Positions 1 to 64,000 of a stretch of 64,000 nucleotides of DNA are shown piece after piece (positions within the stretch are counted from its first letter, which is position 1; each line of letters begins with the position of its first letter). Under the pieces are notes generated by a model that had not been told where the DNA came from, made no database searches, and worked only from the letters and a program-made list of their open reading frames with translations. Location of the stretch: the NCBI GenBank assembly GCA_902773005.1, contig CACYCS010000050.1, forward strand, positions 1 to 64,000, in the 5' to 3' direction. The position numbers and the translations under genes were made by a program. The DNA is from an uncultured Erysipelotrichaceae bacterium (GTDB lineage: Bacteria; Bacillota_I; Bacilli_A; RFN20; CAG-826).

Positions 1-10
1 CGAGGACATG

Positions 11-64
11 AAAGGCTCCTTCATGATGTTGCGTTGGTCCGCGACGTTATGATAGGAGCCTTTT
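11..64 (+). terminator. Long hairpin ending in TTTT
   Basis: AAAGGCTCC (11-19) pairs with GGAGCCTTT (55-63), and the inner arms pair further with G-U wobbles around a short loop near 34-39. The run of T at the 3' side fits a terminator for a plus-strand gene to the left of the window. No gene can be supported between here and 201. Confidence 0.55.
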
Positions 65-94
65 ACGGATCGCGCAAAGCTGTAAGCCTCACCG

Positions 95-117
95 AACTCC
101 CCGACAATCGGGGAGTT
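95..117. terminator. GC-rich hairpin, probable terminator
   Basis: Perfect 10-bp inverted repeat AACTCCCCGA / TCGGGGAGTT with a 3-base loop. The T tract after it is short. It could end transcripts from either side. Confidence 0.5.
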
Positions 118-157
118 TTCACTCGCGCCCACTAACGGGGACGCTCAAACAATGAAA

Positions 158-180
158 GGCAGCCGCGACCCGCGGCTGCC
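158..180 (-). terminator. Terminator of the adjacent surface lipoprotein gene
   Basis: Perfect 10-bp inverted repeat GGCAGCCGCG / CGCGGCTGCC with a 3-base loop, 21 bp past the stop codon of the minus-strand gene and followed in that direction by a T-rich stretch. Confidence 0.7.
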
Positions 181-201
181 AAGGTTATTAAGATTTTAGA
201 T

Positions 202-2799
202 TCACTCAGGTAGAGCAATCTTGGTGTAGACGTATTCGCCGTCCTGCGACATGCGGTTCGACCAATCGTGCGACTTGTTGAAGTCCGCGGCGCCGCGAGC
301 CATCTCGCCGCCCGAGATCATCGAGACAAGAGCGCTGTCGCCCGCCTCATAGGACGAGACCAAGAACCAACCTGTCGGTAGAGTGATCGTGAATTGATCC
401 CAAGCGTTTTTGCCGTCTATGGTCTGCTTCGGCCACTCATCCCAGTCCGGCAAGATCTCGATGCAAGGGTTGTTCTCCCAGCCCACGCCGCTTGCGGAGT
501 AATAGGGATCGCAATGATAGCTATACGCTTTCGGACCGCCATAGCCATTGGCTGGGCACCAGACGGCGTAAGCAACGCGGCCAACATCATCGATGACCGC
601 GAAGGTCCTCCACGAGAAATTAATCGTGCAGCCGACGTTCCAACCGTCCACGCTATGGACGACGACGTCAGATCCGGTGAAGACGGAGAAAGTCGAATCA
701 GCAGAGGTCGAGAGAATCTTCTCTTTGCCAGAATAGGCAACTTCGACGCCGTCTTTGATGTAGGCGGCGAAGAAGGTCAAGTTGTTATCGGCCTGGAAGG
801 TTCCGCTTTCGACGGTCTGGCCACTGCCATTAACCCAACGGGAGAACGTGTATCCCGCTGGAGCAACAGGAGTCGGAAGGGTGTATTCATCGCCATACTC
901 GACGACGATGCTATTGTTCTCGATGGTGCCGATGACGTCGACGAGGTCGATCGTGTACTTCGGGGTAGCAAGGTTGATATTGACGTAGTTGGTCTTGACG
1001 TCGAATACAAGCTGCCTGCCGTTATAGTCGCCATCTTGAAGCGTGTTCTCAAAGAGAGCGTTATTCTCGTATCCGGACATGTCGAATCCAGACCACTGCT
1101 GGACGAGCGGTTTGATCTGGTCGAGGGTGCCAGTGATGATATAGCCGCCTTCTGGCACGACGATGTCATAGAGCGTCCATGCGCTCCGCTCGTCACTGGT
1201 CGTAGCGGGCCAAGGCGCGAATTCGGCATCGAGATCGAAGATTCCGCAGACCTGACCAGCAACAGCGCTGTATTTGCCATCGTGGTAGAAGCCATCGCCA
1301 GGTCCGCCATAGCCATTGCCCGGGCCATAGGAAGCGTAGATGACCTTGCCGGTTGCGTCGACGCCAAGGGTGTAGTTTTTCGCGCCGATCACGATGGAAT
1401 CCGCATTGGAGTCATAGATGGTTGCATAGGTATCGGAAACCGCGTTGATCGCGCAGCTGATGACTGCATCCGGATCGATTTCGACCTCGGCTGCAAAGGA
1501 GATGTCTAGCGTGTTTGTGGCTAGGTCATAGGCGAAGCTATAGGTGCCGGAGCGTCCCGCGTGGAAGGCATTGGAGCCATCAACGAAGTACATCTTCTGG
1601 TCGCCATCGCCACCAAGAGTCGAGGTGAATTCGCCAGTGATCGTGGTGTTCGCGGCGGTTAAAGCGCTTGCAAGCAAGCCATCGAAGTGGTTCAAGGTGA
1701 CGGATGCGCCGGGAGCCAAAGCGATGTCTTCGCTATAGGTCTTGGCCTCGTTATCGCCTTCGAATACGCCAGAGGCGCTGCCAGTATAGGAGATATAGGT
1801 TGCGAGGTCGTAGACTTCGAGAGCGCCGTTTACGCCATCGTATTTGTAGCGCCTGGTCGACCATTCGCCATGGGTTGCATTGTAGGAGCGCTTGTCGCCA
1901 TCATCTTCGGAGCCATCATATAGGTTGATGGCGCCGTTAGTGACGATCTGCGAGATCGAGGTCGCGCCAGCGGTATGACCGGTCAAAGCGAAGCCGCCTT
2001 CTGGGACGACGAGTTCGAAGTCGTCGGGGTTCGTTGGATAAGTCGGGCCGAGGCGGAACGCGGGGTTGCCCTGATATCCGAGGCCGCGCGAAGAATAGTA
2101 TTCGTCGCACACATAGGAATAATCCTTGGGGTTGCCGTATCCATTATCGGGGCACCAGACGGAGAAGCAGACGCGGCCTTCCGAGTCGACGACCAAGACG
2201 GTTCTCCAGGACATGGTGATGGAGTTGCCACTTGCCCACTTGCCGGTTTTGTTGTGGCCAAGGAAACCGGAGGTCTCGGTCCAAAGGGTAAGTTCGGAAT
2301 CGCCGCCATCGACGATATTCGGGGTGATTGAGGAAGTAAGGACGCGCTCGAGATTCACTTCCCAGCCAGCGTAAAGGGTGATGTTGCCGGTGATGGGAGT
2401 CGCGAAATCGAATTCCTGAGTTAGCGCTTCATCGGTATACCAGCCAAGGAAGACATAGCCGGCTTTGTTTGGGTCGGCGGGTTCAGTTGCGAGTTCGCCG
2501 TCCTCGACGGTCTGCTTTCTGACCGCGGTACCACCCTTCGAATTGAAGGTGACGGTGAATTTCTCTTTCGGCTGTTCGATGGAAGTGGACACCGAGACTT
2601 CTGAGACAGGCGCTTCAGAAGAGATCTCCGGCGTTTCCTTGGACGAAGTTTCGGGCGCGACGCTCGAAGTAGGTGCGTCGGCAGAGCTTCCTGGAACGCT
2701 AGCAGGCGTAGATGAGGCCGCTTGGGCTTGACCGCAGGATGCCAAAAGCATGCCCAACGATAAAACCGCAATCGGAAGTTTGAATGTTTTGAGTTTCAT
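202..2799 (-). CDS. Surface lipoprotein with an InlB-type repeat and three NGYG modules
   Basis: Predicted surface lipoprotein of 865 residues. It has an n-region, a hydrophobic core and a lipobox LLASC with Cys22, then a linker to about residue 79 rich in Ser, Pro, Glu and Ala. Residues 80-146 match a Listeria-Bacteroides (InlB B / Flg_new) repeat, ending in the typical LYAGW. A second, degenerate copy lies near 625-690. The rest consists of three copies of a roughly 120-residue module (about 195-310, 465-590, 695-845). Each has a WRT-like strand (clear in copies 1 and 3), a (V/A)WCPxNGYGxP-like core and a PxGxF/Y strand. I do not recognise this module; a binding or adhesion role is inferred. 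The gene has its own terminator and is separated from its neighbours. Confidence 0.85.
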   Translation of the reverse strand: MKLKTFKLPIAVLSLGMLLASCGQAQAASSTPASVPGSSADAPTSSVAPETSSKETPEISSEAPVSEVSVSTSIEQPKEKFTVTFNSKGGTAVRKQTVEDGELATEPADPNKAGYVFLGWYTDEALTQEFDFATPITGNITLYAGWEVNLERVLTSSITPNIVDGGDSELTLWTETSGFLGHNKTGKWASGNSITMSWRTVLVVDSEGRVCFSVWCPDNGYGNPKDYSYVCDEYYSSRGLGYQGNPAFRLGPTYPTNPDDFELVVPEGGFALTGHTAGATSISQIVTNGAINLYDGSEDDGDKRSYNATHGEWSTRRYKYDGVNGALEVYDLATYISYTGSASGVFEGDNEAKTYSEDIALAPGASVTLNHFDGLLASALTAANTTITGEFTSTLGGDGDQKMYFVDGSNAFHAGRSGTYSFAYDLATNTLDISFAAEVEIDPDAVISCAINAVSDTYATIYDSNADSIVIGAKNYTLGVDATGKVIYASYGPGNGYGGPGDGFYHDGKYSAVAGQVCGIFDLDAEFAPWPATTSDERSAWTLYDIVVPEGGYIITGTLDQIKPLVQQWSGFDMSGYENNALFENTLQDGDYNGRQLVFDVKTNYVNINLATPKYTIDLVDVIGTIENNSIVVEYGDEYTLPTPVAPAGYTFSRWVNGSGQTVESGTFQADNNLTFFAAYIKDGVEVAYSGKEKILSTSADSTFSVFTGSDVVVHSVDGWNVGCTINFSWRTFAVIDDVGRVAYAVWCPANGYGGPKAYSYHCDPYYSASGVGWENNPCIEILPDWDEWPKQTIDGKNAWDQFTITLPTGWFLVSSYEAGDSALVSMISGGEMARGAADFNKSHDWSNRMSQDGEYVYTKIALPE

Positions 2800-2902
2800 T
2801 TGGAGAAACCTCCTATTAAATCTATTTTGTGTATGGATAGGCGCACCTTCAAGAAGGAATGTGGCCCAAAATTAAGAAATTTTAGGTTCAAATATTCCAA
2901 TA

Positions 2903-4462
2903 TTAGTTTTGGGCGGTTTTCGTCCCAACAAGGAAGGTATTGAAGACTTTTCGGCAAGAAGTCGGAGTGTATGAACCATAGTCGGAGGAACGGACCAGCA
3001 TATCGTATTCCTCTTCCTCGGCGGAACGGGCGAACATCTGGGTCGATCCGCCGCCATCGAAGTTCATCGCATCATAGCAGCCGATCGCCCTTTCGAATTC
3101 CGCTAGCTCAGGCAAATTCACGCCATAGGAATCATCCTCGGAAGTGGATTTCCGTCCATACCTAAGTCCTTCGATTCCGGTGAGCAGAACTTTGTGGTCG
3201 GGGGTGATGCCGACGCAAGAACGCGGCACGCCGGTATTCTGAGCTCCATTGGAGTTCTCTAACGTCACGGTCGAGGCGATTTCGCCATCCTCGACGAGAG
3301 ATTGCCTTCCACCGATGATGGTCGTGTAGCCATCCCATTTGCCATCGTCATTGCCGACGCTCATAAATAGGGTATCCCCGATTTCGATCGGGCATTCCAC
3401 CCCTGATTTCTTGAAAAGATATGCATATCCTTCCGCAGTGTCGTCAGTCATCGTGCGCCCAGCGCCGCATTCATATTCATCCACCACTTGATAGGAAGAA
3501 TTGAATCCGGAGTCAACGAATTTCTCAAGCAGGTAATAGCTGTCCGACGCAGCTGCGGCAACGCCGCCCGTGACCGCATAATCGATCAATGTCAAATCGC
3601 CTTTGAGAGCATTGGTGGCTTGGGCAACGTCATAATGGACCTCGCCATCGATTTGGTGCACGACCTTATCTTCGTGCGCGTATTTCAACTTTTTATATAC
3701 CGAGGATTGGATCGTTTCCTGAACCGATTTTCCTTCGACGATCGGCCCGATGCGGACATGAGATCCCGAGACACCGAATAGCATCGGAAGAGACGCCGGG
3801 ATATCCGCATCTAGATTCGTATAGTCATAGATGCCTTTGTCGTTATGGGCGGATTTGACGATAACCCCATCCTGAACATAGGCATTCACGCAGGTGCTGC
3901 CGAAGAAGTCAGCGTTGAGACCTGCGAGGATTTTGATGTCTTCATGCGCGGCATCATAGGCCTGCATTTGGGTGTAGACAACTTCTTTTGCGGGGTGATA
4001 GCTGGAACGGATCTCCGCCTTAGAGGGATCGATCTCCACCACTTCAGCCTTAACGTGATTTCCAGAATTGAGGTCGAATGAATAGCGTTTTAGCTTTACT
4101 CCATTCGCAAGGTCTTTCGTCGAGTCGATTTTCAGCGTATCGCCTTTAAACCTCGTCGGGGAGAATTCACCTAAAGCGTGCATCTCTTCTACATACACTT
4201 CTCCGCCATCGCGGAAAGATGATGGACGAGGGTCTTTGTCCTCATATGAAGATTGCTCGGGCGCCTCTTGAGAAACGGGAGCCTCCTGTTCGGATTTCGA
4301 AACTTCGGGCTCGGCTGAGGGGTTTTCCGAAATAGCGGAAGAGGCTAGTTCTTCAGGGGAAGAGACAGGGACACTAGATGCAGGCGCGGACGTTTGCCCA
4401 CCACCGCAGGAGGCTAAAGCAAGTGCGGCAAGGCTCGAGATGACTTTGATGAAACGCTTCAT
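2903..4462 (-). CDS. Phosphodiester glycosidase (NAGPA-like) lipoprotein
   Basis: Secreted, lipid-anchored enzyme of 519 residues with lipobox LASC (Cys19) and an S/P/E-rich linker to about residue 95. The catalytic domain spans about 105-515. It carries the hallmarks of the phosphodiester glycosidase family (bacterial relatives of the lysosomal uncovering enzyme NAGPA): an AGLNADFFG segment near 185 and NFDGGGSTQM near 465-474. Family members remove a sugar from a sugar-1-phosphodiester such as GlcNAc-1-P linked to another group. The start lies 3 bp after the stop of the glycerophosphodiester phosphodiesterase gene, so the two are co-transcribed. Together with divergent nagA, this suggests breakdown of amino-sugar phosphodiesters outside the cell. 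The exact substrate is inferred. Confidence 0.85.
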   Translation of the reverse strand: MKRFIKVISSLAALALASCGGGQTSAPASSVPVSSPEELASSAISENPSAEPEVSKSEQEAPVSQEAPEQSSYEDKDPRPSSFRDGGEVYVEEMHALGEFSPTRFKGDTLKIDSTKDLANGVKLKRYSFDLNSGNHVKAEVVEIDPSKAEIRSSYHPAKEVVYTQMQAYDAAHEDIKILAGLNADFFGSTCVNAYVQDGVIVKSAHNDKGIYDYTNLDADIPASLPMLFGVSGSHVRIGPIVEGKSVQETIQSSVYKKLKYAHEDKVVHQIDGEVHYDVAQATNALKGDLTLIDYAVTGGVAAAASDSYYLLEKFVDSGFNSSYQVVDEYECGAGRTMTDDTAEGYAYLFKKSGVECPIEIGDTLFMSVGNDDGKWDGYTTIIGGRQSLVEDGEIASTVTLENSNGAQNTGVPRSCVGITPDHKVLLTGIEGLRYGRKSTSEDDSYGVNLPELAEFERAIGCYDAMNFDGGGSTQMFARSAEEEEYDMLVRSSDYGSYTPTSCRKVFNTFLVGTKTAQN

Positions 4463-4465
4463 GGT

Positions 4466-6394
4466 TTATTTCCTCTTTTTATGAATTAGGATAGCGATGG
4501 CGACTCCGATCCCGATGACGGCAACTCCGCCGCCCACGGATAGTCCAACTACGAGTCCGGTGTTGCTTGATTTTGATGCGGGAGATGGCGTATCGGGATC
4601 CGAAATCGATGTAATGGGGTCGCTATTTTGCGTAGCCTCAGACAATTGGGGCTCTTCCGAGGATTCCGAGATGATCGGCTCCTTCTTCACTAGTCTTACT
4701 ACGTCAGAGTAGAAAACGTATTTGAGGGACGGGGTTGCGGACCCACTTGAGAATTTGGCTTGGAGGATGACGTCGGCGTAGTTCTCGTGCTCCTCCGCAT
4801 AGAAGACGCTTGCGGTCAGTTTCTCAGTAGATACCGCTCGATCGTAAGTTAGATATGGCAGTTCAATGGTGAAATCTTCGAGGTTGCCATCATATTCATA
4901 CATCTCTTCCGCCGCCAAGGCGATCGGGTAATCTTCAAACGTATCGGCCAAATTGTTCGTCAAACCGAATACCCCGTTTTTGATGGCGGTGTAGGAACGG
5001 GAAATGTTGTCGTAAGTCCAGAAGAAGGATGCAAATCCGCGTTCGGCCAGCTTGCGGAGGAAGGAAGCGCTGTAACTCGCGGAATTCGTGTCGATGATCA
5101 TTCCGTAATCGCCGATCGTTGCCATCGAGCTCATAAAGGTGCCTTCCGAATAGGAATTGAGGTCGGCCGTTGGAACTTCGGGCAAGGTTTGTCTCATTCT
5201 CATAAGCTGCGCCGTATAGAACGAGATGACCACCACTTGATCATAAACATCATATTGATCGATATAGTCCTTCATGATCGAGACGATATTGATGTCGCTC
5301 GTTTTGATTTCGAGGATCATCACGATGTCCTTGCCTTTGAAGTACTCGAAGAACTCATCGAGCATCGGAATCGGCACGCCTTCCCCACTCTTTTTGACGG
5401 ATAGCGTGGAGTCGATCCTGAACTGCTTCAGTTCCTCGGCGGTGTAATCTGAGATTTTGCCTTCGCCCGTCGTCGTGCGGTCGATCGTGTCGTCATGCAT
5501 GATCGCGATCTTCTGGTCTTTGGTAACCTGAAGGTCGATCTCGAAATGGGTCGCCCCAGCTTCGTATGCCTTGATGCAGCCTTCGAGCGAATTCTCGTAT
5601 TCGGTTGCGCATAGTCCACGGTGGGCGATGTTAAGGAATGGGCGGTTGTTGTTATAGCGTTTCTCAAGCGAATTGGTCGAGAAGTGCTTCAGCAAGGAAT
5701 AAATATGTGCAGGGTCACCGGAAATCGAACCATATGCTCCGTCGGTCACCTCTTGGATAACCTTGATGTCGGAAGCGCCTTTGTCATTCACCCAAACCGA
5801 TTTGAATCTCGCTTGGAAATAGTAGATGTTGGAATAGTTCGCCAAAGAGCTAGGAAGGACGATGGTTCTCGCTCCAGCAACGTTAGCCTCTTTGAGAGCG
5901 GATGCTAAATCGAGCGTCTCTTCCGTTGCGTCAGAAAGGTCATAGACATAATGAAGCGGCTTGCAGGATTCGTGGATGGTCTGAAGGATGTCCTTCGAGG
6001 AAGACATGACACCCATGTCATATGTATTTATATCATTATAGAAAGAGATGAAGTTCGACGCGGTCGCTTCGTCTTTGATATACCAGATCGGAATCATCTT
6101 CTTCTCGAGATACCATCCATAGACATCGCGATAGGGTTCGCCGAAGGAGACGCCATTCTCATCGGTCATTTCGCCATCGGAATTGATGTAGCAGATCATG
6201 TTCGAGGGGCGGACTTCGGCATTGGCGACGCTTTCAAGCCAATCCAAATCATTGGCAACCCCATTGACCACGAAATCACCCATCAAGTCGAAGGCCGGAT
6301 CGTAAGTTGTCGTCGCGTTAGTGTTCGGCAGAGCGCCAAGCGGGGTCAAAAGGAGGCCAAATGCCACAAAACCCAAGGAGAAAAGTGAATTCAT
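4466..6394 (-). CDS. Membrane-anchored glycerophosphodiester phosphodiesterase
   Basis: 642-residue exported protein. A signal peptide (about 1-28) is followed by an unrecognised N-terminal region of about 220 residues, then a GDPD domain (about 252-490) with IAHRG, the FEIDLQ metal-binding strand and MHDDTIDRTT. A C-terminal region, a Ser/Pro stretch and one membrane segment with a basic tail (about 613-642) follow. GDPD enzymes hydrolyse glycerophosphodiesters to sn-glycerol-3-phosphate; substrates include lipid head groups and teichoic acids. It is first in a two-gene operon with the phosphodiester glycosidase, so both probably act on the same extracellular polymer. The start is the first ATG after a divergent control region; the ribosome site is weak. 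Confidence 0.88.
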   Translation of the reverse strand: MNSLFSLGFVAFGLLLTPLGALPNTNATTTYDPAFDLMGDFVVNGVANDLDWLESVANAEVRPSNMICYINSDGEMTDENGVSFGEPYRDVYGWYLEKKMIPIWYIKDEATASNFISFYNDINTYDMGVMSSSKDILQTIHESCKPLHYVYDLSDATEETLDLASALKEANVAGARTIVLPSSLANYSNIYYFQARFKSVWVNDKGASDIKVIQEVTDGAYGSISGDPAHIYSLLKHFSTNSLEKRYNNNRPFLNIAHRGLCATEYENSLEGCIKAYEAGATHFEIDLQVTKDQKIAIMHDDTIDRTTTGEGKISDYTAEELKQFRIDSTLSVKKSGEGVPIPMLDEFFEYFKGKDIVMILEIKTSDINIVSIMKDYIDQYDVYDQVVVISFYTAQLMRMRQTLPEVPTADLNSYSEGTFMSSMATIGDYGMIIDTNSASYSASFLRKLAERGFASFFWTYDNISRSYTAIKNGVFGLTNNLADTFEDYPIALAAEEMYEYDGNLEDFTIELPYLTYDRAVSTEKLTASVFYAEEHENYADVILQAKFSSGSATPSLKYVFYSDVVRLVKKEPIISESSEEPQLSEATQNSDPITSISDPDTPSPASKSSNTGLVVGLSVGGGVAVIGIGVAIAILIHKKRK

Positions 6395-6420
6395 AATCTA
6401 TGCACCTGATAGTAAAATGA

Positions 6421-6442
6421 TTCCCCTTTTTACTAAGGGGAA
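6421..6442. promoter_or_regulatory. 8-bp inverted repeat between divergent genes
   Basis: TTCCCCTT (6421-6428) and AAGGGGAA (6435-6442) form a perfect inverted repeat with a 6-base spacer, in the 168-bp gap between the phosphodiesterase operon and nagA. Position and symmetry suit an operator acting on one or both promoters. No regulator gene is adjacent. Confidence 0.4.
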
Positions 6443-6562
6443 AAGACAAAAATTGTATTTTTGATAATTTTTCATGCCGAAAAATGATTATTTGAATATT
6501 CTTTGTCCAAAAGGGTATTTAAAATGTTGCTGAAATAAATAAAGGTGAACTTAATAACGCAC

Positions 6563-7699
6563 ATGGAAAAAATAAACGGATTCAAGAACGCGAACATCGT
6601 CCTGCCTGATCGCATCATAAAAGGCGGACTGAAAATCGAAGGTGGTCGAATCGCCTCCTTCGGCGAAGGCGATTTCGAATTGCCGGAAGATCTATTCGTC
6701 GCTCCCGGCTTCATCGATGAGCACATCCACGGCGCCAACGGTTCCGATGCGATGGATGCGACGCCTGAAGCAATCTTCAACACCTCAAACTCCTTGCTTC
6801 AGGAAGGCGTTACCTCATTCTTGCCCACGACGATGACGATGGCGGACGAAATGATTTTGAATGCCTTGCGTAACATCAGGGAATGCGCGAATTCGGAAAA
6901 GCTAGGCGCAAAAATCCAGGGAATCCACTTGGAAGGCCCATTCATTTCGTCGAGATATCCTGGTGCTCAGGACCCAAAATTCATACAGGCCCCCAGCGAA
7001 ATAGCGATGAAACGCTACGTCGAGGCAAGCGGCCATCTCATCAAAGAAGTCACCTTTGCCTACGAAGAAGACAAAGACGATGAGTTCCTAAATTATGTGC
7101 TCCGCGAAGGGATCCTTCCCTCGAACGGCCATTCGGATTGCCCTGGGAAGTTGCTTGGCGAAGGCGCTGGCAAAGGGATTCGGTCCATCACTCACCTATT
7201 CAATGGCCAAAGGCCTTTCAACCACCGCGAAATCGGTGTTGTTGGGGAAGCGCTTGTCGACGATAGGCTGCGTGTCGAGCTCATCGCTGACTTCATCCAC
7301 TCCTCCCCTGAGGCAGTGAAATTGGCTTTCAAATCCAAAAATAAGGGGGACATTGTATTGATTTCCGATTCGACGGAAGGAAAATACTTGGCTCCAGGCA
7401 CGTATCATCTTGGTGGGAACAAGATCTATATCCGCGACGGCGTCGCTAGACTCGAAAACGGCACAATCGCCGGCTCCATACTTCGACTCGATCAAGCCCT
7501 GCGCAACGTCCGTACCATTGCCCCCGATTACTCGATGTCCGATCTCATCAATCTCGTCTCGAAAAATCCCGCGGACAATCTCCGTCTCCAAGGCGTAGGC
7601 CAAATCAAAGAAGGCTATGCAGCCGATTTCGCGATCCTAGACCGCGACTTCCATGTTGTCATGACGATTGTCGATGGCGTAATTCGTTACCGAAAATAA
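6563..7699 (+). CDS. nagA: N-acetylglucosamine-6-phosphate deacetylase
   Basis: Cytoplasmic amidohydrolase of 378 residues. It converts GlcNAc-6-phosphate to glucosamine-6-phosphate and acetate. The metal-site segment DEHIHG, the IHLEGPFIS motif, NGHSD, THLFNGQ and the catalytic-loop segment LISDST are all present in family order, and the length matches the family. I chose the ATG at 6563, preceded by AAAGGTG. A GTG at 6545 would add six residues but has no ribosome site. It is transcribed away from the phosphodiester glycosidase/GDPD pair, consistent with these genes releasing amino sugar for NagA. No nagB lies in the window. Confidence 0.93.
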   Translation: MEKINGFKNANIVLPDRIIKGGLKIEGGRIASFGEGDFELPEDLFVAPGFIDEHIHGANGSDAMDATPEAIFNTSNSLLQEGVTSFLPTTMTMADEMILNALRNIRECANSEKLGAKIQGIHLEGPFISSRYPGAQDPKFIQAPSEIAMKRYVEASGHLIKEVTFAYEEDKDDEFLNYVLREGILPSNGHSDCPGKLLGEGAGKGIRSITHLFNGQRPFNHREIGVVGEALVDDRLRVELIADFIHSSPEAVKLAFKSKNKGDIVLISDSTEGKYLAPGTYHLGGNKIYIRDGVARLENGTIAGSILRLDQALRNVRTIAPDYSMSDLINLVSKNPADNLRLQGVGQIKEGYAADFAILDRDFHVVMTIVDGVIRYRK

Positions 7700-7701
7700 G
7701 A

Positions 7702-7720
7702 GGGACGTGTATCGATTTTC
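7702..7720 (+). repeat. Intergenic motif copy, GGGACGTGTATCGATTTTC
   Basis: Starts 2 bp after the nagA stop. This 19-mer recurs with one to three differences at 54782, 56375 and 62386, and in weaker forms elsewhere, each time in an intergenic position near a gene end. Confidence 0.55.
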
Positions 7721-7814
7721 AGCAAAACACTATTTCAATCTGCGGATAGTCCCAACATTTTCCTTTGGCGGCCTAAACACGCAAATAATATAATGTCCTG
7801 CGAGGTTTCATATT

Positions 7815-9422
7815 ATGAAGTTCTTAAAGAAATTATTCTCTCCGCGTTTCCTTTGCATTTTGCTCCTTATCGTGGAAATCCTCGTCTTAATAGGCGCATG
7901 GTGGTTCCTGGAATATGGACTCGACACCATTTTGGAAGGTCAGACAGCCAAAAACGGCATGAGTTTGGCTAACCTCATCGCAATACTTGTCTTCGTTGGC
8001 CTGCGCGTTGTCCTGACCGTCATCGCGATCATCGTCTTCTTTAGGATCATCAATCGCGACGAGAACCCGGAGTACAAGATCCCCTGGGTCGCCTTCATGT
8101 TCATCGTTCCGATCATCACGCTATCCTTCTATGTGATCTTCGTAAGGGTCAGACTTAGCAAGAGACAATATAGGATTGTTAAGCCGGTTCGCAAAATCCT
8201 CGATGCGAAAAAAGAGGAATGGAAGCCCGAACACGAAGCGAATCTCGCTGAAATCGAGCCACATTTCCAAGGCACATTCCAGTATCTTCATAATGTCACC
8301 CGCTTCTCCGTAAGCAAAAACAACCACCTCACCTACTACAAAAACGGCGAGGAATTCTTCCCCGCGATGGTCGAGGAGCTTAAGAAAGCGAAGCGTTTCA
8401 TCTTCATGGAATTCTTCATCGTCACCGATGGCAAATGGTGGAAAGCCATCCATGAGGTTTTGAAGCAAAAGGCAGCGGAAGGCGTCGAAGTTCGCTTCGT
8501 CTATGACGACTTCGGAAGCGGCGCAGGCTTGCCCGATAAATTCATCAAGACATTAAGGTCGGAAGGGATCCATGTCTATCCGTTCCACCCGATTTCCTTC
8601 TTGCTCAACAGGACGATCAATAACCGCGACCACCGCAAGATCGTCGTCGTCGATCATCAATGCGCCTTCACCGGAGGCATGAACCTCGCCGACGAATACG
8701 CAAACGACAAGCTGAGATTCGGCTATTGGAAAGACACCATGGTCAAGATCGAAGGCAAAGGCATCCGCGACCTCGCTGGCATCTTCCTCGAGAACTATGA
8801 CCTCGCTTCGGAAAGCGTAAGTGACTATAGCGCCTTCCTCGATGGCGATGACTATCCGCACTTCGAAGAGCCGGGATATTGCTTCTCCTTCGGCGACGGC
8901 CCCGGCCCTTACACCAAGCACGAGCAGATCGGCGAGCAGAACTACATCAACTTGCTTTCCATCGCTACAAAGCAAGCCGATATCTGCACCCCGTATCTCA
9001 TCTGTTCTTACCCTCTCCAGCGCGCCGTTTTGGCTGCAGCGAAGCGCGGCGTAAGAGTCAACCTCATCGTTCCGGGCATCCCCGACAAGAAGATGGTTTA
9101 TAAGATGGCCCAGTGCCAGTTCGGCATCTTCCTGAAGGCCGGCGTTCACATTTATGTCTACACCCCTGGCTTCAACCACGAAAAGCAGATGCTCATCGAT
9201 GATAGGATCTGCTTCTGCGGCACGATCAACTTCGACTTCCGCTCCCTCACCCACCACTTCGAAGACGGCATGGTGTTCCTTGATACGCCCTGCATGAAAG
9301 AGGTCAGGGCCGACTTCGACGAGATGATGAGCCAAAGTCAGGAAGTCCCAGTCGACTTCAAGGTCCCAACCGGCCAAAGACTCATCTGCGCGCTGCTTAA
9401 GATCTTCCGCGTATTGCTTTAA
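7815..9422 (+). CDS. cls: Cardiolipin synthase (phospholipase D family)
   Basis: 535-residue membrane enzyme that joins two phosphatidylglycerols into cardiolipin plus glycerol. Three hydrophobic segments near the N-terminus (about 10-32, 50-75, 92-112) anchor it, one more than in many relatives. Two HKD motifs are complete: HRKIVVVD at 273-280 and HEKQMLID at 455-462, each followed by the usual GG/GT-x-N segment. Length and layout match bacterial Cls. It stands alone between nagA and the synthetase gene, with a 112-bp gap after it. Confidence 0.93.
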   Translation: MKFLKKLFSPRFLCILLLIVEILVLIGAWWFLEYGLDTILEGQTAKNGMSLANLIAILVFVGLRVVLTVIAIIVFFRIINRDENPEYKIPWVAFMFIVPIITLSFYVIFVRVRLSKRQYRIVKPVRKILDAKKEEWKPEHEANLAEIEPHFQGTFQYLHNVTRFSVSKNNHLTYYKNGEEFFPAMVEELKKAKRFIFMEFFIVTDGKWWKAIHEVLKQKAAEGVEVRFVYDDFGSGAGLPDKFIKTLRSEGIHVYPFHPISFLLNRTINNRDHRKIVVVDHQCAFTGGMNLADEYANDKLRFGYWKDTMVKIEGKGIRDLAGIFLENYDLASESVSDYSAFLDGDDYPHFEEPGYCFSFGDGPGPYTKHEQIGEQNYINLLSIATKQADICTPYLICSYPLQRAVLAAAKRGVRVNLIVPGIPDKKMVYKMAQCQFGIFLKAGVHIYVYTPGFNHEKQMLIDDRICFCGTINFDFRSLTHHFEDGMVFLDTPCMKEVRADFDEMMSQSQEVPVDFKVPTGQRLICALLKIFRVLL

Positions 9423-9445
9423 TCCAATTAAATCGAAACCAGGTT

Positions 9446-9466
9446 CTATCCATCAAATATGGATAG
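9446..9466. promoter_or_regulatory. Inverted repeat upstream of the peptide synthetase
   Basis: CTATCCAT (9446-9453) and ATGGATAG (9459-9466) form a perfect 8-bp inverted repeat with a 5-base spacer, about 70 bp before the synthetase start. With no strong T tract it looks more like an operator than a terminator. Confidence 0.35.
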
Positions 9467-9534
9467 ATTTAAGCGCGGCAAGACTTTAGAATTTATCCTA
9501 AGGGCGGGGCCATCCCACACAAAGGAGTCGAAAT

Positions 9535-12500
9535 ATGTTGCTAGAAGAAGTATTGAAAGCAGTCGAAGTTTTTCCTAATGACGTCGCAGTAATGGACGAA
9601 AGCGGCAACATCACCTATCGCGATCTATGGGACCTATCCCTCAAATTCGCAGGGAGATTCTCTCGCGATGGCGTAGGCAAAGGCGATTTCATAAGCATCG
9701 AACTACCAAGGAGCATCAATTACGTCGCCGCCATGATCGGCTGCTGGATGGTAGGAGCCGCCTTCGCGGCATTAGACATCTCTTATCCTTCTGATAGGCT
9801 TGACTACATCGCCGAGGATTGCGGTTCGAAGATTCGCGTCACCTCCAATTACATTGAAGGAATCGAAAACGAGCCAAAGATAGAAAAAGCATATTTCCCT
9901 TCAGGCGAGGAGAATTCCTTTTTGGTCTATACCTCCGGATCCACCGGGCGGCCCAAAGGCGTTCTTCATAGCCACCAAAGCATTTTCGATTCCGTGGTTC
10001 GCGGAGTCGAGGCCTTGGACAGCTTGAACCGCGAAAGGCGCGGGCAGATTCTAGGCGTGCCCGTCCCCTTCAGTTTCATCGTAGGCGTATCCATGCTATT
10101 TGGAGGGATGCGAGGAGGATTGCCGGTCTACATCATTCCCGTCGTGGCTCTAAGAGACCCCATCTTGATGGACAAAGTCGTGTTCGACAACAACATCTCC
10201 GTAGCTTATATGCCCCCGAAGACGCTTAAGGTATTCCGCAACGAGGGAGGTTGCCTCAAAACCGCCATCGTGGGCAGCGAAAAAGTTTCGGGAATCTATC
10301 GCGACGACATTGCGATACTCAATATCTATGGTAGCAGCGAGACTGCAGGAGGCGTCACCTATTTCCATATCGATAAAGAATATGAGAACACGCCGATTGG
10401 AAAGCCTTATGGCGGCACCAAGGTCTATGTGCTCGACGAAAATGGTAAGGAATGCGAAGAAGGCGAAATCTGCATCGCTGGCCATTTCGCGAAATGCTAC
10501 CTGAATGACCCCGTTCTCACCAAAGAAAGATTCGTCCTAAACCCATTTAAGGAGCGTGATGGCTTCGATACGCTCTACCGTTCTGGCGATATTGGGAAAT
10601 GCCTGCCTAGCGGAGACTATCTCTATGTAAACCGCAAAGACTGGATGATCAAAATCAATGGCCAGCGCGTTGAACCTGGCGAAATAGAAGCTACGATCCG
10701 CTCGGTTGGAGGGGTATTTGACGCTGCGGTGAAGGATTTCGTCGGCGCTGCTGGGCAAACCTATCTTGCCGCCTATTACGTCCTTGAAGGTGAAAAGGAA
10801 ATCGATGTCAAAGACATCAAGGCCGCTATCGCAAGCCGGCTCCCTTCCTATATGATGCCCGCCCACTTCATAAAGCTCGACAAGCTCCCGACTAACGCGA
10901 ACGGCAAACTTGACCGCAAATCGCTAAAGGCGCCAATCATCGAATCCATGGTCGAATACGTCGCTCCGCGCGATGAAGTGGAAAAAGAGCTTTGCAAAGG
11001 ATTTGAGCAAGCCCTGAATATGCCTAAAGTCGGATGCAAAGACGACTTCTTCGATTTAGGCGGGGACAGCATCCGCGTCATGGTCCTCGAGCGAATCTGT
11101 TCGAATCTGAAGTTATCGACAAAGATGATCTACGACCTTCGCACGGTGGAAAAGATCGCCAAAGCGGTAAAAGAGGCCAAGGCGGAAGAAATCGATATCG
11201 ATCTGCGCCATGGAACTTTCCCGCTTACCCAAGCTCAGCTTGGCATATTCCTTTCTTGCGAGCAGCGCGAAGGCGAGGTTGCTTACAATAACCCGATTCT
11301 GCTTCGCTTCAAGAAAGAGGTCGACGCCAAGCGCCTTCAAAAGGCCGTCGAGCAAACCGTCCTTAATCACCCTGGGCTATTTGCAAAGCCCCTGATAGAT
11401 GAACAGGGCCTGCCCGCAATCCGTTATGAAGAAGCATTTGAAAAAGAGGAGATTTGCGACCTTTACGACATAAAAGAGAGCGATTTTGCCGCAATAAAGA
11501 AAACGCTGCTTAAGCCTTTCTTCATCAAGCGGGACAGACTTTTCCGATTCGCGATCTACAAAAGCGAAGCCTGCATTAGGCTTTTCATGGACATCCACCA
11601 CATCGTCTTCGACGGATACTCCATGAAGATACTGCTTTCTGAAATCGCTTCAATCTATCACGGAACGGGTGTCGCGCCCGAAACCTTCACTGCCTTCCAC
11701 GCATCCATTAGCGAAGCAAAGGAAAGAGAAGGCGAAGGCTATGCCAAAGCAAAAGAATGGTATCTAAACACTTTTGGTGGAGTGGAAGAAATCTCTTTGC
11801 CGAAGGGAGACGAAAATGGAAACGAGACGATTTTCGGCCACAGCAAAATCGCCTTAGGCATCAGTCCACAGAAAATCAAAGAGTATTGCCTTGATCATCA
11901 GACAACAGACAACGCCTTGACCGCTGCGGCTTTCGGCTATTTGCTTTCGGTTTATTGCATGAGCAAAAAAGCGTCCTTCGCCACGGTCTACAACGGACGT
12001 CATGACGTCAAAACCGCCAGGACCGTATCGATGTTCGTCCGTACCCTGCCCGTCCTATGCGAAATCAATCCAGCCTTGGAAGTAGATGAATTCGTGAAAG
12101 CCACTAAGGACCAGATGATGGGCGCGATGGTCAACGACACCTATTCCTTCCGTGAGCTTGCGTCCGCAACCGGGTATTCCAGCGACGTTCTTTTCACCTA
12201 CCAAGGCGATTTATTCGAGGTTCCGAATTGGGGAGACCTAACCTGCGAAAGAGAGAGCATTGAGTTCAACGCAACCGGCGAGAAGCTGTCCATCCAGCTT
12301 TACCCATTAAACGGCAAGCTCATCCTCGACATCCAATACCATGGCAACCTATATAGCGAGAAATGGATTTCCGATTTTGCCTCGCGCTACGAAAAAGTAC
12401 TAAGCGCATTCCTATCTGCCAAAACGCTAGGAGAGGTCGCGCTTGTCGACTCAAAGGAAGAGAAAAAGCTCCTCGCTTTGTCCTACGGAGGCGATTTGCC

Positions 12501-15500
12501 TTTTGACAAGACAAAAACGTTCGTGGATTTAGTGTCTAAGAGCGTATCTAGATTCCCCACTCACCGCGCCGTCGTCGCAAAAAACGGCGTCTATACCTAT
12601 TCGAATTTGGACCTTGCGTCAAATATTATCGCCAACCATCTAGTTAAGATAGGCGTAAAAGAAGGCGATTTTGTCGCACTTAAAATGAGTCGAATCAAAG
12701 AATTCGAAGCAGCGATTCTAGGCGTCATGAAAGCCGGTGGCGCATACGTTCCCGTCGATCCGGCATACCCAGAAGAGCGAATCGCCTATATGGTCGAGGA
12801 TTCCAAAGCAAAGGCGCTTCTAACCGATGAAAAGGTGGCTGCGATTCTTGAGGCGGAAGAAAACAAAGATCCGATCAACCTTTCGAAGCCCGATAGCCCA
12901 GCCTATATGATCTACACATCAGGCTCCACAGGAAAACCAAAAGGCGTGGTAATCCGCCACGTCTCTTTGGCTGCATTCGTGGCTTGGAATATCGAAGTGT
13001 TCCATTTGACTCACGAATCCGTCAACGGCGAGCACGCAAGTTTCTCTTTCGACGCATCGGTTGGCGATTTGTTCCCCGTGTTGGCCGCAGGCGGCGAACT
13101 CCATATTCTTGGCGAAGACCTACGCATGGATTTGGATTTGATCTACGAATATCTGCAAGCCAATAAAGTGACAGGGTTAACGATGTCGACTCAAATCGGG
13201 TTATCCCTTATTAACGCCCATCCGGATGTCGGGCTGCAATACATGATTTGCGGCGGTGAGAAGTTTCTCCCTACCGCCAAAACCAAAGTCAGGATGGTCA
13301 ACGGCTATGGCCCAACCGAATTCACCGTCTGCTCCTCGTTCCAATTCGTGGACCAAGAGAAGGAAGGAGATGTTCCTATTGGGCGCGCTGTCCCAAACTC
13401 CTACTCGCTCATCTGCGATCAAAACGGGAATCTATTGCCTCAAGGAATGACAGGCGAGCTTTGCCTGTCCGGAATTCAGATCAGCCAGGGCTACTATGGC
13501 CGCGATGAACTAAACAAAGAAAAATTCGTCGCGCGGCCTTTCCTAAACGGCGAGAAGATGTATCGCACAGGGGATCTTGCAAGATATAACGAGGACGGAG
13601 TTCTTGAGTATCTTGGCCGAATCGACTTCATGGTGAAGCTCCGCGGCTTCCGCATCGAGCTCGGGGAAATCGAAAGCGTTGCCTCGCGCTTTGAAGGCGT
13701 GAAACAAGTCATCGCGCTAGTGAAGAACAAGCAAATCGTCCTCTACTTCACCGCCGATCGAGAAATCAACACAGCCGAACTCAAGTCGTTCATGGCATCT
13801 AGCCTGACCGAGTACATGGTTCCGAACGTATTCATGCAGCTCGATACTATGCCGCTCAACCCCAGCGGAAAGATCGATCGCAAAGCATTGCCGGAGATTG
13901 AAAAAACCGGTGCAGAAACCATCCCTCCACGCAACGAAGATGAGAAAAAAATATTCGAAATCCTTGCAAAAGTAATAGGAAATGAGGATTTTGGGGTCGA
14001 AGATGACTTCGGCGATATCGGGCTTACCTCGCTAAGCGCGATGCAGTTCTCCTCGCTTCTAGCATCCACCCTCAATAAGCCATTGAGGGCCAGCGACCTA
14101 ACAAAGTACCCGACCATCGCTTCCCTCGCCAAGCACCTTTCCGTTGCTCAATCGGAAGAAAGCTATGCTCTTCAGGAAGATTATCCTCTTACGATGGCCC
14201 AGCGTGGCATCCTTACCGAGGCCATGGCCCATCCTGGCACTACGATATATAACATTCCCGTCGCGATAGAGTTGCCCAAAGCAATCGATCTCATAAAGTT
14301 TGAGAATGCGATTTCGGAAGCTATCGACGCACATCCATATCTAAAAGGTCGAATCGTTGCAAACGACGATGGCGACTTCCGCATAAAGAGGAACGACGAA
14401 TCTAAAATCGAGATTGCCCATGTCGATCTTGATGCGCTTGAAGGTGGAGCGCAGGTAATGGTCAAGCCATTCGATGTCATCGGCGGCGAGCTCGTAAGAG
14501 CCGCCCTCCTCCTCGGAAAGGATAGGAACGTCTTCTTCTTTGATGCCCACCACATCGCATTCGATGGCGAATCGCTTGATGTCCTGATGAACGACATCAA
14601 CGATGCTTATATGGGCAAGACGCTCCAAAAAGAGTCTTTCAGCGAATTCGAATACGCCTTAGCCGAGGAAAAATATCGCCAAGACGGAGCGCTCCAGGAA
14701 GCCAAAAACCACTACATGTCTCTCCTCGATGGTCGAGATGTCGACTGCTTGCTCATCAAAGATATCCAAGCTAGCGGCATCGGCAAGCAAGAGATAAATC
14801 TCGCTATGCGCGCCGATCAAAAGCAAATCGAAAAATATCTAGAATCGAACAAGACCACAGTCAATACGCTTTGGATTTCTGCTTTAGGCGTAGCGATCGC
14901 GAAATTCCTCCATCGCGAAGACGCCCTCTACACAACCGTATATAACGGGCGTGGCGACGCGCGCGTAAAGCGCGATGTCGGCATGTTCGTCCACACCCTT
15001 CCCGTAGTTGCTGAGCCTTATAAGTCTCCTGACGCTGCAACGTATGTGAAATCGATGGGCGAGCAAATCCAAAATAGCATGGCCAATGATATCTATAGTT
15101 TCATGGAGATCGCCCATGACTTCGGAGTCAGGGCCGACATACTGTTCGTCTATGAAGGAAAAATCGCGCAGGGCTATCAGCTTGGCGGAATCGATATTCC
15201 TTCTGCGGAATCGCTTTCCCCCGATGAAATGAAGGCATCGATTTTGCTTGCGGTAAGCGATTCCGAGAATGGCTTTGGGCTGCATCTAGAATACGATGGC
15301 GACGCTTTCGAAGCGTGGAGCATGTCTTCTTTCCTAAACGCGGTCGTCGCTTGCTTCAATGCGATCCTGCAAGGCAAAGACCTGAAGAAGCTTTCCTTGC
15401 TTTCTGCTCACGACAGGAAGATCATTGACGCTTCTAACGCAACCGAGGTCAAAATCGAAAAAGACGACATCGTCACCTCGTTCCGAAAAATGGCTAAGCG

Positions 15501-18381
15501 TTACCCTGACAACATCGCCATTATATATAAGGATATAAAGCTGACCTATGCCGAAGTGGACGAGACAACCGATCGAATCGCAGAACGGCTTCTCCAAAGC
15601 GGCATTGGAAAAGGCAAAGTCGCTTCGGTTCTAGTCTCTCGCAGTCAGAACATGGTACTATCGGCTCTAGGCGTCCTCAAAACCGGCGCCGCTTACCAGC
15701 CGCTCGACTTCTCTTATCCTACCGATAGGCTCCTATTCATGATTAAGGACGCCAATGCCGCGATGCTCATCGCTGATAGGAATCTCATGGACCGCGTTCC
15801 AGGGTGCAATCTCGACGTTCTATACACCGAGGATTTCGCTGGGTTGCCTGCGAAAACGCATGACCTCCCCCACACAAATTGGGATGATCTATTCATATTG
15901 CTTTATACTTCTGGCACGACTGGAACCCCAAAAGGCGTTATGCTCAAGCATTCCAACCTCGCTAATTTCTGCGCTTGGCACCACCGCTATTATGGTCTAA
16001 GCGAGTCCTCCGTCGTATCAGCATACGCAGGATTCGGTTTCGACGCCTGCATGATGGACCTTTACCCCGCGCTTACAGCCGGAGCCGCTGTCTGCATCGT
16101 CCCCGACGAGCTAAGGATGAATCTATCCGACCTCAAGGATTATTTCGCCAAGAATCGCGTCTCGCATTCTTTCATGACGACTCAAGTTGGTAGACTTTTC
16201 GCAAGCGAGCATCCCGAATCAAGCTTGTCTTACCTCTCCGTCGGCGGAGAAAAGCTCACTCCCGTTGAACCGCCAAAAGACTACAAACTCATCAATGGCT
16301 ATGGTCCAACCGAATGCACGATATTCTCGACCACCAAGTGGGTCGACCGCATTTATCCGCGCATCCCGATAGGCCAGCCTCTAGACAATTACAAGCTGTA
16401 TGTCGTCGACGAAAGCGGCAATGAAGTCCCGCTCGGCGCTCTTGGGGAACTATGGATTTCAGGCTTAGGCGTTGGCGAAGGATACCTTAATCAGCCAGAG
16501 AAAACCGCGCAATCGTTCATCAAGAATCCCTTCTCTGACCAGCAAGATTACGCTCGCGCATATCGAAGCGGCGACATCGTCAGGCGACTTGCCGATGGAA
16601 GCATCGACTTCATTGGAAGAAACGACGGTCAGGTCAAGGTTCGCGGATTCCGCATCGAATTGTCCGAGGTCGAAGTGGCGATTCGTAGTTTCCCGGGCAT
16701 CAAAGACGTCACCGTTCAGGCCTTCGACGCCGAAGGCGGCGGAAAGTTCCTAGCCGCTTATTTCACTTCCGACAAGCATATCAATATCGAGGACATCAAG
16801 CAGCATATCCTCGCCGATAAGCCATCTTACATGGTGCCCGCAAGCATCATGCAGCTCGACCAAATCCCGCTCAACCAAAACCAAAAGGTCAATAAGCGCG
16901 CACTGCCTAAACCCGTATTCGATCAAAAATCCAGCGAGTACGTCCAGCCGAGTTCGCCTGCAGAAAAAGATTTCTGCACGATCTTTGAACAGGTCCTTGG
17001 TCTAGAAAAAGTCTCTGCAGACGCAAGCTTCTTCGATTTGGGCGGTACCTCGCTTACCGCGGCCAAAGTCGTGATATCCGCGATGAACAAAGGCTATAGC
17101 GTCTCCTATCAGGATATCTTCTCGCACCCAACCGCAATCGAGCTGGCCGCCTTTGCCACCAATGCGAAAAAAGAAGACGAGGCGAAACCCGAAACCAATG
17201 AAATCGCGTCCGAGCGCGAATCATTGAAATATAACGTCGTGGCCCATGTTGATGAAATCGTCGCCGAGCGAAAGATCGGCCGCGTCCTGCTAACGGGGGC
17301 GACGGGCTTCCTTGGCGTGCACGTCTTCAGGGAATTGCTTGAACGCGAGACCCCCACCATCATTTTGGTTCGCGGAAAAGGCATCGACCCCATAGCGAGG
17401 GCGAAAGGCCTTCTCATGTACTACTTTGATGACACCTTCGACGATGTCTTCGACCGCTTTGTGAAAGTCATCGATGCTGACATCACCGATGAAAACCTCT
17501 TAGATAAACTCGGCGGCGAACAATTCGATACGATCATAAATGCCGCCGCAATCGTCAAGCACTTTGCAAGCGACGACTCGATCGAGCGCGTCAATCATGG
17601 AGGGGTGAAAAACCTCATCAAAGTCGCGGAAGCGAAGAAAGCAAGGCTAATTCAAGTCTCTACCATTTCCGTAGCTGGAGAAAACATCGGCCACAAATTC
17701 CCGGAAACCTTCGCAATGAAGGAAAACCAACTCTATTTCGGCCAGGACCTATCCAACAAATACGCCTCCTCAAAATTCAATGCGGAGGATTCGATTCTAA
17801 CAGCAATAGAAAAAGGCGAACTAGACGCCAAAATCATCCGCGTGGGCAACCTCATGGGTCGCCAAAGCGATGGCGAATTCCAGATCAATAGCATCACCAA
17901 TGCCTTCATGCGCAACCTGCGCGGATATAAGGCTTTGGGCAAATTCCCAATTTCGATGCTAGACGGCAAGGTCGACTTCTCGCCAATTGACGAGATTGCC
18001 AAAACCATCTTGCTGCTTGCCGAGACGCCAAGCCGATTCACCGTCTTCCATAGCTACAATTCCCATATGGTTCAAATGGGCGACGTGATCGATGCGATGA
18101 ATCTCTGTGGCATCCATATCGATAAGGTAAGCGACCAGGAATTCGCCATAGCGATGCGCGAAGCGATGCAAGACGAGAGCCTAAGCGAAATCGTTTCGCC
18201 ACTGCTCTCCTACGCAAGCAGCGACAACCTCTCCCACGAATTCATTCCTGCCGACGCCACTTACTCTGTAAAGGCGCTATACCGTCTCGGATATCGCTGG
18301 CCGATCACCGACTTCGAATACCTGATCAAAGCGATCGAAGCGCTGGATACGCTTGGCTTCTTCGACGGGAACGACATGTAA
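9535..18381 (+). CDS. Three-module non-ribosomal peptide synthetase with reductive release
   Basis: 2948-residue cytosolic assembly line. Domain order: A1 (about 1-455), T1 (carrier Ser512), C1 (about 555-985, HHIVFDG 688-694), A2 (about 990-1455), T2 (Ser1499), C2 (about 1540-1970, HHIAFDG 1672-1678), A3 (about 1975-2450), T3 (Ser2506) and a terminal NAD(P)H-dependent reductase (about 2575-2948; GATGFLG 2588-2594, YxxxK 2743-2747). There is no thioesterase, so the product should leave as an aldehyde or alcohol, or cyclise to an imine or pyrazinone. A2 and A3 keep the amino-binding Asp (1173, 2170). A1 has FSFIVG at that place, so it may load a non-alpha-amino acid. Residues read as specificity codes: A2 D-A-G-T-I-G-G-V-C-K (aromatic or hydrophobic likely), A3 D-A-M-F-S-G-G-I-F-K (unclear). 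AAGGAG precedes the ATG. No carrier-protein activating enzyme is in the window. Confidence 0.92.
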   Translation: MLLEEVLKAVEVFPNDVAVMDESGNITYRDLWDLSLKFAGRFSRDGVGKGDFISIELPRSINYVAAMIGCWMVGAAFAALDISYPSDRLDYIAEDCGSKIRVTSNYIEGIENEPKIEKAYFPSGEENSFLVYTSGSTGRPKGVLHSHQSIFDSVVRGVEALDSLNRERRGQILGVPVPFSFIVGVSMLFGGMRGGLPVYIIPVVALRDPILMDKVVFDNNISVAYMPPKTLKVFRNEGGCLKTAIVGSEKVSGIYRDDIAILNIYGSSETAGGVTYFHIDKEYENTPIGKPYGGTKVYVLDENGKECEEGEICIAGHFAKCYLNDPVLTKERFVLNPFKERDGFDTLYRSGDIGKCLPSGDYLYVNRKDWMIKINGQRVEPGEIEATIRSVGGVFDAAVKDFVGAAGQTYLAAYYVLEGEKEIDVKDIKAAIASRLPSYMMPAHFIKLDKLPTNANGKLDRKSLKAPIIESMVEYVAPRDEVEKELCKGFEQALNMPKVGCKDDFFDLGGDSIRVMVLERICSNLKLSTKMIYDLRTVEKIAKAVKEAKAEEIDIDLRHGTFPLTQAQLGIFLSCEQREGEVAYNNPILLRFKKEVDAKRLQKAVEQTVLNHPGLFAKPLIDEQGLPAIRYEEAFEKEEICDLYDIKESDFAAIKKTLLKPFFIKRDRLFRFAIYKSEACIRLFMDIHHIVFDGYSMKILLSEIASIYHGTGVAPETFTAFHASISEAKEREGEGYAKAKEWYLNTFGGVEEISLPKGDENGNETIFGHSKIALGISPQKIKEYCLDHQTTDNALTAAAFGYLLSVYCMSKKASFATVYNGRHDVKTARTVSMFVRTLPVLCEINPALEVDEFVKATKDQMMGAMVNDTYSFRELASATGYSSDVLFTYQGDLFEVPNWGDLTCERESIEFNATGEKLSIQLYPLNGKLILDIQYHGNLYSEKWISDFASRYEKVLSAFLSAKTLGEVALVDSKEEKKLLALSYGGDLPFDKTKTFVDLVSKSVSRFPTHRAVVAKNGVYTYSNLDLASNIIANHLVKIGVKEGDFVALKMSRIKEFEAAILGVMKAGGAYVPVDPAYPEERIAYMVEDSKAKALLTDEKVAAILEAEENKDPINLSKPDSPAYMIYTSGSTGKPKGVVIRHVSLAAFVAWNIEVFHLTHESVNGEHASFSFDASVGDLFPVLAAGGELHILGEDLRMDLDLIYEYLQANKVTGLTMSTQIGLSLINAHPDVGLQYMICGGEKFLPTAKTKVRMVNGYGPTEFTVCSSFQFVDQEKEGDVPIGRAVPNSYSLICDQNGNLLPQGMTGELCLSGIQISQGYYGRDELNKEKFVARPFLNGEKMYRTGDLARYNEDGVLEYLGRIDFMVKLRGFRIELGEIESVASRFEGVKQVIALVKNKQIVLYFTADREINTAELKSFMASSLTEYMVPNVFMQLDTMPLNPSGKIDRKALPEIEKTGAETIPPRNEDEKKIFEILAKVIGNEDFGVEDDFGDIGLTSLSAMQFSSLLASTLNKPLRASDLTKYPTIASLAKHLSVAQSEESYALQEDYPLTMAQRGILTEAMAHPGTTIYNIPVAIELPKAIDLIKFENAISEAIDAHPYLKGRIVANDDGDFRIKRNDESKIEIAHVDLDALEGGAQVMVKPFDVIGGELVRAALLLGKDRNVFFFDAHHIAFDGESLDVLMNDINDAYMGKTLQKESFSEFEYALAEEKYRQDGALQEAKNHYMSLLDGRDVDCLLIKDIQASGIGKQEINLAMRADQKQIEKYLESNKTTVNTLWISALGVAIAKFLHREDALYTTVYNGRGDARVKRDVGMFVHTLPVVAEPYKSPDAATYVKSMGEQIQNSMANDIYSFMEIAHDFGVRADILFVYEGKIAQGYQLGGIDIPSAESLSPDEMKASILLAVSDSENGFGLHLEYDGDAFEAWSMSSFLNAVVACFNAILQGKDLKKLSLLSAHDRKIIDASNATEVKIEKDDIVTSFRKMAKRYPDNIAIIYKDIKLTYAEVDETTDRIAERLLQSGIGKGKVASVLVSRSQNMVLSALGVLKTGAAYQPLDFSYPTDRLLFMIKDANAAMLIADRNLMDRVPGCNLDVLYTEDFAGLPAKTHDLPHTNWDDLFILLYTSGTTGTPKGVMLKHSNLANFCAWHHRYYGLSESSVVSAYAGFGFDACMMDLYPALTAGAAVCIVPDELRMNLSDLKDYFAKNRVSHSFMTTQVGRLFASEHPESSLSYLSVGGEKLTPVEPPKDYKLINGYGPTECTIFSTTKWVDRIYPRIPIGQPLDNYKLYVVDESGNEVPLGALGELWISGLGVGEGYLNQPEKTAQSFIKNPFSDQQDYARAYRSGDIVRRLADGSIDFIGRNDGQVKVRGFRIELSEVEVAIRSFPGIKDVTVQAFDAEGGGKFLAAYFTSDKHINIEDIKQHILADKPSYMVPASIMQLDQIPLNQNQKVNKRALPKPVFDQKSSEYVQPSSPAEKDFCTIFEQVLGLEKVSADASFFDLGGTSLTAAKVVISAMNKGYSVSYQDIFSHPTAIELAAFATNAKKEDEAKPETNEIASERESLKYNVVAHVDEIVAERKIGRVLLTGATGFLGVHVFRELLERETPTIILVRGKGIDPIARAKGLLMYYFDDTFDDVFDRFVKVIDADITDENLLDKLGGEQFDTIINAAAIVKHFASDDSIERVNHGGVKNLIKVAEAKKARLIQVSTISVAGENIGHKFPETFAMKENQLYFGQDLSNKYASSKFNAEDSILTAIEKGELDAKIIRVGNLMGRQSDGEFQINSITNAFMRNLRGYKALGKFPISMLDGKVDFSPIDEIAKTILLLAETPSRFTVFHSYNSHMVQMGDVIDAMNLCGIHIDKVSDQEFAIAMREAMQDESLSEIVSPLLSYASSDNLSHEFIPADATYSVKALYRLGYRWPITDFEYLIKAIEALDTLGFFDGNDM

Positions 18382-18404
18382 GAGCTAAGGGTCAATGCAA
18401 AATG

Positions 18405-18444
18405 CGGCGGCCGAGTCAAGCATAAAACTCGACCGCCGATTTTT
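18405..18444 (+). terminator. Terminator of the peptide synthetase gene
   Basis: A 12-bp stem with one mismatch (18405-18416 with 18427-18438) followed by ATTTTT, 23 bp after the synthetase stop. Confidence 0.8.
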
Positions 18445-18488
18445 AGTCAAACGTTCTTAAAAAACCTTGCAATAACCCAATGAAACGG

Positions 18489-19628
18489 TCAATCAGCAAC
18501 GAGTTTATTTTGAAGCGCATCAATTTGATTTTGCGAAAGGCCAATATTCAGGAGATATCCGTTGGCTTTGCTATGAAGCGCGGACGCGGTAAGCAGGGGC
18601 ATGGATACGCTTTCGTCAAAGCTGAAGACGTAACGAATCATCTCGTCGATATGCATTCCCTTAATCACGTTGTATTTGTCGGAACCAACTTCGATGCCGT
18701 AGTAGTTCTTGTAGGTGACAAAATAGTCGGCGACGAGCTCATCGTAGTCCGCTCCGCACAAAGCCTCAAGCACCATGCAGACATAGCCTGTTCTATCCTT
18801 GCCTTCGAGGCAATGGACGTAATATGGGCCATCATGAGCAAGCATTCCTTCGAAAAGGGTTTTCATCTTATTGGAGAAATCCTCAGCTTTGTAGGCGGCG
18901 GCCATTCCGAGGAATATCGCATCTCCGCGATCCATAAGACCTTTCATATAGGTCCCGATTTTGAATTTCGGTTGGGTCAAGACGTTGCTCTCCTTGTCAG
19001 CCAAATCGATGTCGTATGCAATCCCGTTTCTTTCGAGTAACGAGTCGACGATTTCTGCTCTACTGCGCGAATCATCAACGGGAGACGCGCCGCGATAAAG
19101 TGTTTTAGGCGCGATTCGCCCGACATTCACCTCGCGGAAATTAGCGAATTGCTCATCACTTTCATACTTGGTCCGATCGTCAGAATAAGAGATGGATAAT
19201 GTCTCCTCGACATCTTTGTATTTGCCTTTTTCAAACTCGGTGATGGTGACTTTGGTATCGGCTGCGAACCCATTTTCCGCATACACGTCCTCACCGTAAT
19301 TGATGCAGAACTTGATATAGTCGTAGCCTTTGTATCCGACGACGAGCTCTTGCCCGGCCGGAACGTAGTAGCCGCTATAATAGCCAATGTCTTCGAATGT
19401 CACCGTTTTCTCGCCTGTTGCAAATGACAAACTCACGCTATCGCCGAACGCGAATCCCTTCTTGTTGAATTCCTCAATCGATATATCGATATAGGCTCCG
19501 CCAAATTCATCGTCATGGTGAATGGAATAGTCTTCGAGGATTATCTGCCCGGATTGCCCCGATGCATCGCAGGAAGATAGGCAGCATAAGGATGAGGCAA
19601 GAATCAAAAATGGCACGATTTTCTTCAT
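18489..19628 (-). CDS. Lipoprotein tyrosine/dual-specificity phosphatase
   Basis: 379-residue protein starting at the Met that opens a signal peptide with lipobox LSSC (Cys20); an upstream ATG at 19673 would bury this signal. Residues about 30-150 form an unrecognised beta-rich region. The C-terminal half resembles the Y_phosphatase3 family: the LYRGASP substrate-entry motif, then HCLEGKDRT with His272 and nucleophile Cys273, the phosphate-binding P-loop. Related proteins hydrolyse phosphotyrosine, phosphoinositides or other phosphoesters. Being outside the membrane, it probably acts on exogenous or host phosphoesters, which is an inference. It is transcribed convergently with the synthetase gene. 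Confidence 0.82.
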   Translation of the reverse strand: MKKIVPFLILASSLCCLSSCDASGQSGQIILEDYSIHHDDEFGGAYIDISIEEFNKKGFAFGDSVSLSFATGEKTVTFEDIGYYSGYYVPAGQELVVGYKGYDYIKFCINYGEDVYAENGFAADTKVTITEFEKGKYKDVEETLSISYSDDRTKYESDEQFANFREVNVGRIAPKTLYRGASPVDDSRSRAEIVDSLLERNGIAYDIDLADKESNVLTQPKFKIGTYMKGLMDRGDAIFLGMAAAYKAEDFSNKMKTLFEGMLAHDGPYYVHCLEGKDRTGYVCMVLEALCGADYDELVADYFVTYKNYYGIEVGSDKYNVIKGMHIDEMIRYVFSFDESVSMPLLTASALHSKANGYLLNIGLSQNQIDALQNKLVAD

Positions 19629-19738
19629 GTCTAAATTATGTGACAAAAACAAATAATTGGAACATCTTTCCAAAATTTAGCGCAGACATGTATTCGAAAT
19701 TCACAAATTTTGGAACGAAGAGGGCTTAGTCAAACTCG

Positions 19739-20869
19739 TCAATCGCCAACGTAATAGACCTTGCCATCGCGATAGATAAGCTCGACGTCCTTTTTAAATG
19801 GATCAGACGCGGAATCGTCTTCTAGAATCTTCTCAGTCGATGTTTGCTTAGCGATCATCGCCAAATCCTCTTCGGGGATTGCCTTGTAGCGAAGCTCTTT
19901 GTTGAAAACTCCAGGCACTGCGGTGACGAGCTTCCCGATTCCCTCTTTCTTCCTCTTCCCTTCGCTTGCCATGATTCCTAGCTTCTCAGCACATTCGGAA
20001 TGCCAAGCCTTGATGGCGTCTCTAGACCGCTCTGATTGAATCAAATAGCCAGAATATAGGGCGAAGCACTGCTCTTTCGATGCCTTTCCTAGGCTAAGCG
20101 CATATCTCAAATGGCTGATTTCTCTTAAGCATCCAAGAAGCGCCTTCTGATATCCCTCATACCCATCCGCCACCTTCAGGAGCGATTCGAATTCCTTGTA
20201 GCGCTTCGGCAGGTTCTTGGAAATCCCGTTCAATGAGAGATTCGCTTGCCCCAAAAGATCCACCGCTTCTCGCTCAAAGGAATCGATTTGCACCGCCTTT
20301 TGCACACGCGCCTCGTCGTTGGAGACGATTTCGCCGCGGAAAGTTGTGACGACCTTGACCGATGCCAATAGGCCCATGAGCCTAGCTTTGTATTCATTAT
20401 CCTGAAACGAAGCGATGCGTGAGGCACTTTCGGCAATAGAACCTAATCTCTTGTTGATTTGGAAGAGGTAATATTGCCCCACTACCATGGATACGGCTGC
20501 GATCGCAAGATTCGCAACCGAACCAGGATTCGCCAAAGGTCCAGTTGAGGCGATCGATGGAGCGCTTGCGTATATTGCGGCCGCGTTGCTAGAGGCGTTA
20601 AGGGTAATTGCGTGGGGGATAAGCGCGCGGTACATCTCGCCATTGGATGCAAGTTTCGCAATCCCGGGCGAGGCGCGCGAAATCATCGTAAGCGCGGTCT
20701 CGTCCCTGATTTCGACGAGCCTGCCTTCATCAAACTCCGCAGGCGGAAGATAGGGCTCGAAGACAATCTCCTCGCCTTGCCTTTTCTTATGGAACAGTTT
20801 CTTGAACGGATTGAACATGTTTCGAAGAGGATTATATCCGATTCGCGCAAGAAGTTCCCCTGCAATCAT
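19739..20869 (-). CDS. Unrecognised protein with one hydrophobic segment
   Basis: I do not recognise this protein (376 residues from the start chosen). It has a basic N-terminal region (KKLFHKKR, 23-30), an Ala/Ser-rich hydrophobic stretch about 95-140 ending in the likely membrane segment ANLAIAAVSMVVGQYYLF, then a helical, charged C-terminal half without known motifs. The start at 20869 has AGGAAG just upstream and leaves 88 bp for divergent promoters. Starting at 20959 would add 30 residues and overlap the start of the divergent GH43 gene; 20818 is also possible. No link with its neighbours is visible. Confidence 0.65.
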   Translation of the reverse strand: MIAGELLARIGYNPLRNMFNPFKKLFHKKRQGEEIVFEPYLPPAEFDEGRLVEIRDETALTMISRASPGIAKLASNGEMYRALIPHAITLNASSNAAAIYASAPSIASTGPLANPGSVANLAIAAVSMVVGQYYLFQINKRLGSIAESASRIASFQDNEYKARLMGLLASVKVVTTFRGEIVSNDEARVQKAVQIDSFEREAVDLLGQANLSLNGISKNLPKRYKEFESLLKVADGYEGYQKALLGCLREISHLRYALSLGKASKEQCFALYSGYLIQSERSRDAIKAWHSECAEKLGIMASEGKRKKEGIGKLVTAVPGVFNKELRYKAIPEEDLAMIAKQTSTEKILEDDSASDPFKKDVELIYRDGKVYYVGD

Positions 20870-20957
20870 TGCGCTTCCTGCAATTAGGCTCCGGATTCGG
20901 GCGATTAGCGAATGGTGCGTATACATTCCTGATGCGAAAAATGGCATAATGGTAGCC

Positions 20958-22388
20958 ATGAATCCATATCTCCCCGAAGGCGTTTACATTCCAGATGGCG
21001 AACCCCATGTATTTGGGGACCGCGTTTATATTTATGGCTCATGCGACCTCCCTAACGGCCATAGCTTCTGCTTGGGCGACTATCATGTTTATAGCGCGCC
21101 AATAAGCGACTTATCCGACTGGTCGACCAAAGGCGTTGCTTTGAAACGCAAAGGACCCCATTCCATGGGGGGCGTGCATACGCTTTGGGCGCCTGACGTA
21201 ATGCAAGGAAACGATGGGAAGTACTATATGTATTACTGCTATTCCTGGCAGAACCTCATCTGCGTCGCCTCAAGCGAATGCCCAGACGGGCCGTTCCAAT
21301 ACATCGGCGTTGTCCGCCATAAAGACGGCAAACCCTATGGTCACAAGAAAGGCGACCGTCATTGCTTCGATCCAGGCGCATTGAGGGACGAGGATGGAAA
21401 ATGCTATCTCTATTCCGGCTATTCCGCGATCAGCCCCGCCCTAAAGTTCATGCTCACGATGCGCGGGGCAAGAAACGTCGGGGCCAAAGGCAATCAATCG
21501 ATGCGGCTGGCCGAGGATATGATGACGATCGAAGAGGGTCCGTTCAATATGCTGCCCGGCAAAGACAATGGAGCCGGAACCGGGTTTGAAGGTCACGAAT
21601 TCTATGAAGCGAGCTCGATGCGCAAATTCAATGGCAGGTATTACGCGATCTATAGTTCCACTTTATCCCATGAGCTTTGCTATGCGATTAGCGATCACCC
21701 CATGAAAGGCTTTGTCTATGGAGGCATTCTCTGCTCGAACGGCGACATAGGATTCAAGGGGAACGAAGACCCGACGATGGATTACGGTAATACCCATGGA
21801 TCGGTCGAATATATCAATGGCAAGTACTATGTGTTCCAGCATCGCCAAACCAACCTCACCGAGAACAACCGCCAGGGAATCGCGGAAGAGATTGAGATGG
21901 ACGAGAGCGGGAATTTCAAGATGGTTGAGAACACTTCGTATGGATTGGATGGGAAGCCGTTCTCCGAATTCAAGGAATACCCTGCCTACATCGCCTGCGT
22001 GCTAAAAGGAAGGACGAGCAACCGAAAAGTCATATACGGAAGGCCAAGATACGACAAATTCAAAGACCATCCCTACCTCGAATTCGCGGATGGCCATCAA
22101 TTAATCCGAAACCTATGCGACGGCGCAAAAGCCGGCTATAAATATTTTGCTATCGGCAGGAAAGCGACGGTTGTATTGAAATTAAGGGGAAGCGAAGGAA
22201 CGCTTCTTCTTGCTGATAACGAAAGCCTAACCGAAGCCGTCGAAGCGAAGTTTCAGGGAAACAATGGATTCAGCGAGATAGAAATCCCATTCGATTTCAA
22301 AGGCAACAAATGCCCTCTATATATTTCTTATAAAGGAAACGGGCGCGTAGACCTCCTCTCGTTTGCGATTAGGCCTGTCGATATATAA
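20958..22388 (+). CDS. Glycoside hydrolase family 43 protein
   Basis: 476-residue enzyme with a five-bladed propeller fold typical of GH43 arabinofuranosidases/xylosidases. It begins NPYLPEGVYIPDGEPHVF, carrying the catalytic-base region, followed by WAPDV, CFDPGALRD and GHEFYEASSM, the likely acid-base Glu region. A C-terminal region (about 370-476) looks like a beta-sandwich accessory domain. There is no signal peptide, so it should act on imported oligosaccharides. The ATG at 20958 was chosen because upstream codons do not fit the family; the ribosome site is weak. It lies near the large sugar locus but on the other strand, with its own terminator. Confidence 0.87.
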   Translation: MNPYLPEGVYIPDGEPHVFGDRVYIYGSCDLPNGHSFCLGDYHVYSAPISDLSDWSTKGVALKRKGPHSMGGVHTLWAPDVMQGNDGKYYMYYCYSWQNLICVASSECPDGPFQYIGVVRHKDGKPYGHKKGDRHCFDPGALRDEDGKCYLYSGYSAISPALKFMLTMRGARNVGAKGNQSMRLAEDMMTIEEGPFNMLPGKDNGAGTGFEGHEFYEASSMRKFNGRYYAIYSSTLSHELCYAISDHPMKGFVYGGILCSNGDIGFKGNEDPTMDYGNTHGSVEYINGKYYVFQHRQTNLTENNRQGIAEEIEMDESGNFKMVENTSYGLDGKPFSEFKEYPAYIACVLKGRTSNRKVIYGRPRYDKFKDHPYLEFADGHQLIRNLCDGAKAGYKYFAIGRKATVVLKLRGSEGTLLLADNESLTEAVEAKFQGNNGFSEIEIPFDFKGNKCPLYISYKGNGRVDLLSFAIRPVDI

Positions 22389-22441
22389 ATCCGTGCGGAC
22401 AAAGATTGTCCTTTGCCCTGATTGGTTGTAACAAGGGAAAA

Positions 22442-22544
22442 ACGCCCATCCAATCGCTTGAATGGGCGTCCCCTTCCGCAGCGGGGAAAGCATGCGCCCC
22501 GCCGCAGAAGAGCCGGGCGGGCTTGACCGCGGAGGCCACTCCGC
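22442..22544 (+). other. Cluster of GC-rich hairpins, possible structured RNA
   Basis: After the GH43 gene there is a chain of inverted repeats: ACGCCCAT (22442-22449) with ATGGGCGT (22462-22469); CCCC/GGGG arms around 22470-22486; and GCGGAG (22529-22534) with CTCCGC (22539-22544). A strong terminator at 22565 follows. It does not match a tRNA, tmRNA, SRP RNA or riboswitch consensus that I know. No protein-coding frame in 22389-22564 is convincing. Confidence 0.35.
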
Positions 22545-22564
22545 CCATAATGTTTGTGTGCGCT

Positions 22565-22590
22565 CCCCCCGAAAGGGGGGTTGCTTTTTT
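22565..22590 (+). terminator. Strong intrinsic terminator
   Basis: CCCCCC-GAAA-GGGGGG stem-loop (22565-22580) followed by TTGCTTTTTT. It ends transcripts from the GH43 gene or from a small RNA in front of it. Confidence 0.85.
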
Positions 22591-22654
22591 CTAGGCGATG
22601 GGCCCGCCCGTCATATGGCCAGCGGCCAGATGGCGAGCGAAATCACCAACGCCA

Positions 22655-22750
22655 GAATCAAAGAAATCGTGAAGCGAATATACGATAGCCCTGCTAAGAA
22701 AGGGCTTCCCTAATTTCCCGGAGTTCTTCTTTCCTACCGTAAAAATCCGT
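22655..22750 (-). pseudogene. Internally deleted remnant of an ATPase-nuclease gene
   Basis: Read on the minus strand, 22750 downward encodes DFYGRKEELREIREALS, then TAG, then QGYR, matching the start of the intact ATPase at 52771-54195 (NFYGRTEELREMREALSRQGYR). The start codon has become ACG, but the AAGGAG ribosome site remains. Directly after QGYR, in another frame, comes YSLHDFF, matching that gene's C-terminal YSLDDFF; the DNA there is nearly identical. So roughly 1.3 kb has been lost between the first 22 codons and the last few. The upstream palindrome and repeats are preserved (22779-22811). Confidence 0.75.
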
Positions 22751-22778
22751 AGCGTTCTCCTTGCAGCTATAAGAAATT

Positions 22779-22811
22779 CCAACAAATTTGTTGGCAACTA
22801 TTTTGTTGGCG
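22779..22811. promoter_or_regulatory. Operator-like palindrome and repeats upstream of the ATPase remnant
   Basis: A perfect 16-bp palindrome CCAACAAATTTGTTGG (22779-22794) overlaps TTTGTTGGCAAC (22787-22798), and a second TTTGTTGGC unit starts 15 bp later (22802). The same arrangement precedes the intact ATPase gene at 54195. Confidence 0.6.
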
Positions 22812-22890
22812 TTTCCGCTTCATAGAAAAAGTGCGCGAAGATGACTGAGGCGTTTAGAAAAAGCGTGTGGCCTAGTAAACTGAGCGCGTT

Positions 22891-22907
22891 TTTCAATGCA
22901 CGCCCCC
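22891..22907 (-). repeat. Weaker copy of the GGGACGTG intergenic motif
   Basis: On the minus strand it reads GGGGGCGTGCATTGAAA, 28 bp beyond the stop of the last gene of the sugar locus. It is related to the motif at 7702 and 58743. Confidence 0.35.
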
Positions 22908-22935
22908 ACCAAATGCCTGCGAACTTCATGTTTTT

Positions 22936-24141
22936 TCAATAAACTAGGTTCCTACCATCAGCTTTGCTGAAGAGTTGAATTTTGTCCAAAGAGATATCGC
23001 AATATATGACACGTTTCTCTCCGTTTGAGTTCTTCATTGATTCGCCAGAAAGAGAAGGGTCAAAAGGAACTTTAATCGTGAGAGTTACATCCCCGACCTT
23101 TACGTGTAGATGATGCTCCGTCCCCATCATCTCCGCAATTATCACTTCCGCAGCAATTCCCTCCCCAGGCATCTTTCCAAAGGAGAAATAATCGGGTCGC
23201 ACCCCCACCGTTATTTCACCCTCCTGGGCGCCTTTAGAATCTAAAACTCTCGAAATATCGGCGGGCAACACATACTCCCGCCCTAAGGTAACAAGCGTCC
23301 ATCCTTCCCCCTTTCGTGACAATGTGCCATCAAAGAAATTCATCTGGGGCGTGCCGATGAACCCTGCAACGAAAAGGTTGGCAGGCTTATTGAAAACTTC
23401 CACGGGCGTTCCAACCTGTTGGATGATTCCGTCTTTCATAACGACAATGCGATCTCCCAGGGTCACTGCCTCCACTTGATCGTGGGTAACGTAAATGAAA
23501 GTCGTCTGAATCTTTTGGCGAAGCAAGATTAGCTCGCCGCGCATTTGGTTGCGCAGTTTGGCATCAAGGTTTGACAAAGGTTCATCCATGAGGAATGCCT
23601 TTGGGCTTCTAACGATTGCCCTGCCTATCGCGACGCGCTGCCTTTGCCCGCCCGAGAGGGCCTTTGGTTTACGTTCAAGATAGTCTTGAATCTCAAGGAT
23701 TTTGGCTGCAGCGATAACTTTTTCATCAATTTCGGCGTTCGTGTAATGTCGCTTGTAAGGAATGCGCTTCCCATTCTTATCAAGGCGATAGGAACCGTCT
23801 TTGTTCCTGCGATAATCCAGGATCTTTTTGAGACGGAGGCCAAAAGCCATGTTGTTATATACGGTCATGCTCGGATAAAGGGCGTAATTTTGGAATACCA
23901 TCGCAATATCGCGATCCTTCGGCTCCATCTCATTCACAAGTACGTCATCGATGTAGATCTCGCCTTGGCTGATATCTTCCAGACCCGCAATCATTCTGAG
24001 AGTGGTTGATTTGCCGCATCCTGACGGACCGACGAAAACAACGAACTCACCATCTCCAATCTCAAGATTAAAATCCTTAACGGCAGGTTCTTTGCTGTTT
24101 TCGTAGTATTTATAAACGCTCTTAAGTGTGACGCTAGCCAT
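22936..24141 (-). CDS. Sugar ABC transporter ATP-binding protein (MsmK/UgpC type)
   Basis: 401-residue ATPase that powers carbohydrate import with the two permeases and the binding lipoprotein of this locus. It has Walker A GPSGCGKST (about 38-46), signature LSGGQ, Walker B FLMDEP, the H-loop THD, and a C-terminal MOP/OB-like regulatory domain (about 240-401) as in MsmK. Between the Q-loop region (FQNYALYP) and the helical domain there is an extra stretch of about 25 charged residues (around 107-135, containing DKNGKR) that ordinary family members lack. The ATG follows AAGGAGG and overlaps the end of the GH43 gene by 8 bp, so it is last in the operon. Confidence 0.92.
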   Translation of the reverse strand: MASVTLKSVYKYYENSKEPAVKDFNLEIGDGEFVVFVGPSGCGKSTTLRMIAGLEDISQGEIYIDDVLVNEMEPKDRDIAMVFQNYALYPSMTVYNNMAFGLRLKKILDYRRNKDGSYRLDKNGKRIPYKRHYTNAEIDEKVIAAAKILEIQDYLERKPKALSGGQRQRVAIGRAIVRSPKAFLMDEPLSNLDAKLRNQMRGELILLRQKIQTTFIYVTHDQVEAVTLGDRIVVMKDGIIQQVGTPVEVFNKPANLFVAGFIGTPQMNFFDGTLSRKGEGWTLVTLGREYVLPADISRVLDSKGAQEGEITVGVRPDYFSFGKMPGEGIAAEVIIAEMMGTEHHLHVKVGDVTLTIKVPFDPSLSGESMKNSNGEKRVIYCDISLDKIQLFSKADGRNLVY

Positions 24142-24985
24142 GTTGTTCCTCCTTTGCTACGAGAAATCCTCCAGAAAAACTAATCTCACGGAAGCAAGGC
24201 CTTTCCTGCAAGTGGGGAAAATTAGGCCTATGGAACGCCAAATAAAGTCGTCCATCTCTCTCAAAAACCATTCCGTGCCCCCCATCATTTTCAATTAGCG
24301 GGTTTTTGGCATGCTGATAGGGGCCGAAGATGTCTTTAGCTTTCGCCTGTCCAATGGAGTATCCGGTTTTGCTAAAGCTACTCCAGATCATAACGATCTC
24401 GCCATCGTGCTTCAGCAAAAATGGACCGTCTGTGACAAATCCCTTTTCCTTGAGGACCACCCATGGGGCTTCGCTTGCTTTAAACAAGATGACGGGCTCT
24501 CCGATTGCCTCGAGTCGATCGTTCACTTCCACCGCCATGATCTCGCCATCATAGCATTCCGTCCACTCGTGGGAAAAAATGATGTATCGTTTGTCCTTCC
24601 ATTCGAAATATGTTCCATCTAAATGGGAGAACACCTTTTCAAAGAGAGGGTGGGGCTTCGGCAAAAACGGGCCAACAGGGCTATTCGATTCGAATATTTG
24701 AATCCTGCGTACTCCGTTTCCGCTGGAACAGGCGGCAATCATATAAAAGATATCGTTAATTTCTACCACTTCTGGCGCCCAAAACTGTTCATAGCCCCAA
24801 AAGGAGTCGTCCCGCTTGAACGCGATGTGAGGTTCAAACAACTCCAAGTCTTCCGACTCATAGACCTTGAAGCCATCGCCCTTGCCGCCCCAGGCCTGCT
24901 CATCGGTTGTGCCATATAAGTAAAATTTTCCACAATGAAAAAAGACATATGGGTCGCGTATGTAGAGGTCTTTCCGTGTAATCAT
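24134..24985 (-). CDS. Glycoside hydrolase family 43-type enzyme
   Basis: 283-residue single-domain five-bladed propeller enzyme without signal peptide, probably cytoplasmic. It opens with IRDPYVFFHCGKFYLYGT, the family's catalytic-base strand. FWAPEV follows, then a central HLDGTYFEWKDKRYIIFSHEW segment, TDGPFLL and GGHGMVFERDGRLYLAFHRP. Likely activity is removal of arabinose or xylose from imported oligosaccharides. It overlaps the membrane-protein gene by 4 bp upstream and the MsmK-type gene by 8 bp downstream. Substrate cannot be fixed from sequence. Confidence 0.85.
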   Translation of the reverse strand: MITRKDLYIRDPYVFFHCGKFYLYGTTDEQAWGGKGDGFKVYESEDLELFEPHIAFKRDDSFWGYEQFWAPEVVEINDIFYMIAACSSGNGVRRIQIFESNSPVGPFLPKPHPLFEKVFSHLDGTYFEWKDKRYIIFSHEWTECYDGEIMAVEVNDRLEAIGEPVILFKASEAPWVVLKEKGFVTDGPFLLKHDGEIVMIWSSFSKTGYSIGQAKAKDIFGPYQHAKNPLIENDGGHGMVFERDGRLYLAFHRPNFPHLQERPCFREISFSGGFLVAKEEQHG

Positions 24986-25464
24986 AGGATTCTAAGTTCC
25001 TTTTTCGAGAGCCAAAGATAAACGAAGGGCAAAGGAAGAATCAAAGCTGCCAAAGCGATATAGCGTTTCTCTCGCTCGATTTTGAACTTCAGCATCACTT
25101 TTTTCGTTGAGCTAATAAGCGAAGCGTAAAGAGCAACAAAACAGCCTGCCATCACCACGGCCATGATTTCCCATAGCGGCACTACCGATTCCGGGGGAAG
25201 GTGGTCGTTCCCCCAGAACCCATAGATGCAGGCAAAGATTGGTATAAGAAGGAAGGTAGTCGCCACGAAGGAATAATTCTTCACCGGAATCGTGAATACG
25301 GGGAAGGCGCCAATTTGCCTTCCAAGCAATGAAAAGGCATAGAAAGGTATGAAGACCTTCTGGGGCTTTGCCTCGCCCAGACGCCTCAAAAGAAAGAAGA
25401 CGCCTATTGAATAATAGTAGACGAAAACGAGTATCCCAAGTATCACGAATACGATGCTGACCAT
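24982..25464 (-). CDS. Small membrane protein of the sugar locus
   Basis: 160-residue protein with four hydrophobic segments (about 3-26, 62-86, 95-118, 136-153). No recognised family and no catalytic motif. It sits between the sugar-binding lipoprotein gene (4-bp gap) and the GH43 gene (4-bp overlap), so it is surely co-transcribed. It might assist transport or anchor a partner; this is guesswork. Confidence 0.75.
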   Translation of the reverse strand: MVSIVFVILGILVFVYYYSIGVFFLLRRLGEAKPQKVFIPFYAFSLLGRQIGAFPVFTIPVKNYSFVATTFLLIPIFACIYGFWGNDHLPPESVVPLWEIMAVVMAGCFVALYASLISSTKKVMLKFKIEREKRYIALAALILPLPFVYLWLSKKELRIL

Positions 25465-25468
25465 ACCT

Positions 25469-27124
25469 TTATAGCAATTCCGAAAGCTGTTTCAGGGTCG
25501 TGTAATGATTGTACACGGCCGCAGAGTAATCGTGGGTGGACGAAAGATAGTTGTCGACAATCGCCTCATGCTCGGCCTTAGAGTAGTTCTTAGTGCCCGC
25601 CCAAATGGATTGGGTGTAGTTGAACATCTCCTTTCTTGCCGAAAAATGCCTGTTCAGCAGGGTTTTGTCAGGCAGAATCAGCATATAGTCCACCTTGTCG
25701 TTGACGAGGTAATTCTCCGCTTGACGCGCTTTTGCAATCCACGCAAGTTCCTGTTCGCTGAAGCCTGCATATTCCATGTCCGAAATCACCTGGTTTTCCA
25801 CAAGTGTCAAGATTCCCGAGTAAGGCTTATTCTCATAGTCATAGCCTTCGGGGAAGCTATAGCGCCCATTTGAATCGACGAAATAATGGACGCCTTTGAC
25901 GCCATATCTGCAAAGGTCGTAATTCTCCTTGGACGAATAGGCCCAATTCAAGAAGGAAAGAATTTTCTTATGATCTGGGGAGTTCTTCGCAATCACTGCG
26001 CCAAAGGTTCCAAGCGAATTGCGCATGAAACCCTTTTGAGTGCTTTCTTTGTCCTTCGTCATCGCGCCAAGTACCGCAAATTTTGCTTCAGGATTCTCCT
26101 TTTTGCAAAGGCGGGCCACTTCGATTAAATGCGTGATAGTCGGGTTTTCAAGGAAGACGCCCGTCTTTTCGGCGATGAAATCGGTCTCGCAATCATCGAC
26201 TTTTTTATCATCGGGAGAAGCGGGCAGAATTCCATTGGAGATCCAGCGAGACTCCACCGACAAAACATCCCCGTAACCCTTGTTGATGAGCCCGCCAACA
26301 TCAACAATCGGAGTTCCCTGATATTCCGACTCGCTGCTTGTGTAATAGCCGGCAGGAACTCCATAGGCCCCGAGTATGCCCGTCTTTTCAATTTCGTAAA
26401 TCGCGCCCGAAATCGTATAAGGGAGATTGTAACGTTCTTTCATGGCGAGGCACATTCTCTCGAAGGTTTCGTAATTGTCGACAAGCTCGAGCCCTGCCTT
26501 TTCCTCGTCGGAGAATCCACAAGCTTCCATCCAGTCCTTACGGACGAGGATGCCAAACTTGTAAGGCTTCACGACGGAGGGAATCGCAATTGTTTCGAAC
26601 GAGGAGGTGAGCACCCTGGCAACAGCGTTAAGACTAAGCCCGTCTCCGTCGCTCCATTTCATATTTTTGCCAATATACTCATAATCCTCAAAATCATTCG
26701 TAAGGTTTCGATAAAGGCCGTTTTGGCTGATCCAATCGTCAATCCCATCGCCACCGCCCATGTGGGAGATAATGACATCGATGGATCCGTCTGTAATTCC
26801 GGTCGTGATTGAGTTCTTCATGTTTTGACCCAAGAATTCGACGTTGAATTTGAGCCGGACTCCCTGATCTTCGTAATAACGGTCCTCGATTGCCTTGTAA
26901 ACTTCGGCTTCCATCCCACCTTTGCGCCAGGCGAATTCGCTGCTTCCGCCCGCGTAAATAGTTATCGTCGTGGCATCTGACTGGACGTTTTGGTTAGAGG
27001 AGGCCTCGACCGAAGGCGAGGATCCACTGCCCCTTTCGGTAGAGGATTCTTTTGGGCTTTCTCCGCCGCACGAAATTAATAAAGCAGAGAAGCCAATTAG
27101 CGACAAAATTCTTTTATTGATCAT
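25469..27124 (-). CDS. Sugar-binding lipoprotein of an ABC importer
   Basis: 551-residue family-1-type extracellular solute-binding protein. Signal peptide with lipobox LISC (Cys19), Ser-rich linker to about 50, then a two-lobe binding fold beginning ATTITIYAGGSSEFAW. It has the VDVIISHMGGGDG-type segment of the first lobe and KFAVLGAMTKDKES followed by GAVIAKNSPDHKKILSFLNWAYS in the second. The length and the LplB/LplC-like permeases place it among LplA-like importers of oligosaccharides. The gene lies between the large beta-module protein and the small membrane protein, spaced by 14 and 4 bp. Confidence 0.87.
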   Translation of the reverse strand: MINKRILSLIGFSALLISCGGESPKESSTERGSGSSPSVEASSNQNVQSDATTITIYAGGSSEFAWRKGGMEAEVYKAIEDRYYEDQGVRLKFNVEFLGQNMKNSITTGITDGSIDVIISHMGGGDGIDDWISQNGLYRNLTNDFEDYEYIGKNMKWSDGDGLSLNAVARVLTSSFETIAIPSVVKPYKFGILVRKDWMEACGFSDEEKAGLELVDNYETFERMCLAMKERYNLPYTISGAIYEIEKTGILGAYGVPAGYYTSSESEYQGTPIVDVGGLINKGYGDVLSVESRWISNGILPASPDDKKVDDCETDFIAEKTGVFLENPTITHLIEVARLCKKENPEAKFAVLGAMTKDKESTQKGFMRNSLGTFGAVIAKNSPDHKKILSFLNWAYSSKENYDLCRYGVKGVHYFVDSNGRYSFPEGYDYENKPYSGILTLVENQVISDMEYAGFSEQELAWIAKARQAENYLVNDKVDYMLILPDKTLLNRHFSARKEMFNYTQSIWAGTKNYSKAEHEAIVDNYLSSTHDYSAAVYNHYTTLKQLSELL

Positions 27125-27138
27125 GGGATTAGCCTCCT

Positions 27139-29133
27139 TTATGCAACAAGCGTGCGAACATTATCAATGTAGACACTACCTTTCGGCGCGACGATAGAAG
27201 CGTTGCTATATTGCCCACTGAAGGCACCGACATGGGTTTTCGCGAATGAATAGTCAAATAGGACCGTATACCAGACATCTGCTTGGATAATTTCACCACC
27301 CTCTTCAATTTTCTGAAGCTCGCCTTCGACGTTCTTATAAACACTTATCGATGAATTGAAAGTTCCGTTATTGAATGGCCCATACGAGCTTCCAACAGAG
27401 AGCAGGTTAGTTTGCGAAGATCCGTTATTATTCCCTTGAAGCCTTGCGGAAGAGGAGGCTGCAAGGCAGATATCCAACGCAAAATGGGTGACTCCGCTAG
27501 AGCGAATCAAGGACATGACCTCTGCGGAGTTGTTTGTGGTCGTCGCACGAGCGGTTTCGGGGAAGTCGAGCTGGTCCTTATATGTTCCGGATCCAGTAGC
27601 GCAATACACGCCAGCCCTACCTCCAGCTTCGCTTCCATACGCTCCATACGTTCCAGGATGAGTGATGTCGCTTTCATTCGTGTAGACAGCCAAACGGCTT
27701 CCGTCGGACTCGACCTTTGTGCCGACAACGTCTACCTTTACCTCCGTTTCAAGTACAGTCTCATCTTTTGTAAATGAGATGGTTGGCGTGCTATTTCCGA
27801 CGTGGAGCGCTTTGGCAACAATACGGCCACATTCGATGGAAACGTCTTCCTCCGAATCTACAGAGGCGACGTAATCATCAGTTTTAGCGCCATTTTCATA
27901 TACATCCACATCAAGATCGGCCGATGTCGCTTTTTCTCCATAAAGAGCAGGGAACTCATTGATCAAAGAAGCGTTATTGACTAAGGAATAAGAAGACTGA
28001 TTCACAGAAAGATACGATGCCTTCGGGTTGACGTGATATAGCTTTGGCTGAGATAAGTAGAAGGAACCCTTCCCATAAGTGAAATGTACGCATTCGTACT
28101 GATCGGAACCAAATGTGGCTAAATTGGTGGCATCAACAACGACGCGATACCATTTTCCGGCATCTGTCCTACTGGTGATTACATCACCATCATACACGCT
28201 TATGTGGTCATTGGAATCGCCGATGACACTCCCGGCAGTAAACACGTCTCGCACGTGCTTGTTCGCGTCGCCTCCGCCAGTTTGGGAATATAGGGAGAAA
28301 AAGGATCCACTTTCCAAATATGCGTCGAAAACCACGTATTGTATGCCGTGCTTCCATGCGTTGGCGTTCGATGCCGGCTTTGTCGTATGCTTTAATTCCT
28401 CAAGGTCAATCACGTCGCTCCAGTTCGCCTTCGCGGCTTCGAATTTGTACACCTTCTCGCCAGAGCCGGTCGGATCTTCGACAAGGCCAAAAGTGGCTCC
28501 GCCGTTCCCGACTTGCGTAAAAGAGCCATAGCGGTAGGTGCTCTTTAGATAAGAGACCACACCGTTAGAATAGGTTCTTTCAACGTCATCTCCATTGACG
28601 TTGTCCACGAAGGTGACTCCATCTCCCATTCCAGATGAGGCGGTCACGCAGTCATATTCGATGTTGATTGAATCGATGGTCGTCAACGCATTGGAATGGA
28701 TGGTTATATAGTTGCCATAGATTGTGGTTGGTACGCCACTTCTGAGATCGAAGTACATCTCCTCCCCGTCTTGTTCAAATTGGGTTTTGACGGTCAGCGA
28801 TCCGGAAAAGGTAGCAGTGATGGACTGAAGCCCTCGAGCCTCATCCTTTGTGATTGTACCGTTATAATTCAGTGTGCAAAGCCCCCCCTCATACGCCTTG
28901 ACACGATTGAAAGTGTATGTGGCGTATTGAATCCCCGTATAATTGATGCCGTATTGCCAGCTCGTGGCAGCAGTTGGGGCGTTCGCGGAATTCAGCGTAT
29001 CCGAGCGGGAAGCGTTCACGAATGATGGGGCGATCGTCTCAACGTTCGCGACACCAAAAGCGCCAATAGCCGATGCGAGAGCCGCGGCCGTCAAAGCGAC
29101 GACGGATAGAATTTTGATACTGCTTTTTGACAT
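27139..29133 (-). CDS. Exported protein with two carbohydrate-binding-like modules
   Basis: 664-residue exported protein with a signal peptide (about 1-30, Ala-rich, no lipobox) and no sortase motif. Residues about 40-160 form an unrecognised beta domain. A roughly 190-residue beta-sandwich-like module (about 170-370) ends with KWYRVVVD and later FYLSQPKLYH; a second (about 500-664) ends with DVWYTVLFD and VYIDNVRTL. The same module occurs twice in the next protein upstream. Between them is an Ig-like stretch. I infer a polysaccharide-binding protein that holds substrate near the importer. The start follows AGGAGG. It is co-transcribed with the binding lipoprotein 14 bp downstream. Confidence 0.8.
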   Translation of the reverse strand: MSKSSIKILSVVALTAAALASAIGAFGVANVETIAPSFVNASRSDTLNSANAPTAATSWQYGINYTGIQYATYTFNRVKAYEGGLCTLNYNGTITKDEARGLQSITATFSGSLTVKTQFEQDGEEMYFDLRSGVPTTIYGNYITIHSNALTTIDSINIEYDCVTASSGMGDGVTFVDNVNGDDVERTYSNGVVSYLKSTYRYGSFTQVGNGGATFGLVEDPTGSGEKVYKFEAAKANWSDVIDLEELKHTTKPASNANAWKHGIQYVVFDAYLESGSFFSLYSQTGGGDANKHVRDVFTAGSVIGDSNDHISVYDGDVITSRTDAGKWYRVVVDATNLATFGSDQYECVHFTYGKGSFYLSQPKLYHVNPKASYLSVNQSSYSLVNNASLINEFPALYGEKATSADLDVDVYENGAKTDDYVASVDSEEDVSIECGRIVAKALHVGNSTPTISFTKDETVLETEVKVDVVGTKVESDGSRLAVYTNESDITHPGTYGAYGSEAGGRAGVYCATGSGTYKDQLDFPETARATTTNNSAEVMSLIRSSGVTHFALDICLAASSSARLQGNNNGSSQTNLLSVGSSYGPFNNGTFNSSISVYKNVEGELQKIEEGGEIIQADVWYTVLFDYSFAKTHVGAFSGQYSNASIVAPKGSVYIDNVRTLVA

Positions 29134-29160
29134 GGTTAATCCTCCTTATAGCAGCAAATA

Positions 29161-32100
29161 TTATTGATTAGTCTCTACCGAGAGTTCTTCAGTAGGGATG
29201 GAATCGTGGTAATAGCGAACATCGGCGAAATGCATCGTTCCGCTTACGTTCGTGATCTCGGCGCATGTGTAGCCCGATTTGTATTGATTCGAGAATGCGG
29301 AGAAATCGATTACGACGCGGTACCAAACGTCAGCCTGAAGAGCATCGACTTTGGTGCCGTCAAGATAGAACGAAATGTTATCGTTTGGCCCCGTTGCCTC
29401 AGCAATCGGTGAAGTCGTCGATAGTTTCAGGTTGACATGCGAACCATTAGGCGCAACGCAGGCGATTCTGCCAGTAGTTCCTGAACTCAGACGAATGGCA
29501 TAGCTCACGTAAGCGATGTGGCCTGCGACGATTCGTTTATATGAGTCGGCGGCTTGGTCGTGGCGAGTCGACTCGACGTCAAGTTTATTGTTCCAGCTCG
29601 CGACATCGGCGTGGTAGCGATAAGAATTCACAACTCCGTCAATCGTCTCCGTTTCCTTTTCGTAGGTAGCGGGATTATTTGCGTCGCTTGCAACGATTGT
29701 CATCGCGCCCATGCGATAATGGTCAAACACCGTCACGCGCACGCTGTCCGAATAGGTGATTCCGTCGCTTAGGAATGACAGCGTCACCGTTGCAACACCC
29801 ACGCTCTTACCGATAATGGTGCCTTCGATGATCTCTATTGCATCGGCATCGCCTTCTATGGACACGTTGAGATCAGAGAAGGAAAGAGGGTTCTTGTTAT
29901 CGATGGCCGTGAACACGATGCTATGCCTTTTCTCGAAGTAGCTGCTGTCCCCGCAATGCAAGGTCACCTCGTCTTCCGCAATCGACAGGTAGGTTGGCCG
30001 ATATACGCGGAAGCGAATCCTTCCTTCCTTCGACTTTTGGTTGCAAGTCACAGTGAATGTGATGGTAACTTCTCCTTCTCCATCCAGAGCGACCACCGAC
30101 CCAGTGACAGAGGCAATCTCGCTATCCGCAAAGGCATCGGTTATTTCATATTCATCCGTTGCAAGGGAGCCATAATAAACACTGATTTGATCGCGGATAT
30201 CATGCGTTTCTTCCAAATAGGCATAATCCACGTCGGTCACGATCAAACGAATGGGGTCCTCTTGCGAAAGGTCATCGAAGAAGCTCTCGTCTTTGTAATA
30301 TGCAATATCTTGGATTTCAAAGATAGCATCCCCGCTCGAAGTTAGATATGCGGAGGAGGAACTCTTTCCATCTATCCTGACGACAATGTCAATTGTCTCT
30401 CCTTCGGGGATAGTATCGATGGGGGCTCCGTCTACGAATAGTTTGACGAAGGGACTTGAAACGAACGAGTTAGCGGCGAGAGAAATATGAACGAATGACC
30501 CTGTTGAATAGTTATAGACGTAGAGAAGCGGCGTGCCACTTATGTGCTTGTAGGTGAAATGGAAGTAGGTATAACCTCCGGAAACCGCGGTTCCATGGAT
30601 CAAACTATACGGTTCGATCTTACTACGTGCCTCGCGGTCCATCGCCTTTGCGCTTGTGCTGTCATATGTCCACGCCCCGGAAGAACCCTTCTCGAAAGAG
30701 ATATAATTCGGCGAATAGACTACGAATTCATCATCGGTAATGGCTCTATTTTCGTTCGTCTCATCAACTGTCAATCCACGCACGCGCCTATCATAGACGC
30801 GAGTAATTGAATCAAGCATGGAGAAGTCATAGTGGTAACGAATGTTGTCAAAATAGATTGCATCCCCAACAAAGCAAGGCGCGCAATATAGCGTAGAGCT
30901 TGTTTGTCCAGCCGCCATGTTCATGGTGATAATCGCCTCGATGTCCATGACGACGGTCAGCCAGGTATTGTCGACAAGGGTATTCGTGGCATTCCCGTTC
31001 GCATCCACGATGAGAATGTCATCGCGGTTGACCTGAACGTCATTGTAGAAATAAGAATTCGCACCGGTGCCATACGCGCCCATGAGGATTCCTTTCTGGC
31101 CCGTGTAATAGATGTCGAAAGATAGCAACGTATAGCCTTCATCTACAAGATGCTGATATTGCGATACGCCATTTTTTGTCGTCGTCTCATAGAATTCAGC
31201 ACGAGCATTCCAGGCGGCCCAAACAGGGTTAGCCGAATTTTGGTTCGCCGGATCATCCATGATTTCAAATTTCAGGACGCCGTCCCTTCCGGCGAAGTCG
31301 GTGACTGTCTTATCGATGACGGCTCCGGGCTGAATTTCAATCTCTTCCGATTCCGATTTCTCATCAAACGATGGATAAAGGGTCACTGAAATATCCTCTT
31401 CTACTTCGTTCACGGATTTTGGGGACACCTTGCCTTTCACCATCAAAGGCGCAGGGCCCTCATAAGGTGAAGAAACAAAGATCTTGTTCCCTTCCGTCAC
31501 AAGATAAGGATTTGCATCAAGGGAGACTTCAAGCTGAACATCCTTCAGCTCTCCGCGCTCATAATATTGACCATCCACTTGGGCTTGGTTCTTTTTGACT
31601 GGGGCATCTTCGTTTACCGAATAGACTTCAAATTCGTTTTGTTGAAGTATCAGAGCTTTTTCTTGGCGCACATGCGCAGTGAACGTTTTTTCCGCAAGCT
31701 CTTTTCCCTTCCATGTGCCGGTGATTTTGACCAAGGCGTCCCCGACGTTTCTCCCGCGTAGACTATTGTCATCTACCACTTCGATAACGTCAGAAGCTTC
31801 GGTAACCAATTCGAATTCGAAGAGATCGTATAACTCACCATCGTAGCGGACCTTAGGCATTACTTCAGTTAACGCATTCACAAAGCAATCAATGTCTTCG
31901 ACCACGATATTTGGGGTCTTCAATTGATTTTTCGCGACGATCCTGCATGTACCTTTCCCAACAGCAGAGGTCGCCGTGATGATGGCTTCGCCGATTGTTC
32001 CTTGGCAGGAAACATGGCCAAATTCATTAACTTTCGCGATGCTGGCATCGCTAGATTCCCAACTCACCTCCCCCGTAAAATTAAGCACGGATAGGTCGTA

Positions 32101-32313
32101 TTCGGCGAAGATGTCCAAAACGATCTCTGATTCGCTCAGTATCAAATCGATTTTCACTTCGTCGGAAGAAGGAACAGGTGCGAATTCGCTCGTCATTGAA
32201 GGCGACGAATCTTTACTCGAATCCGTCGGTGAGGAAGGCGCGGCCTCCGTTCCGCCGGAGCAGCCTGCCAAAAGCAAGGCACACAACCAAATTGGCACAC
32301 TCTTTTTGTTCAT
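29161..32313 (-). CDS. Large surface lipoprotein with Ig-like and beta-sandwich modules
   Basis: 1050 residues, lipobox LAGC (Cys18), S/P-rich linker, then bacterial Ig-like (Big_2-type) domains: about 55-130, with VSWESSDASIAKVNEFGHVS as the signature, and further Ig-like stretches near 720-880. Two or three beta-sandwich modules follow the scheme seen in the neighbouring 664-residue protein: (D/N)xWxxVVxD, then FxDxRYxH (about 330-510 and 890-1040). No catalytic motif was found. A role in binding polysaccharide at the cell surface is inferred from context. It overlaps the beta-helix gene upstream by 4 bp. Confidence 0.82.
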   Translation of the reverse strand: MNKKSVPIWLCALLLAGCSGGTEAAPSSPTDSSKDSSPSMTSEFAPVPSSDEVKIDLILSESEIVLDIFAEYDLSVLNFTGEVSWESSDASIAKVNEFGHVSCQGTIGEAIITATSAVGKGTCRIVAKNQLKTPNIVVEDIDCFVNALTEVMPKVRYDGELYDLFEFELVTEASDVIEVVDDNSLRGRNVGDALVKITGTWKGKELAEKTFTAHVRQEKALILQQNEFEVYSVNEDAPVKKNQAQVDGQYYERGELKDVQLEVSLDANPYLVTEGNKIFVSSPYEGPAPLMVKGKVSPKSVNEVEEDISVTLYPSFDEKSESEEIEIQPGAVIDKTVTDFAGRDGVLKFEIMDDPANQNSANPVWAAWNARAEFYETTTKNGVSQYQHLVDEGYTLLSFDIYYTGQKGILMGAYGTGANSYFYNDVQVNRDDILIVDANGNATNTLVDNTWLTVVMDIEAIITMNMAAGQTSSTLYCAPCFVGDAIYFDNIRYHYDFSMLDSITRVYDRRVRGLTVDETNENRAITDDEFVVYSPNYISFEKGSSGAWTYDSTSAKAMDREARSKIEPYSLIHGTAVSGGYTYFHFTYKHISGTPLLYVYNYSTGSFVHISLAANSFVSSPFVKLFVDGAPIDTIPEGETIDIVVRIDGKSSSSAYLTSSGDAIFEIQDIAYYKDESFFDDLSQEDPIRLIVTDVDYAYLEETHDIRDQISVYYGSLATDEYEITDAFADSEIASVTGSVVALDGEGEVTITFTVTCNQKSKEGRIRFRVYRPTYLSIAEDEVTLHCGDSSYFEKRHSIVFTAIDNKNPLSFSDLNVSIEGDADAIEIIEGTIIGKSVGVATVTLSFLSDGITYSDSVRVTVFDHYRMGAMTIVASDANNPATYEKETETIDGVVNSYRYHADVASWNNKLDVESTRHDQAADSYKRIVAGHIAYVSYAIRLSSGTTGRIACVAPNGSHVNLKLSTTSPIAEATGPNDNISFYLDGTKVDALQADVWYRVVIDFSAFSNQYKSGYTCAEITNVSGTMHFADVRYYHDSIPTEELSVETNQ

Positions 32314-33983
32314 AGCGAAAAGCCTCCTTTAATAAATTGCATTACCATCTTTTTTCTATCCAAAGCCATTCTGCGTCGCTCAAAAACGGAGCCGAACGAA
32401 GAAAGGGATTCGCCCAGATCATAAATCTGGGGAAATTCGGTCATAATCTCGCATCCTTGTCCACGGGGCGAGACGTGATAAAAGCGATTATTCCTCCACA
32501 AAGATTCCTTCATCATCTTGGTGGTAAAACACGATTTCGTTGGGGACATGCATGCGAAAACGTTCTTGTTGAATGCATCCCCATAAGTAAAGGTTGACTC
32601 ATCCTCGGTATGGACGATGCTTTGCCCCTCGATGTTCGGGTCAAGAACAACGAGGTTGTTGCTGAAGAAAGCGTTATTGGTTTGTCTCGCAATCGTAAGC
32701 ATCGCCGAACGGGTGGGATCAAGCGGATCGCCGTTATGGAAGAAATAGTTCTCGTGAATGAGATTGTTGCCCCACATGCCCTGCTGCTTTTCATCGAATC
32801 CATCAACTTTAGTTGCCAAATTGCAACAAAGGAGTCCGCCGCCTTGATTATGGTGGGCAATATTATGGCGGAACAAAACATCTTGGCAGCAGTTATCTAG
32901 GTCAAATCCCTGACCATCCTCGGCGCCATGCAGCCGGAAAGTATAGCCACATTCATTATCTTCAAAGCGGCACCCCTTCACGTTATAGACCCAAATGCCG
33001 GCATTCCAGTACCCTTTGCGGCCAAGGTAGGATGCAGCATAACAGACATTTCTGGTCATTCTGACGTTTGTCGCGCTTGAAAGAACGATGCCATCGCCAC
33101 CAATGCATTCTAGATAATTTCCATCGCAAATGAGACGATCCGACATGAAACAGCCGACCCCTGTATCGAAATTCCGTTCTGCGGCATATCCATTCCAGTG
33201 GTTGTAGCCATATCCTACGCCAGGCTGATCCGTCCATTTGTTGTAAATAGTGATACCGGTTCTTGCGACGTTTTTCACAATATTGTCCCTGATCACGATG
33301 TTCCAAAAGCAGCTTGGCCCTACCTCATTATGAGCGATGATGCCTCCGTGATAGCGATAGAAATACCTACCATGGGTCAAGCCATCTTCTTCGAATTCCG
33401 GGCAAACGCTTTCCGGATCTATCGTCTCGGGAGAAACCTCAATCGGATCTTCCCGCCGAGTCCAATGCCAATTGATGTCGTGGACATAGCAGTTTTCTAT
33501 GAAGATGTTCTCCATGATACCCGGACGGCATGGGGTAATATGGATGCCGCGCAAGGCGTTTTCCCCAGTTACTTCAAGGGAGGAGACAACTACATTAGAC
33601 TCCAATATTTGAATAACGGAACCTTCGCCTTCGAAAATCGGATATGTGCCTCTCCCGTACGCCCCAATCAATAACGGCATATCCTTCGTAGCCTGGCATC
33701 CCTCGATCCGAAGATTGCCGCTGTATTTCCTCCCGCGGCGGAAAAGGAAGGCTGCAGAGCCTGAACTGCCAATCAATCGCGAAGCCTCTTCCAAACTTCT
33801 TTTTGGACGAAGCTTCGAGCCGTCGTTGGCATCATCGCCGAGCAAAGCATCGAAATAATAAACGTACTTGTAGCCGGCGGCTTGCGCCTTGCGCGGCAAA
33901 ACTAAAGCCGTTCTTTTTTCCAACGAACTCAGGCGATTCCTTTCACCTTTTTGGAGCATCCAGCCCTTCTCTGTAAGTTTCAT
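32310..33983 (-). CDS. Parallel beta-helix protein without signal peptide
   Basis: 557-residue right-handed parallel beta-helix protein of the pectate-lyase-like superfamily, with many short NVxxxxN-type rungs from about 95 to 500. The entry segment YFDALLGDDANDGSKLRPKRSLEEA is typical of such proteins. It has no signal peptide or lipobox, unlike its neighbour of 633 residues, to which it is clearly paralogous (shared YVHDxNWxWR, GIxIYNxW, GVGYGYN and GQGFD(L/I)DN(C/A)C segments). It could be a cytoplasmic lyase, hydrolase or epimerase for a sugar polymer; catalytic residues cannot be assigned. It overlaps the downstream gene by 4 bp. Confidence 0.82.
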   Translation of the reverse strand: MKLTEKGWMLQKGERNRLSSLEKRTALVLPRKAQAAGYKYVYYFDALLGDDANDGSKLRPKRSLEEASRLIGSSGSAAFLFRRGRKYSGNLRIEGCQATKDMPLLIGAYGRGTYPIFEGEGSVIQILESNVVVSSLEVTGENALRGIHITPCRPGIMENIFIENCYVHDINWHWTRREDPIEVSPETIDPESVCPEFEEDGLTHGRYFYRYHGGIIAHNEVGPSCFWNIVIRDNIVKNVARTGITIYNKWTDQPGVGYGYNHWNGYAAERNFDTGVGCFMSDRLICDGNYLECIGGDGIVLSSATNVRMTRNVCYAASYLGRKGYWNAGIWVYNVKGCRFEDNECGYTFRLHGAEDGQGFDLDNCCQDVLFRHNIAHHNQGGGLLCCNLATKVDGFDEKQQGMWGNNLIHENYFFHNGDPLDPTRSAMLTIARQTNNAFFSNNLVVLDPNIEGQSIVHTEDESTFTYGDAFNKNVFACMSPTKSCFTTKMMKESLWRNNRFYHVSPRGQGCEIMTEFPQIYDLGESLSSFGSVFERRRMALDRKKMVMQFIKGGFSL

Positions 33984-33984
33984 A

Positions 33985-35886
33985 CTATTTCGAAATCGCT
34001 CCTAAGTAAGGGCCTGTTGAAGTGTCCATGCCCAATAAGTCGAAACGCAGCTGCTCGGCCAAAACCTGTGCTTTCTCACGAATAGAAACCGATGGGACCA
34101 CCCGTTTGGCCGCCTCATATCCATCCACGTGGTTCGGTATAAGAAGGTATGGGTTTTCTAGAACCGCATGACGATCATCGGAAAGCATTAGCTGGCCCTC
34201 CAACGGCTTACCGTCTGCAATCTGAAAATAAAGATTGCCGTCGAACAGGGGCTTATCGATCGTATGATTAGCGAACACCGCCCCATTATCGTTCACGCTA
34301 TAGAAAATGTTATTTTTGTAACTATGACCATAGGAAACGACAGTGTCCTCGCAATTAATGATATGCTGCCCAGGAATTCGACCTAACGCCACCGTATTGT
34401 TCTCCGCGATGAAGCCATCGCATCCCCTGGCCAGGGTAATGAAGGCGCTCCTCTCCCTTTTCTGAGTATTGCCATTGTGAACGAAGACATTGTTCCTTGC
34501 GAAATTGTTGCGCCAAATTCCCTTCAGGCGCCGGGGGGCTGAAGAAGCGAGCGCACCTGTTTTATCGTAAACGAAAACATCGGATGAGTTGTTGCACAGC
34601 AATAATCCTCCGCCTTCGTTATGGTGGGCGTAGTTATAGCAGAAATGGATGTCCTCGCACGCGTTGTCAATATCAAAACCCTGTCCATCTCCTGCGCCGT
34701 TTTGGAGGTAGGTATAAGCTGCTTCGTTGTACCGGAAATATCCGTGCCTTGTATTGTGCAGCCAAATTCCGGCATTGAACATCCCGCTTCGTCCCAAATA
34801 GGAGGATTTATAGGATACGTTGTGCTCTAAATAAGCATAGTCGGTGCCGTCAATGATGATGCCATCGCCGCCGATGCAGCTGGTCACATTGCCAGAGACG
34901 ACGACGTTCGTATTTGGAAAATATCCAACCCCCGTCGTGAAATCTTGATAATCCGGATCCTCTTCGACGAACTTATTGTATCCGTATCCAATTCCGCCTC
35001 TATTGACCCAATAGTTATAGATGTTGATTCCAACGTGCGAAACGTTCTCCACGCGATTGTTTATGATGAAGAGCCGATTGAAGACGATTGGCCCAGTTTT
35101 CTTCGATTCGTCGGCATTGGTCGTTCCATTAAAAATCTCGATTCCGCCATAGAGCCTTCGATAGCGATTGACGGAGCGCAGCGGCGTCACGGACTCAGGG
35201 TCGATGTCTGCGGGATGAGTGTCCTCCGGCAAAGAATCGTATCTCCAATTCCAATTTAGATCATGGACGTAGCAAGAAGAAATCACTATATCCTGGAAAA
35301 CGCCAGACTTGCGAGGCAATACGTATATTCCGCGCGTGCATGTCGGCCCCGTAACCTCAATATTGGAAATCCGCGTATAGGGTTCCTGAATCTTGATGAC
35401 GGCATTGGTTAGCATCTCGGAAGCGGAGCAATTCCCTTCAACAACAGGAAGTTCCCCTTCTCCATATGAATCGAAGATGAACGGTGCATCTTTGCTGGCA
35501 CGATACCCGCCCAGAACGATGTTTTCAGAGAACAGTGAGCCTCTCTTGAGAAGAAGGCGGAGAGGGCTTGTTCCATAAGTGGCGAAAATGTCGGGAAGTC
35601 CTGCAAGCGTCTTCTTCGGTGCGTTGGCGCTCGACCCGTTGTTGGAATCGTCCCCAAAAACAGAATCGAAATAGAAAGTGCGGTAACCCGCAAGCGCCTC
35701 TTCCGATACATCCTCATAAGTCGGAGTCGCCGGGAGCTCGGCATATATGGTCTTCGGGCGTTGCTCATCTATCGAGGAATTTGACGTAAAATCGACGGAA
35801 GATGCGGGCGAGGTCGCCTCGTCTTCAGCACAGCCGAAAAGAAGAGCAACAAGCAATATAGATAAATTCAATGCGCGTCTTTTCAT
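33985..35886 (-). CDS. Lipid-anchored parallel beta-helix protein
   Basis: 633 residues with lipobox LFGC (Cys19), a short Ser-rich linker and the entry segment YFDSVFGDDSNNGSSANAPKKTL before a right-handed beta-helix (about 110-590). It is paralogous with the adjacent 557-residue protein but exported. Such proteins include polysaccharide lyases and glycosidases that cut pectin-like chains outside the cell. The pair could act on both sides of the membrane, which is an inference. It starts 3 bp after the permease gene and stops 1 bp before its paralogue. Confidence 0.84.
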   Translation of the reverse strand: MKRRALNLSILLVALLFGCAEDEATSPASSVDFTSNSSIDEQRPKTIYAELPATPTYEDVSEEALAGYRTFYFDSVFGDDSNNGSSANAPKKTLAGLPDIFATYGTSPLRLLLKRGSLFSENIVLGGYRASKDAPFIFDSYGEGELPVVEGNCSASEMLTNAVIKIQEPYTRISNIEVTGPTCTRGIYVLPRKSGVFQDIVISSCYVHDLNWNWRYDSLPEDTHPADIDPESVTPLRSVNRYRRLYGGIEIFNGTTNADESKKTGPIVFNRLFIINNRVENVSHVGINIYNYWVNRGGIGYGYNKFVEEDPDYQDFTTGVGYFPNTNVVVSGNVTSCIGGDGIIIDGTDYAYLEHNVSYKSSYLGRSGMFNAGIWLHNTRHGYFRYNEAAYTYLQNGAGDGQGFDIDNACEDIHFCYNYAHHNEGGGLLLCNNSSDVFVYDKTGALASSAPRRLKGIWRNNFARNNVFVHNGNTQKRERSAFITLARGCDGFIAENNTVALGRIPGQHIINCEDTVVSYGHSYKNNIFYSVNDNGAVFANHTIDKPLFDGNLYFQIADGKPLEGQLMLSDDRHAVLENPYLLIPNHVDGYEAAKRVVPSVSIREKAQVLAEQLRFDLLGMDTSTGPYLGAISK

Positions 35887-35889
35887 AGC

Positions 35890-36858
35890 TTATCCTTTCG
35901 TTGACCCAAGAGTCAGCCCCTTTTCGAAATACTTCTGGACAAACGGGAATGCGACCATCAGTGGGATGACCGTGATGATGATGGTTGCTGACTGAATCAC
36001 GTACTTGCTTATCACTCCATTCTGGCCTGTGTTCGTGAGGTTCATAAGCATGTCCATGATCACATACTGAATCGTCCAGAACTGCCTGCTTTCCTCGCCT
36101 GGGGAAAGATAGTAGAGAATGTCCATGTAGCTATTCCATTTCAGGACGAAAGCCATCATGCCCGTTGTAGCGATGATTGGAACCGAAACAGGCAGAATCA
36201 CCTTTATGAAAACGCGGATATGCCCCGCCCCATCGATCCGAGCGGCTTCTTTAAGCGATTCGGGAATGGAATACATGTAATTTCGAATCAAAAGAATGTT
36301 GTAAACGTTGATAATCGCAGGAATCACAAGCGCAACCGCTTTATCGTACATTCCAATCTGTCGCATGACGAGAACAATCGGGACCATGCCGGTGGAGAAA
36401 AGCATTGTGAAGACAAATATCTTATTGAGCAAAGCGTGACCAGGCATCTTCTTTTCGCTCAAGACATAAGCCGCAAGCGTATTGACGATCAATGACGCGA
36501 CCGTGACAATGGGGGTCACAATCACACTGTTGAGAAGGCCACGAAGTATATCCTTGTTGGAAAGAACATACCGATATCCTTCGATTGAGAACTGGGGGAT
36601 CCACATCGAATAGCCGTTGCGAGCAAATGCTTTGAAATCGGTGAAGCTCGCAGCGATGATGGTCCAAATGGGAATGATGAAAAACAGACAGGCCAAGGCG
36701 ATCAGCATGCCTTTCGAGATGGCAGCAAATACCCTCTCGATCCTTGATTTCACTGCGATGGGCATTTTGAAAATGTTGAATGCTATCATCGCGTAAGAAG
36801 CGAAAAACAGCACAAGTCCCGAGGCAATCACTATAAGAAGTATCTCAAACCACGTCAT
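35890..36858 (-). CDS. Sugar ABC transporter permease (LplC type)
   Basis: 322-residue inner permease with six membrane segments and the EAA loop EAARIDGAGHIRVFIKVILPVS, through which it contacts the MsmK-type ATPase. The C-terminal KGLTLGSTKG is characteristic of LplC-like oligosaccharide permeases. I place the start at the Met one base after the stop of the partner permease. An ATG 18 bp further upstream (36876) is possible and would overlap that gene. It forms the import channel with the 612-residue permease. Confidence 0.92.
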   Translation of the reverse strand: MTWFEILLIVIASGLVLFFASYAMIAFNIFKMPIAVKSRIERVFAAISKGMLIALACLFFIIPIWTIIAASFTDFKAFARNGYSMWIPQFSIEGYRYVLSNKDILRGLLNSVIVTPIVTVASLIVNTLAAYVLSEKKMPGHALLNKIFVFTMLFSTGMVPIVLVMRQIGMYDKAVALVIPAIINVYNILLIRNYMYSIPESLKEAARIDGAGHIRVFIKVILPVSVPIIATTGMMAFVLKWNSYMDILYYLSPGEESRQFWTIQYVIMDMLMNLTNTGQNGVISKYVIQSATIIITVIPLMVAFPFVQKYFEKGLTLGSTKG

Positions 36859-36859
36859 A

Positions 36860-38698
36860 TCACATAATCCCCTCATTGTCGGTCTTCTTGACGATGTGAT
36901 TGGCCAAGATCACCAAGAAGCACCCAATCACTCCCTGGACGAGGCCTATCGCCGTGGCGCTGCCGAAATTACCATTGAGTAGGGAGGTGTATGAAATGCG
37001 CCCTACAACATCAACCGTCTGCGAAATCGTGGAGGTTATCTTGCCATTGGTCATCGCATAAATCTGATCGAAGTTGTCTCTCATGAGGTTGGAGATATCG
37101 AGAATCAGCTGTAGGCAAATGACGTTCATGATGCCGGGGAGCGTCACTGTGAAAGCTTGACGGATTGGACCGCAACCATCGATTCGCGCAGCTTCATATT
37201 GCTCGGGATCGATTTGGCACATTGCTGCGATATAAATCAACGCAGACCATCCCATACCCTTCCAAAGGGAGGACAAAGACAGCAAAGCCCACCAAGGTTC
37301 GGGAACGCTATACCAATCCGTCGTCAGCGCAAACAAACGATTCACAAGCCCGGTTTCCGAATTAAGCAGCGAGTAGAAGAGTCCACCTATAGCGACCCAG
37401 GACAGGAAATAAGGAATCATCGTCAAGCCTTGGAACATAGTCTTCGGCCGCTTGCTCCGCATCGAATTGATGAGCAAAGCTAGAATGAGAATAAAAGGAA
37501 GATTGGTCAGGATTCTTATGAGCGAAATGAAAATCGTGTTGCGGAATATGCGGTACATCTCAGGGGTGTTCTGAGCGGTGAAGATGCCGATTAAATAATC
37601 TGGCCCAACCCATTCGCTATTAAGCCCCTCAAGCAGTCGGTAATCCATGAACCCGGCGCTAAGCCATAGCATCGGGAGGTAACGGAATACAACCAAGAGA
37701 ACCAAAGCGGGGACAATGAGCACATAGAGCGTCTTGAACTTCAACAATCGCTTCATGTTCGTTTTCGAAAAAATTTCGGCAAACTTCCTTTTCGCGATTC
37801 CGAGATAGAGCACGGTAGCGAGAAGTATTCCCAAAACAATGAACCCAGAAATTGCATAGCGAGAAAGGTTCTGGCGATACACAAAATAGCCAAGGTAGAG
37901 ATCGAAATTTGCCAAAGTAGTCGATTCCGATGTCCGGGAAGTCGCTTTAATCGTCTTTATCGCTTTCGCGGAAACTGGATATATGGTCACGCGGTTACCT
38001 TCTACGACCACGTTCTTAATCTTTTCGCCACCCTTAGTAAGGGAGGAGTAATAGCACACGCTTCCATCTACCTTCACCGAAATGGACTCAATCATCGGGA
38101 GGTCGATGAGATTGAAATGAACAACATGATTGCCGCTGGATGTCATCGCTTTCTCGGCATCGACAAAAGCAAGGGGCTGACCCTGAGCAGTATTGAGGCA
38201 AAGAGAGTGCCCCAAAGCGGAGACCCTGAACAGGGATTCTGTGCCATCTGGGTATACCCGATTTAGGGCAACGCGGTCTTTCCCTTCGTAAAAATATTCA
38301 AGGTTTTCGCTTCGCGATTTGTCGATTTCAAAATATTGCTCTGATAAGCCGTAGTCAAACCCGCCCAAACCTTTCAGTTTATCGACCCGCCTAGTGGACA
38401 AGTCTACAAGGAAGGCATCATCGCTTTCGCGATAACCGTTCACGGTATAGTAGGCGTAATCATAATAATAACCGGAGGCGCTATTGAGTCGTTCAACATA
38501 ATCATTGAAATAGGAGGAGAAACTCGAAAGGTCAGGCGCCTCTTCGCTGACTTTCTCCTTTTTGACAGCCACCTCAACGCGAGCCTTACCGTCGCGCATA
38601 TTGCTCGTCCTAAGCAATGAGGCCGACCCGAAAAATACGCCGATCAGCGCAACGATGAATCCAGCGATGATCAATTTCTTTCGGGTCTTCGTTTTCAT
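36860..38698 (-). CDS. Sugar ABC transporter permease (LplB type) with a large ectodomain
   Basis: 612 residues, about twice the usual length. A membrane segment at about 9-29 is followed by roughly 245 residues outside the membrane without recognised motifs, then a segment at about 282-302, and then a standard LplB-like permease (about 320-612). This has the EAA loop EQYEAARIDGCGPIRQAFTV near 510 and the usual C-terminal segment ending in KKTDNEGIM. The extra domain could contact the binding lipoprotein or substrate. It lies 3 bp after the SGNH gene and 1 bp before the partner permease. Confidence 0.9.
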   Translation of the reverse strand: MKTKTRKKLIIAGFIVALIGVFFGSASLLRTSNMRDGKARVEVAVKKEKVSEEAPDLSSFSSYFNDYVERLNSASGYYYDYAYYTVNGYRESDDAFLVDLSTRRVDKLKGLGGFDYGLSEQYFEIDKSRSENLEYFYEGKDRVALNRVYPDGTESLFRVSALGHSLCLNTAQGQPLAFVDAEKAMTSSGNHVVHFNLIDLPMIESISVKVDGSVCYYSSLTKGGEKIKNVVVEGNRVTIYPVSAKAIKTIKATSRTSESTTLANFDLYLGYFVYRQNLSRYAISGFIVLGILLATVLYLGIAKRKFAEIFSKTNMKRLLKFKTLYVLIVPALVLLVVFRYLPMLWLSAGFMDYRLLEGLNSEWVGPDYLIGIFTAQNTPEMYRIFRNTIFISLIRILTNLPFILILALLINSMRSKRPKTMFQGLTMIPYFLSWVAIGGLFYSLLNSETGLVNRLFALTTDWYSVPEPWWALLSLSSLWKGMGWSALIYIAAMCQIDPEQYEAARIDGCGPIRQAFTVTLPGIMNVICLQLILDISNLMRDNFDQIYAMTNGKITSTISQTVDVVGRISYTSLLNGNFGSATAIGLVQGVIGCFLVILANHIVKKTDNEGIM

Positions 38699-38701
38699 TT
38701 C

Positions 38702-39382
38702 TTACAGCAGTTCCCCTTCCGTCAATATTCGTTCTGCAATGGCTCTCATGCCCTTATCGTTAGGGTGAATCGCAACGCCGGGGTGATCGAATTGTCCAAT
38801 TGCCTTATTTGATTCATCCGCGCCAATATCTCCGAGTTTAATAAGGGTATATCCCCGCTTTTCGCAAACCTCGTGGATCGGATCGTCAATCGTTTTCCAA
38901 CTCCAAAAATCATCGGTTACCAGAACCTTGGATTTTGGGCCAGCGAAATAGCGAATCATGTAGTCCCAATATGGCGCAAGCGGCTTCTTTTCCAATTGGT
39001 CGCGAACGCCCCAAACGTTTTCCGCAATGCGAATAACGACAATGTCGGCATCAAACTCCCTGGCCGCGTGATACTCTTCCAGGATTGCGCGATTCCAGTA
39101 TTCGCGCTCCCATTTCGACATCGAGCAGATGCAATAATCGACAGGGCCGTATTTTTGTTCAAGGGCATGGAGCATCACATGAACATAATCGTTCTCAATC
39201 GATGAGGCCGCCATGCCCCAATCGTGCGTCCATCCGATTTCAGGCTTTGGCATATGGCGAGTTATCGAATTACCGATGAAAGCAATCTTAAGACGACCGC
39301 CCTGTCGAACGATCTTCACTTGCTTATCGTCACTCACCTGCGCAAAGGACGAAACAGTATTTATTGCATTGTCGTTTTTCAT
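38702..39382 (-). CDS. SGNH/GDSL-type esterase
   Basis: 226-residue SGNH hydrolase. Block I is IAFIGNSIT, with the nucleophile Ser; the C-terminal HPGVAIHPNDKGM carries the catalytic His (and probably the acidic partner). There is no signal peptide. In polysaccharide loci such enzymes usually remove acetyl or other ester groups from oligosaccharides. I chose the Met at 39382, whose ATG overlaps the TGA of the isomerase gene (ATGA); an upstream Met at 39412 would add ten residues. The permease gene follows after 3 bp. Confidence 0.83.
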   Translation of the reverse strand: MKNDNAINTVSSFAQVSDDKQVKIVRQGGRLKIAFIGNSITRHMPKPEIGWTHDWGMAASSIENDYVHVMLHALEQKYGPVDYCICSMSKWEREYWNRAILEEYHAAREFDADIVVIRIAENVWGVRDQLEKKPLAPYWDYMIRYFAGPKSKVLVTDDFWSWKTIDDPIHEVCEKRGYTLIKLGDIGADESNKAIGQFDHPGVAIHPNDKGMRAIAERILTEGELL

Positions 39383-40824
39383 CTTACAATCACACTCTCT
39401 ATGCCAAGACAATCAGCAATCTTCTTAATGGTTTCCGCCCTATGTCCAATTCCCAAAGCATAATGATGAGTTGGGCCTTCTTTGCACCAGCGGACAATAA
39501 AATCTCTGGTATCTGGCGGGAAATAGCCACGAGTATTGGTATTTCCGGTCGGCGGGATTGGACCGTCTTTCGAATATCCTTCTCCAATAATGAATTTGAA
39601 TGTTCCGTCAGCCTTTTGGCCAATCCCCAGCATGGTGATCGGACCCTCTTTCAGCTTGAACTCAACCGAAGCGCCAGAGCCAGGCTTACCATGATATTTA
39701 ATAAGCGAGCGCAAAATCGGCTTGCCCTGAGCTATTTTGATATGATGGGGCCCGTCGTGCCCAATCAGGATGGTGTTATCTTCGAAATCAAATGGATGAA
39801 GCTCTGCGAACGAACCCCCAATGTCAAGTTTATCCATGATGAGCATTGCGATATTTGTCTTGATGTCAAATTCGCCGCACATAGGAATACCTTGGGCATT
39901 CAAAATCGAATTGCCTACAATCAAAGATGTAGCCACGGTTCGCTGAATGCTGCCCTCCGTTCCTTCATAGTAATATGCCATTCCATTTAAATGATGTTTG
40001 GCAACAAGCAGGTCGAGGGCGGCCGCCGATTTGGCCGATTGCAAAAGATCGTAATCGGTCAGTTTTCGTGTGACGGGATCGGATTTCGGATCCGGCATTT
40101 CGAATTCGGCTTTGATAAGTTCGACTTTCTTGCTTATCTCTTCTTCTGTGACTTCTTCGAAGCATCGAACAAGGTCATCGATCTCAAGAAGCGGGACATG
40201 TATGCCGAACGTGGAGGCAATCGCCGTTGGATCAGCATGCATGTCGTACATGGATTCAAGAACATGGCCCATCAGTGCAAGACGCGCGCCCTTGAGGCCG
40301 TGGAGCACTTTCGCGATGTCAGTCCACTCCTTGATTTTTTCATCCGCGCTTCCGTCATCATAAAGAGTTCCAAGAATAATGTCGGCTATCTTTTTGCCGA
40401 ATCGAATCGCAACGCCGCAAAATTCTGGAACCGAGCAGATTGAGTCGTTTTCCAGTTGCATGAAGGTATTGGCTTTCTCGTAGTCCATCGCCTTCCTAGG
40501 CTGTAGACCCACGAGGACAATCGGCGCAAGGGCAGCCCTCAAAATTGGCGCGAAAACGCTGCTTGTGGCGTAAGTGATCATGTTGCAGAAAATGACGTCT
40601 GGGGCAAAGGCGTTTATTTGTTGTGCCACGTCAAATGCTTTTTCCGAGGAATCGACGATTCCATAATTCGCAATCGTCACCTCATTGGCACCAATCTTTT
40701 TGCAAAGCTCGCCATGATAGACAAGCATCTTGTCCAACAGCCCGGGGAACTGTTCCCAATAAACACCGTGCGCGACTGCAAAAACCGCTATTTTGGCTTC
40801 TCTTTTGGCAACTCGCTCAATCAT
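39379..40824 (-). CDS. L-arabinose isomerase-like sugar isomerase
   Basis: 481-residue member of the L-fucose/L-arabinose isomerase fold, closest in layout to AraA. The four metal ligands expected from AraA appear in order: Glu in YYEGTEGSI, Glu in CGEFDIKT, His in IGHDGPHH and His in GPTHHYALG. It should interconvert an aldose and a ketose inside the cell. The overall sequence is divergent, so the substrate may not be arabinose. Start at 40824: GAGGA precedes it, it overlaps the WbsX gene by 8 bp, and the 49 upstream codons only shadow that gene. No kinase or epimerase for a classical arabinose pathway is present. Confidence 0.75.
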   Translation of the reverse strand: MIERVAKREAKIAVFAVAHGVYWEQFPGLLDKMLVYHGELCKKIGANEVTIANYGIVDSSEKAFDVAQQINAFAPDVIFCNMITYATSSVFAPILRAALAPIVLVGLQPRKAMDYEKANTFMQLENDSICSVPEFCGVAIRFGKKIADIILGTLYDDGSADEKIKEWTDIAKVLHGLKGARLALMGHVLESMYDMHADPTAIASTFGIHVPLLEIDDLVRCFEEVTEEEISKKVELIKAEFEMPDPKSDPVTRKLTDYDLLQSAKSAAALDLLVAKHHLNGMAYYYEGTEGSIQRTVATSLIVGNSILNAQGIPMCGEFDIKTNIAMLIMDKLDIGGSFAELHPFDFEDNTILIGHDGPHHIKIAQGKPILRSLIKYHGKPGSGASVEFKLKEGPITMLGIGQKADGTFKFIIGEGYSKDGPIPPTGNTNTRGYFPPDTRDFIVRWCKEGPTHHYALGIGHRAETIKKIADCLGIESVIVR

Positions 40825-41956
40825 TGTTGTTTTCCTCTTCGTCAAGAACGTTCTTAATGGCTTCCAAATAGGAATAGCCGTACCCTTTCTCCGGTTCCAA
40901 AAAATTCCCTTCCGTCCATTCGTTCCAAACGCAGGTAATGAAATGGGCTTTGCATTCGCCGCTAGAAACAAGGCGGTGCATCTTTCGGAACACGTTTCCG
41001 AAAGCGATTGGCGAAGGATTGTTCACAATCGCGTACCATGGGTAAACGTTCATGTTCTCATAGATTTCCGATTGAATGGTGCGCGGGCTTTGGTCGATGC
41101 CAGTCATAAGATGTGGAGCGGTCGGAATATCGTAATCGGCGATATCTTGCTTTGTAGCCTCATATCCAGCTTCCACAAAACTCCAATAGTCCATGGTTAG
41201 CCGCGCGTCTTTATATTTGATTGGCCACCAATAGCGAAGGTTCTCGTCGATGCCAAGTTCATTGAGGACTCTGTTAATGTCCGCATGATCGTCGAATACA
41301 TCTTCCATGATGGCGCCAACGGTGCAGAGATGAACTTCCCCCAGTCCTTTGTTGCGAACCCGCTGCCTGAAATCATCAAAAATGCGTCGGCATTCCAAAA
41401 TGCCACCCAGTTCGTGAACCAACTTTTCAACGTTGTAGATTGCAAAGAGAAGCTTTCCATCAATCCGGATGTAGTTTTCGCGCCAAAAGTATTTCGCAAT
41501 GAAGTCATTGGTGATGTCAACGAAATCCTTCTCAGTAACAGCTCCGCTTTTTAGCATCGGTGCGATGCCAACCCTTGGGGACGGATGAGCGTAAATGGCA
41601 TTGTGATTGCACCAAAGAATCGCGAATCCAAAATCCTTGGCATTCGGGGCGTGCAGGAATCCTTCATCAAGGCAACGTTCGCGATAGGGTCCATCGTCAT
41701 AATAATATGTATCAAAGATAAATCCCTTAATGCCGTATTGCTTAGCGCAAAGGATCTTTTTATCCATGACCGCGGGATCAGCTTCGTCCTCATAGCCCCA
41801 AAGAGGCACCAGAGGCTGATTATGGCCAGGGAAACGCGGGCGCGCACACTTTAGAACCTCCCATTCGGTCCAGCCTTTACCGTGCCAGATATCATTACGT
41901 CTATCTTGGTGCCAGTTGGGGAAATAGTATGCGTAAAGATCGATATGCTTGCTCAT
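40817..41956 (-). CDS. WbsX/GH99-like glycan-active protein
   Basis: 379 residues. The N-terminal AYYFPNWHQDRR, GWTEWEVLKCARPRFPGH and QYGIKGFIFDTYYY segments and the C-terminal WNEWTEGNFLEP with YGYSYLEAI match the WbsX family (GH99-like TIM barrel), which occurs in polysaccharide synthesis and degradation loci. The family is related to endo-alpha-mannosidases, but activity is seldom proven. No signal peptide, so it should act inside on imported chains. It is the first gene after the activase, behind a 114-bp gap that holds a copy of the site also found before the radical-enzyme gene. Confidence 0.82.
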   Translation of the reverse strand: MSKHIDLYAYYFPNWHQDRRNDIWHGKGWTEWEVLKCARPRFPGHNQPLVPLWGYEDEADPAVMDKKILCAKQYGIKGFIFDTYYYDDGPYRERCLDEGFLHAPNAKDFGFAILWCNHNAIYAHPSPRVGIAPMLKSGAVTEKDFVDITNDFIAKYFWRENYIRIDGKLLFAIYNVEKLVHELGGILECRRIFDDFRQRVRNKGLGEVHLCTVGAIMEDVFDDHADINRVLNELGIDENLRYWWPIKYKDARLTMDYWSFVEAGYEATKQDIADYDIPTAPHLMTGIDQSPRTIQSEIYENMNVYPWYAIVNNPSPIAFGNVFRKMHRLVSSGECKAHFITCVWNEWTEGNFLEPEKGYGYSYLEAIKNVLDEEENNND

Positions 41957-42037
41957 TAGTCACTCCTTCGGAAAAGGTTTTTGCTTCTAGATAGATTCTA
42001 TGACTAGAGAAAATCAATGGAATGGATAAACTGAATG

Positions 42038-42059
42038 ACAATGTGGATATTTTAAAGAT
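42038..42059 (-). promoter_or_regulatory. Candidate AraC-type operator before the WbsX-led operon
   Basis: 22-bp site ACAATGTGGATATTTT-AAAGAT, 82 bp upstream of the WbsX start. It matches 19 of 22 bases of the site at 44724-44745, in the same orientation and at about the same distance from the downstream gene. The rest of the 114-bp gap is AT-rich, fitting a promoter. Confidence 0.6.
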
Positions 42060-42070
42060 TGGTGATGAAT

Positions 42071-42805
42071 CTAAACTTCCAAAAGTATCGATTTTTTTCT
42101 ATTTTTTGAAACGTAAGTGTAGATTTTCTCAATCTCCAAACTATCAAGTGCTTGATAAGATTTCGAAGGAACAACTCCAAGTTTGAGTCTTTTTTCATTC
42201 ATGAGATTATGCGTGTTGAAAACCTCGGTTAAGGCGTTTGGATCATCCTCGATAAGTTGCAAGCGCGCCGCCACCTGTTCCATCGAGCCGTTCAGCGTAT
42301 TCATAATCAGCCTGTATCTGTGGGCTACCTTCGATTTTTTGAGTAAAGAAAGATTCTCAACGAACCAATCAAACCTGTCATAACCCAAAATGGATTCGGC
42401 GTCAGACTTGGTCCCCACTTTGATGTCAGCGCATATAAAGTCCGCGAGAGAAAGAGCGAGTCGAAATTTCTCCTTGGAGACGAACATCGACGTTTCGAAG
42501 CAAATGGTTATCCCGGTTTTGCGAAGATCTTCAATTAGTGGCCGAATCTCAAAAACGGAATTAATTGGTTCCCCGCCAGAAAACGTCACCCCACCATCTT
42601 TGCCGTAAAACGGGAGATCGCTAAGACACTCACCGAAAAGGCTCGGCAAGTCAGCGTCAAAAACCTCACCATTAGGGTAAACCCCTTCTGGATTGCAACA
42701 CCACGGACAGCGCAGCGGGCAGCCAAAAAGGAAGATCGTGGTCCGTATCCCTGGCCCATCATCTAGGCAAAAATGCTGTACATTAAAAACTTTGGCCACG
42801 GACAT
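42071..42805 (-). CDS. Glycyl radical enzyme activase (radical SAM)
   Basis: 244-residue radical SAM enzyme that puts the glycyl radical onto its partner. DDGPGIRTTIF is the activase signature, followed by the cluster motif CPLRCPWC (Cys29, Cys33, Cys36, CX3CX2C), FSGGEP and the later D-I-K segment. It has no ferredoxin-like insert with extra clusters after the first motif, so it belongs to the short, PFL-activase-like class. The gene overlaps the end of the radical-enzyme gene by 23 bp, making that the obvious substrate. Confidence 0.92.
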   Translation of the reverse strand: MSVAKVFNVQHFCLDDGPGIRTTIFLFGCPLRCPWCCNPEGVYPNGEVFDADLPSLFGECLSDLPFYGKDGGVTFSGGEPINSVFEIRPLIEDLRKTGITICFETSMFVSKEKFRLALSLADFICADIKVGTKSDAESILGYDRFDWFVENLSLLKKSKVAHRYRLIMNTLNGSMEQVAARLQLIEDDPNALTEVFNTHNLMNEKRLKLGVVPSKSYQALDSLEIEKIYTYVSKNRKKSILLEV

Positions 42806-44633
42806 TTTTCGCCCTTTCGATTAGGAGATCCTTATATTCGATTGGGAGGTCGTTGAAATAGCTGCTGAAGCCCCAAACGCGGACAATCAGATTCTCATGC
42901 CTTTCAGGGTGCAACTTTGCGTCAACAAGCGTCTCAAAGTTTGTCACGTTCATTTGGAACTCATAGGCTTGGCTATTACAGCATCCGCGGAGAAATTGCA
43001 GACCGAATTCGGGATGAGAAGAAAATAGGCTCGCATCGAAAAACGAATCGATTACATTTCCATTCACGCAGCGCGAAGGCAAGTCGAGGCTACGGAAAAA
43101 ATAGATAACATCCAGAGGAGAAGAGGCGAAGTCGTTGGAGACATGCACGCCATATGGGGCATTGGCTTTTCTTCCATCAAAAGACGCGGGGTTCTTGCTT
43201 CCATAGGCCAAGTAATTGGATGAGGACAACCCAAAGTAGAGCGACTCGCCATGGTCGCCAACGCGGCATTCAAGCACTGCGTCATTAGTAATCTTTAAAA
43301 CCCGATTCGTCATTTCGATGGCTGCCCGGCTGCGCGATCCAAAGCAATTGGTACGATCCACAAGCTGTTCAGAATCAAACCCCTCAAAATTGGCTTTGCG
43401 AATTGCGTTTAACTGCGCAATCGTCAGTTTTCCCTCTTTGAAGCAAAGGCGGTCAATTGCCAGAATGCCATTTACGCAATTTGATAAGCCCGTCGTTAAG
43501 AAGCCCACGTCATAATGGCACGCCCCACCACCTCCAATCGTCTTTTTCCTTTCTCTGCATGAGCGGATGAAAAGCGACTCGATTGGCTCTTCCTGCCAGG
43601 GGCCCGAGCGAAGCTTCGACAGTTTTTCCGAAATCGCATCTCTCAAGCAATCGAATACCCCGGAAAGACGATCTCCTCCTTTGCTTAGCATAAGTTCAAC
43701 CGCCTCGTTCAGTGCTTCAGCAAAGTTCAGGTCATAAAGATTATTTCTACTTACCGCCTTTCCACACGCAAAGGGCTCCCAACAAGCCGAAACGGCGTAA
43801 TTATGAGCGTCTTCCGCGGTATAACCTGCATCAATAAGGGCGGGAATGACGCGCTCGTCGTTCGCCATGATTGGGCTTCCCGACCCGCTTTCTATGAGTC
43901 TTGATGCAGAGGACAAAACGGAATCGGGCGTCTTTTGGGAATAACGTAGCATGAGCTTTGGATCTGGCAAATGCAGCTCGGTGAGCGCGGAAATAAACAA
44001 TTCGGTTAATCCATTCGATTGGTCGTTTCCCCTTTCGTCGGTTCCCCCAAGAATAATGATCTGTCCAGTGTCGCCCAGCAATTCGTTGCTCTTGTTTTTG
44101 TAATAGCGATGAAGTGTCAGGAGGAATTCTTTGATAATCTCGAGGCAATTGGCCCGTCCGCCTTCCGCGAAATACTTCAAAAGCCATTGGTCGAGCCTTC
44201 CTAGCCCGACTAAGTGATGTCCGAATTGCCACTGAAGCGAATTGATGAAAAGAATTCGTTGAAGGGCATCGAACATATCCGTGGCCTTTCTGAGTTTGAG
44301 GCCTAGCAGGGATTCCACTTGCCGTGGATCCGCACAAACGGAAGCACATCGGTCAATATAGTGGAAAAGACTTAATCGTAAATCGACATAACGCTTATCG
44401 AAACGAGCAAAATCGCCGAGCAATTCTGAAAGAGACGAATCAAGAACAATGGAGTAATCCAAACACATATTGGAAGCGGATAAGCCTTCAGCATCGAAAT
44501 TGAATTCTGGAGCAAGATAATAAAAGAATCGCCCCTCGCTTTTTGTTGGATGCAAGTCATCTAAAAGTCGACACGTGGATTTGAATTCATCTGCGTCAAA
44601 ATAGGTTCTTACGGCAATGCCTTTGGTATTCAT
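42783..44633 (-). CDS. Short, divergent glycyl radical enzyme
   Basis: 616-residue PFL-family enzyme, well under the usual 750-850. The active-site loop reads SACWEPFACGK with Cys284; the following Glu matches the C-x-E-P pattern of dehydratase/lyase types rather than the double Cys of pyruvate formate-lyase. The radical site lies in VRVWGFSSYF, with Gly588 near the C-terminus, where most families have VRVSGY. The first Met that follows GAGGAG at good spacing is at 44633; 15 extra codons upstream are possible. It heads the sugar locus, divergent from the AraC gene. It may eliminate a group from, or cleave, a sugar-derived compound; the substrate is unknown. Confidence 0.85.
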   Translation of the reverse strand: MNTKGIAVRTYFDADEFKSTCRLLDDLHPTKSEGRFFYYLAPEFNFDAEGLSASNMCLDYSIVLDSSLSELLGDFARFDKRYVDLRLSLFHYIDRCASVCADPRQVESLLGLKLRKATDMFDALQRILFINSLQWQFGHHLVGLGRLDQWLLKYFAEGGRANCLEIIKEFLLTLHRYYKNKSNELLGDTGQIIILGGTDERGNDQSNGLTELFISALTELHLPDPKLMLRYSQKTPDSVLSSASRLIESGSGSPIMANDERVIPALIDAGYTAEDAHNYAVSACWEPFACGKAVSRNNLYDLNFAEALNEAVELMLSKGGDRLSGVFDCLRDAISEKLSKLRSGPWQEEPIESLFIRSCRERKKTIGGGGACHYDVGFLTTGLSNCVNGILAIDRLCFKEGKLTIAQLNAIRKANFEGFDSEQLVDRTNCFGSRSRAAIEMTNRVLKITNDAVLECRVGDHGESLYFGLSSSNYLAYGSKNPASFDGRKANAPYGVHVSNDFASSPLDVIYFFRSLDLPSRCVNGNVIDSFFDASLFSSHPEFGLQFLRGCCNSQAYEFQMNVTNFETLVDAKLHPERHENLIVRVWGFSSYFNDLPIEYKDLLIERAKNVRGQSF

Positions 44634-44723
44634 TTGCATCTCCTCGGGATTATTTGGAAACCGCTGTTCCTTCGGCATGATTATCGTTCAATCCATTGGC
44701 TGGAACTACCTACAAAGCAAAGA

Positions 44724-44745
44724 ACAATGTGGATTTTTTCAAGAT
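44724..44745 (-). promoter_or_regulatory. Candidate AraC-type operator between araC-like and radical-enzyme genes
   Basis: 22-bp site ACAATGTGGATTTTTT-CAAGAT in the 124-bp divergent gap, 91 bp before the radical-enzyme start and just ahead of the regulator's start. It matches the site at 42038-42059 at 19 of 22 positions. Confidence 0.6.
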
Positions 44746-44757
44746 GGTTTTCCTATA

Positions 44758-45699
44758 ATGATTTTGATGAAAATAGCGACAGTGCAATTTGAAGAAATCA
44801 ATCCGTTCGTCCGCTTTTGCGCAAAGCAGACGTTCTTTATGGAAAGTTTTTGGGCCAAAGAAGAGGTCGTTAACCTCGATCATAGAATCTATTACTGTCA
44901 ATCGGGGGAAGCGGACTTGCTAATCGATGGAAAAAGCCACCATCTCAAGCCAAAAACTCTAGTTTTGTGGCAGGCAGGACATCGGTATAAGTGCGTTCCA
45001 ACGGGCGGAGAGAGATGCGCTTGCTTTACGTGCAATTTCGACTTCACCTCATCATTTCGAACATTGAAAACGCCAATCGCCCCAATACGGGTTGCAGATT
45101 TTAGGCAAGGCATGGTTTTGGAATGCGTCCGCTTCTCCGATTACGACCCCTTCAACCAGATTGTATATGTGGAGAATTTCAATGAAGGAGAAGACATATT
45201 TCCTCGTATGCGCGAAATTTATAACGCCGACCTAAAATATGCCCATTTCGAACTGAAAACAGCCTTTTGTCAATTGCTAATTGCGGTAAAGGACGCTACC
45301 TTATGGGGCGAGAGCAAAAATGCTAAATCCAGAGCGGGCATGCAAATCATAGATTTTATCAAGGCCCATTATCGCGAGAATCTTTCGAATGCGGATGTAG
45401 CAAAGGCTTTTTCGTATCATCCCAATTATGTGTCCGTGCTCATAGGGAAGGAGACTGGATGCTCCCTTCATAATTTTCTCATCAAGTATCGTCTAAGGAA
45501 GGCGATAGGCTATTTGAATACCTCAACGATGTCTATCCGCGAGATCTGTGAAGCTGTCAATATCCCTGACCCACGTTATTTTTCGCGATTATTCAAAAAA
45601 TACTATGGGTACTGTCCGACTGAAGCCAGAGGCAAAGCCGGCGCTAATATACTCCAAGCCCTTGATACCGAGCAAAGCCCGACCGATTTTGGGAAATAA
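44758..45699 (+). CDS. AraC-family transcriptional regulator
   Basis: 313-residue regulator. The N-terminal half (about 20-130) looks like a cupin sugar-sensing domain (YYCQSGEADLLIDGKSHHL then LVLWQAGHRYKC). The C-terminal 100 residues carry two helix-turn-helix motifs, with NADVAKAFSYHPNYVSVLIG and IREICEAVNIPDPRYFSRLFKKYYGYCPTE, the AraC signature. It is divergent from the glycyl radical enzyme, so it most likely controls the locus in response to its sugar. The start is uncertain: 44758 or 44767. Starting at 44617 would overlap the divergent gene. Confidence 0.87.
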   Translation: MILMKIATVQFEEINPFVRFCAKQTFFMESFWAKEEVVNLDHRIYYCQSGEADLLIDGKSHHLKPKTLVLWQAGHRYKCVPTGGERCACFTCNFDFTSSFRTLKTPIAPIRVADFRQGMVLECVRFSDYDPFNQIVYVENFNEGEDIFPRMREIYNADLKYAHFELKTAFCQLLIAVKDATLWGESKNAKSRAGMQIIDFIKAHYRENLSNADVAKAFSYHPNYVSVLIGKETGCSLHNFLIKYRLRKAIGYLNTSTMSIREICEAVNIPDPRYFSRLFKKYYGYCPTEARGKAGANILQALDTEQSPTDFGK

Positions 45700-45885
45700 A
45701 CGGGTTTCTAATATGCTTTGGCCGATATTTTTAGGAATGGCGACTCATCTAAAAGGCATTTCTTGACTCGAAAGACGCCGAAATTTCTCACAGGTTTGTT
45801 AATAGAGCGTCGGGCCGAGGTCATATCAAATTGCGTGTAAAGATCTTTGCGGCCCCAATAGATCAAGACCAATAAATGGCATCTA

Positions 45886-45919
45886 CGCGGTGAAAAGACA
45901 AAAAGTGCGTTTCACCGCG
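45886..45919. repeat. 34-bp inverted repeat, copy 1
   Basis: CGCGGTGAAA, a 14-base spacer, then TTTCACCGCG: perfect 10-bp arms. The spacer shares its central AAAAAGT and final CG with copy 2. Copies are 114 bp apart, both upstream of the ATPase gene at 46047. Confidence 0.8.
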
Positions 45920-45999
45920 CTGAATTATCTATTCCCAACATTATTTAGACGCTGTCGCATATTTTCATTGATTTAATTGTATTTCCATATGATAATTTA

Positions 46000-46033
46000 C
46001 GCGGTGAAAGGCTAAAAAGTACGTTTCACCGCG
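46000..46033. repeat. 34-bp inverted repeat, copy 2, at the ATPase start
   Basis: Same perfect arms and 14-base spacer as copy 1. It ends 13 bp before the ATG at 46047, so it overlaps the expected 5' leader and lies right against the ribosome site. A protein or RNA structure here could block translation or transcription of the ATPase gene. Confidence 0.8.
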
Positions 46034-46046
46034 TGAGGAAATAACT

Positions 46047-47492
46047 ATGAAAGCGATTGGAAGAGAAAAAGAATCCATGTTTTTGCAGAAGCTTCTTCTG
46101 AGCGATAAATCGGAATTCCTCGCAGTGTATGGAAGAAGGCGGGTCGGTAAAACGTTTTTGGTCGACTCGGTCTTTTCAACAATGTACGCTTTCCGCCACA
46201 GTGCTCCATCGAATGACCGAAAGGATAACGCTTCTAAGCAACTTGAGACACAGCTAGCAACATTTCAGGATTCCCTAGGATTCTATGGCGATGATTCGAG
46301 CGAGACAATCGATACCTGGCTCAAGGCATTTGCAAGGCTCCGAGCGCTGATTCAAAAGAAAGAAAAGACGGAAGGCAAAATTATCATATTCCTTGATGAG
46401 CTACCATGGATGGACACATCAGGATCTGATTTCCTTTCCGCTTTCAGTCTATTTTGGAATAACTATTGCTTCCCTAGAGGAGACATACTACTCATTGTCT
46501 GTGGTTCCTCGATGAGTTACATGAGCAAGAAGATCCTTTCGGGGAAAGGCTCATTGTTTCACCGCGTAAGTAAAGAATTAAGGCTCACGCCATTCACGCT
46601 TCGCTCAACCGAAGAATTCCTGCAATCCAAAGGCATAATGTACAGCCGTTACGAGATTGCCTGCACTTATATGATCTTCGGCGGAATCCCTTATTACCTT
46701 GATTACTTAGAGAAAGGACTCACCTTAGCCCAAAACATCGATCGTCTTTTCTTTGCAGAAGACGCAGTATTTGCAAACGAATTCTCTGCTCTAATGAGTC
46801 AAAGCTTTTCCAATGCCTCACTTGCCGAAAAGACGGTTCTTGCTTTGAGTGGGAAATCCAAAGGTTTGGAACGGGATGATCTTTGCAAGGAGATTGGCGT
46901 AGCTGACGGCGGCGAGTTTTCCGATGCGATGAATGGGCTAACCGCAAGCGGGTTCGTCATGCGATACATCCCTTTCGGTGAGAACCAAAGGCACCCCCAC
47001 TATAAGCTGATTGACCCATTTTGTCTCTTCTACCTCCATTTTGTAAAAGGCAACGCTAGCCTCGACAAGCATTTCTTTCAGCAGCACATCGACTCTTCAT
47101 CGTTAACAACCTGGCGCGGCCTAACCTTCGAACTGGTCTGTATCCACCACGTTGAGCAAATCAAAAACGCGTTAGGCTTATCTGTCATTCGCACCGAAAC
47201 CAGCTTATTGCCTCTAACGGCAGTCAGCCCAGAAAGAAAAGCTCAAATCGATCTTGTCATAAACCGAGCGGACAACGCGGCAAGCATCTGTGAAATCAAA
47301 TTCGTCGCCGCGGATTACTCTGTGACGAAAGATTATTATCAAGATCTAATATCTCGACGCAAGGCAATCGCGTCACTTCTCAAGAAGAAGCAATCCATGC
47401 ATCAGGTGCTTATCACAACATTTGGGCTAACCCCAAATAGCTATAGTTCTTTTTTTGAAAGCGTCCTCACTCTAGACGATCTATTTCGTTAA
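46047..47492 (+). CDS. AAA-type ATPase with C-terminal nuclease-like domain
   Basis: 481-residue protein of the COG1672-like ATPase family. Walker A is GRRRVGKT (29-36) and Walker B is IIFLDELPWMD (about 112-122). An arginine-containing GKGSLFHRVSKELRLTPF segment lies near 169-186. A winged-helix-like region (about 270-320) and a C-terminal PD-(D/E)XK-like domain (IDLVI near 400, EIKFV near 416) follow. Family members are common in anaerobes and archaea and have no settled function; DNA binding or defence-like roles have been proposed. It stands alone behind two perfect inverted repeats. A further exact arm sequence, TTTCACCGCG, lies inside the gene at 46557-46566. Confidence 0.83.
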   Translation: MKAIGREKESMFLQKLLLSDKSEFLAVYGRRRVGKTFLVDSVFSTMYAFRHSAPSNDRKDNASKQLETQLATFQDSLGFYGDDSSETIDTWLKAFARLRALIQKKEKTEGKIIIFLDELPWMDTSGSDFLSAFSLFWNNYCFPRGDILLIVCGSSMSYMSKKILSGKGSLFHRVSKELRLTPFTLRSTEEFLQSKGIMYSRYEIACTYMIFGGIPYYLDYLEKGLTLAQNIDRLFFAEDAVFANEFSALMSQSFSNASLAEKTVLALSGKSKGLERDDLCKEIGVADGGEFSDAMNGLTASGFVMRYIPFGENQRHPHYKLIDPFCLFYLHFVKGNASLDKHFFQQHIDSSSLTTWRGLTFELVCIHHVEQIKNALGLSVIRTETSLLPLTAVSPERKAQIDLVINRADNAASICEIKFVAADYSVTKDYYQDLISRRKAIASLLKKKQSMHQVLITTFGLTPNSYSSFFESVLTLDDLFR

Positions 47493-47570
47493 AAACTCAG
47501 GTCATTGCAAATCGAAAGTGCATACACGTACCCCATGGATTTAATTCGAGAATAATGCCATGCCTCCACG

Positions 47571-47603
47571 CAAAAGGGTCGCGCACGAGGCGCGACCCTT
47601 TTG
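47571..47603. terminator. Bidirectional terminator
   Basis: CAAAAGGGTCGCGC and GCGCGACCCTTTTG form a perfect 14-bp stem with a 5-base loop, between the convergent ATPase and ABC exporter genes. A and T runs on either side serve both directions. Confidence 0.9.
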
Positions 47604-47624
47604 GTAATTCGCGGAAGATCCGCA

Positions 47625-49406
47625 TCAGTTGAACTGAGAGTTGTAGATCTCGCTATAGAGACCGCCGAGCTTCATGAGCGAGTCATGGGTGCCGGTCTCA
47701 ACGATGTTGCCGTCCTTCATGACGAAGATGAGGTCGGCGTTCTTGATGGTGGAAAGCCTGTGGGCGATGACGAAGCTCGTCCTGCCGCTGGTGAGCGAAT
47801 CCATGGCTTTCTGGATGAGGATCTCGGTCCTCGTATCGACGTTGGAGGTCGCTTCGTCGAGGATGAGCATCGGCGCGTTCTCGGTCATCGCGCGGGCGAT
47901 GGTGACGAGCTGCTTCTGTCCAGCCGACAAGGCGCTTTCCTTTTGGATCTCGGTTTCAAGACCCTCGGGCAAGGTCGAGACATAATGGCTGAGGTTAGTC
48001 TCTTCAAGGATCTCTTGGAGTCTATTCTCGTCCACGTTCTTGAGGTTGTAGACGATGTTCTCGCGGAGGGTTCCGTTGATGACCCAAGTCTCCTGGAGGA
48101 TCATGCCGAAGATGTCGCGAAGCTCTTGGCGCGACATGTCCTTGATGGACACGCCATCGACGAGGATGTCGCCGCTAGTGAGCTCGTAGAAACGCATCAA
48201 TAGGTTGACGAGGGTGGTCTTGCCAGCGCCGGTCGGACCGATGATGGCTACCTTCATGCCAGGTTGAATCTTCCCGGAGAAGTTCTTGATGGTGAGCTTC
48301 TTGGGGTCGTAGCCGAAGCAGACGTCCTTGAATTCGACTTCGCCGCGGATGTGGCTATGATCGAGGAGCTGCTTCTTATCGCTTTCGTCGGAGAGCTCTT
48401 CCTGCTCGAGGAAGGTGAAGACCCTGTTGCAGGCAGCGGTTCCAAGCTGGATGGTGGAGCTCGCCTGACCGATCTGGGCAAGAGGCTCCTGGAAGAGGGA
48501 GACGTAGATGATGAAGCCGGTGATGATGCCCATATCGCCGATGCTACCCCTAGCGTATAGGACGCCGCCGACCATCAAGACCGCGGCATAGGTGAGGTAA
48601 GAGACGAAGGACATCGCGGGCTCGATGAGGGAGCCGAAGGCCTGCGACTTGTAGAGGACGGTGCCGAAGGAGTCGTTCTTCTCCTTGAAGGCGGCGACTT
48701 TCATGTCTTCGGCGTTGAACGCCTTGATGACGAGCTGGCCGGAGTAATTCTCTTCGACGGTCGCGTTGACATCGCCTAGGGCGTGCTGGCTCTGGTCGAA
48801 TAGTGGCAAGGCCTTCTTGAAGGTCGCGAACATGATGATGAGCATGACCGGCAGCGAGCAAACGACGACGAGGGCCATCTGCCAGGCTGCGACGAACATC
48901 GCGATGAAGACGCCGATGAGCATGACGGCAGACTGGACGAGCATGCTGACGGAGTTCTGAAGCGAGGTGCTCAAGGTATCGACGTCGTTGGTAACAACCG
49001 AGAGGATGTCACCGGTCTGGGTGGTGTCGAAGTAATTGAGCGGGAGTTTGTTGATCTTTTCGGAGATCTGCCTCCTCACGTCTTTCGAGAACTTCTGGAT
49101 GATGGTATTCAGGATGAAGCCCGAGATGAAGCTCGCGATGAAGGAGATGGCCGCGAAGGCGGCGAGGGTCAAGCCGAGGCGGGTGACGTTCTCGAGGTTG
49201 ACGGTGAAGGTCGCGCCGTCTTTTCCGACGGGGTTGATTTCATTGGTGAGCTGGCGGATCGTGCCAGGGGTCAAGATCGTGAACACGACCGAGACGATCA
49301 GCAAGATGATGGAGATGAAGAACGGAACATAGTATTTCCTAAACGCCTTTACGAGGCTGCCGAGTTTGTTCTTCTCTTTCGGCGCGGGTTTGGCGATGGC
49401 GCTCAT
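47625..49406 (-). CDS. ABC exporter half-transporter, subunit 2 (canonical site)
   Basis: 593 residues: six membrane helices (about 30-330) fused to an ATPase domain (about 355-590). Walker A is GPTGAGKTT, Walker B LILDEATSNVD with the catalytic Glu, and the H-loop IAHRLST with His. The signature is LSAGQ instead of LSGGQ. It overlaps the partner gene by 4 bp. As in heterodimeric exporters of the LmrCD or TM287/288 type, this subunit supplies the intact Walker residues and a modified signature. Cargo may be lipids, peptides or drugs. Confidence 0.92.
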   Translation of the reverse strand: MSAIAKPAPKEKNKLGSLVKAFRKYYVPFFISIILLIVSVVFTILTPGTIRQLTNEINPVGKDGATFTVNLENVTRLGLTLAAFAAISFIASFISGFILNTIIQKFSKDVRRQISEKINKLPLNYFDTTQTGDILSVVTNDVDTLSTSLQNSVSMLVQSAVMLIGVFIAMFVAAWQMALVVVCSLPVMLIIMFATFKKALPLFDQSQHALGDVNATVEENYSGQLVIKAFNAEDMKVAAFKEKNDSFGTVLYKSQAFGSLIEPAMSFVSYLTYAAVLMVGGVLYARGSIGDMGIITGFIIYVSLFQEPLAQIGQASSTIQLGTAACNRVFTFLEQEELSDESDKKQLLDHSHIRGEVEFKDVCFGYDPKKLTIKNFSGKIQPGMKVAIIGPTGAGKTTLVNLLMRFYELTSGDILVDGVSIKDMSRQELRDIFGMILQETWVINGTLRENIVYNLKNVDENRLQEILEETNLSHYVSTLPEGLETEIQKESALSAGQKQLVTIARAMTENAPMLILDEATSNVDTRTEILIQKAMDSLTSGRTSFVIAHRLSTIKNADLIFVMKDGNIVETGTHDSLMKLGGLYSEIYNSQFN

Positions 49407-51160
49407 AGTCCTAACTCCTCCTTGCTAAGCTGCGACAAGGCGATTTCCTGATAGACGGGGCAATTGCGCACTAGGTCATAATGCTTGCCGATGCCTACCA
49501 TCTTGCCTTGGTCGAGGACGACGATCTGATCGGCGTCCATGATGGTGCCGACGCGCTGGGCGATGATGACGCGAGTCGTGCCGGGAAGCTTCTCGGCGAT
49601 GCGTCCGCGGACGGTTTTGTCAGTGCGGTAATCAAGCGCAGAGAATGAGTCGTCGAAGATGAGGATCTCAGGCTTGGTCGCGACGGCTCTGGCGATGCAG
49701 AGCCTCTGCTTCTGGCCGCCCGAGAAGTTCGAGCCGCCCTGGGCAACTTCGGATTCATATCCGTTGCGCTTGCTCATGATGAAGCCGTCGGCGTCAGCGA
49801 TCTCGGCCGCCCAACGCACATCGGCCAAGGTCATGTTCGGATCTTTGAAGGCGATGTTTTCCTTGATGTTGCCTTTGAAGAGGAATCCGCGCTGCGGGGC
49901 ATATCCGATGCGGTCGCGGAGGTCTTTCTGAAGGACGTCTTTGACGTTCACACCATCGACGAGGACTTCGCCCCTAGTGCAATCGGCCATGCGGGCGATC
50001 ATGTTGATGATCGTGGTTTTGCCAGAGCCAGTCGCGCCGATGAAGGCGATGGTCTCGCCCTTCTTGACCTTGAAGGAGATATCGGAGACGGCTTCTTTTT
50101 CGGCGCCAGGATAAGAGAATCCGACGTCTTTGAATTCGATCGTGCCCTCTTCTTTGAACTCGACGGGGTTCTCGGTGTCGACGACGGAGACGTCGTGGGC
50201 GATGACCTCGGAGATACGCTTGGCGCTAACCGAAGCACGCGGCCAGATGACGATCAAGGTGACGAGCAAGATGAAGGACATGATGATCTGGTTGGCGAGC
50301 ATGACGAAGGAGTTCGTCGCGCTGAACGCGGTGTTTGCCGCGGCCATATCCATTCCATTGAGGAGGTAGGCACTCACCCAAAGGATCGAGAGGGAGAGGC
50401 CCATCATGACGAGCATGACGATTGGGGTGAATACCGAGAGAACGCGTCCGGCGAAGATCTGGACCTTGGTGAATTCGGTGTTGACCTTGTCGAACTTGCC
50501 TTCCTGATAGGATTCGGCGTTGAAGGCGCGGACGACGCGGACGCCGGTGAGGTTTTCCCTCGAGGCGACGTTCAAGGCATCGGTTAGCTTCTGGACCGCT
50601 TTGAACTTCGGGGTGAGAAGCAATAGCAAGACGATGACTGCCGCGACGAGGACAACGAGCCAGATCGCGGTGACGATGGTGAGGCGGTCGCTTCCAACCA
50701 AGATCAGAGTCACCACCGACCAGATCATCGTGACGGGAGCCATGAAGGCGGTCTTGAGGAAGGTGAGCCATGCGAGATGGACGTTCTGCATGTCGTTGGT
50801 GGTCCTCGTGATCAAGGATTCGGTGGAGAAGGAGGCGAAGTCGGCGATGGCGAACTTGTTGACCCTCTCATACATTTTCTGCCTGATTTTTGTGATGACG
50901 CTGCTGGCAGAGGCGCTAGCGACGAAGCGGATGATGACCTCCATCACCGCCATGAGGATCGCGGAAACGATCATGTAGAGACCGTACCACCAGATGTTTG
51001 CTTCACCATCGACGCGACTCGCTTGGACTGCGCCGGTGAGCAAGCCAATGAAGGTGACGATCTGCATCATGAAGAACACCTGGCCCAAAGTCAGGATCAG
51101 GATGGCTATGAGAGCTATCCAGTTCTTCACGCTCATGTTTTTGAAGATTAGTTTAAACAT
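49403..51160 (-). CDS. ABC exporter half-transporter, subunit 1 (degenerate site)
   Basis: 585 residues, with membrane domain (about 15-310) and ATPase domain (about 335-580). Walker A GATGSGKTT and signature FSGGQ are normal. The Walker B catalytic residue is Asp (LIFDDSFSALD) and the H-loop has Gln (IIAQRVGT) in place of His. These are the hallmark changes of the degenerate site in heterodimeric exporters, matching the altered signature of its partner. The start at 51160 follows AAAGGAG; a longer frame to 51433 has no support. First of a two-gene operon. Confidence 0.92.
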   Translation of the reverse strand: MFKLIFKNMSVKNWIALIAILILTLGQVFFMMQIVTFIGLLTGAVQASRVDGEANIWWYGLYMIVSAILMAVMEVIIRFVASASASSVITKIRQKMYERVNKFAIADFASFSTESLITRTTNDMQNVHLAWLTFLKTAFMAPVTMIWSVVTLILVGSDRLTIVTAIWLVVLVAAVIVLLLLLTPKFKAVQKLTDALNVASRENLTGVRVVRAFNAESYQEGKFDKVNTEFTKVQIFAGRVLSVFTPIVMLVMMGLSLSILWVSAYLLNGMDMAAANTAFSATNSFVMLANQIIMSFILLVTLIVIWPRASVSAKRISEVIAHDVSVVDTENPVEFKEEGTIEFKDVGFSYPGAEKEAVSDISFKVKKGETIAFIGATGSGKTTIINMIARMADCTRGEVLVDGVNVKDVLQKDLRDRIGYAPQRGFLFKGNIKENIAFKDPNMTLADVRWAAEIADADGFIMSKRNGYESEVAQGGSNFSGGQKQRLCIARAVATKPEILIFDDSFSALDYRTDKTVRGRIAEKLPGTTRVIIAQRVGTIMDADQIVVLDQGKMVGIGKHYDLVRNCPVYQEIALSQLSKEELGL

Positions 51161-51482
51161 GGCTGCTCCTTTCTTCTTCAAATCGCAAATTCGCCTTGCA
51201 GTAAGCGCAAAGCGATTCGATAGATGCATGTCCTCTTCTTTGCCCTGCGTCCATCTGGGCAAAGAAGAAAACGCGTAGAAAAAGCCTGACGTCTCGTCAG
51301 AATTTATCCGCGTGCATCCCTCGTTTGCATATGCGAAATTATAAAACTCGCGCACGGAGGTGACAACGCTTGACTTACGAATCGAGCAAACAATCCTTAT
51401 AAAAGGCCACGAAAACATGTAAGAAATGCTCATCTATGCTATATTCTTTCGTGGCGAATCCATTGTCGAAGGAGGGGATGCT
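51161..51482. other. Divergent control region with an 11-bp hairpin
   Basis: 322 bp between the exporter and the acyltransferase gene, without a credible gene. CTTCTTTGCCC (51235-51245) and GGGCAAAGAAG (51257-51267) form a perfect inverted repeat with an 11-base loop, about 75 bp upstream of the exporter start. It could be an operator or a leader hairpin. AAGGAGGGG just before 51483 is the ribosome site of the acyltransferase. Confidence 0.5.
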
Positions 51483-52733
51483 ATGTCGAAATTCTATGAG
51501 CCAATGCTTTATGTGGCATCGAAAGTTCACCCCACCGTCATGGGAGTGCTCGTCGTGCTGAAAGAGAAAATCGACGGAAACATCCTAAGGCAAGTTGTCG
51601 AAGAACTCCGCGTCAGGTTCCCCTACTTCTACGTCAGGGAAACGTTATCTGAAGGCGAGCTCGAGATTCAGCCGAACCCGCTTCCGATGACGGTCAGAAA
51701 CTCCTGGGACGCGATCGATTTGGGCACGGAGGCAAGCAATTTCCATCTGGGCGCTTGGAAATACCAAGGTAAGCGCCTCGCTTTCGAAGTAAACCATATA
51801 TTGACGGACGGCTCGGGCATACTCCCCTACATCAAAAGCACGCTCTACCTGTATTTGACCCGCAAATTCGGAATCGCCCTCGACCCAACTGGCTATAGGC
51901 TTCCCGGAAGCGAGATCCCAGAATCCGAGACGGGGAACCCATTCGCCCATTTGGATATTGAACACGCGGAGCCTCCGCTATACCAAAAGCCGGCCATCGA
52001 GAATTTCATGCGCCTAAAAGACGCGGATCATCCTCCTAAGTTCACTTATATCAAACTAAGCGAGGAACAGGTCATGCGCAATTGCAAGACCTTCGATGGC
52101 AGCCCCAACGCTTTTTTGGCAGTCATGATCGCCCGAGCGATAAGGCAATTCGAACCTGACGATAAAGACCCCATCACCGTTGCCATCTCGGTCAACCATA
52201 AGGCAATACTTGGCAATACGAACAACTACCGCCTATTCTCAAACGTCGTCACAGTCGATTTCCCATTCGATAAGTCTCTAGACGATCTAACGAAAGCATG
52301 CACGGTCACTAGGGGCCAGATCATTCTTCAATCTCAGCCCGAGAATTCCCTTTGGGCATTAAAGAAGCAAAATGAGTCGCGCCAAAAGCTTGATTCCCTA
52401 AGTTTACAAATGCGGCTAGGCATCATGGAAAAGGCTCTTAGCGGAGACCGCTCCACCGCAACCATTTCCTACGTCAATAGCCGCTCCTTCGGTGTCCTGG
52501 ACCCCTACATCGAGGACCAGTATGTCCTCTTTGGCCCAGACGTCAGCGCCTTTTGCATAGAGGTCGCCTGCATCAACCACGCCTTCTTCTTATCCATCGC
52601 CGATCGCTTCAAAGACGATGGCTTCCTGAACGCGTTCTTGCGCGAATTGTCCAAGGCAAACGTCGATTACGAAATCAAAGGCCAGGAGCCCTGCGCCCTA
52701 TGCGGATTCGATAGGCCCTTTCTAGCGCAATAA
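51483..52733 (+). CDS. Stand-alone condensation-domain-like acyltransferase
   Basis: 416 residues of the CoA-dependent acyltransferase superfamily, which includes NRPS condensation domains and alcohol O-acetyltransferases. The active-site motif reads NHILTDG: the catalytic second His and the Asp-Gly of HHxxxDG are kept, while the first His is Asn. The second half (from about 190) has the usual repeat with TVAISVNHKAIL and later the SYVNS segment. Such enzymes join acyl groups to alcohols, amines or lipids. The ATG at 51483 sits right after AAGGAGGGG. It is divergent from the exporter genes, and far from the peptide synthetase at 9.5-18.4 kb. Confidence 0.8.
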   Translation: MSKFYEPMLYVASKVHPTVMGVLVVLKEKIDGNILRQVVEELRVRFPYFYVRETLSEGELEIQPNPLPMTVRNSWDAIDLGTEASNFHLGAWKYQGKRLAFEVNHILTDGSGILPYIKSTLYLYLTRKFGIALDPTGYRLPGSEIPESETGNPFAHLDIEHAEPPLYQKPAIENFMRLKDADHPPKFTYIKLSEEQVMRNCKTFDGSPNAFLAVMIARAIRQFEPDDKDPITVAISVNHKAILGNTNNYRLFSNVVTVDFPFDKSLDDLTKACTVTRGQIILQSQPENSLWALKKQNESRQKLDSLSLQMRLGIMEKALSGDRSTATISYVNSRSFGVLDPYIEDQYVLFGPDVSAFCIEVACINHAFFLSIADRFKDDGFLNAFLRELSKANVDYEIKGQEPCALCGFDRPFLAQ

Positions 52734-52770
52734 CCCGTTGGTGCTCAGCCTTATCTTGCTTCCGTCTCGC

Positions 52771-54195
52771 CTATTCCGATTCATCGCTCCCTAAATACGG
52801 GCTAAAGAAATCGTCAAGCGAGTACACGGTCGCTTCATCACTATCGCGCAGTTCCCCTTTTTCGCATCCGATAAAGGCGAGCTTATAGGGGCGGATCGCG
52901 AATTTTGGCATCGCTTTTACCTGGTTTTGTTCCTCTACGAGGTCTTTCCTTTCAAGCGCACGGAACTTGCATTCGTAAAACACATACCCCTTCGCGTCTT
53001 TGGTAACCAAATCGAATTGTCCGTTCGAGTTGCCGCCGAGGTTATAGAAATAAGTGCCTAAATCCTCGATGGGCGGATCGATAAGGCCCTTCATATTCAT
53101 GCGAATCAAGAATTCCCTTGAGGCGTCTTCAAAGATGGAAGGAACGTAATCCGAGTCTATTTGGGTGGACCTTTTCGCGTATGCCGCTTTCCCGGACCCT
53201 AGAAGTATCGCGGTTTCAGACGGCTGCACATAGCGATAATAGAACAAGAAGGCGTTATCCGAAATCCGATAATAGGTGTTCTTGTCCGATGTCCTGGATC
53301 CGATTGGAACAATCCGCTTGACGATTTTCATGGATTCGAGTTTTGCGAGGCTGACGCGAACCCATTCGTCGCTGAAGCGGCTTTGGAATTTGTCGCACAC
53401 GTCCCTAAGCGAAGGCCTTTTCTCCGTATTTGCCAAGAAATCGAAGATCATGTGCAAAGCGTCGCTTTTACCGATCTCCTCCTCGACGAGAAGAGGAACC
53501 AGCTTTCTTAGTTCGCCGGCTGGGTCAAAATAAAGCTTCTCGATGTTCTTCGTTACGCTTTTCATCGGGTCAATGGATTGCAAGACGTAGGGCAGCCCAC
53601 CAAAAGCGGCATAGGCGGTCATTTTATCTTTCGGAGAGTAATTCGGATAGAAAAGAGACGCATCGTAATAATCCATCGGTTGGAGGTATATCTGGGTTTT
53701 GCATCTGCCTCCGAGCGGACCCGATTCCTTGCGAATCTCATCCATGACGGAAAGGTATGAACCGCTGAGGATCAGCTTCGCGCCAGCGGGCGCTAGAATT
53801 CGATCGATTCCCTTTTGCAAAATGCTGTCGAGTCCTTTTTCGCCTTTCTCGCTTCCCGCACGCCAATAAGGATATTCGTCCAAAACGATTGTAACCTGTT
53901 CCTTTTGACGCGAGACGATATAGCTCAAAAGCGCGTCGAGAGATGGGAATTCAACCAAAAGATCGTCCCCGCTCGCCTCCTGATAGGCGCGGTAAAGAGA
54001 GGCGATATTCTCTTTGTCGCCACTTTTCACGCACTGGCAATATATAACTAAGCCAGGCATATTTTTGACCGCTTCGCCGATCAATCTGCTTTTTCCGACA
54101 TGCCTTCTGCCGTACACCATGATGCCGCGATAGCCTTGTCGCGAAAGAGCTTCTCTCATTTCTCGAAGTTCTTCAGTTCTGCCATAAAAATTCAT
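52771..54195 (-). CDS. AAA-type ATPase with DUF234-like nuclease domain
   Basis: 474 residues. NFYGRTEEL at the N-terminus is typical of the COG1672 ATPase family. Walker A is GRRHVGKS (29-36) and Walker B is VTIVLDEYPYW. A winged-helix region (around 260-310, SLRDVCDKFQSRFSDEWVRVSL) is followed by a C-terminal PD-(D/E)XK-like domain (FDLV near 394, ECKF near 408). It is only distantly similar to the ATPase at 46047, but very close to the remnant at 22655-22750. GGGAG precedes the ATG, and a palindrome plus 15-bp repeats lie upstream. Function is not known; the winged helix might bind those repeats. Confidence 0.85.
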   Translation of the reverse strand: MNFYGRTEELREMREALSRQGYRGIMVYGRRHVGKSRLIGEAVKNMPGLVIYCQCVKSGDKENIASLYRAYQEASGDDLLVEFPSLDALLSYIVSRQKEQVTIVLDEYPYWRAGSEKGEKGLDSILQKGIDRILAPAGAKLILSGSYLSVMDEIRKESGPLGGRCKTQIYLQPMDYYDASLFYPNYSPKDKMTAYAAFGGLPYVLQSIDPMKSVTKNIEKLYFDPAGELRKLVPLLVEEEIGKSDALHMIFDFLANTEKRPSLRDVCDKFQSRFSDEWVRVSLAKLESMKIVKRIVPIGSRTSDKNTYYRISDNAFLFYYRYVQPSETAILLGSGKAAYAKRSTQIDSDYVPSIFEDASREFLIRMNMKGLIDPPIEDLGTYFYNLGGNSNGQFDLVTKDAKGYVFYECKFRALERKDLVEEQNQVKAMPKFAIRPYKLAFIGCEKGELRDSDEATVYSLDDFFSPYLGSDESE

Positions 54196-54226
54196 ATCGA
54201 AACTCCCGATACAATTAGTTTATATA

Positions 54227-54276
54227 CCAATAAATTTGTTGGCAACTTTTTTGTTGGCAATTTTTTTGTTGGTGTT
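54227..54276. promoter_or_regulatory. Palindrome and 15-bp tandem repeats upstream of the ATPase gene
   Basis: A 16-bp near-palindrome CCAATAAATTTGTTGG (54227-54242) overlaps the first of three TTTGTTGG(C/T) units at 54235, 54250 and 54265, spaced exactly 15 bp. The deleted ATPase copy has the same palindrome and two of the units. Position 32-80 bp before the start suggests an operator or promoter-proximal control site. Confidence 0.7.
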
Positions 54277-54334
54277 TTTATTTCGATGTACAGCCAACTT
54301 TCAAATCGTCGCTTGATATTAGGTGGCCCACAGC

Positions 54335-54724
54335 CTACTTTTCTTGCCTGTTCAGTTTGGCCTCAATCTCGTTCAAAGTCTTGAAAAATCCCCACGTGGC
54401 GACCGCTGGTCCAACTAAGACAAGCATGCCCGCGACGTTCCACCAGAACATATGCTTCCACGAGGTATGGGGCTTGATGCCTAACTCAATGGCTTTGTTC
54501 TTCACGTCCTCGCATAGCCTCGCCATCCATATAAGGGTGTACACGAACGCGTCGGGTATTCCTAGGATATAAGCTAGCCAATAGGGTTGGACCTTCTTGC
54601 CAAGGATTTCTTCTACCTCTGGGGTGACGCTTAAAGGCATATAGAGCAAGAAGAAGGTGCCGGCGGTAAGGAAGTCGATCGCCCCAAGCAAGAAGCCTGG
54701 GCGTTTGGTGTGCTTGAATCTCAT
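54335..54724 (-). CDS. Small membrane protein, DUF4234-like
   Basis: 129 residues with about three hydrophobic segments (roughly 10-30, 44-68, 90-115). Layout and the WMARLCEDV-like segment after the second helix resemble DUF4234-type membrane proteins of Bacillota, though the match is from memory and weak. It ends in a charged helix (KTLNEIEAKLNRQEK). It lies between the ATPase and the Nudix gene on the same strand, but with gaps that argue against a shared operon. Confidence 0.7.
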   Translation of the reverse strand: MRFKHTKRPGFLLGAIDFLTAGTFFLLYMPLSVTPEVEEILGKKVQPYWLAYILGIPDAFVYTLIWMARLCEDVKNKAIELGIKPHTSWKHMFWWNVAGMLVLVGPAVATWGFFKTLNEIEAKLNRQEK

Positions 54725-54781
54725 AGGCCCTTATTGTAAACGTTTCCTTACGCAAATTGGCAACCAGGAATCCAATTCATC

Positions 54782-54801
54782 GGGTACGTGTATCAATTTT
54801 C
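54782..54801 (+). repeat. Intergenic motif copy, GGGTACGTGTATCAATTTTC
   Basis: Abuts the stop codon of the Nudix gene. One inserted T and one change relative to the copy at 7702. Confidence 0.55.
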
Positions 54802-55228
54802 AATTAAGCAATGCCTTTGGAGAGCATTTCGTTAGATGCGCGTAAAGCCTTTCAGCGATTTCCCGGTCCGCAGGGCACCACTTTTCGCTAAGCAAGGAGT
54901 CGATTTCAATGAATTCGGAGGCACCATGTATCCCTTTTTCGGGAGCAAGTTCTCCTTCTAGCAGCGTACAGAAGAACACATCCATGTCCAAATGGAAATT
55001 GGGGTAGTCGTATTGCTCATTCATGAAGAACTCGCCCACCTTGATTTCGGAATGGAGTTCTTCTTCTATTTCTCTTTTTAGCGCTTCTTCAGGCGTTTCG
55101 CCCTCTTCTATCTTCCCGCCGGGAAATTCCCAAAGGCCTTTTAGATCACCGTAATCCCTTTTCGCGGCAAATACCTTGTCCCCTGCTCTTATGATCGCGG
55201 CTACTACTCTTATTGTTTTCTTAGGCAT
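54800..55228 (-). CDS. Nudix hydrolase (MutT-like)
   Basis: 142-residue cytoplasmic pyrophosphohydrolase. The Nudix box runs from Gly38 to about residue 60, with R52-E53 and E55-E56-E57 as metal ligands. WEFPGGK before the box and the short length point to the MutT/8-oxo-dGTPase group, which removes oxidised nucleotides from the pool. The Met at 55228 begins the domain properly; 18 upstream codons to 55282 look unrelated. Confidence 0.88.
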   Translation of the reverse strand: MPKKTIRVVAAIIRAGDKVFAAKRDYGDLKGLWEFPGGKIEEGETPEEALKREIEEELHSEIKVGEFFMNEQYDYPNFHLDMDVFFCTLLEGELAPEKGIHGASEFIEIDSLLSEKWCPADREIAERLYAHLTKCSPKALLN

Positions 55229-55581
55229 GTCTTTTCTCTCGTCGCCAAATGGTAAATCAATTATGCTCGCGATGAAAGGCAAAGACAGGATGACCCATAA
55301 ACTCGTCCTATGTTATGTGGCGCGTGCTTTCCTATCGAAAGGGCAAGATGCTTCCTAGAGGTGGGTCAATGAATGGTAGGCTGGGCACCATCAAATATGC
55401 AAAAGCCTGCGGACGTTAGGATAACTCCTAGGGTCACAGGCTTTACGCTTGCTGCAATAAGAGTTGGAATCGACAAGGTTCCAAGCTTGATTATGATAGA
55501 TGCTTTAAGCACGATTCCAGTTCAAAAACGAATGCACATCGCTTCTAGCAAGAGAATCCTTGGAGGCGTAAACTCATAGCC
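55229..55581. other. Divergent gap, no supported gene
   Basis: 353 bp between the divergent Nudix and YggS-type genes. A 68-codon plus-strand frame (55373-55579) is open but has no recognised homology or ribosome site, and the opposite strand is also nearly open here. It may be an eroded gene; I cannot support it as coding. Confidence 0.4.
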
Positions 55582-56202
55582 ATGGATATTGACGCGATAA
55601 AGAAAATCGTTGAGGAAGTAGGCGATAAGCAGATCGTCGTCGCCTCAAAATACCTTTCCGCAGAGCAAATCAAAACTCTTTCTGGGCTTGGCCTACATTA
55701 TTATGGTGAGAACCGGGTCGACGCATTGCTTTCGAAGTTAGAAACATTAGAGGGCGACCCCAATATAGAATTCCATTTTATCGGCCACCTGCAGTCGAAT
55801 AAGGCGAAGCTTGTCGCGAATCGGATTGCTTGTCTACATTCATTGGACTCGATTAAAACTGGAAGGATCCTTAACGATGCTCTCGAGAAGCCGTTGGACT
55901 GCTATATCGAGCTCCATCTTACCGATAATGATGCCAAATCTGGCGTAGCCGAGTCTCAATTGCCTGATTTCATTAATTCCTTGAAGGCCTTCCCGAACAT
56001 CCGTGTCATCGGCTTAATGGCCATGAGCGACGCGGACATGGACGAATCGCAAAAGCGAGCGGTGTTCCGCAAAGCAAGGCAACTTGCGGATCAATATGGT
56101 TATACGAAGTTATCCATGGGGATGTCCGACGATTATCTTTTGGCAATTGAAGAGGGCGCGACATCGCTTAGACTTGGTCGCGTGATTGCCAAGCACTGCT
56201 GA
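55582..56202 (+). CDS. YggS-family PLP-binding protein
   Basis: 206-residue, single-domain TIM-barrel protein that binds pyridoxal phosphate (PLP) and helps maintain vitamin B6 and amino-acid balance. The PLP lysine is Lys23 in VASKYL. YGENRV, FHFIGHLQSNK, LSMGMSDDY and ATSLRLGR are the family motifs. Somewhat shorter than most members (about 220-235), mainly at the N-terminus. A GGAGG lies 16 bp before the start, which is far; the start is otherwise natural. Confidence 0.92.
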   Translation: MDIDAIKKIVEEVGDKQIVVASKYLSAEQIKTLSGLGLHYYGENRVDALLSKLETLEGDPNIEFHFIGHLQSNKAKLVANRIACLHSLDSIKTGRILNDALEKPLDCYIELHLTDNDAKSGVAESQLPDFINSLKAFPNIRVIGLMAMSDADMDESQKRAVFRKARQLADQYGYTKLSMGMSDDYLLAIEEGATSLRLGRVIAKHC

Positions 56203-56327
56203 TCATTGTTCCCCAATCAATTATTCTCTTAGATCTTTATCTGCCGTATCGAGTACGACTAGCGCCATAGTGTAGCAAATGGTGGTTTTCGGTGGCTTCA
56301 ATCCGACATGATAATATCGGAAAAGGA

Positions 56328-56352
56328 CAAAGAGGCCGATTCGGCCTCTTTG
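56328..56352. terminator. Bidirectional terminator
   Basis: CAAAGAGGCCGA and TCGGCCTCTTTG, a perfect 12-bp inverted repeat around one central base, between the convergent YggS-type and leucine-rich-repeat genes. Confidence 0.8.
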
Positions 56353-56374
56353 CATTGATTTGGCACATCCGTGA

Positions 56375-56394
56375 GGGACGTGCATCGATTTATC
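56375..56394 (+). repeat. Intergenic motif copy, GGGACGTGCATCGATTTATC
   Basis: Ends at the stop codon of the leucine-rich-repeat lipoprotein gene. Differs from the 7702 copy by one substitution and a small insertion near the end. Confidence 0.55.
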
Positions 56395-58648
56395 AATATC
56401 CGACAATATGACTTATGCCGTTTTCCTGCCAAAAATGTAAGTTAAGTTCTTTATATGCAGCCACCCCAGCGGAAGGAACGTAGATGATGAATTCGCTTCT
56501 ATCCCAAGTTCCTGCGAAAATATCGTCTTCCATTCCCGTGGGTGGAACGGGGGACAAGAATCTTGCATATTGCATGCTGTCGCAGCATGCAAAGGCGGCA
56601 TCACATATATCGATGACAGATGCGGGAATATCAATGCATTCAAGGCTTGAGCACGAGTCAAAGGCTCCCTGCCCAATCGACGTCAGGCCCTCAGAGAAAG
56701 AAATTGTTCTCAATCTATGGCAACCTGAGAAAGCGTGCCTCCCAATTTCGCGAACGCATCCCGGAATCGTCAGATTTACAAGAGAATCCCATTGATTTGA
56801 AAAAGCTTCATCCCCGATCGCTGTTACGCTGAAACCATTAATGAGTTCAGGAACAACTAGGTCAGAGCTTTCATCAAAGGATGATACAATCATGCATTCA
56901 TCAGCAGCCGTCTGTATGTACAAGTTTTTTCCGTCCTGCGACTGGGCTAACGAGTAAGGGGCGTTGATATTTATAGAGACGACGCCCGTAGCAGAATCGG
57001 CAACCATTTGATACACATTCTTACCAAAAGCGACATCGGACACCTGATCTACAGTCGTGCAAAGGGCAACCGATTGGCCTGAATAGCCGGCATAAGTGAT
57101 TCGCAACGTATACTCTCCGGATGGGACGGAACTGAGGTCTAAGTGGAAATATGGCCAACCGTAATCGAATGGCGAAGTACTGAAAGTGATTGTGGTTCCG
57201 CTTGTTTTCTCAGTGAGCGCGACCGATTCCCACTGCAGTTTTATCGCTCTTTCAAAAGAACACGAACATTCGAATTTCGCGTAGAAAGATACGCCGAAAC
57301 GTTCCTTGCTCAATCCCAGATTGCCTAGGCTGATCACAGGATCCGAACCAATCTCATCGATATGCAAAAGCACAGTCTCGCCACAATAACCGTTTGCGGA
57401 ATCAAGGTGATAGGTCCTTCCGCCATAGTCACACACGTCATCGACTGCGCTTAAGGCAAAGTCCATTTCGTTGTTGGGCCAATTGAACCTGAAGTACCGA
57501 CTGCCGGGGTCGAAATCCGAAACTTTCGCGGCGACGTTGATGTATCTCATCGCTCCAGAATATCCTCCGTCAAAGAAGGAGAGTTCCATAGGTTGTTCTT
57601 GCCATTGGACAAAGTCAATCCACCGCCCCTCTAATCCCGCTGCGACAACTTCATTGTATTCGGCGTTTTGGAACGAAAACATGAAATGCAAGTAGAGCCC
57701 GTCAGTCTCAGTGGCGAATTTGATATTCACTGGTTCGAAATGGATCTCCACCGAATTATCAATAATTGGGCAACCATCTGGATTCCAATCGAATTGCTCG
57801 CCCAGGAGGTTTCCGTTTCCCAAGAAAATCGTAAGCAGCGGACAATCAACAAAAGCATTGGAACCGATGCTATTTACGCTTGAAGGAATATGAATTTCGG
57901 TTAGACTCCGGCAATGGGCGAATGCCTCGGTTCCAATGGCAGACAAAAAATTGGGAAGGTACAAGGAACCGCCTATGTCCTTTCCGCTAAAAGCGCCTCC
58001 GTAGATTTCTTTGCACCGATCAGGGATCTGCGTAGAACGGCAGCCTACAATCAATCCATCTGAATTTCGGCTAAAGATTCCATTAAGTTCCATGTCGCCA
58101 ACCGAAGAATAAAGATAGGGGTTATCCTGCGCGACATAGACCCATTCAAGGCTATTGCAACCGCTGAATGCGAATTCGCCAACAAAAGAAACAGAGGCGG
58201 GCAATGTGACATTGTAGAGCGATTTGCAATCCGCAAAAGCATAGTTGCAAATCACTTCTAACCCCTCATTGAAGATAAGCTTCTCTAGTCTGTCGCATCC
58301 CGAAAAGGCGTAATCCCCAACATCTCGAATGTTGGCGGAGAATGCGACGCTAAAGAAAGGGCGATTCGAAAAGCCGCCGTCAACAATTCCGACGACTGGC
58401 TTGCCATCAATATAATTCGGCAGGTCAATATCTTCGCTTTCCTCGACGTAATCGCAAAGCCAGATTTCACCGCCCCGATCCTCAAAGACGAAACCTTCGG
58501 TTGCGGAGGCATTATTCCAAGACACTGGATTGCCACTATCATCTTTTGGCTCCGAACGTCTTGTAAATGGATTGCTTGCTATTCCGCAAGAAGCAAGTAG
58601 CAATGTCAAACACCCAAAAAATGGAAATAGGCCTTTTCTCATGCGCAT
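56393..58648 (-). CDS. BspA-type leucine-rich repeat lipoprotein
   Basis: 751 residues. Signal peptide with lipobox LASC (Cys21), then two blocks of BspA/LRR_5 leucine-rich repeats (about 90-285 and 590-745), with the pattern FSGCxxLxxxxxxxxxxxIGxxAF. Between them is a region of about 300 residues with beta modules ending in (G)(R/K)(T/V)YxL-type strands. The same strands occur in the next lipoprotein upstream, and both open with LLASCGIASNPFT. BspA-like proteins bind host or bacterial surfaces; that role is inferred here. Confidence 0.85.
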   Translation of the reverse strand: MRMRKGLFPFFGCLTLLLASCGIASNPFTRRSEPKDDSGNPVSWNNASATEGFVFEDRGGEIWLCDYVEESEDIDLPNYIDGKPVVGIVDGGFSNRPFFSVAFSANIRDVGDYAFSGCDRLEKLIFNEGLEVICNYAFADCKSLYNVTLPASVSFVGEFAFSGCNSLEWVYVAQDNPYLYSSVGDMELNGIFSRNSDGLIVGCRSTQIPDRCKEIYGGAFSGKDIGGSLYLPNFLSAIGTEAFAHCRSLTEIHIPSSVNSIGSNAFVDCPLLTIFLGNGNLLGEQFDWNPDGCPIIDNSVEIHFEPVNIKFATETDGLYLHFMFSFQNAEYNEVVAAGLEGRWIDFVQWQEQPMELSFFDGGYSGAMRYINVAAKVSDFDPGSRYFRFNWPNNEMDFALSAVDDVCDYGGRTYHLDSANGYCGETVLLHIDEIGSDPVISLGNLGLSKERFGVSFYAKFECSCSFERAIKLQWESVALTEKTSGTTITFSTSPFDYGWPYFHLDLSSVPSGEYTLRITYAGYSGQSVALCTTVDQVSDVAFGKNVYQMVADSATGVVSININAPYSLAQSQDGKNLYIQTAADECMIVSSFDESSDLVVPELINGFSVTAIGDEAFSNQWDSLVNLTIPGCVREIGRHAFSGCHRLRTISFSEGLTSIGQGAFDSCSSLECIDIPASVIDICDAAFACCDSMQYARFLSPVPPTGMEDDIFAGTWDRSEFIIYVPSAGVAAYKELNLHFWQENGISHIVGY

Positions 58649-58742
58649 ACCTCGTTTTAAGTGCGCTTATTATAAGCGCATGGAAGAAGGACGTGCAAAT
58701 CTATGCAGTTCCATCTGCCGCGCAACGCCAAGCAAAAGAAGC

Positions 58743-58763
58743 GAAAGCCGATACACGCCCCCG
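58743..58763 (-). repeat. Weaker copy of the GGGACGTG intergenic motif
   Basis: On the minus strand it reads GGGGGCGTGTATCGGCTTTC, 12 bp past the stop of the lipoprotein gene at 58775. Confidence 0.4.
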
Positions 58764-58774
58764 CTATTTTTGAT

Positions 58775-61700
58775 TCATTCAGAAACGGCTACAGTTAGCG
58801 AGGCACAGTTCCAATAGTCTTCTCGGCCGAATTCAAGGATGTACGTCCTTCCGTTGAAAATAATGCTTTGCGTGAACCCATCAAATTTCAAATCCGGGAC
58901 GGCCGTGTCATCGTTAGCGACTCCAAAATGGCATATGAAGCCACCCTCAGGAAGTGAGTCGAGGTTTACTCTTATTTCCATATACCCATAACCGAAATCG
59001 AGGAATTCAAAGGCTGGCGCATATTTATTCCATCCAGCTGGGTATACGTTATTGTTGTTCTGGAAATCGAGTTTCCAATTCAAAGAGCTAATTTCGGCGA
59101 AAGAGCAATTCGCATAAGAAATTCCAAACGCCAGACAAGGCGTGTTTCCATCGACGAGTAAACTGACGGCATTGACGGCATACTCCATTGGTGGCACCGG
59201 CTTATTTTCGATGATTAGCCCAATATTTCTCCAATAGTTCTCTCCGTCGAAACTCCCGTTCGGATTGCAGACAAGTCCATAGTTCGCCCCATTCAAGTCC
59301 ATGCCTACGTTTACTTCCTGAGGAAGGGTATTATCGACCGCGTAATTGACACGCCACCCAAAACGGATTACGTAATGCCCTGAATAAAGGCCGCTGATGT
59401 CATAGTCCAAAGTGTAGTTATTGCCCGTGACGGTGAGTATGCCTTCCTTTTCCATCAAGTAATGCATGCCTTCATTGAAAGAGCCTGCGTCAAGTTCGGG
59501 ATTGACCTGGGCATCAAAACACTTGGGCAAATCCCTTAACTCTTCCTCAGACATGTTTTCAAATGTCCCGATAAACCTTATATAAGGAACCCCGTCGATC
59601 TCTACCAAAGTAGCGTCTTGAACATCAACTACTTTTGACGCTTCAACAGGATCATCGACGAGAATCCCAATCGTTGAATTATAGGATCCTTGCTGATTCT
59701 GAAGATCCTCGTTGGTTTCCAAAACATATGTTTTGTTCCCTATGATAACGGGCGTTTTATCAATGGATTCTTGATTAAAACTGAGGACAAAGCCGTTCGT
59801 TTGGAGCCAGAGATCGAAATGCCCCACCCTTAGAACATTGAGCGACATGCGAAAGATGATTGCGTTAGACGCGACTTCCGCAACGAAAGCCTGCGCATCA
59901 TATCCTTCCAAGCCATTCTCATATTCATCAAGGGCGTCGTTATGGAAAGCGTAGCAATGCCACCCCAGAGATTCAATATCCGCAGCGCCCGAATTGTCAG
60001 AAGAAATTCGGACGGAGAAATATGGAACCCCATCAATATTTTCAATGAATGCGTTATCGATTGTTATATGGACATCTCCGGTGGCGGAAAGCACTTTTAC
60101 TTTAACGTCCATCGAATAGCAAACCAGGAAGCTGGATTTGATTTCGACATGAAGCCAAACGCCTTCATGCTCCTCAAAATCGCGATTCGGCCAAAGCAAC
60201 CCATCCGAACCTACACTCAGATATTGCCATCCTTCATCGATGATGGAATAACGAACATCAAACGTGTACCCATTGCCTTCCGCTGTTATCGGTAATTGCA
60301 CGCCTTCCGATAAGCCGGATGCCAAAGGAACGAAACTGGAGGAAATGGAATTGTACGCAGCTTCGGCGGCCTCAGAGTATCCTTCCGGAACTTCCACGAC
60401 CAGCTGTCCATAGTACATGGCGGCCGTGTCCGAGGAAATGTGTTTCAAGAAGCCGCGGAGCATGATGATATCGCCCGGATTGATTGTCACATCGTATAGA
60501 TTCGAATACGAGCAGGTGAGGCTAATCGACGGATCGTTCAGATCGTATAGATAAATGCTCGTCCTGTAGGAATCACTTCCCAAGTAGTTCCGTTCCACCT
60601 TACCCTTGGCCTGATAGCAGGCAGAAGCAGAGCTATTGATCGGAAGTCCGTTTGCGACCTGAACCGCCTCGGCTACGCTGACCTCGACGGGATTCGCATA
60701 CCAATCTCCCCCTTCTTCCAGGACGGTGATCTCCGGGGAGCCATTATCTTCGGCGACGCCTTTATAGTTTCTGACCTGCGTCTTGACCAAAACGTGCGCG
60801 CCCCTTGTCAATTTGGCGACATTCGCATCGCTGGGCTTATAGATTTGGAAAAGTTCGCTGCTAGGCACAGAATCTTCGAGATCCGGGCTTCCAGCAAGAA
60901 CGTAGATGGAGTTCTCCCTTCTTATCGCATAAGCCTCAAACTCATAATAGTCGCGGCTTATCTCACTATGAGACAACGCCATTGCGGCCGCAACGGCTTC
61001 TTCAATCGTTACCTGATAAGTCTGCTGCGGAGCGCCCGCTCCCTTTTCCACGATGGAAACTTCCCCAAGGACTATACGCGGGCCGTTGTACCAGCTGAGG
61101 ATTCCCTTTTCGACCGATACGATGTCCCCCACTTCGATTTTGCTGCCCGAGATAATGTTGCCGTTCTCATCGAGATCGGCCCAAGTGCGAAAAGCTTCCG
61201 CGTTCATATACCTTGAATCAATCCTTGCGGTGACCGAAGGCCCTGATTCCGAGCCTAAGGTAAAGGAGAAGGAGAAAGAACCTGTGGAACTACTTGGCGG
61301 AGTAATCGACGAGACCCATAGGCAATCCGAGGAGAACATGCGCCCGCCGACGTAACGGGCCTCTTCAAGGTAGGTATCGACACTCAAATAAAGGGGTTCA
61401 ATTCCAAAAGCCTCCGGAATCACCTTAACTTCGCTCGGATCGATTTCGCGAAGCCCGCAATATTCAAGAACGGTTCCGCGAACAGCCACAGATTGGCCAG
61501 GGGAAACGCCCCAATCCAGCCTAGTGTATACTTCGCAGGCATAAGGGCCGCTTTGTATGAAGAAAGAAGGACCATAAAGTGCGGTCACCACACCGGTGGT
61601 ATAGATTGAGGAGTTTAATTCAAGATCCCAAACTTCTTCTAGTGGGACGGGCGATTCAGCGAGGAGGTGAAGGGGGAGCGTGCCGCTAGCCATGACCATA

Positions 61701-62125
61701 GACCCTAGCATCACGTCAACCCCGATGCCATAATCGAAGAAATAATCTCCGTCTATGCCTTTTGGGACAATGGTCGATCCTTCCATACGCACATAGGGCA
61801 AGGCGGCGGGTTCAATCGTGTAAACGAAGTCGAATCGATATCCAGCGACTTCATCCCCATCGGGAAGGGCGAAATTCGAAGATATGCCTTCCGTAAGGAT
61901 GTCCACGTAATCGCTATAAAGCTTTTGAAGTGCGTCTTCGGCAAAAGATGCATAGGGCGGTTCGCCGGGCTCCTCGGGAGAACTAGAAGCCTGGTCCAGC
62001 GGAGAATCGTGCGATTCGACCGCGGGATCGCTTTTAGAAACATTCGTGAAAGGATTGCTTGCAATCCCGCAAGAAGCAAGAAGCATCCCGAATATGCCAA
62101 ATAATGGCAATAGGCGTTTTTTCAT
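58775..62125 (-). CDS. Large surface lipoprotein with OB-like and beta modules
   Basis: 1116 residues from the Met that begins the signal peptide (12 extra codons upstream rejected). Lipobox LASC (Cys19), S/P/E linker, then several OB-fold-like segments (about 160-240, 270-360, 375-480, 490-590) with the pattern Y-x-GxVxxxY...GDxxxxRG. Three repeated beta modules follow to the C-terminus (about 680-830, 850-970, 980-1110). Each begins near IDGVPYF/DGNTPCLAF and ends in NKTYVLE/NGRTYILE strands. It shares its N-terminus and module ends with the neighbouring leucine-rich repeat lipoprotein. No enzyme motif; a binding function is likely. Confidence 0.8.
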   Translation of the reverse strand: MKKRLLPLFGIFGMLLASCGIASNPFTNVSKSDPAVESHDSPLDQASSSPEEPGEPPYASFAEDALQKLYSDYVDILTEGISSNFALPDGDEVAGYRFDFVYTIEPAALPYVRMEGSTIVPKGIDGDYFFDYGIGVDVMLGSMVMASGTLPLHLLAESPVPLEEVWDLELNSSIYTTGVVTALYGPSFFIQSGPYACEVYTRLDWGVSPGQSVAVRGTVLEYCGLREIDPSEVKVIPEAFGIEPLYLSVDTYLEEARYVGGRMFSSDCLWVSSITPPSSSTGSFSFSFTLGSESGPSVTARIDSRYMNAEAFRTWADLDENGNIISGSKIEVGDIVSVEKGILSWYNGPRIVLGEVSIVEKGAGAPQQTYQVTIEEAVAAAMALSHSEISRDYYEFEAYAIRRENSIYVLAGSPDLEDSVPSSELFQIYKPSDANVAKLTRGAHVLVKTQVRNYKGVAEDNGSPEITVLEEGGDWYANPVEVSVAEAVQVANGLPINSSASACYQAKGKVERNYLGSDSYRTSIYLYDLNDPSISLTCSYSNLYDVTINPGDIIMLRGFLKHISSDTAAMYYGQLVVEVPEGYSEAAEAAYNSISSSFVPLASGLSEGVQLPITAEGNGYTFDVRYSIIDEGWQYLSVGSDGLLWPNRDFEEHEGVWLHVEIKSSFLVCYSMDVKVKVLSATGDVHITIDNAFIENIDGVPYFSVRISSDNSGAADIESLGWHCYAFHNDALDEYENGLEGYDAQAFVAEVASNAIIFRMSLNVLRVGHFDLWLQTNGFVLSFNQESIDKTPVIIGNKTYVLETNEDLQNQQGSYNSTIGILVDDPVEASKVVDVQDATLVEIDGVPYIRFIGTFENMSEEELRDLPKCFDAQVNPELDAGSFNEGMHYLMEKEGILTVTGNNYTLDYDISGLYSGHYVIRFGWRVNYAVDNTLPQEVNVGMDLNGANYGLVCNPNGSFDGENYWRNIGLIIENKPVPPMEYAVNAVSLLVDGNTPCLAFGISYANCSFAEISSLNWKLDFQNNNNVYPAGWNKYAPAFEFLDFGYGYMEIRVNLDSLPEGGFICHFGVANDDTAVPDLKFDGFTQSIIFNGRTYILEFGREDYWNCASLTVAVSE

Positions 62126-62385
62126 ATGCGTGCCCCCTAAAGCTCTAGTGAAGTATATCACGCGCGTGGCTCAACTTGAGATACCAATTTCGGTTTGCCC
62201 AAAACTAGTTTTGGGGCGCGTTCCCAAAAAACTATGGGTGTTTGGCCAAACGGGCATTGCCCAGCGCACGGACATAGAAGCGAAACGCATCGCCCCCATT
62301 TCCCCTCAGCCATAGACAATGGTCTGCCCAATCTCTCTTTCCAATAGAGGCAGGCCATCGAAATGCCCAAAGAGGAAATCCGAGC

Positions 62386-62405
62386 GGGACATGTATCAAT
62401 TTTTC
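62386..62405 (+). repeat. Intergenic motif copy, GGGACATGTATCAATTTTTC
   Basis: Lies in the 391-bp gap between two surface lipoprotein genes. Differs from the 7702 copy by two substitutions and one extra T. A partial copy (GGCGTGTATC) follows at about 62497. The rest of the gap shows no gene. Confidence 0.5.
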
Positions 62406-62471
62406 GTCATTTGGGGCTCCTTTGTAAGAAGGCCAGACCGCTGCATCACCTTGATTCGAAGGATTAGAAAA

Positions 62472-62498
62472 CCTCCCCTGCCGCAAAAACAAGGGAGG
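62472..62498 (-). terminator. Terminator of the duplicated-module lipoprotein gene
   Basis: CCTCCC and GGGAGG arms around a 15-base loop; on the minus strand it is followed by TTTTC, shortly after the stop at 62517. Confidence 0.65.
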
Positions 62499-62516
62499 CG
62501 TGTATCTGAATTCGGC

Positions 62517-63773
62517 TTAATCAACTAATGGGAAGGTGAATTCAAGGTTAGGCAAATAGCAAATGACCATAAGCTCAATCGCGCTGGCATGGGCGGAGCC
62601 CACGTTGTAAGCAACGCGGCGGTTGGAACTATTGCCGATCGTCATCCTGCCATCGGCATCGTCGCTGCCGGCATACGCGTAGTTCGCTTTCGCATAGTCG
62701 GATGAGAAGGCGGCCCTTGCACCAAGGATGATATCGACTTCGTGGCCGGAATGCGCGCCGTTATATTCTTCGATCGCGGTTTCTAGAGCAGCCATCTTGC
62801 CGGTTGTGCCAAGCACCCAAACAGAATTCGTGATCTGGACATTTTCCTGTACCAGATAGGCGTCGAACGATGCTTTGAGCGCATTCTTCTGTTCCTGCGT
62901 GACTGAGTTCTCATAGCAATAGACCACGATTTCGGGAAGGATGACGGGCTCTGCAGCTTCGCTCCCCTGTTGCTCTTCCGATTGGACGGGTTCCTCGGAT
63001 TGAACGGGTTCCTCGGATTGCACAGGCTCTTCGGATTGCACGGGTTCCTCGGACTGAACAGGCTGCTCTTCGGATTGCGCTGGGGTCTCCTCGGACTGAA
63101 CCGGTGTGGGCTCCTCGGATTTTTCAGGCTCAGGTTCAACGGGATCAGGGATTTCGTAGTTGGCCACGCCTTTGACGAGGAGCTTAACCGCGTCGAGGTG
63201 GGCGCATTCCTTGGCGATGTAGATTCTTCTATCCGCCTGCGCTTCTTCGCCGACGTAGGTGGTCATGGTGACGAAGTCGTCGCCATCCTTCAACACGTCG
63301 AAGTGATCGCCGACGTAGGTGCCTGCTCCAAGGTTTCCCTTCGCGCCCAAAATGATGTCGATCGCGGGATGGGTGTCATCTTCATCATATGCCTGAACGG
63401 CTTTGTCGAAATCGGCGACTTTGCTAGAGGAATCGCTTGCCCAGACTTGGCCAGTGACCTTATAGCCGACGGTCGCGGCATAGGCGTCGAATGCATTTTT
63501 GACCTTGGTAACATCGGCGTCATCCATGAAGCGGCCATAGGTGAAGACGCTTAAGCCTTTGAGTTCGGCGAGGTCGGACACGCTTTGGGAAGGCGTGTTT
63601 TCGCTAGCTGGCGTGACTATGGATTGCGAGGCCGGGGTCGATGGGGTGACGCTGGAGACGGGCTCATCGCTAGTGGCAGCGCCGGGGGTGTGGTTCTCTT
63701 TCGTGCCTCCGCAGGCAGCGAGGCCGAGGGCCATCATCGCGGATAAGACGAGCAGGAATTTGTTCTTTTTCAT
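62517..63773 (-). CDS. Surface lipoprotein with two copies of an unknown domain
   Basis: 418 residues. Lipobox LAAC (Cys21) and a Ser/Pro/Thr linker to about 70. Two copies of a roughly 130-residue alpha/beta domain (about 72-205 and 275-415) follow. Each begins with a strand (LSVFTYGR / IVVYCYEN), has KNAFDAY / KASFDAY, then a VW strand and IDIILGA(K/R), and ends with a helix containing (A/S)A(I/V)(E/K)L. They are joined by a linker of repeated QSEEPV units (coded around 62960-63110). The layout recalls half of a periplasmic binding fold but I cannot name it. The gene starts 31 bp after another minus-strand gene, so it is probably second in an operon. Confidence 0.8.
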   Translation of the reverse strand: MKKNKFLLVLSAMMALGLAACGGTKENHTPGAATSDEPVSSVTPSTPASQSIVTPASENTPSQSVSDLAELKGLSVFTYGRFMDDADVTKVKNAFDAYAATVGYKVTGQVWASDSSSKVADFDKAVQAYDEDDTHPAIDIILGAKGNLGAGTYVGDHFDVLKDGDDFVTMTTYVGEEAQADRRIYIAKECAHLDAVKLLVKGVANYEIPDPVEPEPEKSEEPTPVQSEETPAQSEEQPVQSEEPVQSEEPVQSEEPVQSEEPVQSEEQQGSEAAEPVILPEIVVYCYENSVTQEQKNALKASFDAYLVQENVQITNSVWVLGTTGKMAALETAIEEYNGAHSGHEVDIILGARAAFSSDYAKANYAYAGSDDADGRMTIGNSSNRRVAYNVGSAHASAIELMVICYLPNLEFTFPLVD

Positions 63774-63804
63774 GGTTTTTCTCCTTTTTTATGAATTCTG
63801 CTAA

Positions 63805-64000
63805 TCAGTAGGAAGTGCCGTATTGGCTAAACGTAGACGTCGCGGCAGATATGAGCTTGGCTTTGTCATTCTCGCTTACATAGGTTTCGCCATAGCTATT
63901 CATGTGGCCTTGCTCCCCTTGGTAAGCGACCTTGCTTAGATTGACATTCGCAAGCGATCTGAGGTGGATGAGCCCCGAGAGGTAAGTGCCTAGGAAGGAC
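63805..64000 (-). CDS. 3' end of a further minus-strand gene (partial)
   Basis: The last 64 codons of a gene that runs off the right edge, ending in FSQYGTSY and TGA. The visible part (LGTYLSGLIHLRSLANVNLS at its start) shows no known motif. The short gap to the lipoprotein gene at 63773, which carries AAGGAG, suggests one operon. Confidence 0.6.
   Translation of the reverse strand, partial: SFLGTYLSGLIHLRSLANVNLSKVAYQGEQGHMNSYGETYVSENDKAKLISAATSTFSQYGTSY

Follow-up and report, generated by a model that had tools for sequence, protein, structure and literature searches.

A reductase-terminated nonribosomal peptide synthetase predicted to load a non-amino acid through its first adenylation domain, and its relatives in rumen and gut microbes

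The nonribosomal peptide synthetase (NRPS) gene at positions 9535-18381 (plus strand) of the window, i.e., the whole 64,000-nucleotide stretch analysed here, is, judged by its sequence, a real and intact synthetase and a variant of an already known gut class. We propose that it probably forms an assembly line for an N-acyl dipeptide aldehyde, in which the first adenylation (A) domain would load a free carboxylic acid, two condensation (C) domains would extend the chain, and a terminal reductase (R) would release the product as an aldehyde. Aldehydes made by gut NRPSs are already known; the variant part is the loading module.

The gene is a single uninterrupted frame of 2,948 aa, with an AAGGAG ribosome site about 8 bases upstream of its ATG. 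Matches to the Pfam families AMP-binding (three), Condensation (two), PP-binding, and NAD_binding_4, together with custom HMMs, give the order A-T-C-A-T-C-A-T-R (T, carrier domain), which confirms the architecture originally claimed. All domains lie on the plus strand: A1 (9547-10944), T1 (10957-11169, with Ser512, codon at 11068), C1 (11212-12489, HHIVFDG), A2 (12532-13914), T2 (13927-14154, Ser1499), C2 (14182-15429, HHIAFDG), A3 (15466-16929), T3 (16936-17169, Ser2506), and R, an NAD(P)H-dependent thioester reductase (17212-18378). The three carrier serines, the A10 lysines (Lys458, Lys1446, and Lys2451), and the HHxxxDG motif of both C domains are all in place, as are the TGxxGFLG motif (TGATGFLG), STIS, and the Tyr2743/Lys2747 pair of R. 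Relatives retain these catalytic motifs wherever the alignment reaches, except for an archaeal locus (L056), whose C1 reads SHxxxDG, and L036, whose R reads AGATGFLG. Because full-length relatives at a best-segment identity of 56-62% retain all nine domains, the architecture is not a product of chance.

The feature that sets the loading module apart lies in the A1 pocket. Position 235, which is Asp in amino-acid A domains, is occupied in A1 by Ile182 (codon 10078-10080; FSF-I-VGVS) in two alignments to LgrA, one made with MAFFT and one with phmmer. The original prediction had placed Ser here; the loss of Asp235 stands, but a Ser at this position is ruled out by both alignments, since the Ser in question (Ser186) sits at position 239. 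A2 and A3, in alignments with relatives and LgrA, both have Asp235, as had been stated. The full codes are IVSYAVIGGK for A1, DAGTMCGVCK for A2, which we take, with low confidence, as likely aromatic amino acid, and DAMFLVGIFK for A3, presumably, again with low confidence, likely aliphatic amino acid; the A3 code is nearly unchanged among close relatives from Bacilli to Bacteroidales. The predicted structure of A1 (pLDDT 91.7) matches NRPS A domains with a Z of about 45, and a confident model with a normal NRPS A-domain fold indicates that A1 is probably a normal and active member of that class. As a guide to substrate, the fold search did not discriminate, its matches being NRPS A domains with many different substrates. 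Among the pocket residues of starter A domains, position 239 is especially variable, and different family members may accordingly be predicted to load different acids.

The same departure from the amino-acid code was seen across the family. In one scan of GTDB genomes, 80 loci were kept, judged by their record titles to come mostly from rumen or gut, and relatives occur in Bacilli, Clostridia, Bacteroidota, and methanogenic archaea of these habitats. The A-T-C-A-T-C-A-T-R order recurs in Bacilli and Clostridia metagenome-assembled genomes (L035, L036, L043, and L097; best-segment identity 55-62%), in Ruminiclostridium (L042; 46%), and in rumen methanogens (L054, L056, L057, and L070; 39-40%), T1 being missed by the custom HMM in L054 and L057. 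The A-T-initiated architecture is thus widespread rather than a rarity, and the novelty of the window NRPS is reduced, because its loading rule is common to the whole family. Position 235 is Ile, Val, Leu, or Cys in nearly all A-T didomains that start a chain in these relatives, whereas all A domains downstream of a C domain in the related loci have Asp235. In two ORFs (L095:2547 and L102:9956), the first domain is an A domain that has Asp, but each adjoins a separate A-T-C gene whose A domain has Leu or Val, so that the starter has probably been split off into a gene of its own; the other seeming exceptions are ORFs truncated at the end of a contig or locus. In the tree of A domains, 30 of its 32 starters, from bacteria as well as archaea, cluster together (support 87). 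A single clade for all starters was not recovered, L095 and L102 being placed elsewhere in the tree. At L099, L100, L114, L102, and L095, the starter A-T or A-T-C is a separate gene adjoining the NRPS-reductase gene, an arrangement that suggests loading in trans.

Within the family of the window genome, A1-type starters are sparse, with matches at E 1e-80 in 13 of 224 genomes, and most are stand-alone A-T-C proteins about 1,000 aa long. One such protein, with a hydrophobic residue at position 235, is encoded at L131 (5950-8997, plus strand; genome G152), where a C-A protein follows two genes later; similar ORFs were found in six other genomes (G143, G180, G199, G234, G244, and G249), with position 235 hydrophobic where it was read. 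The closest A1 orthologue, 50% identical, is that of G201, a genome of the same genus, and by its coordinates and ORF length, L043 seemingly represents the same contig as that orthologue's (G201:C48).

The first C domain points in the same direction as the A1 code. A tree built from 53 C domains places C1 among those that come after a starter A-T or stand first in their protein, whereas elongation C domains, among them C2, fall apart from this clade; a more careful tree of 18 C domains gives the same clustering (99/99), so that C1 groups with starter C domains at a local clade support of 98-99 (98% SH-aLRT in the larger tree), the reference in both cases being first-position C domains of relatives rather than characterised ones. 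Three close relatives from the gut (L037, L044, and L053) share C1-A2-T2-C2-A3-T3-R with the window NRPS at 49-73% identity but start with the C domain. Over bootstrap trees of the 18 domains, three switches between an A-T start and a C start are needed, and forcing the three C-first rows into one clade gives p = 0.059 in an AU test; repeated loss of the A-T didomain within the closest clade is suggested by these sequence comparisons. A degenerate A-T ahead of the C-first relatives was ruled out, since tblastn found no remnant upstream. Because a C1-type domain seems to work both with and without a preceding A-T, C1 would most simply take an acyl donor, in agreement with the A1 code, and it looks like a starter-type C domain that accepts a non-aminoacyl donor. 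The best PDB matches of C1 are ordinary multimodular synthetases, which speak neither for nor against a starter role.

Taken together, starters without Asp235, elongation A domains with it, and a starter-type C1 support the claim that the chain begins with a non-amino acid, and they bear on two other substrates for A1. One is an alpha-keto or alpha-hydroxy acid, which would yield a keto- or hydroxyacyl-capped dipeptide aldehyde. The keto-acid A domains HctE/HctF and HapC do have Val235 (PMC4558948), which resembles the Ile/Val of the A1 family, but in these enzymes a ketoreductase (KR) is embedded between A8 and A9 (PMC4558948), and no KR insert was found at that place in A1 or in its 28 aligned relatives. 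A KR-embedded keto-acid module was accordingly rejected for A1, even though its Asp235 is replaced, and with C1 clustering among first-position starter C domains we regard a keto- or hydroxy-acid start as unlikely. The list of keto, hydroxy, aryl, and fatty acids originally offered for unit 1 is thereby narrowed towards its fatty and aryl members. The other substrate is an alpha or beta amino acid, activated despite the missing Asp235, which would give a tripeptide aldehyde able to cyclise. A1 is, by sequence and fold, a true NRPS A domain and lies nearest to amino-acid A domains; against this, Asp235 is gone in nearly all starters while being retained in all elongation A domains, and C1 is of the starter type. 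The codes of beta-amino acid A domains carry Asp at position 236, where the A1 group has Val or Ala. An amino-acid start is therefore judged very unlikely.

On the preferred reading, the substrate of A1 would be a free carboxylic acid that lacks an alpha-amino group, with fatty and arylalkyl acids the likeliest candidates, and A1 would load it on T1. C1 would then acylate a probably aromatic amino acid supplied by A2, and C2 would append a probably aliphatic residue supplied by A3. R would finally cleave the T3 thioester with NAD(P)H to yield an N-acyl dipeptide aldehyde, which should inhibit serine or cysteine proteases, and the carriers would be activated by an Sfp-type phosphopantetheinyl transferase (PPTase) encoded elsewhere in the genome (contig C90). 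The acid, the residues, the two-electron mode of release, and the biological target are the parts of this line that we infer. Since the cap would be non-amino, the product should not cyclise through an N-terminal amine, and the imines and pyrazinones listed earlier among possible products would, if unit 1 is indeed non-amino, have no route through such an amine.

The domain order and the intact R motifs support a three-unit line with reductive release, as had been proposed. A four-electron reduction to an alcohol, or an aldehyde that serves as the intermediate of a further cellular reaction, appears quite unlikely. Two- and four-electron reduction are not separable from the R-domain sequence alone, but R is closest to the solved structures 6vtj/6vtz and next to the R domain of AusA, whose place among the best matches argues against an alcohol. 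The closest characterised products also argue for an aldehyde: ruminopeptin from Ruminococcus bromii (PMC12327764) and N-octanoyl-Met-Phe-H from a Clostridium cluster (PMC8518294) are both N-acyl dipeptide aldehydes of gut NRPSs, and peptide aldehydes of this kind inhibit serine and cysteine proteases (PMC10548850).

Rumen genomes in general are rich in NRPSs, with 5,346 clusters in 8,160 genomes (PMC8241843), and the window NRPS, being multimodular and thioester reductase-terminated with its catalytic residues intact, fits the gut NRPS-reductase family. Like the synthetases of the rup cluster and BGC0001686, which are likewise from the gut, it combines two amino-acid modules and a terminal reductase with a predicted N-acyl cap, and the C-A-T-C-A-T-R core of gut aldehyde synthetases is also seen in its close relatives (L037, L044, and L053), to which C1, A2, C2, A3, and R all match. 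The suggested kinship to gut peptide-aldehyde synthetases in another lineage thus holds, the host belonging to Bacilli rather than Clostridia. In synthetases of the rup, BGC0001686, and Guo et al. 2017 family, a starter C domain comes first. In contrast to these lipoinitiating enzymes of the ruminopeptin type, the window NRPS starts with A-T and would have its cap loaded in cis by that didomain. The best NCBIfam equivalog match is the aureusimine synthetase AusA (NF047350), whose R domain is related, but the window NRPS does not reach the cut-off of that model (1,422.9 vs 2,500 bits); AusA has two modules, and the A1 of the window NRPS lacks Asp235. Activation of a free acid by an A domain has a described counterpart in gut Coprococcus, where OaaA loads oleate on a carrier (PMC13142362). 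By its description, the OaaA/OaaACP/OaaC system of Coprococcus eutactus, in which a carrier receives a free fatty acid for use by a starter-like C domain (PMC13142362), is comparable to the proposed loading step, but it consists of three separate proteins, uses a free amine acceptor, and has no reductase, unlike the window NRPS.

The neighbours of the window NRPS include a PLD-family gene, an amidohydrolase, a tyrosine phosphatase, and genes for sugar uptake and polysaccharides; no NRPS-type neighbour was found among the window genes examined. Elsewhere in the window, a PFL-like glycyl radical enzyme with its class of substrate unassigned (42783-44678, minus strand) and two proteins that no Pfam family matched (1,050 aa at 29161-32313 and 1,128 aa at 58775-62161, both minus strand) were noted. 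Contamination of the contig was rejected: each of the 31 genomes of the genus has a homologue of the adjoining PLD gene, and the one in G201, a genome that also has the A1 orthologue, is 61% identical, so the contig fits its genome. The claim that no tailoring, export, or carrier-activating gene adjoins the synthetase is correct for the window locus, but the label 'orphan' does not carry over to the family, in which adjoining regulators are usual. Flanks of 8 kb or more were available for 60 relatives. Of these loci, 51 have a SpoIIE-type gene in the flank (a few of which may be HATPase-only), 48 have a STAS gene, and 14 have a PPTase; most of these genes directly adjoin the synthetase. With four SpoIIE genes in the 2.3 Mb window genome, about 0.03 SpoIIE genes per 20 kb would be expected by chance. 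Samples of these neighbours were confirmed by Pfam; of six further SpoIIE-type matches, five were SpoIIE and one, outside the 60 (L089), was a MatE-HATPase protein. SpoIIE-type genes, often with a HATPase domain, and STAS genes accompany the synthetases in Bacillota, Bacteroidota, and archaea alike (including L035, L037, L042, L044, L053, L054, L056, L057, L070, L097, L063, and L079). The window locus is an exception, without the adjoining regulators or PPTase usual in its relatives.

A comparable setting has been described in Methanobrevibacter ruminantium, whose NRPS has serine phosphatases on its flanks, together with an anti-sigma factor antagonist (Leahy et al., PMC2812497). Its mru0068 has two C-A-T modules and, per the Figure S8 legend, a thioester reductase, although its release domain is named a thioesterase in the main text (PMC2812497). 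The flanking regulators of mru0068 resemble the neighbours of most relatives of the window NRPS; mru0068 itself is archaeal and has no A-T start, and the window locus has no such neighbours.

A broader reading, less likely than not, is that an acid-loading A-T didomain has been plugged in or lost before a conserved starter-type C domain, as part of a capped aldehyde system, generally SpoIIE/STAS-wired, of rumen bacteria and methanogens. If the preferred reading of the synthetase is right, the cap would be chosen by a dedicated A domain that takes free acids, which would make it predictable and link the product to acids that abound in the rumen. A loading domain and regulatory neighbours common to bacteria and archaea would point to a shared ecological role rather than to the product of one species. 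Archaea have no sigma factors, so there a SpoIIE-phosphatase/STAS switch would have to act by another route.

Several further loci show variations of the same parts. The window genome encodes a second NRPS (L127, G000:C92, 3-2554, minus strand) with an A-T-C start and the A code VAIFLVIFAK; it is cut by the contig end, and a STAS gene lies directly before it. In Butyrivibrio, Oribacterium, and other Clostridia (L045, L046, L047, and L048), R-terminated synthetases with tandem C-C and up to six A domains occur, and at L089 (7642-9597, plus strand) a MatE transporter fused to HATPase_c_2 adjoins the NRPS of a Methanimicrococcus.
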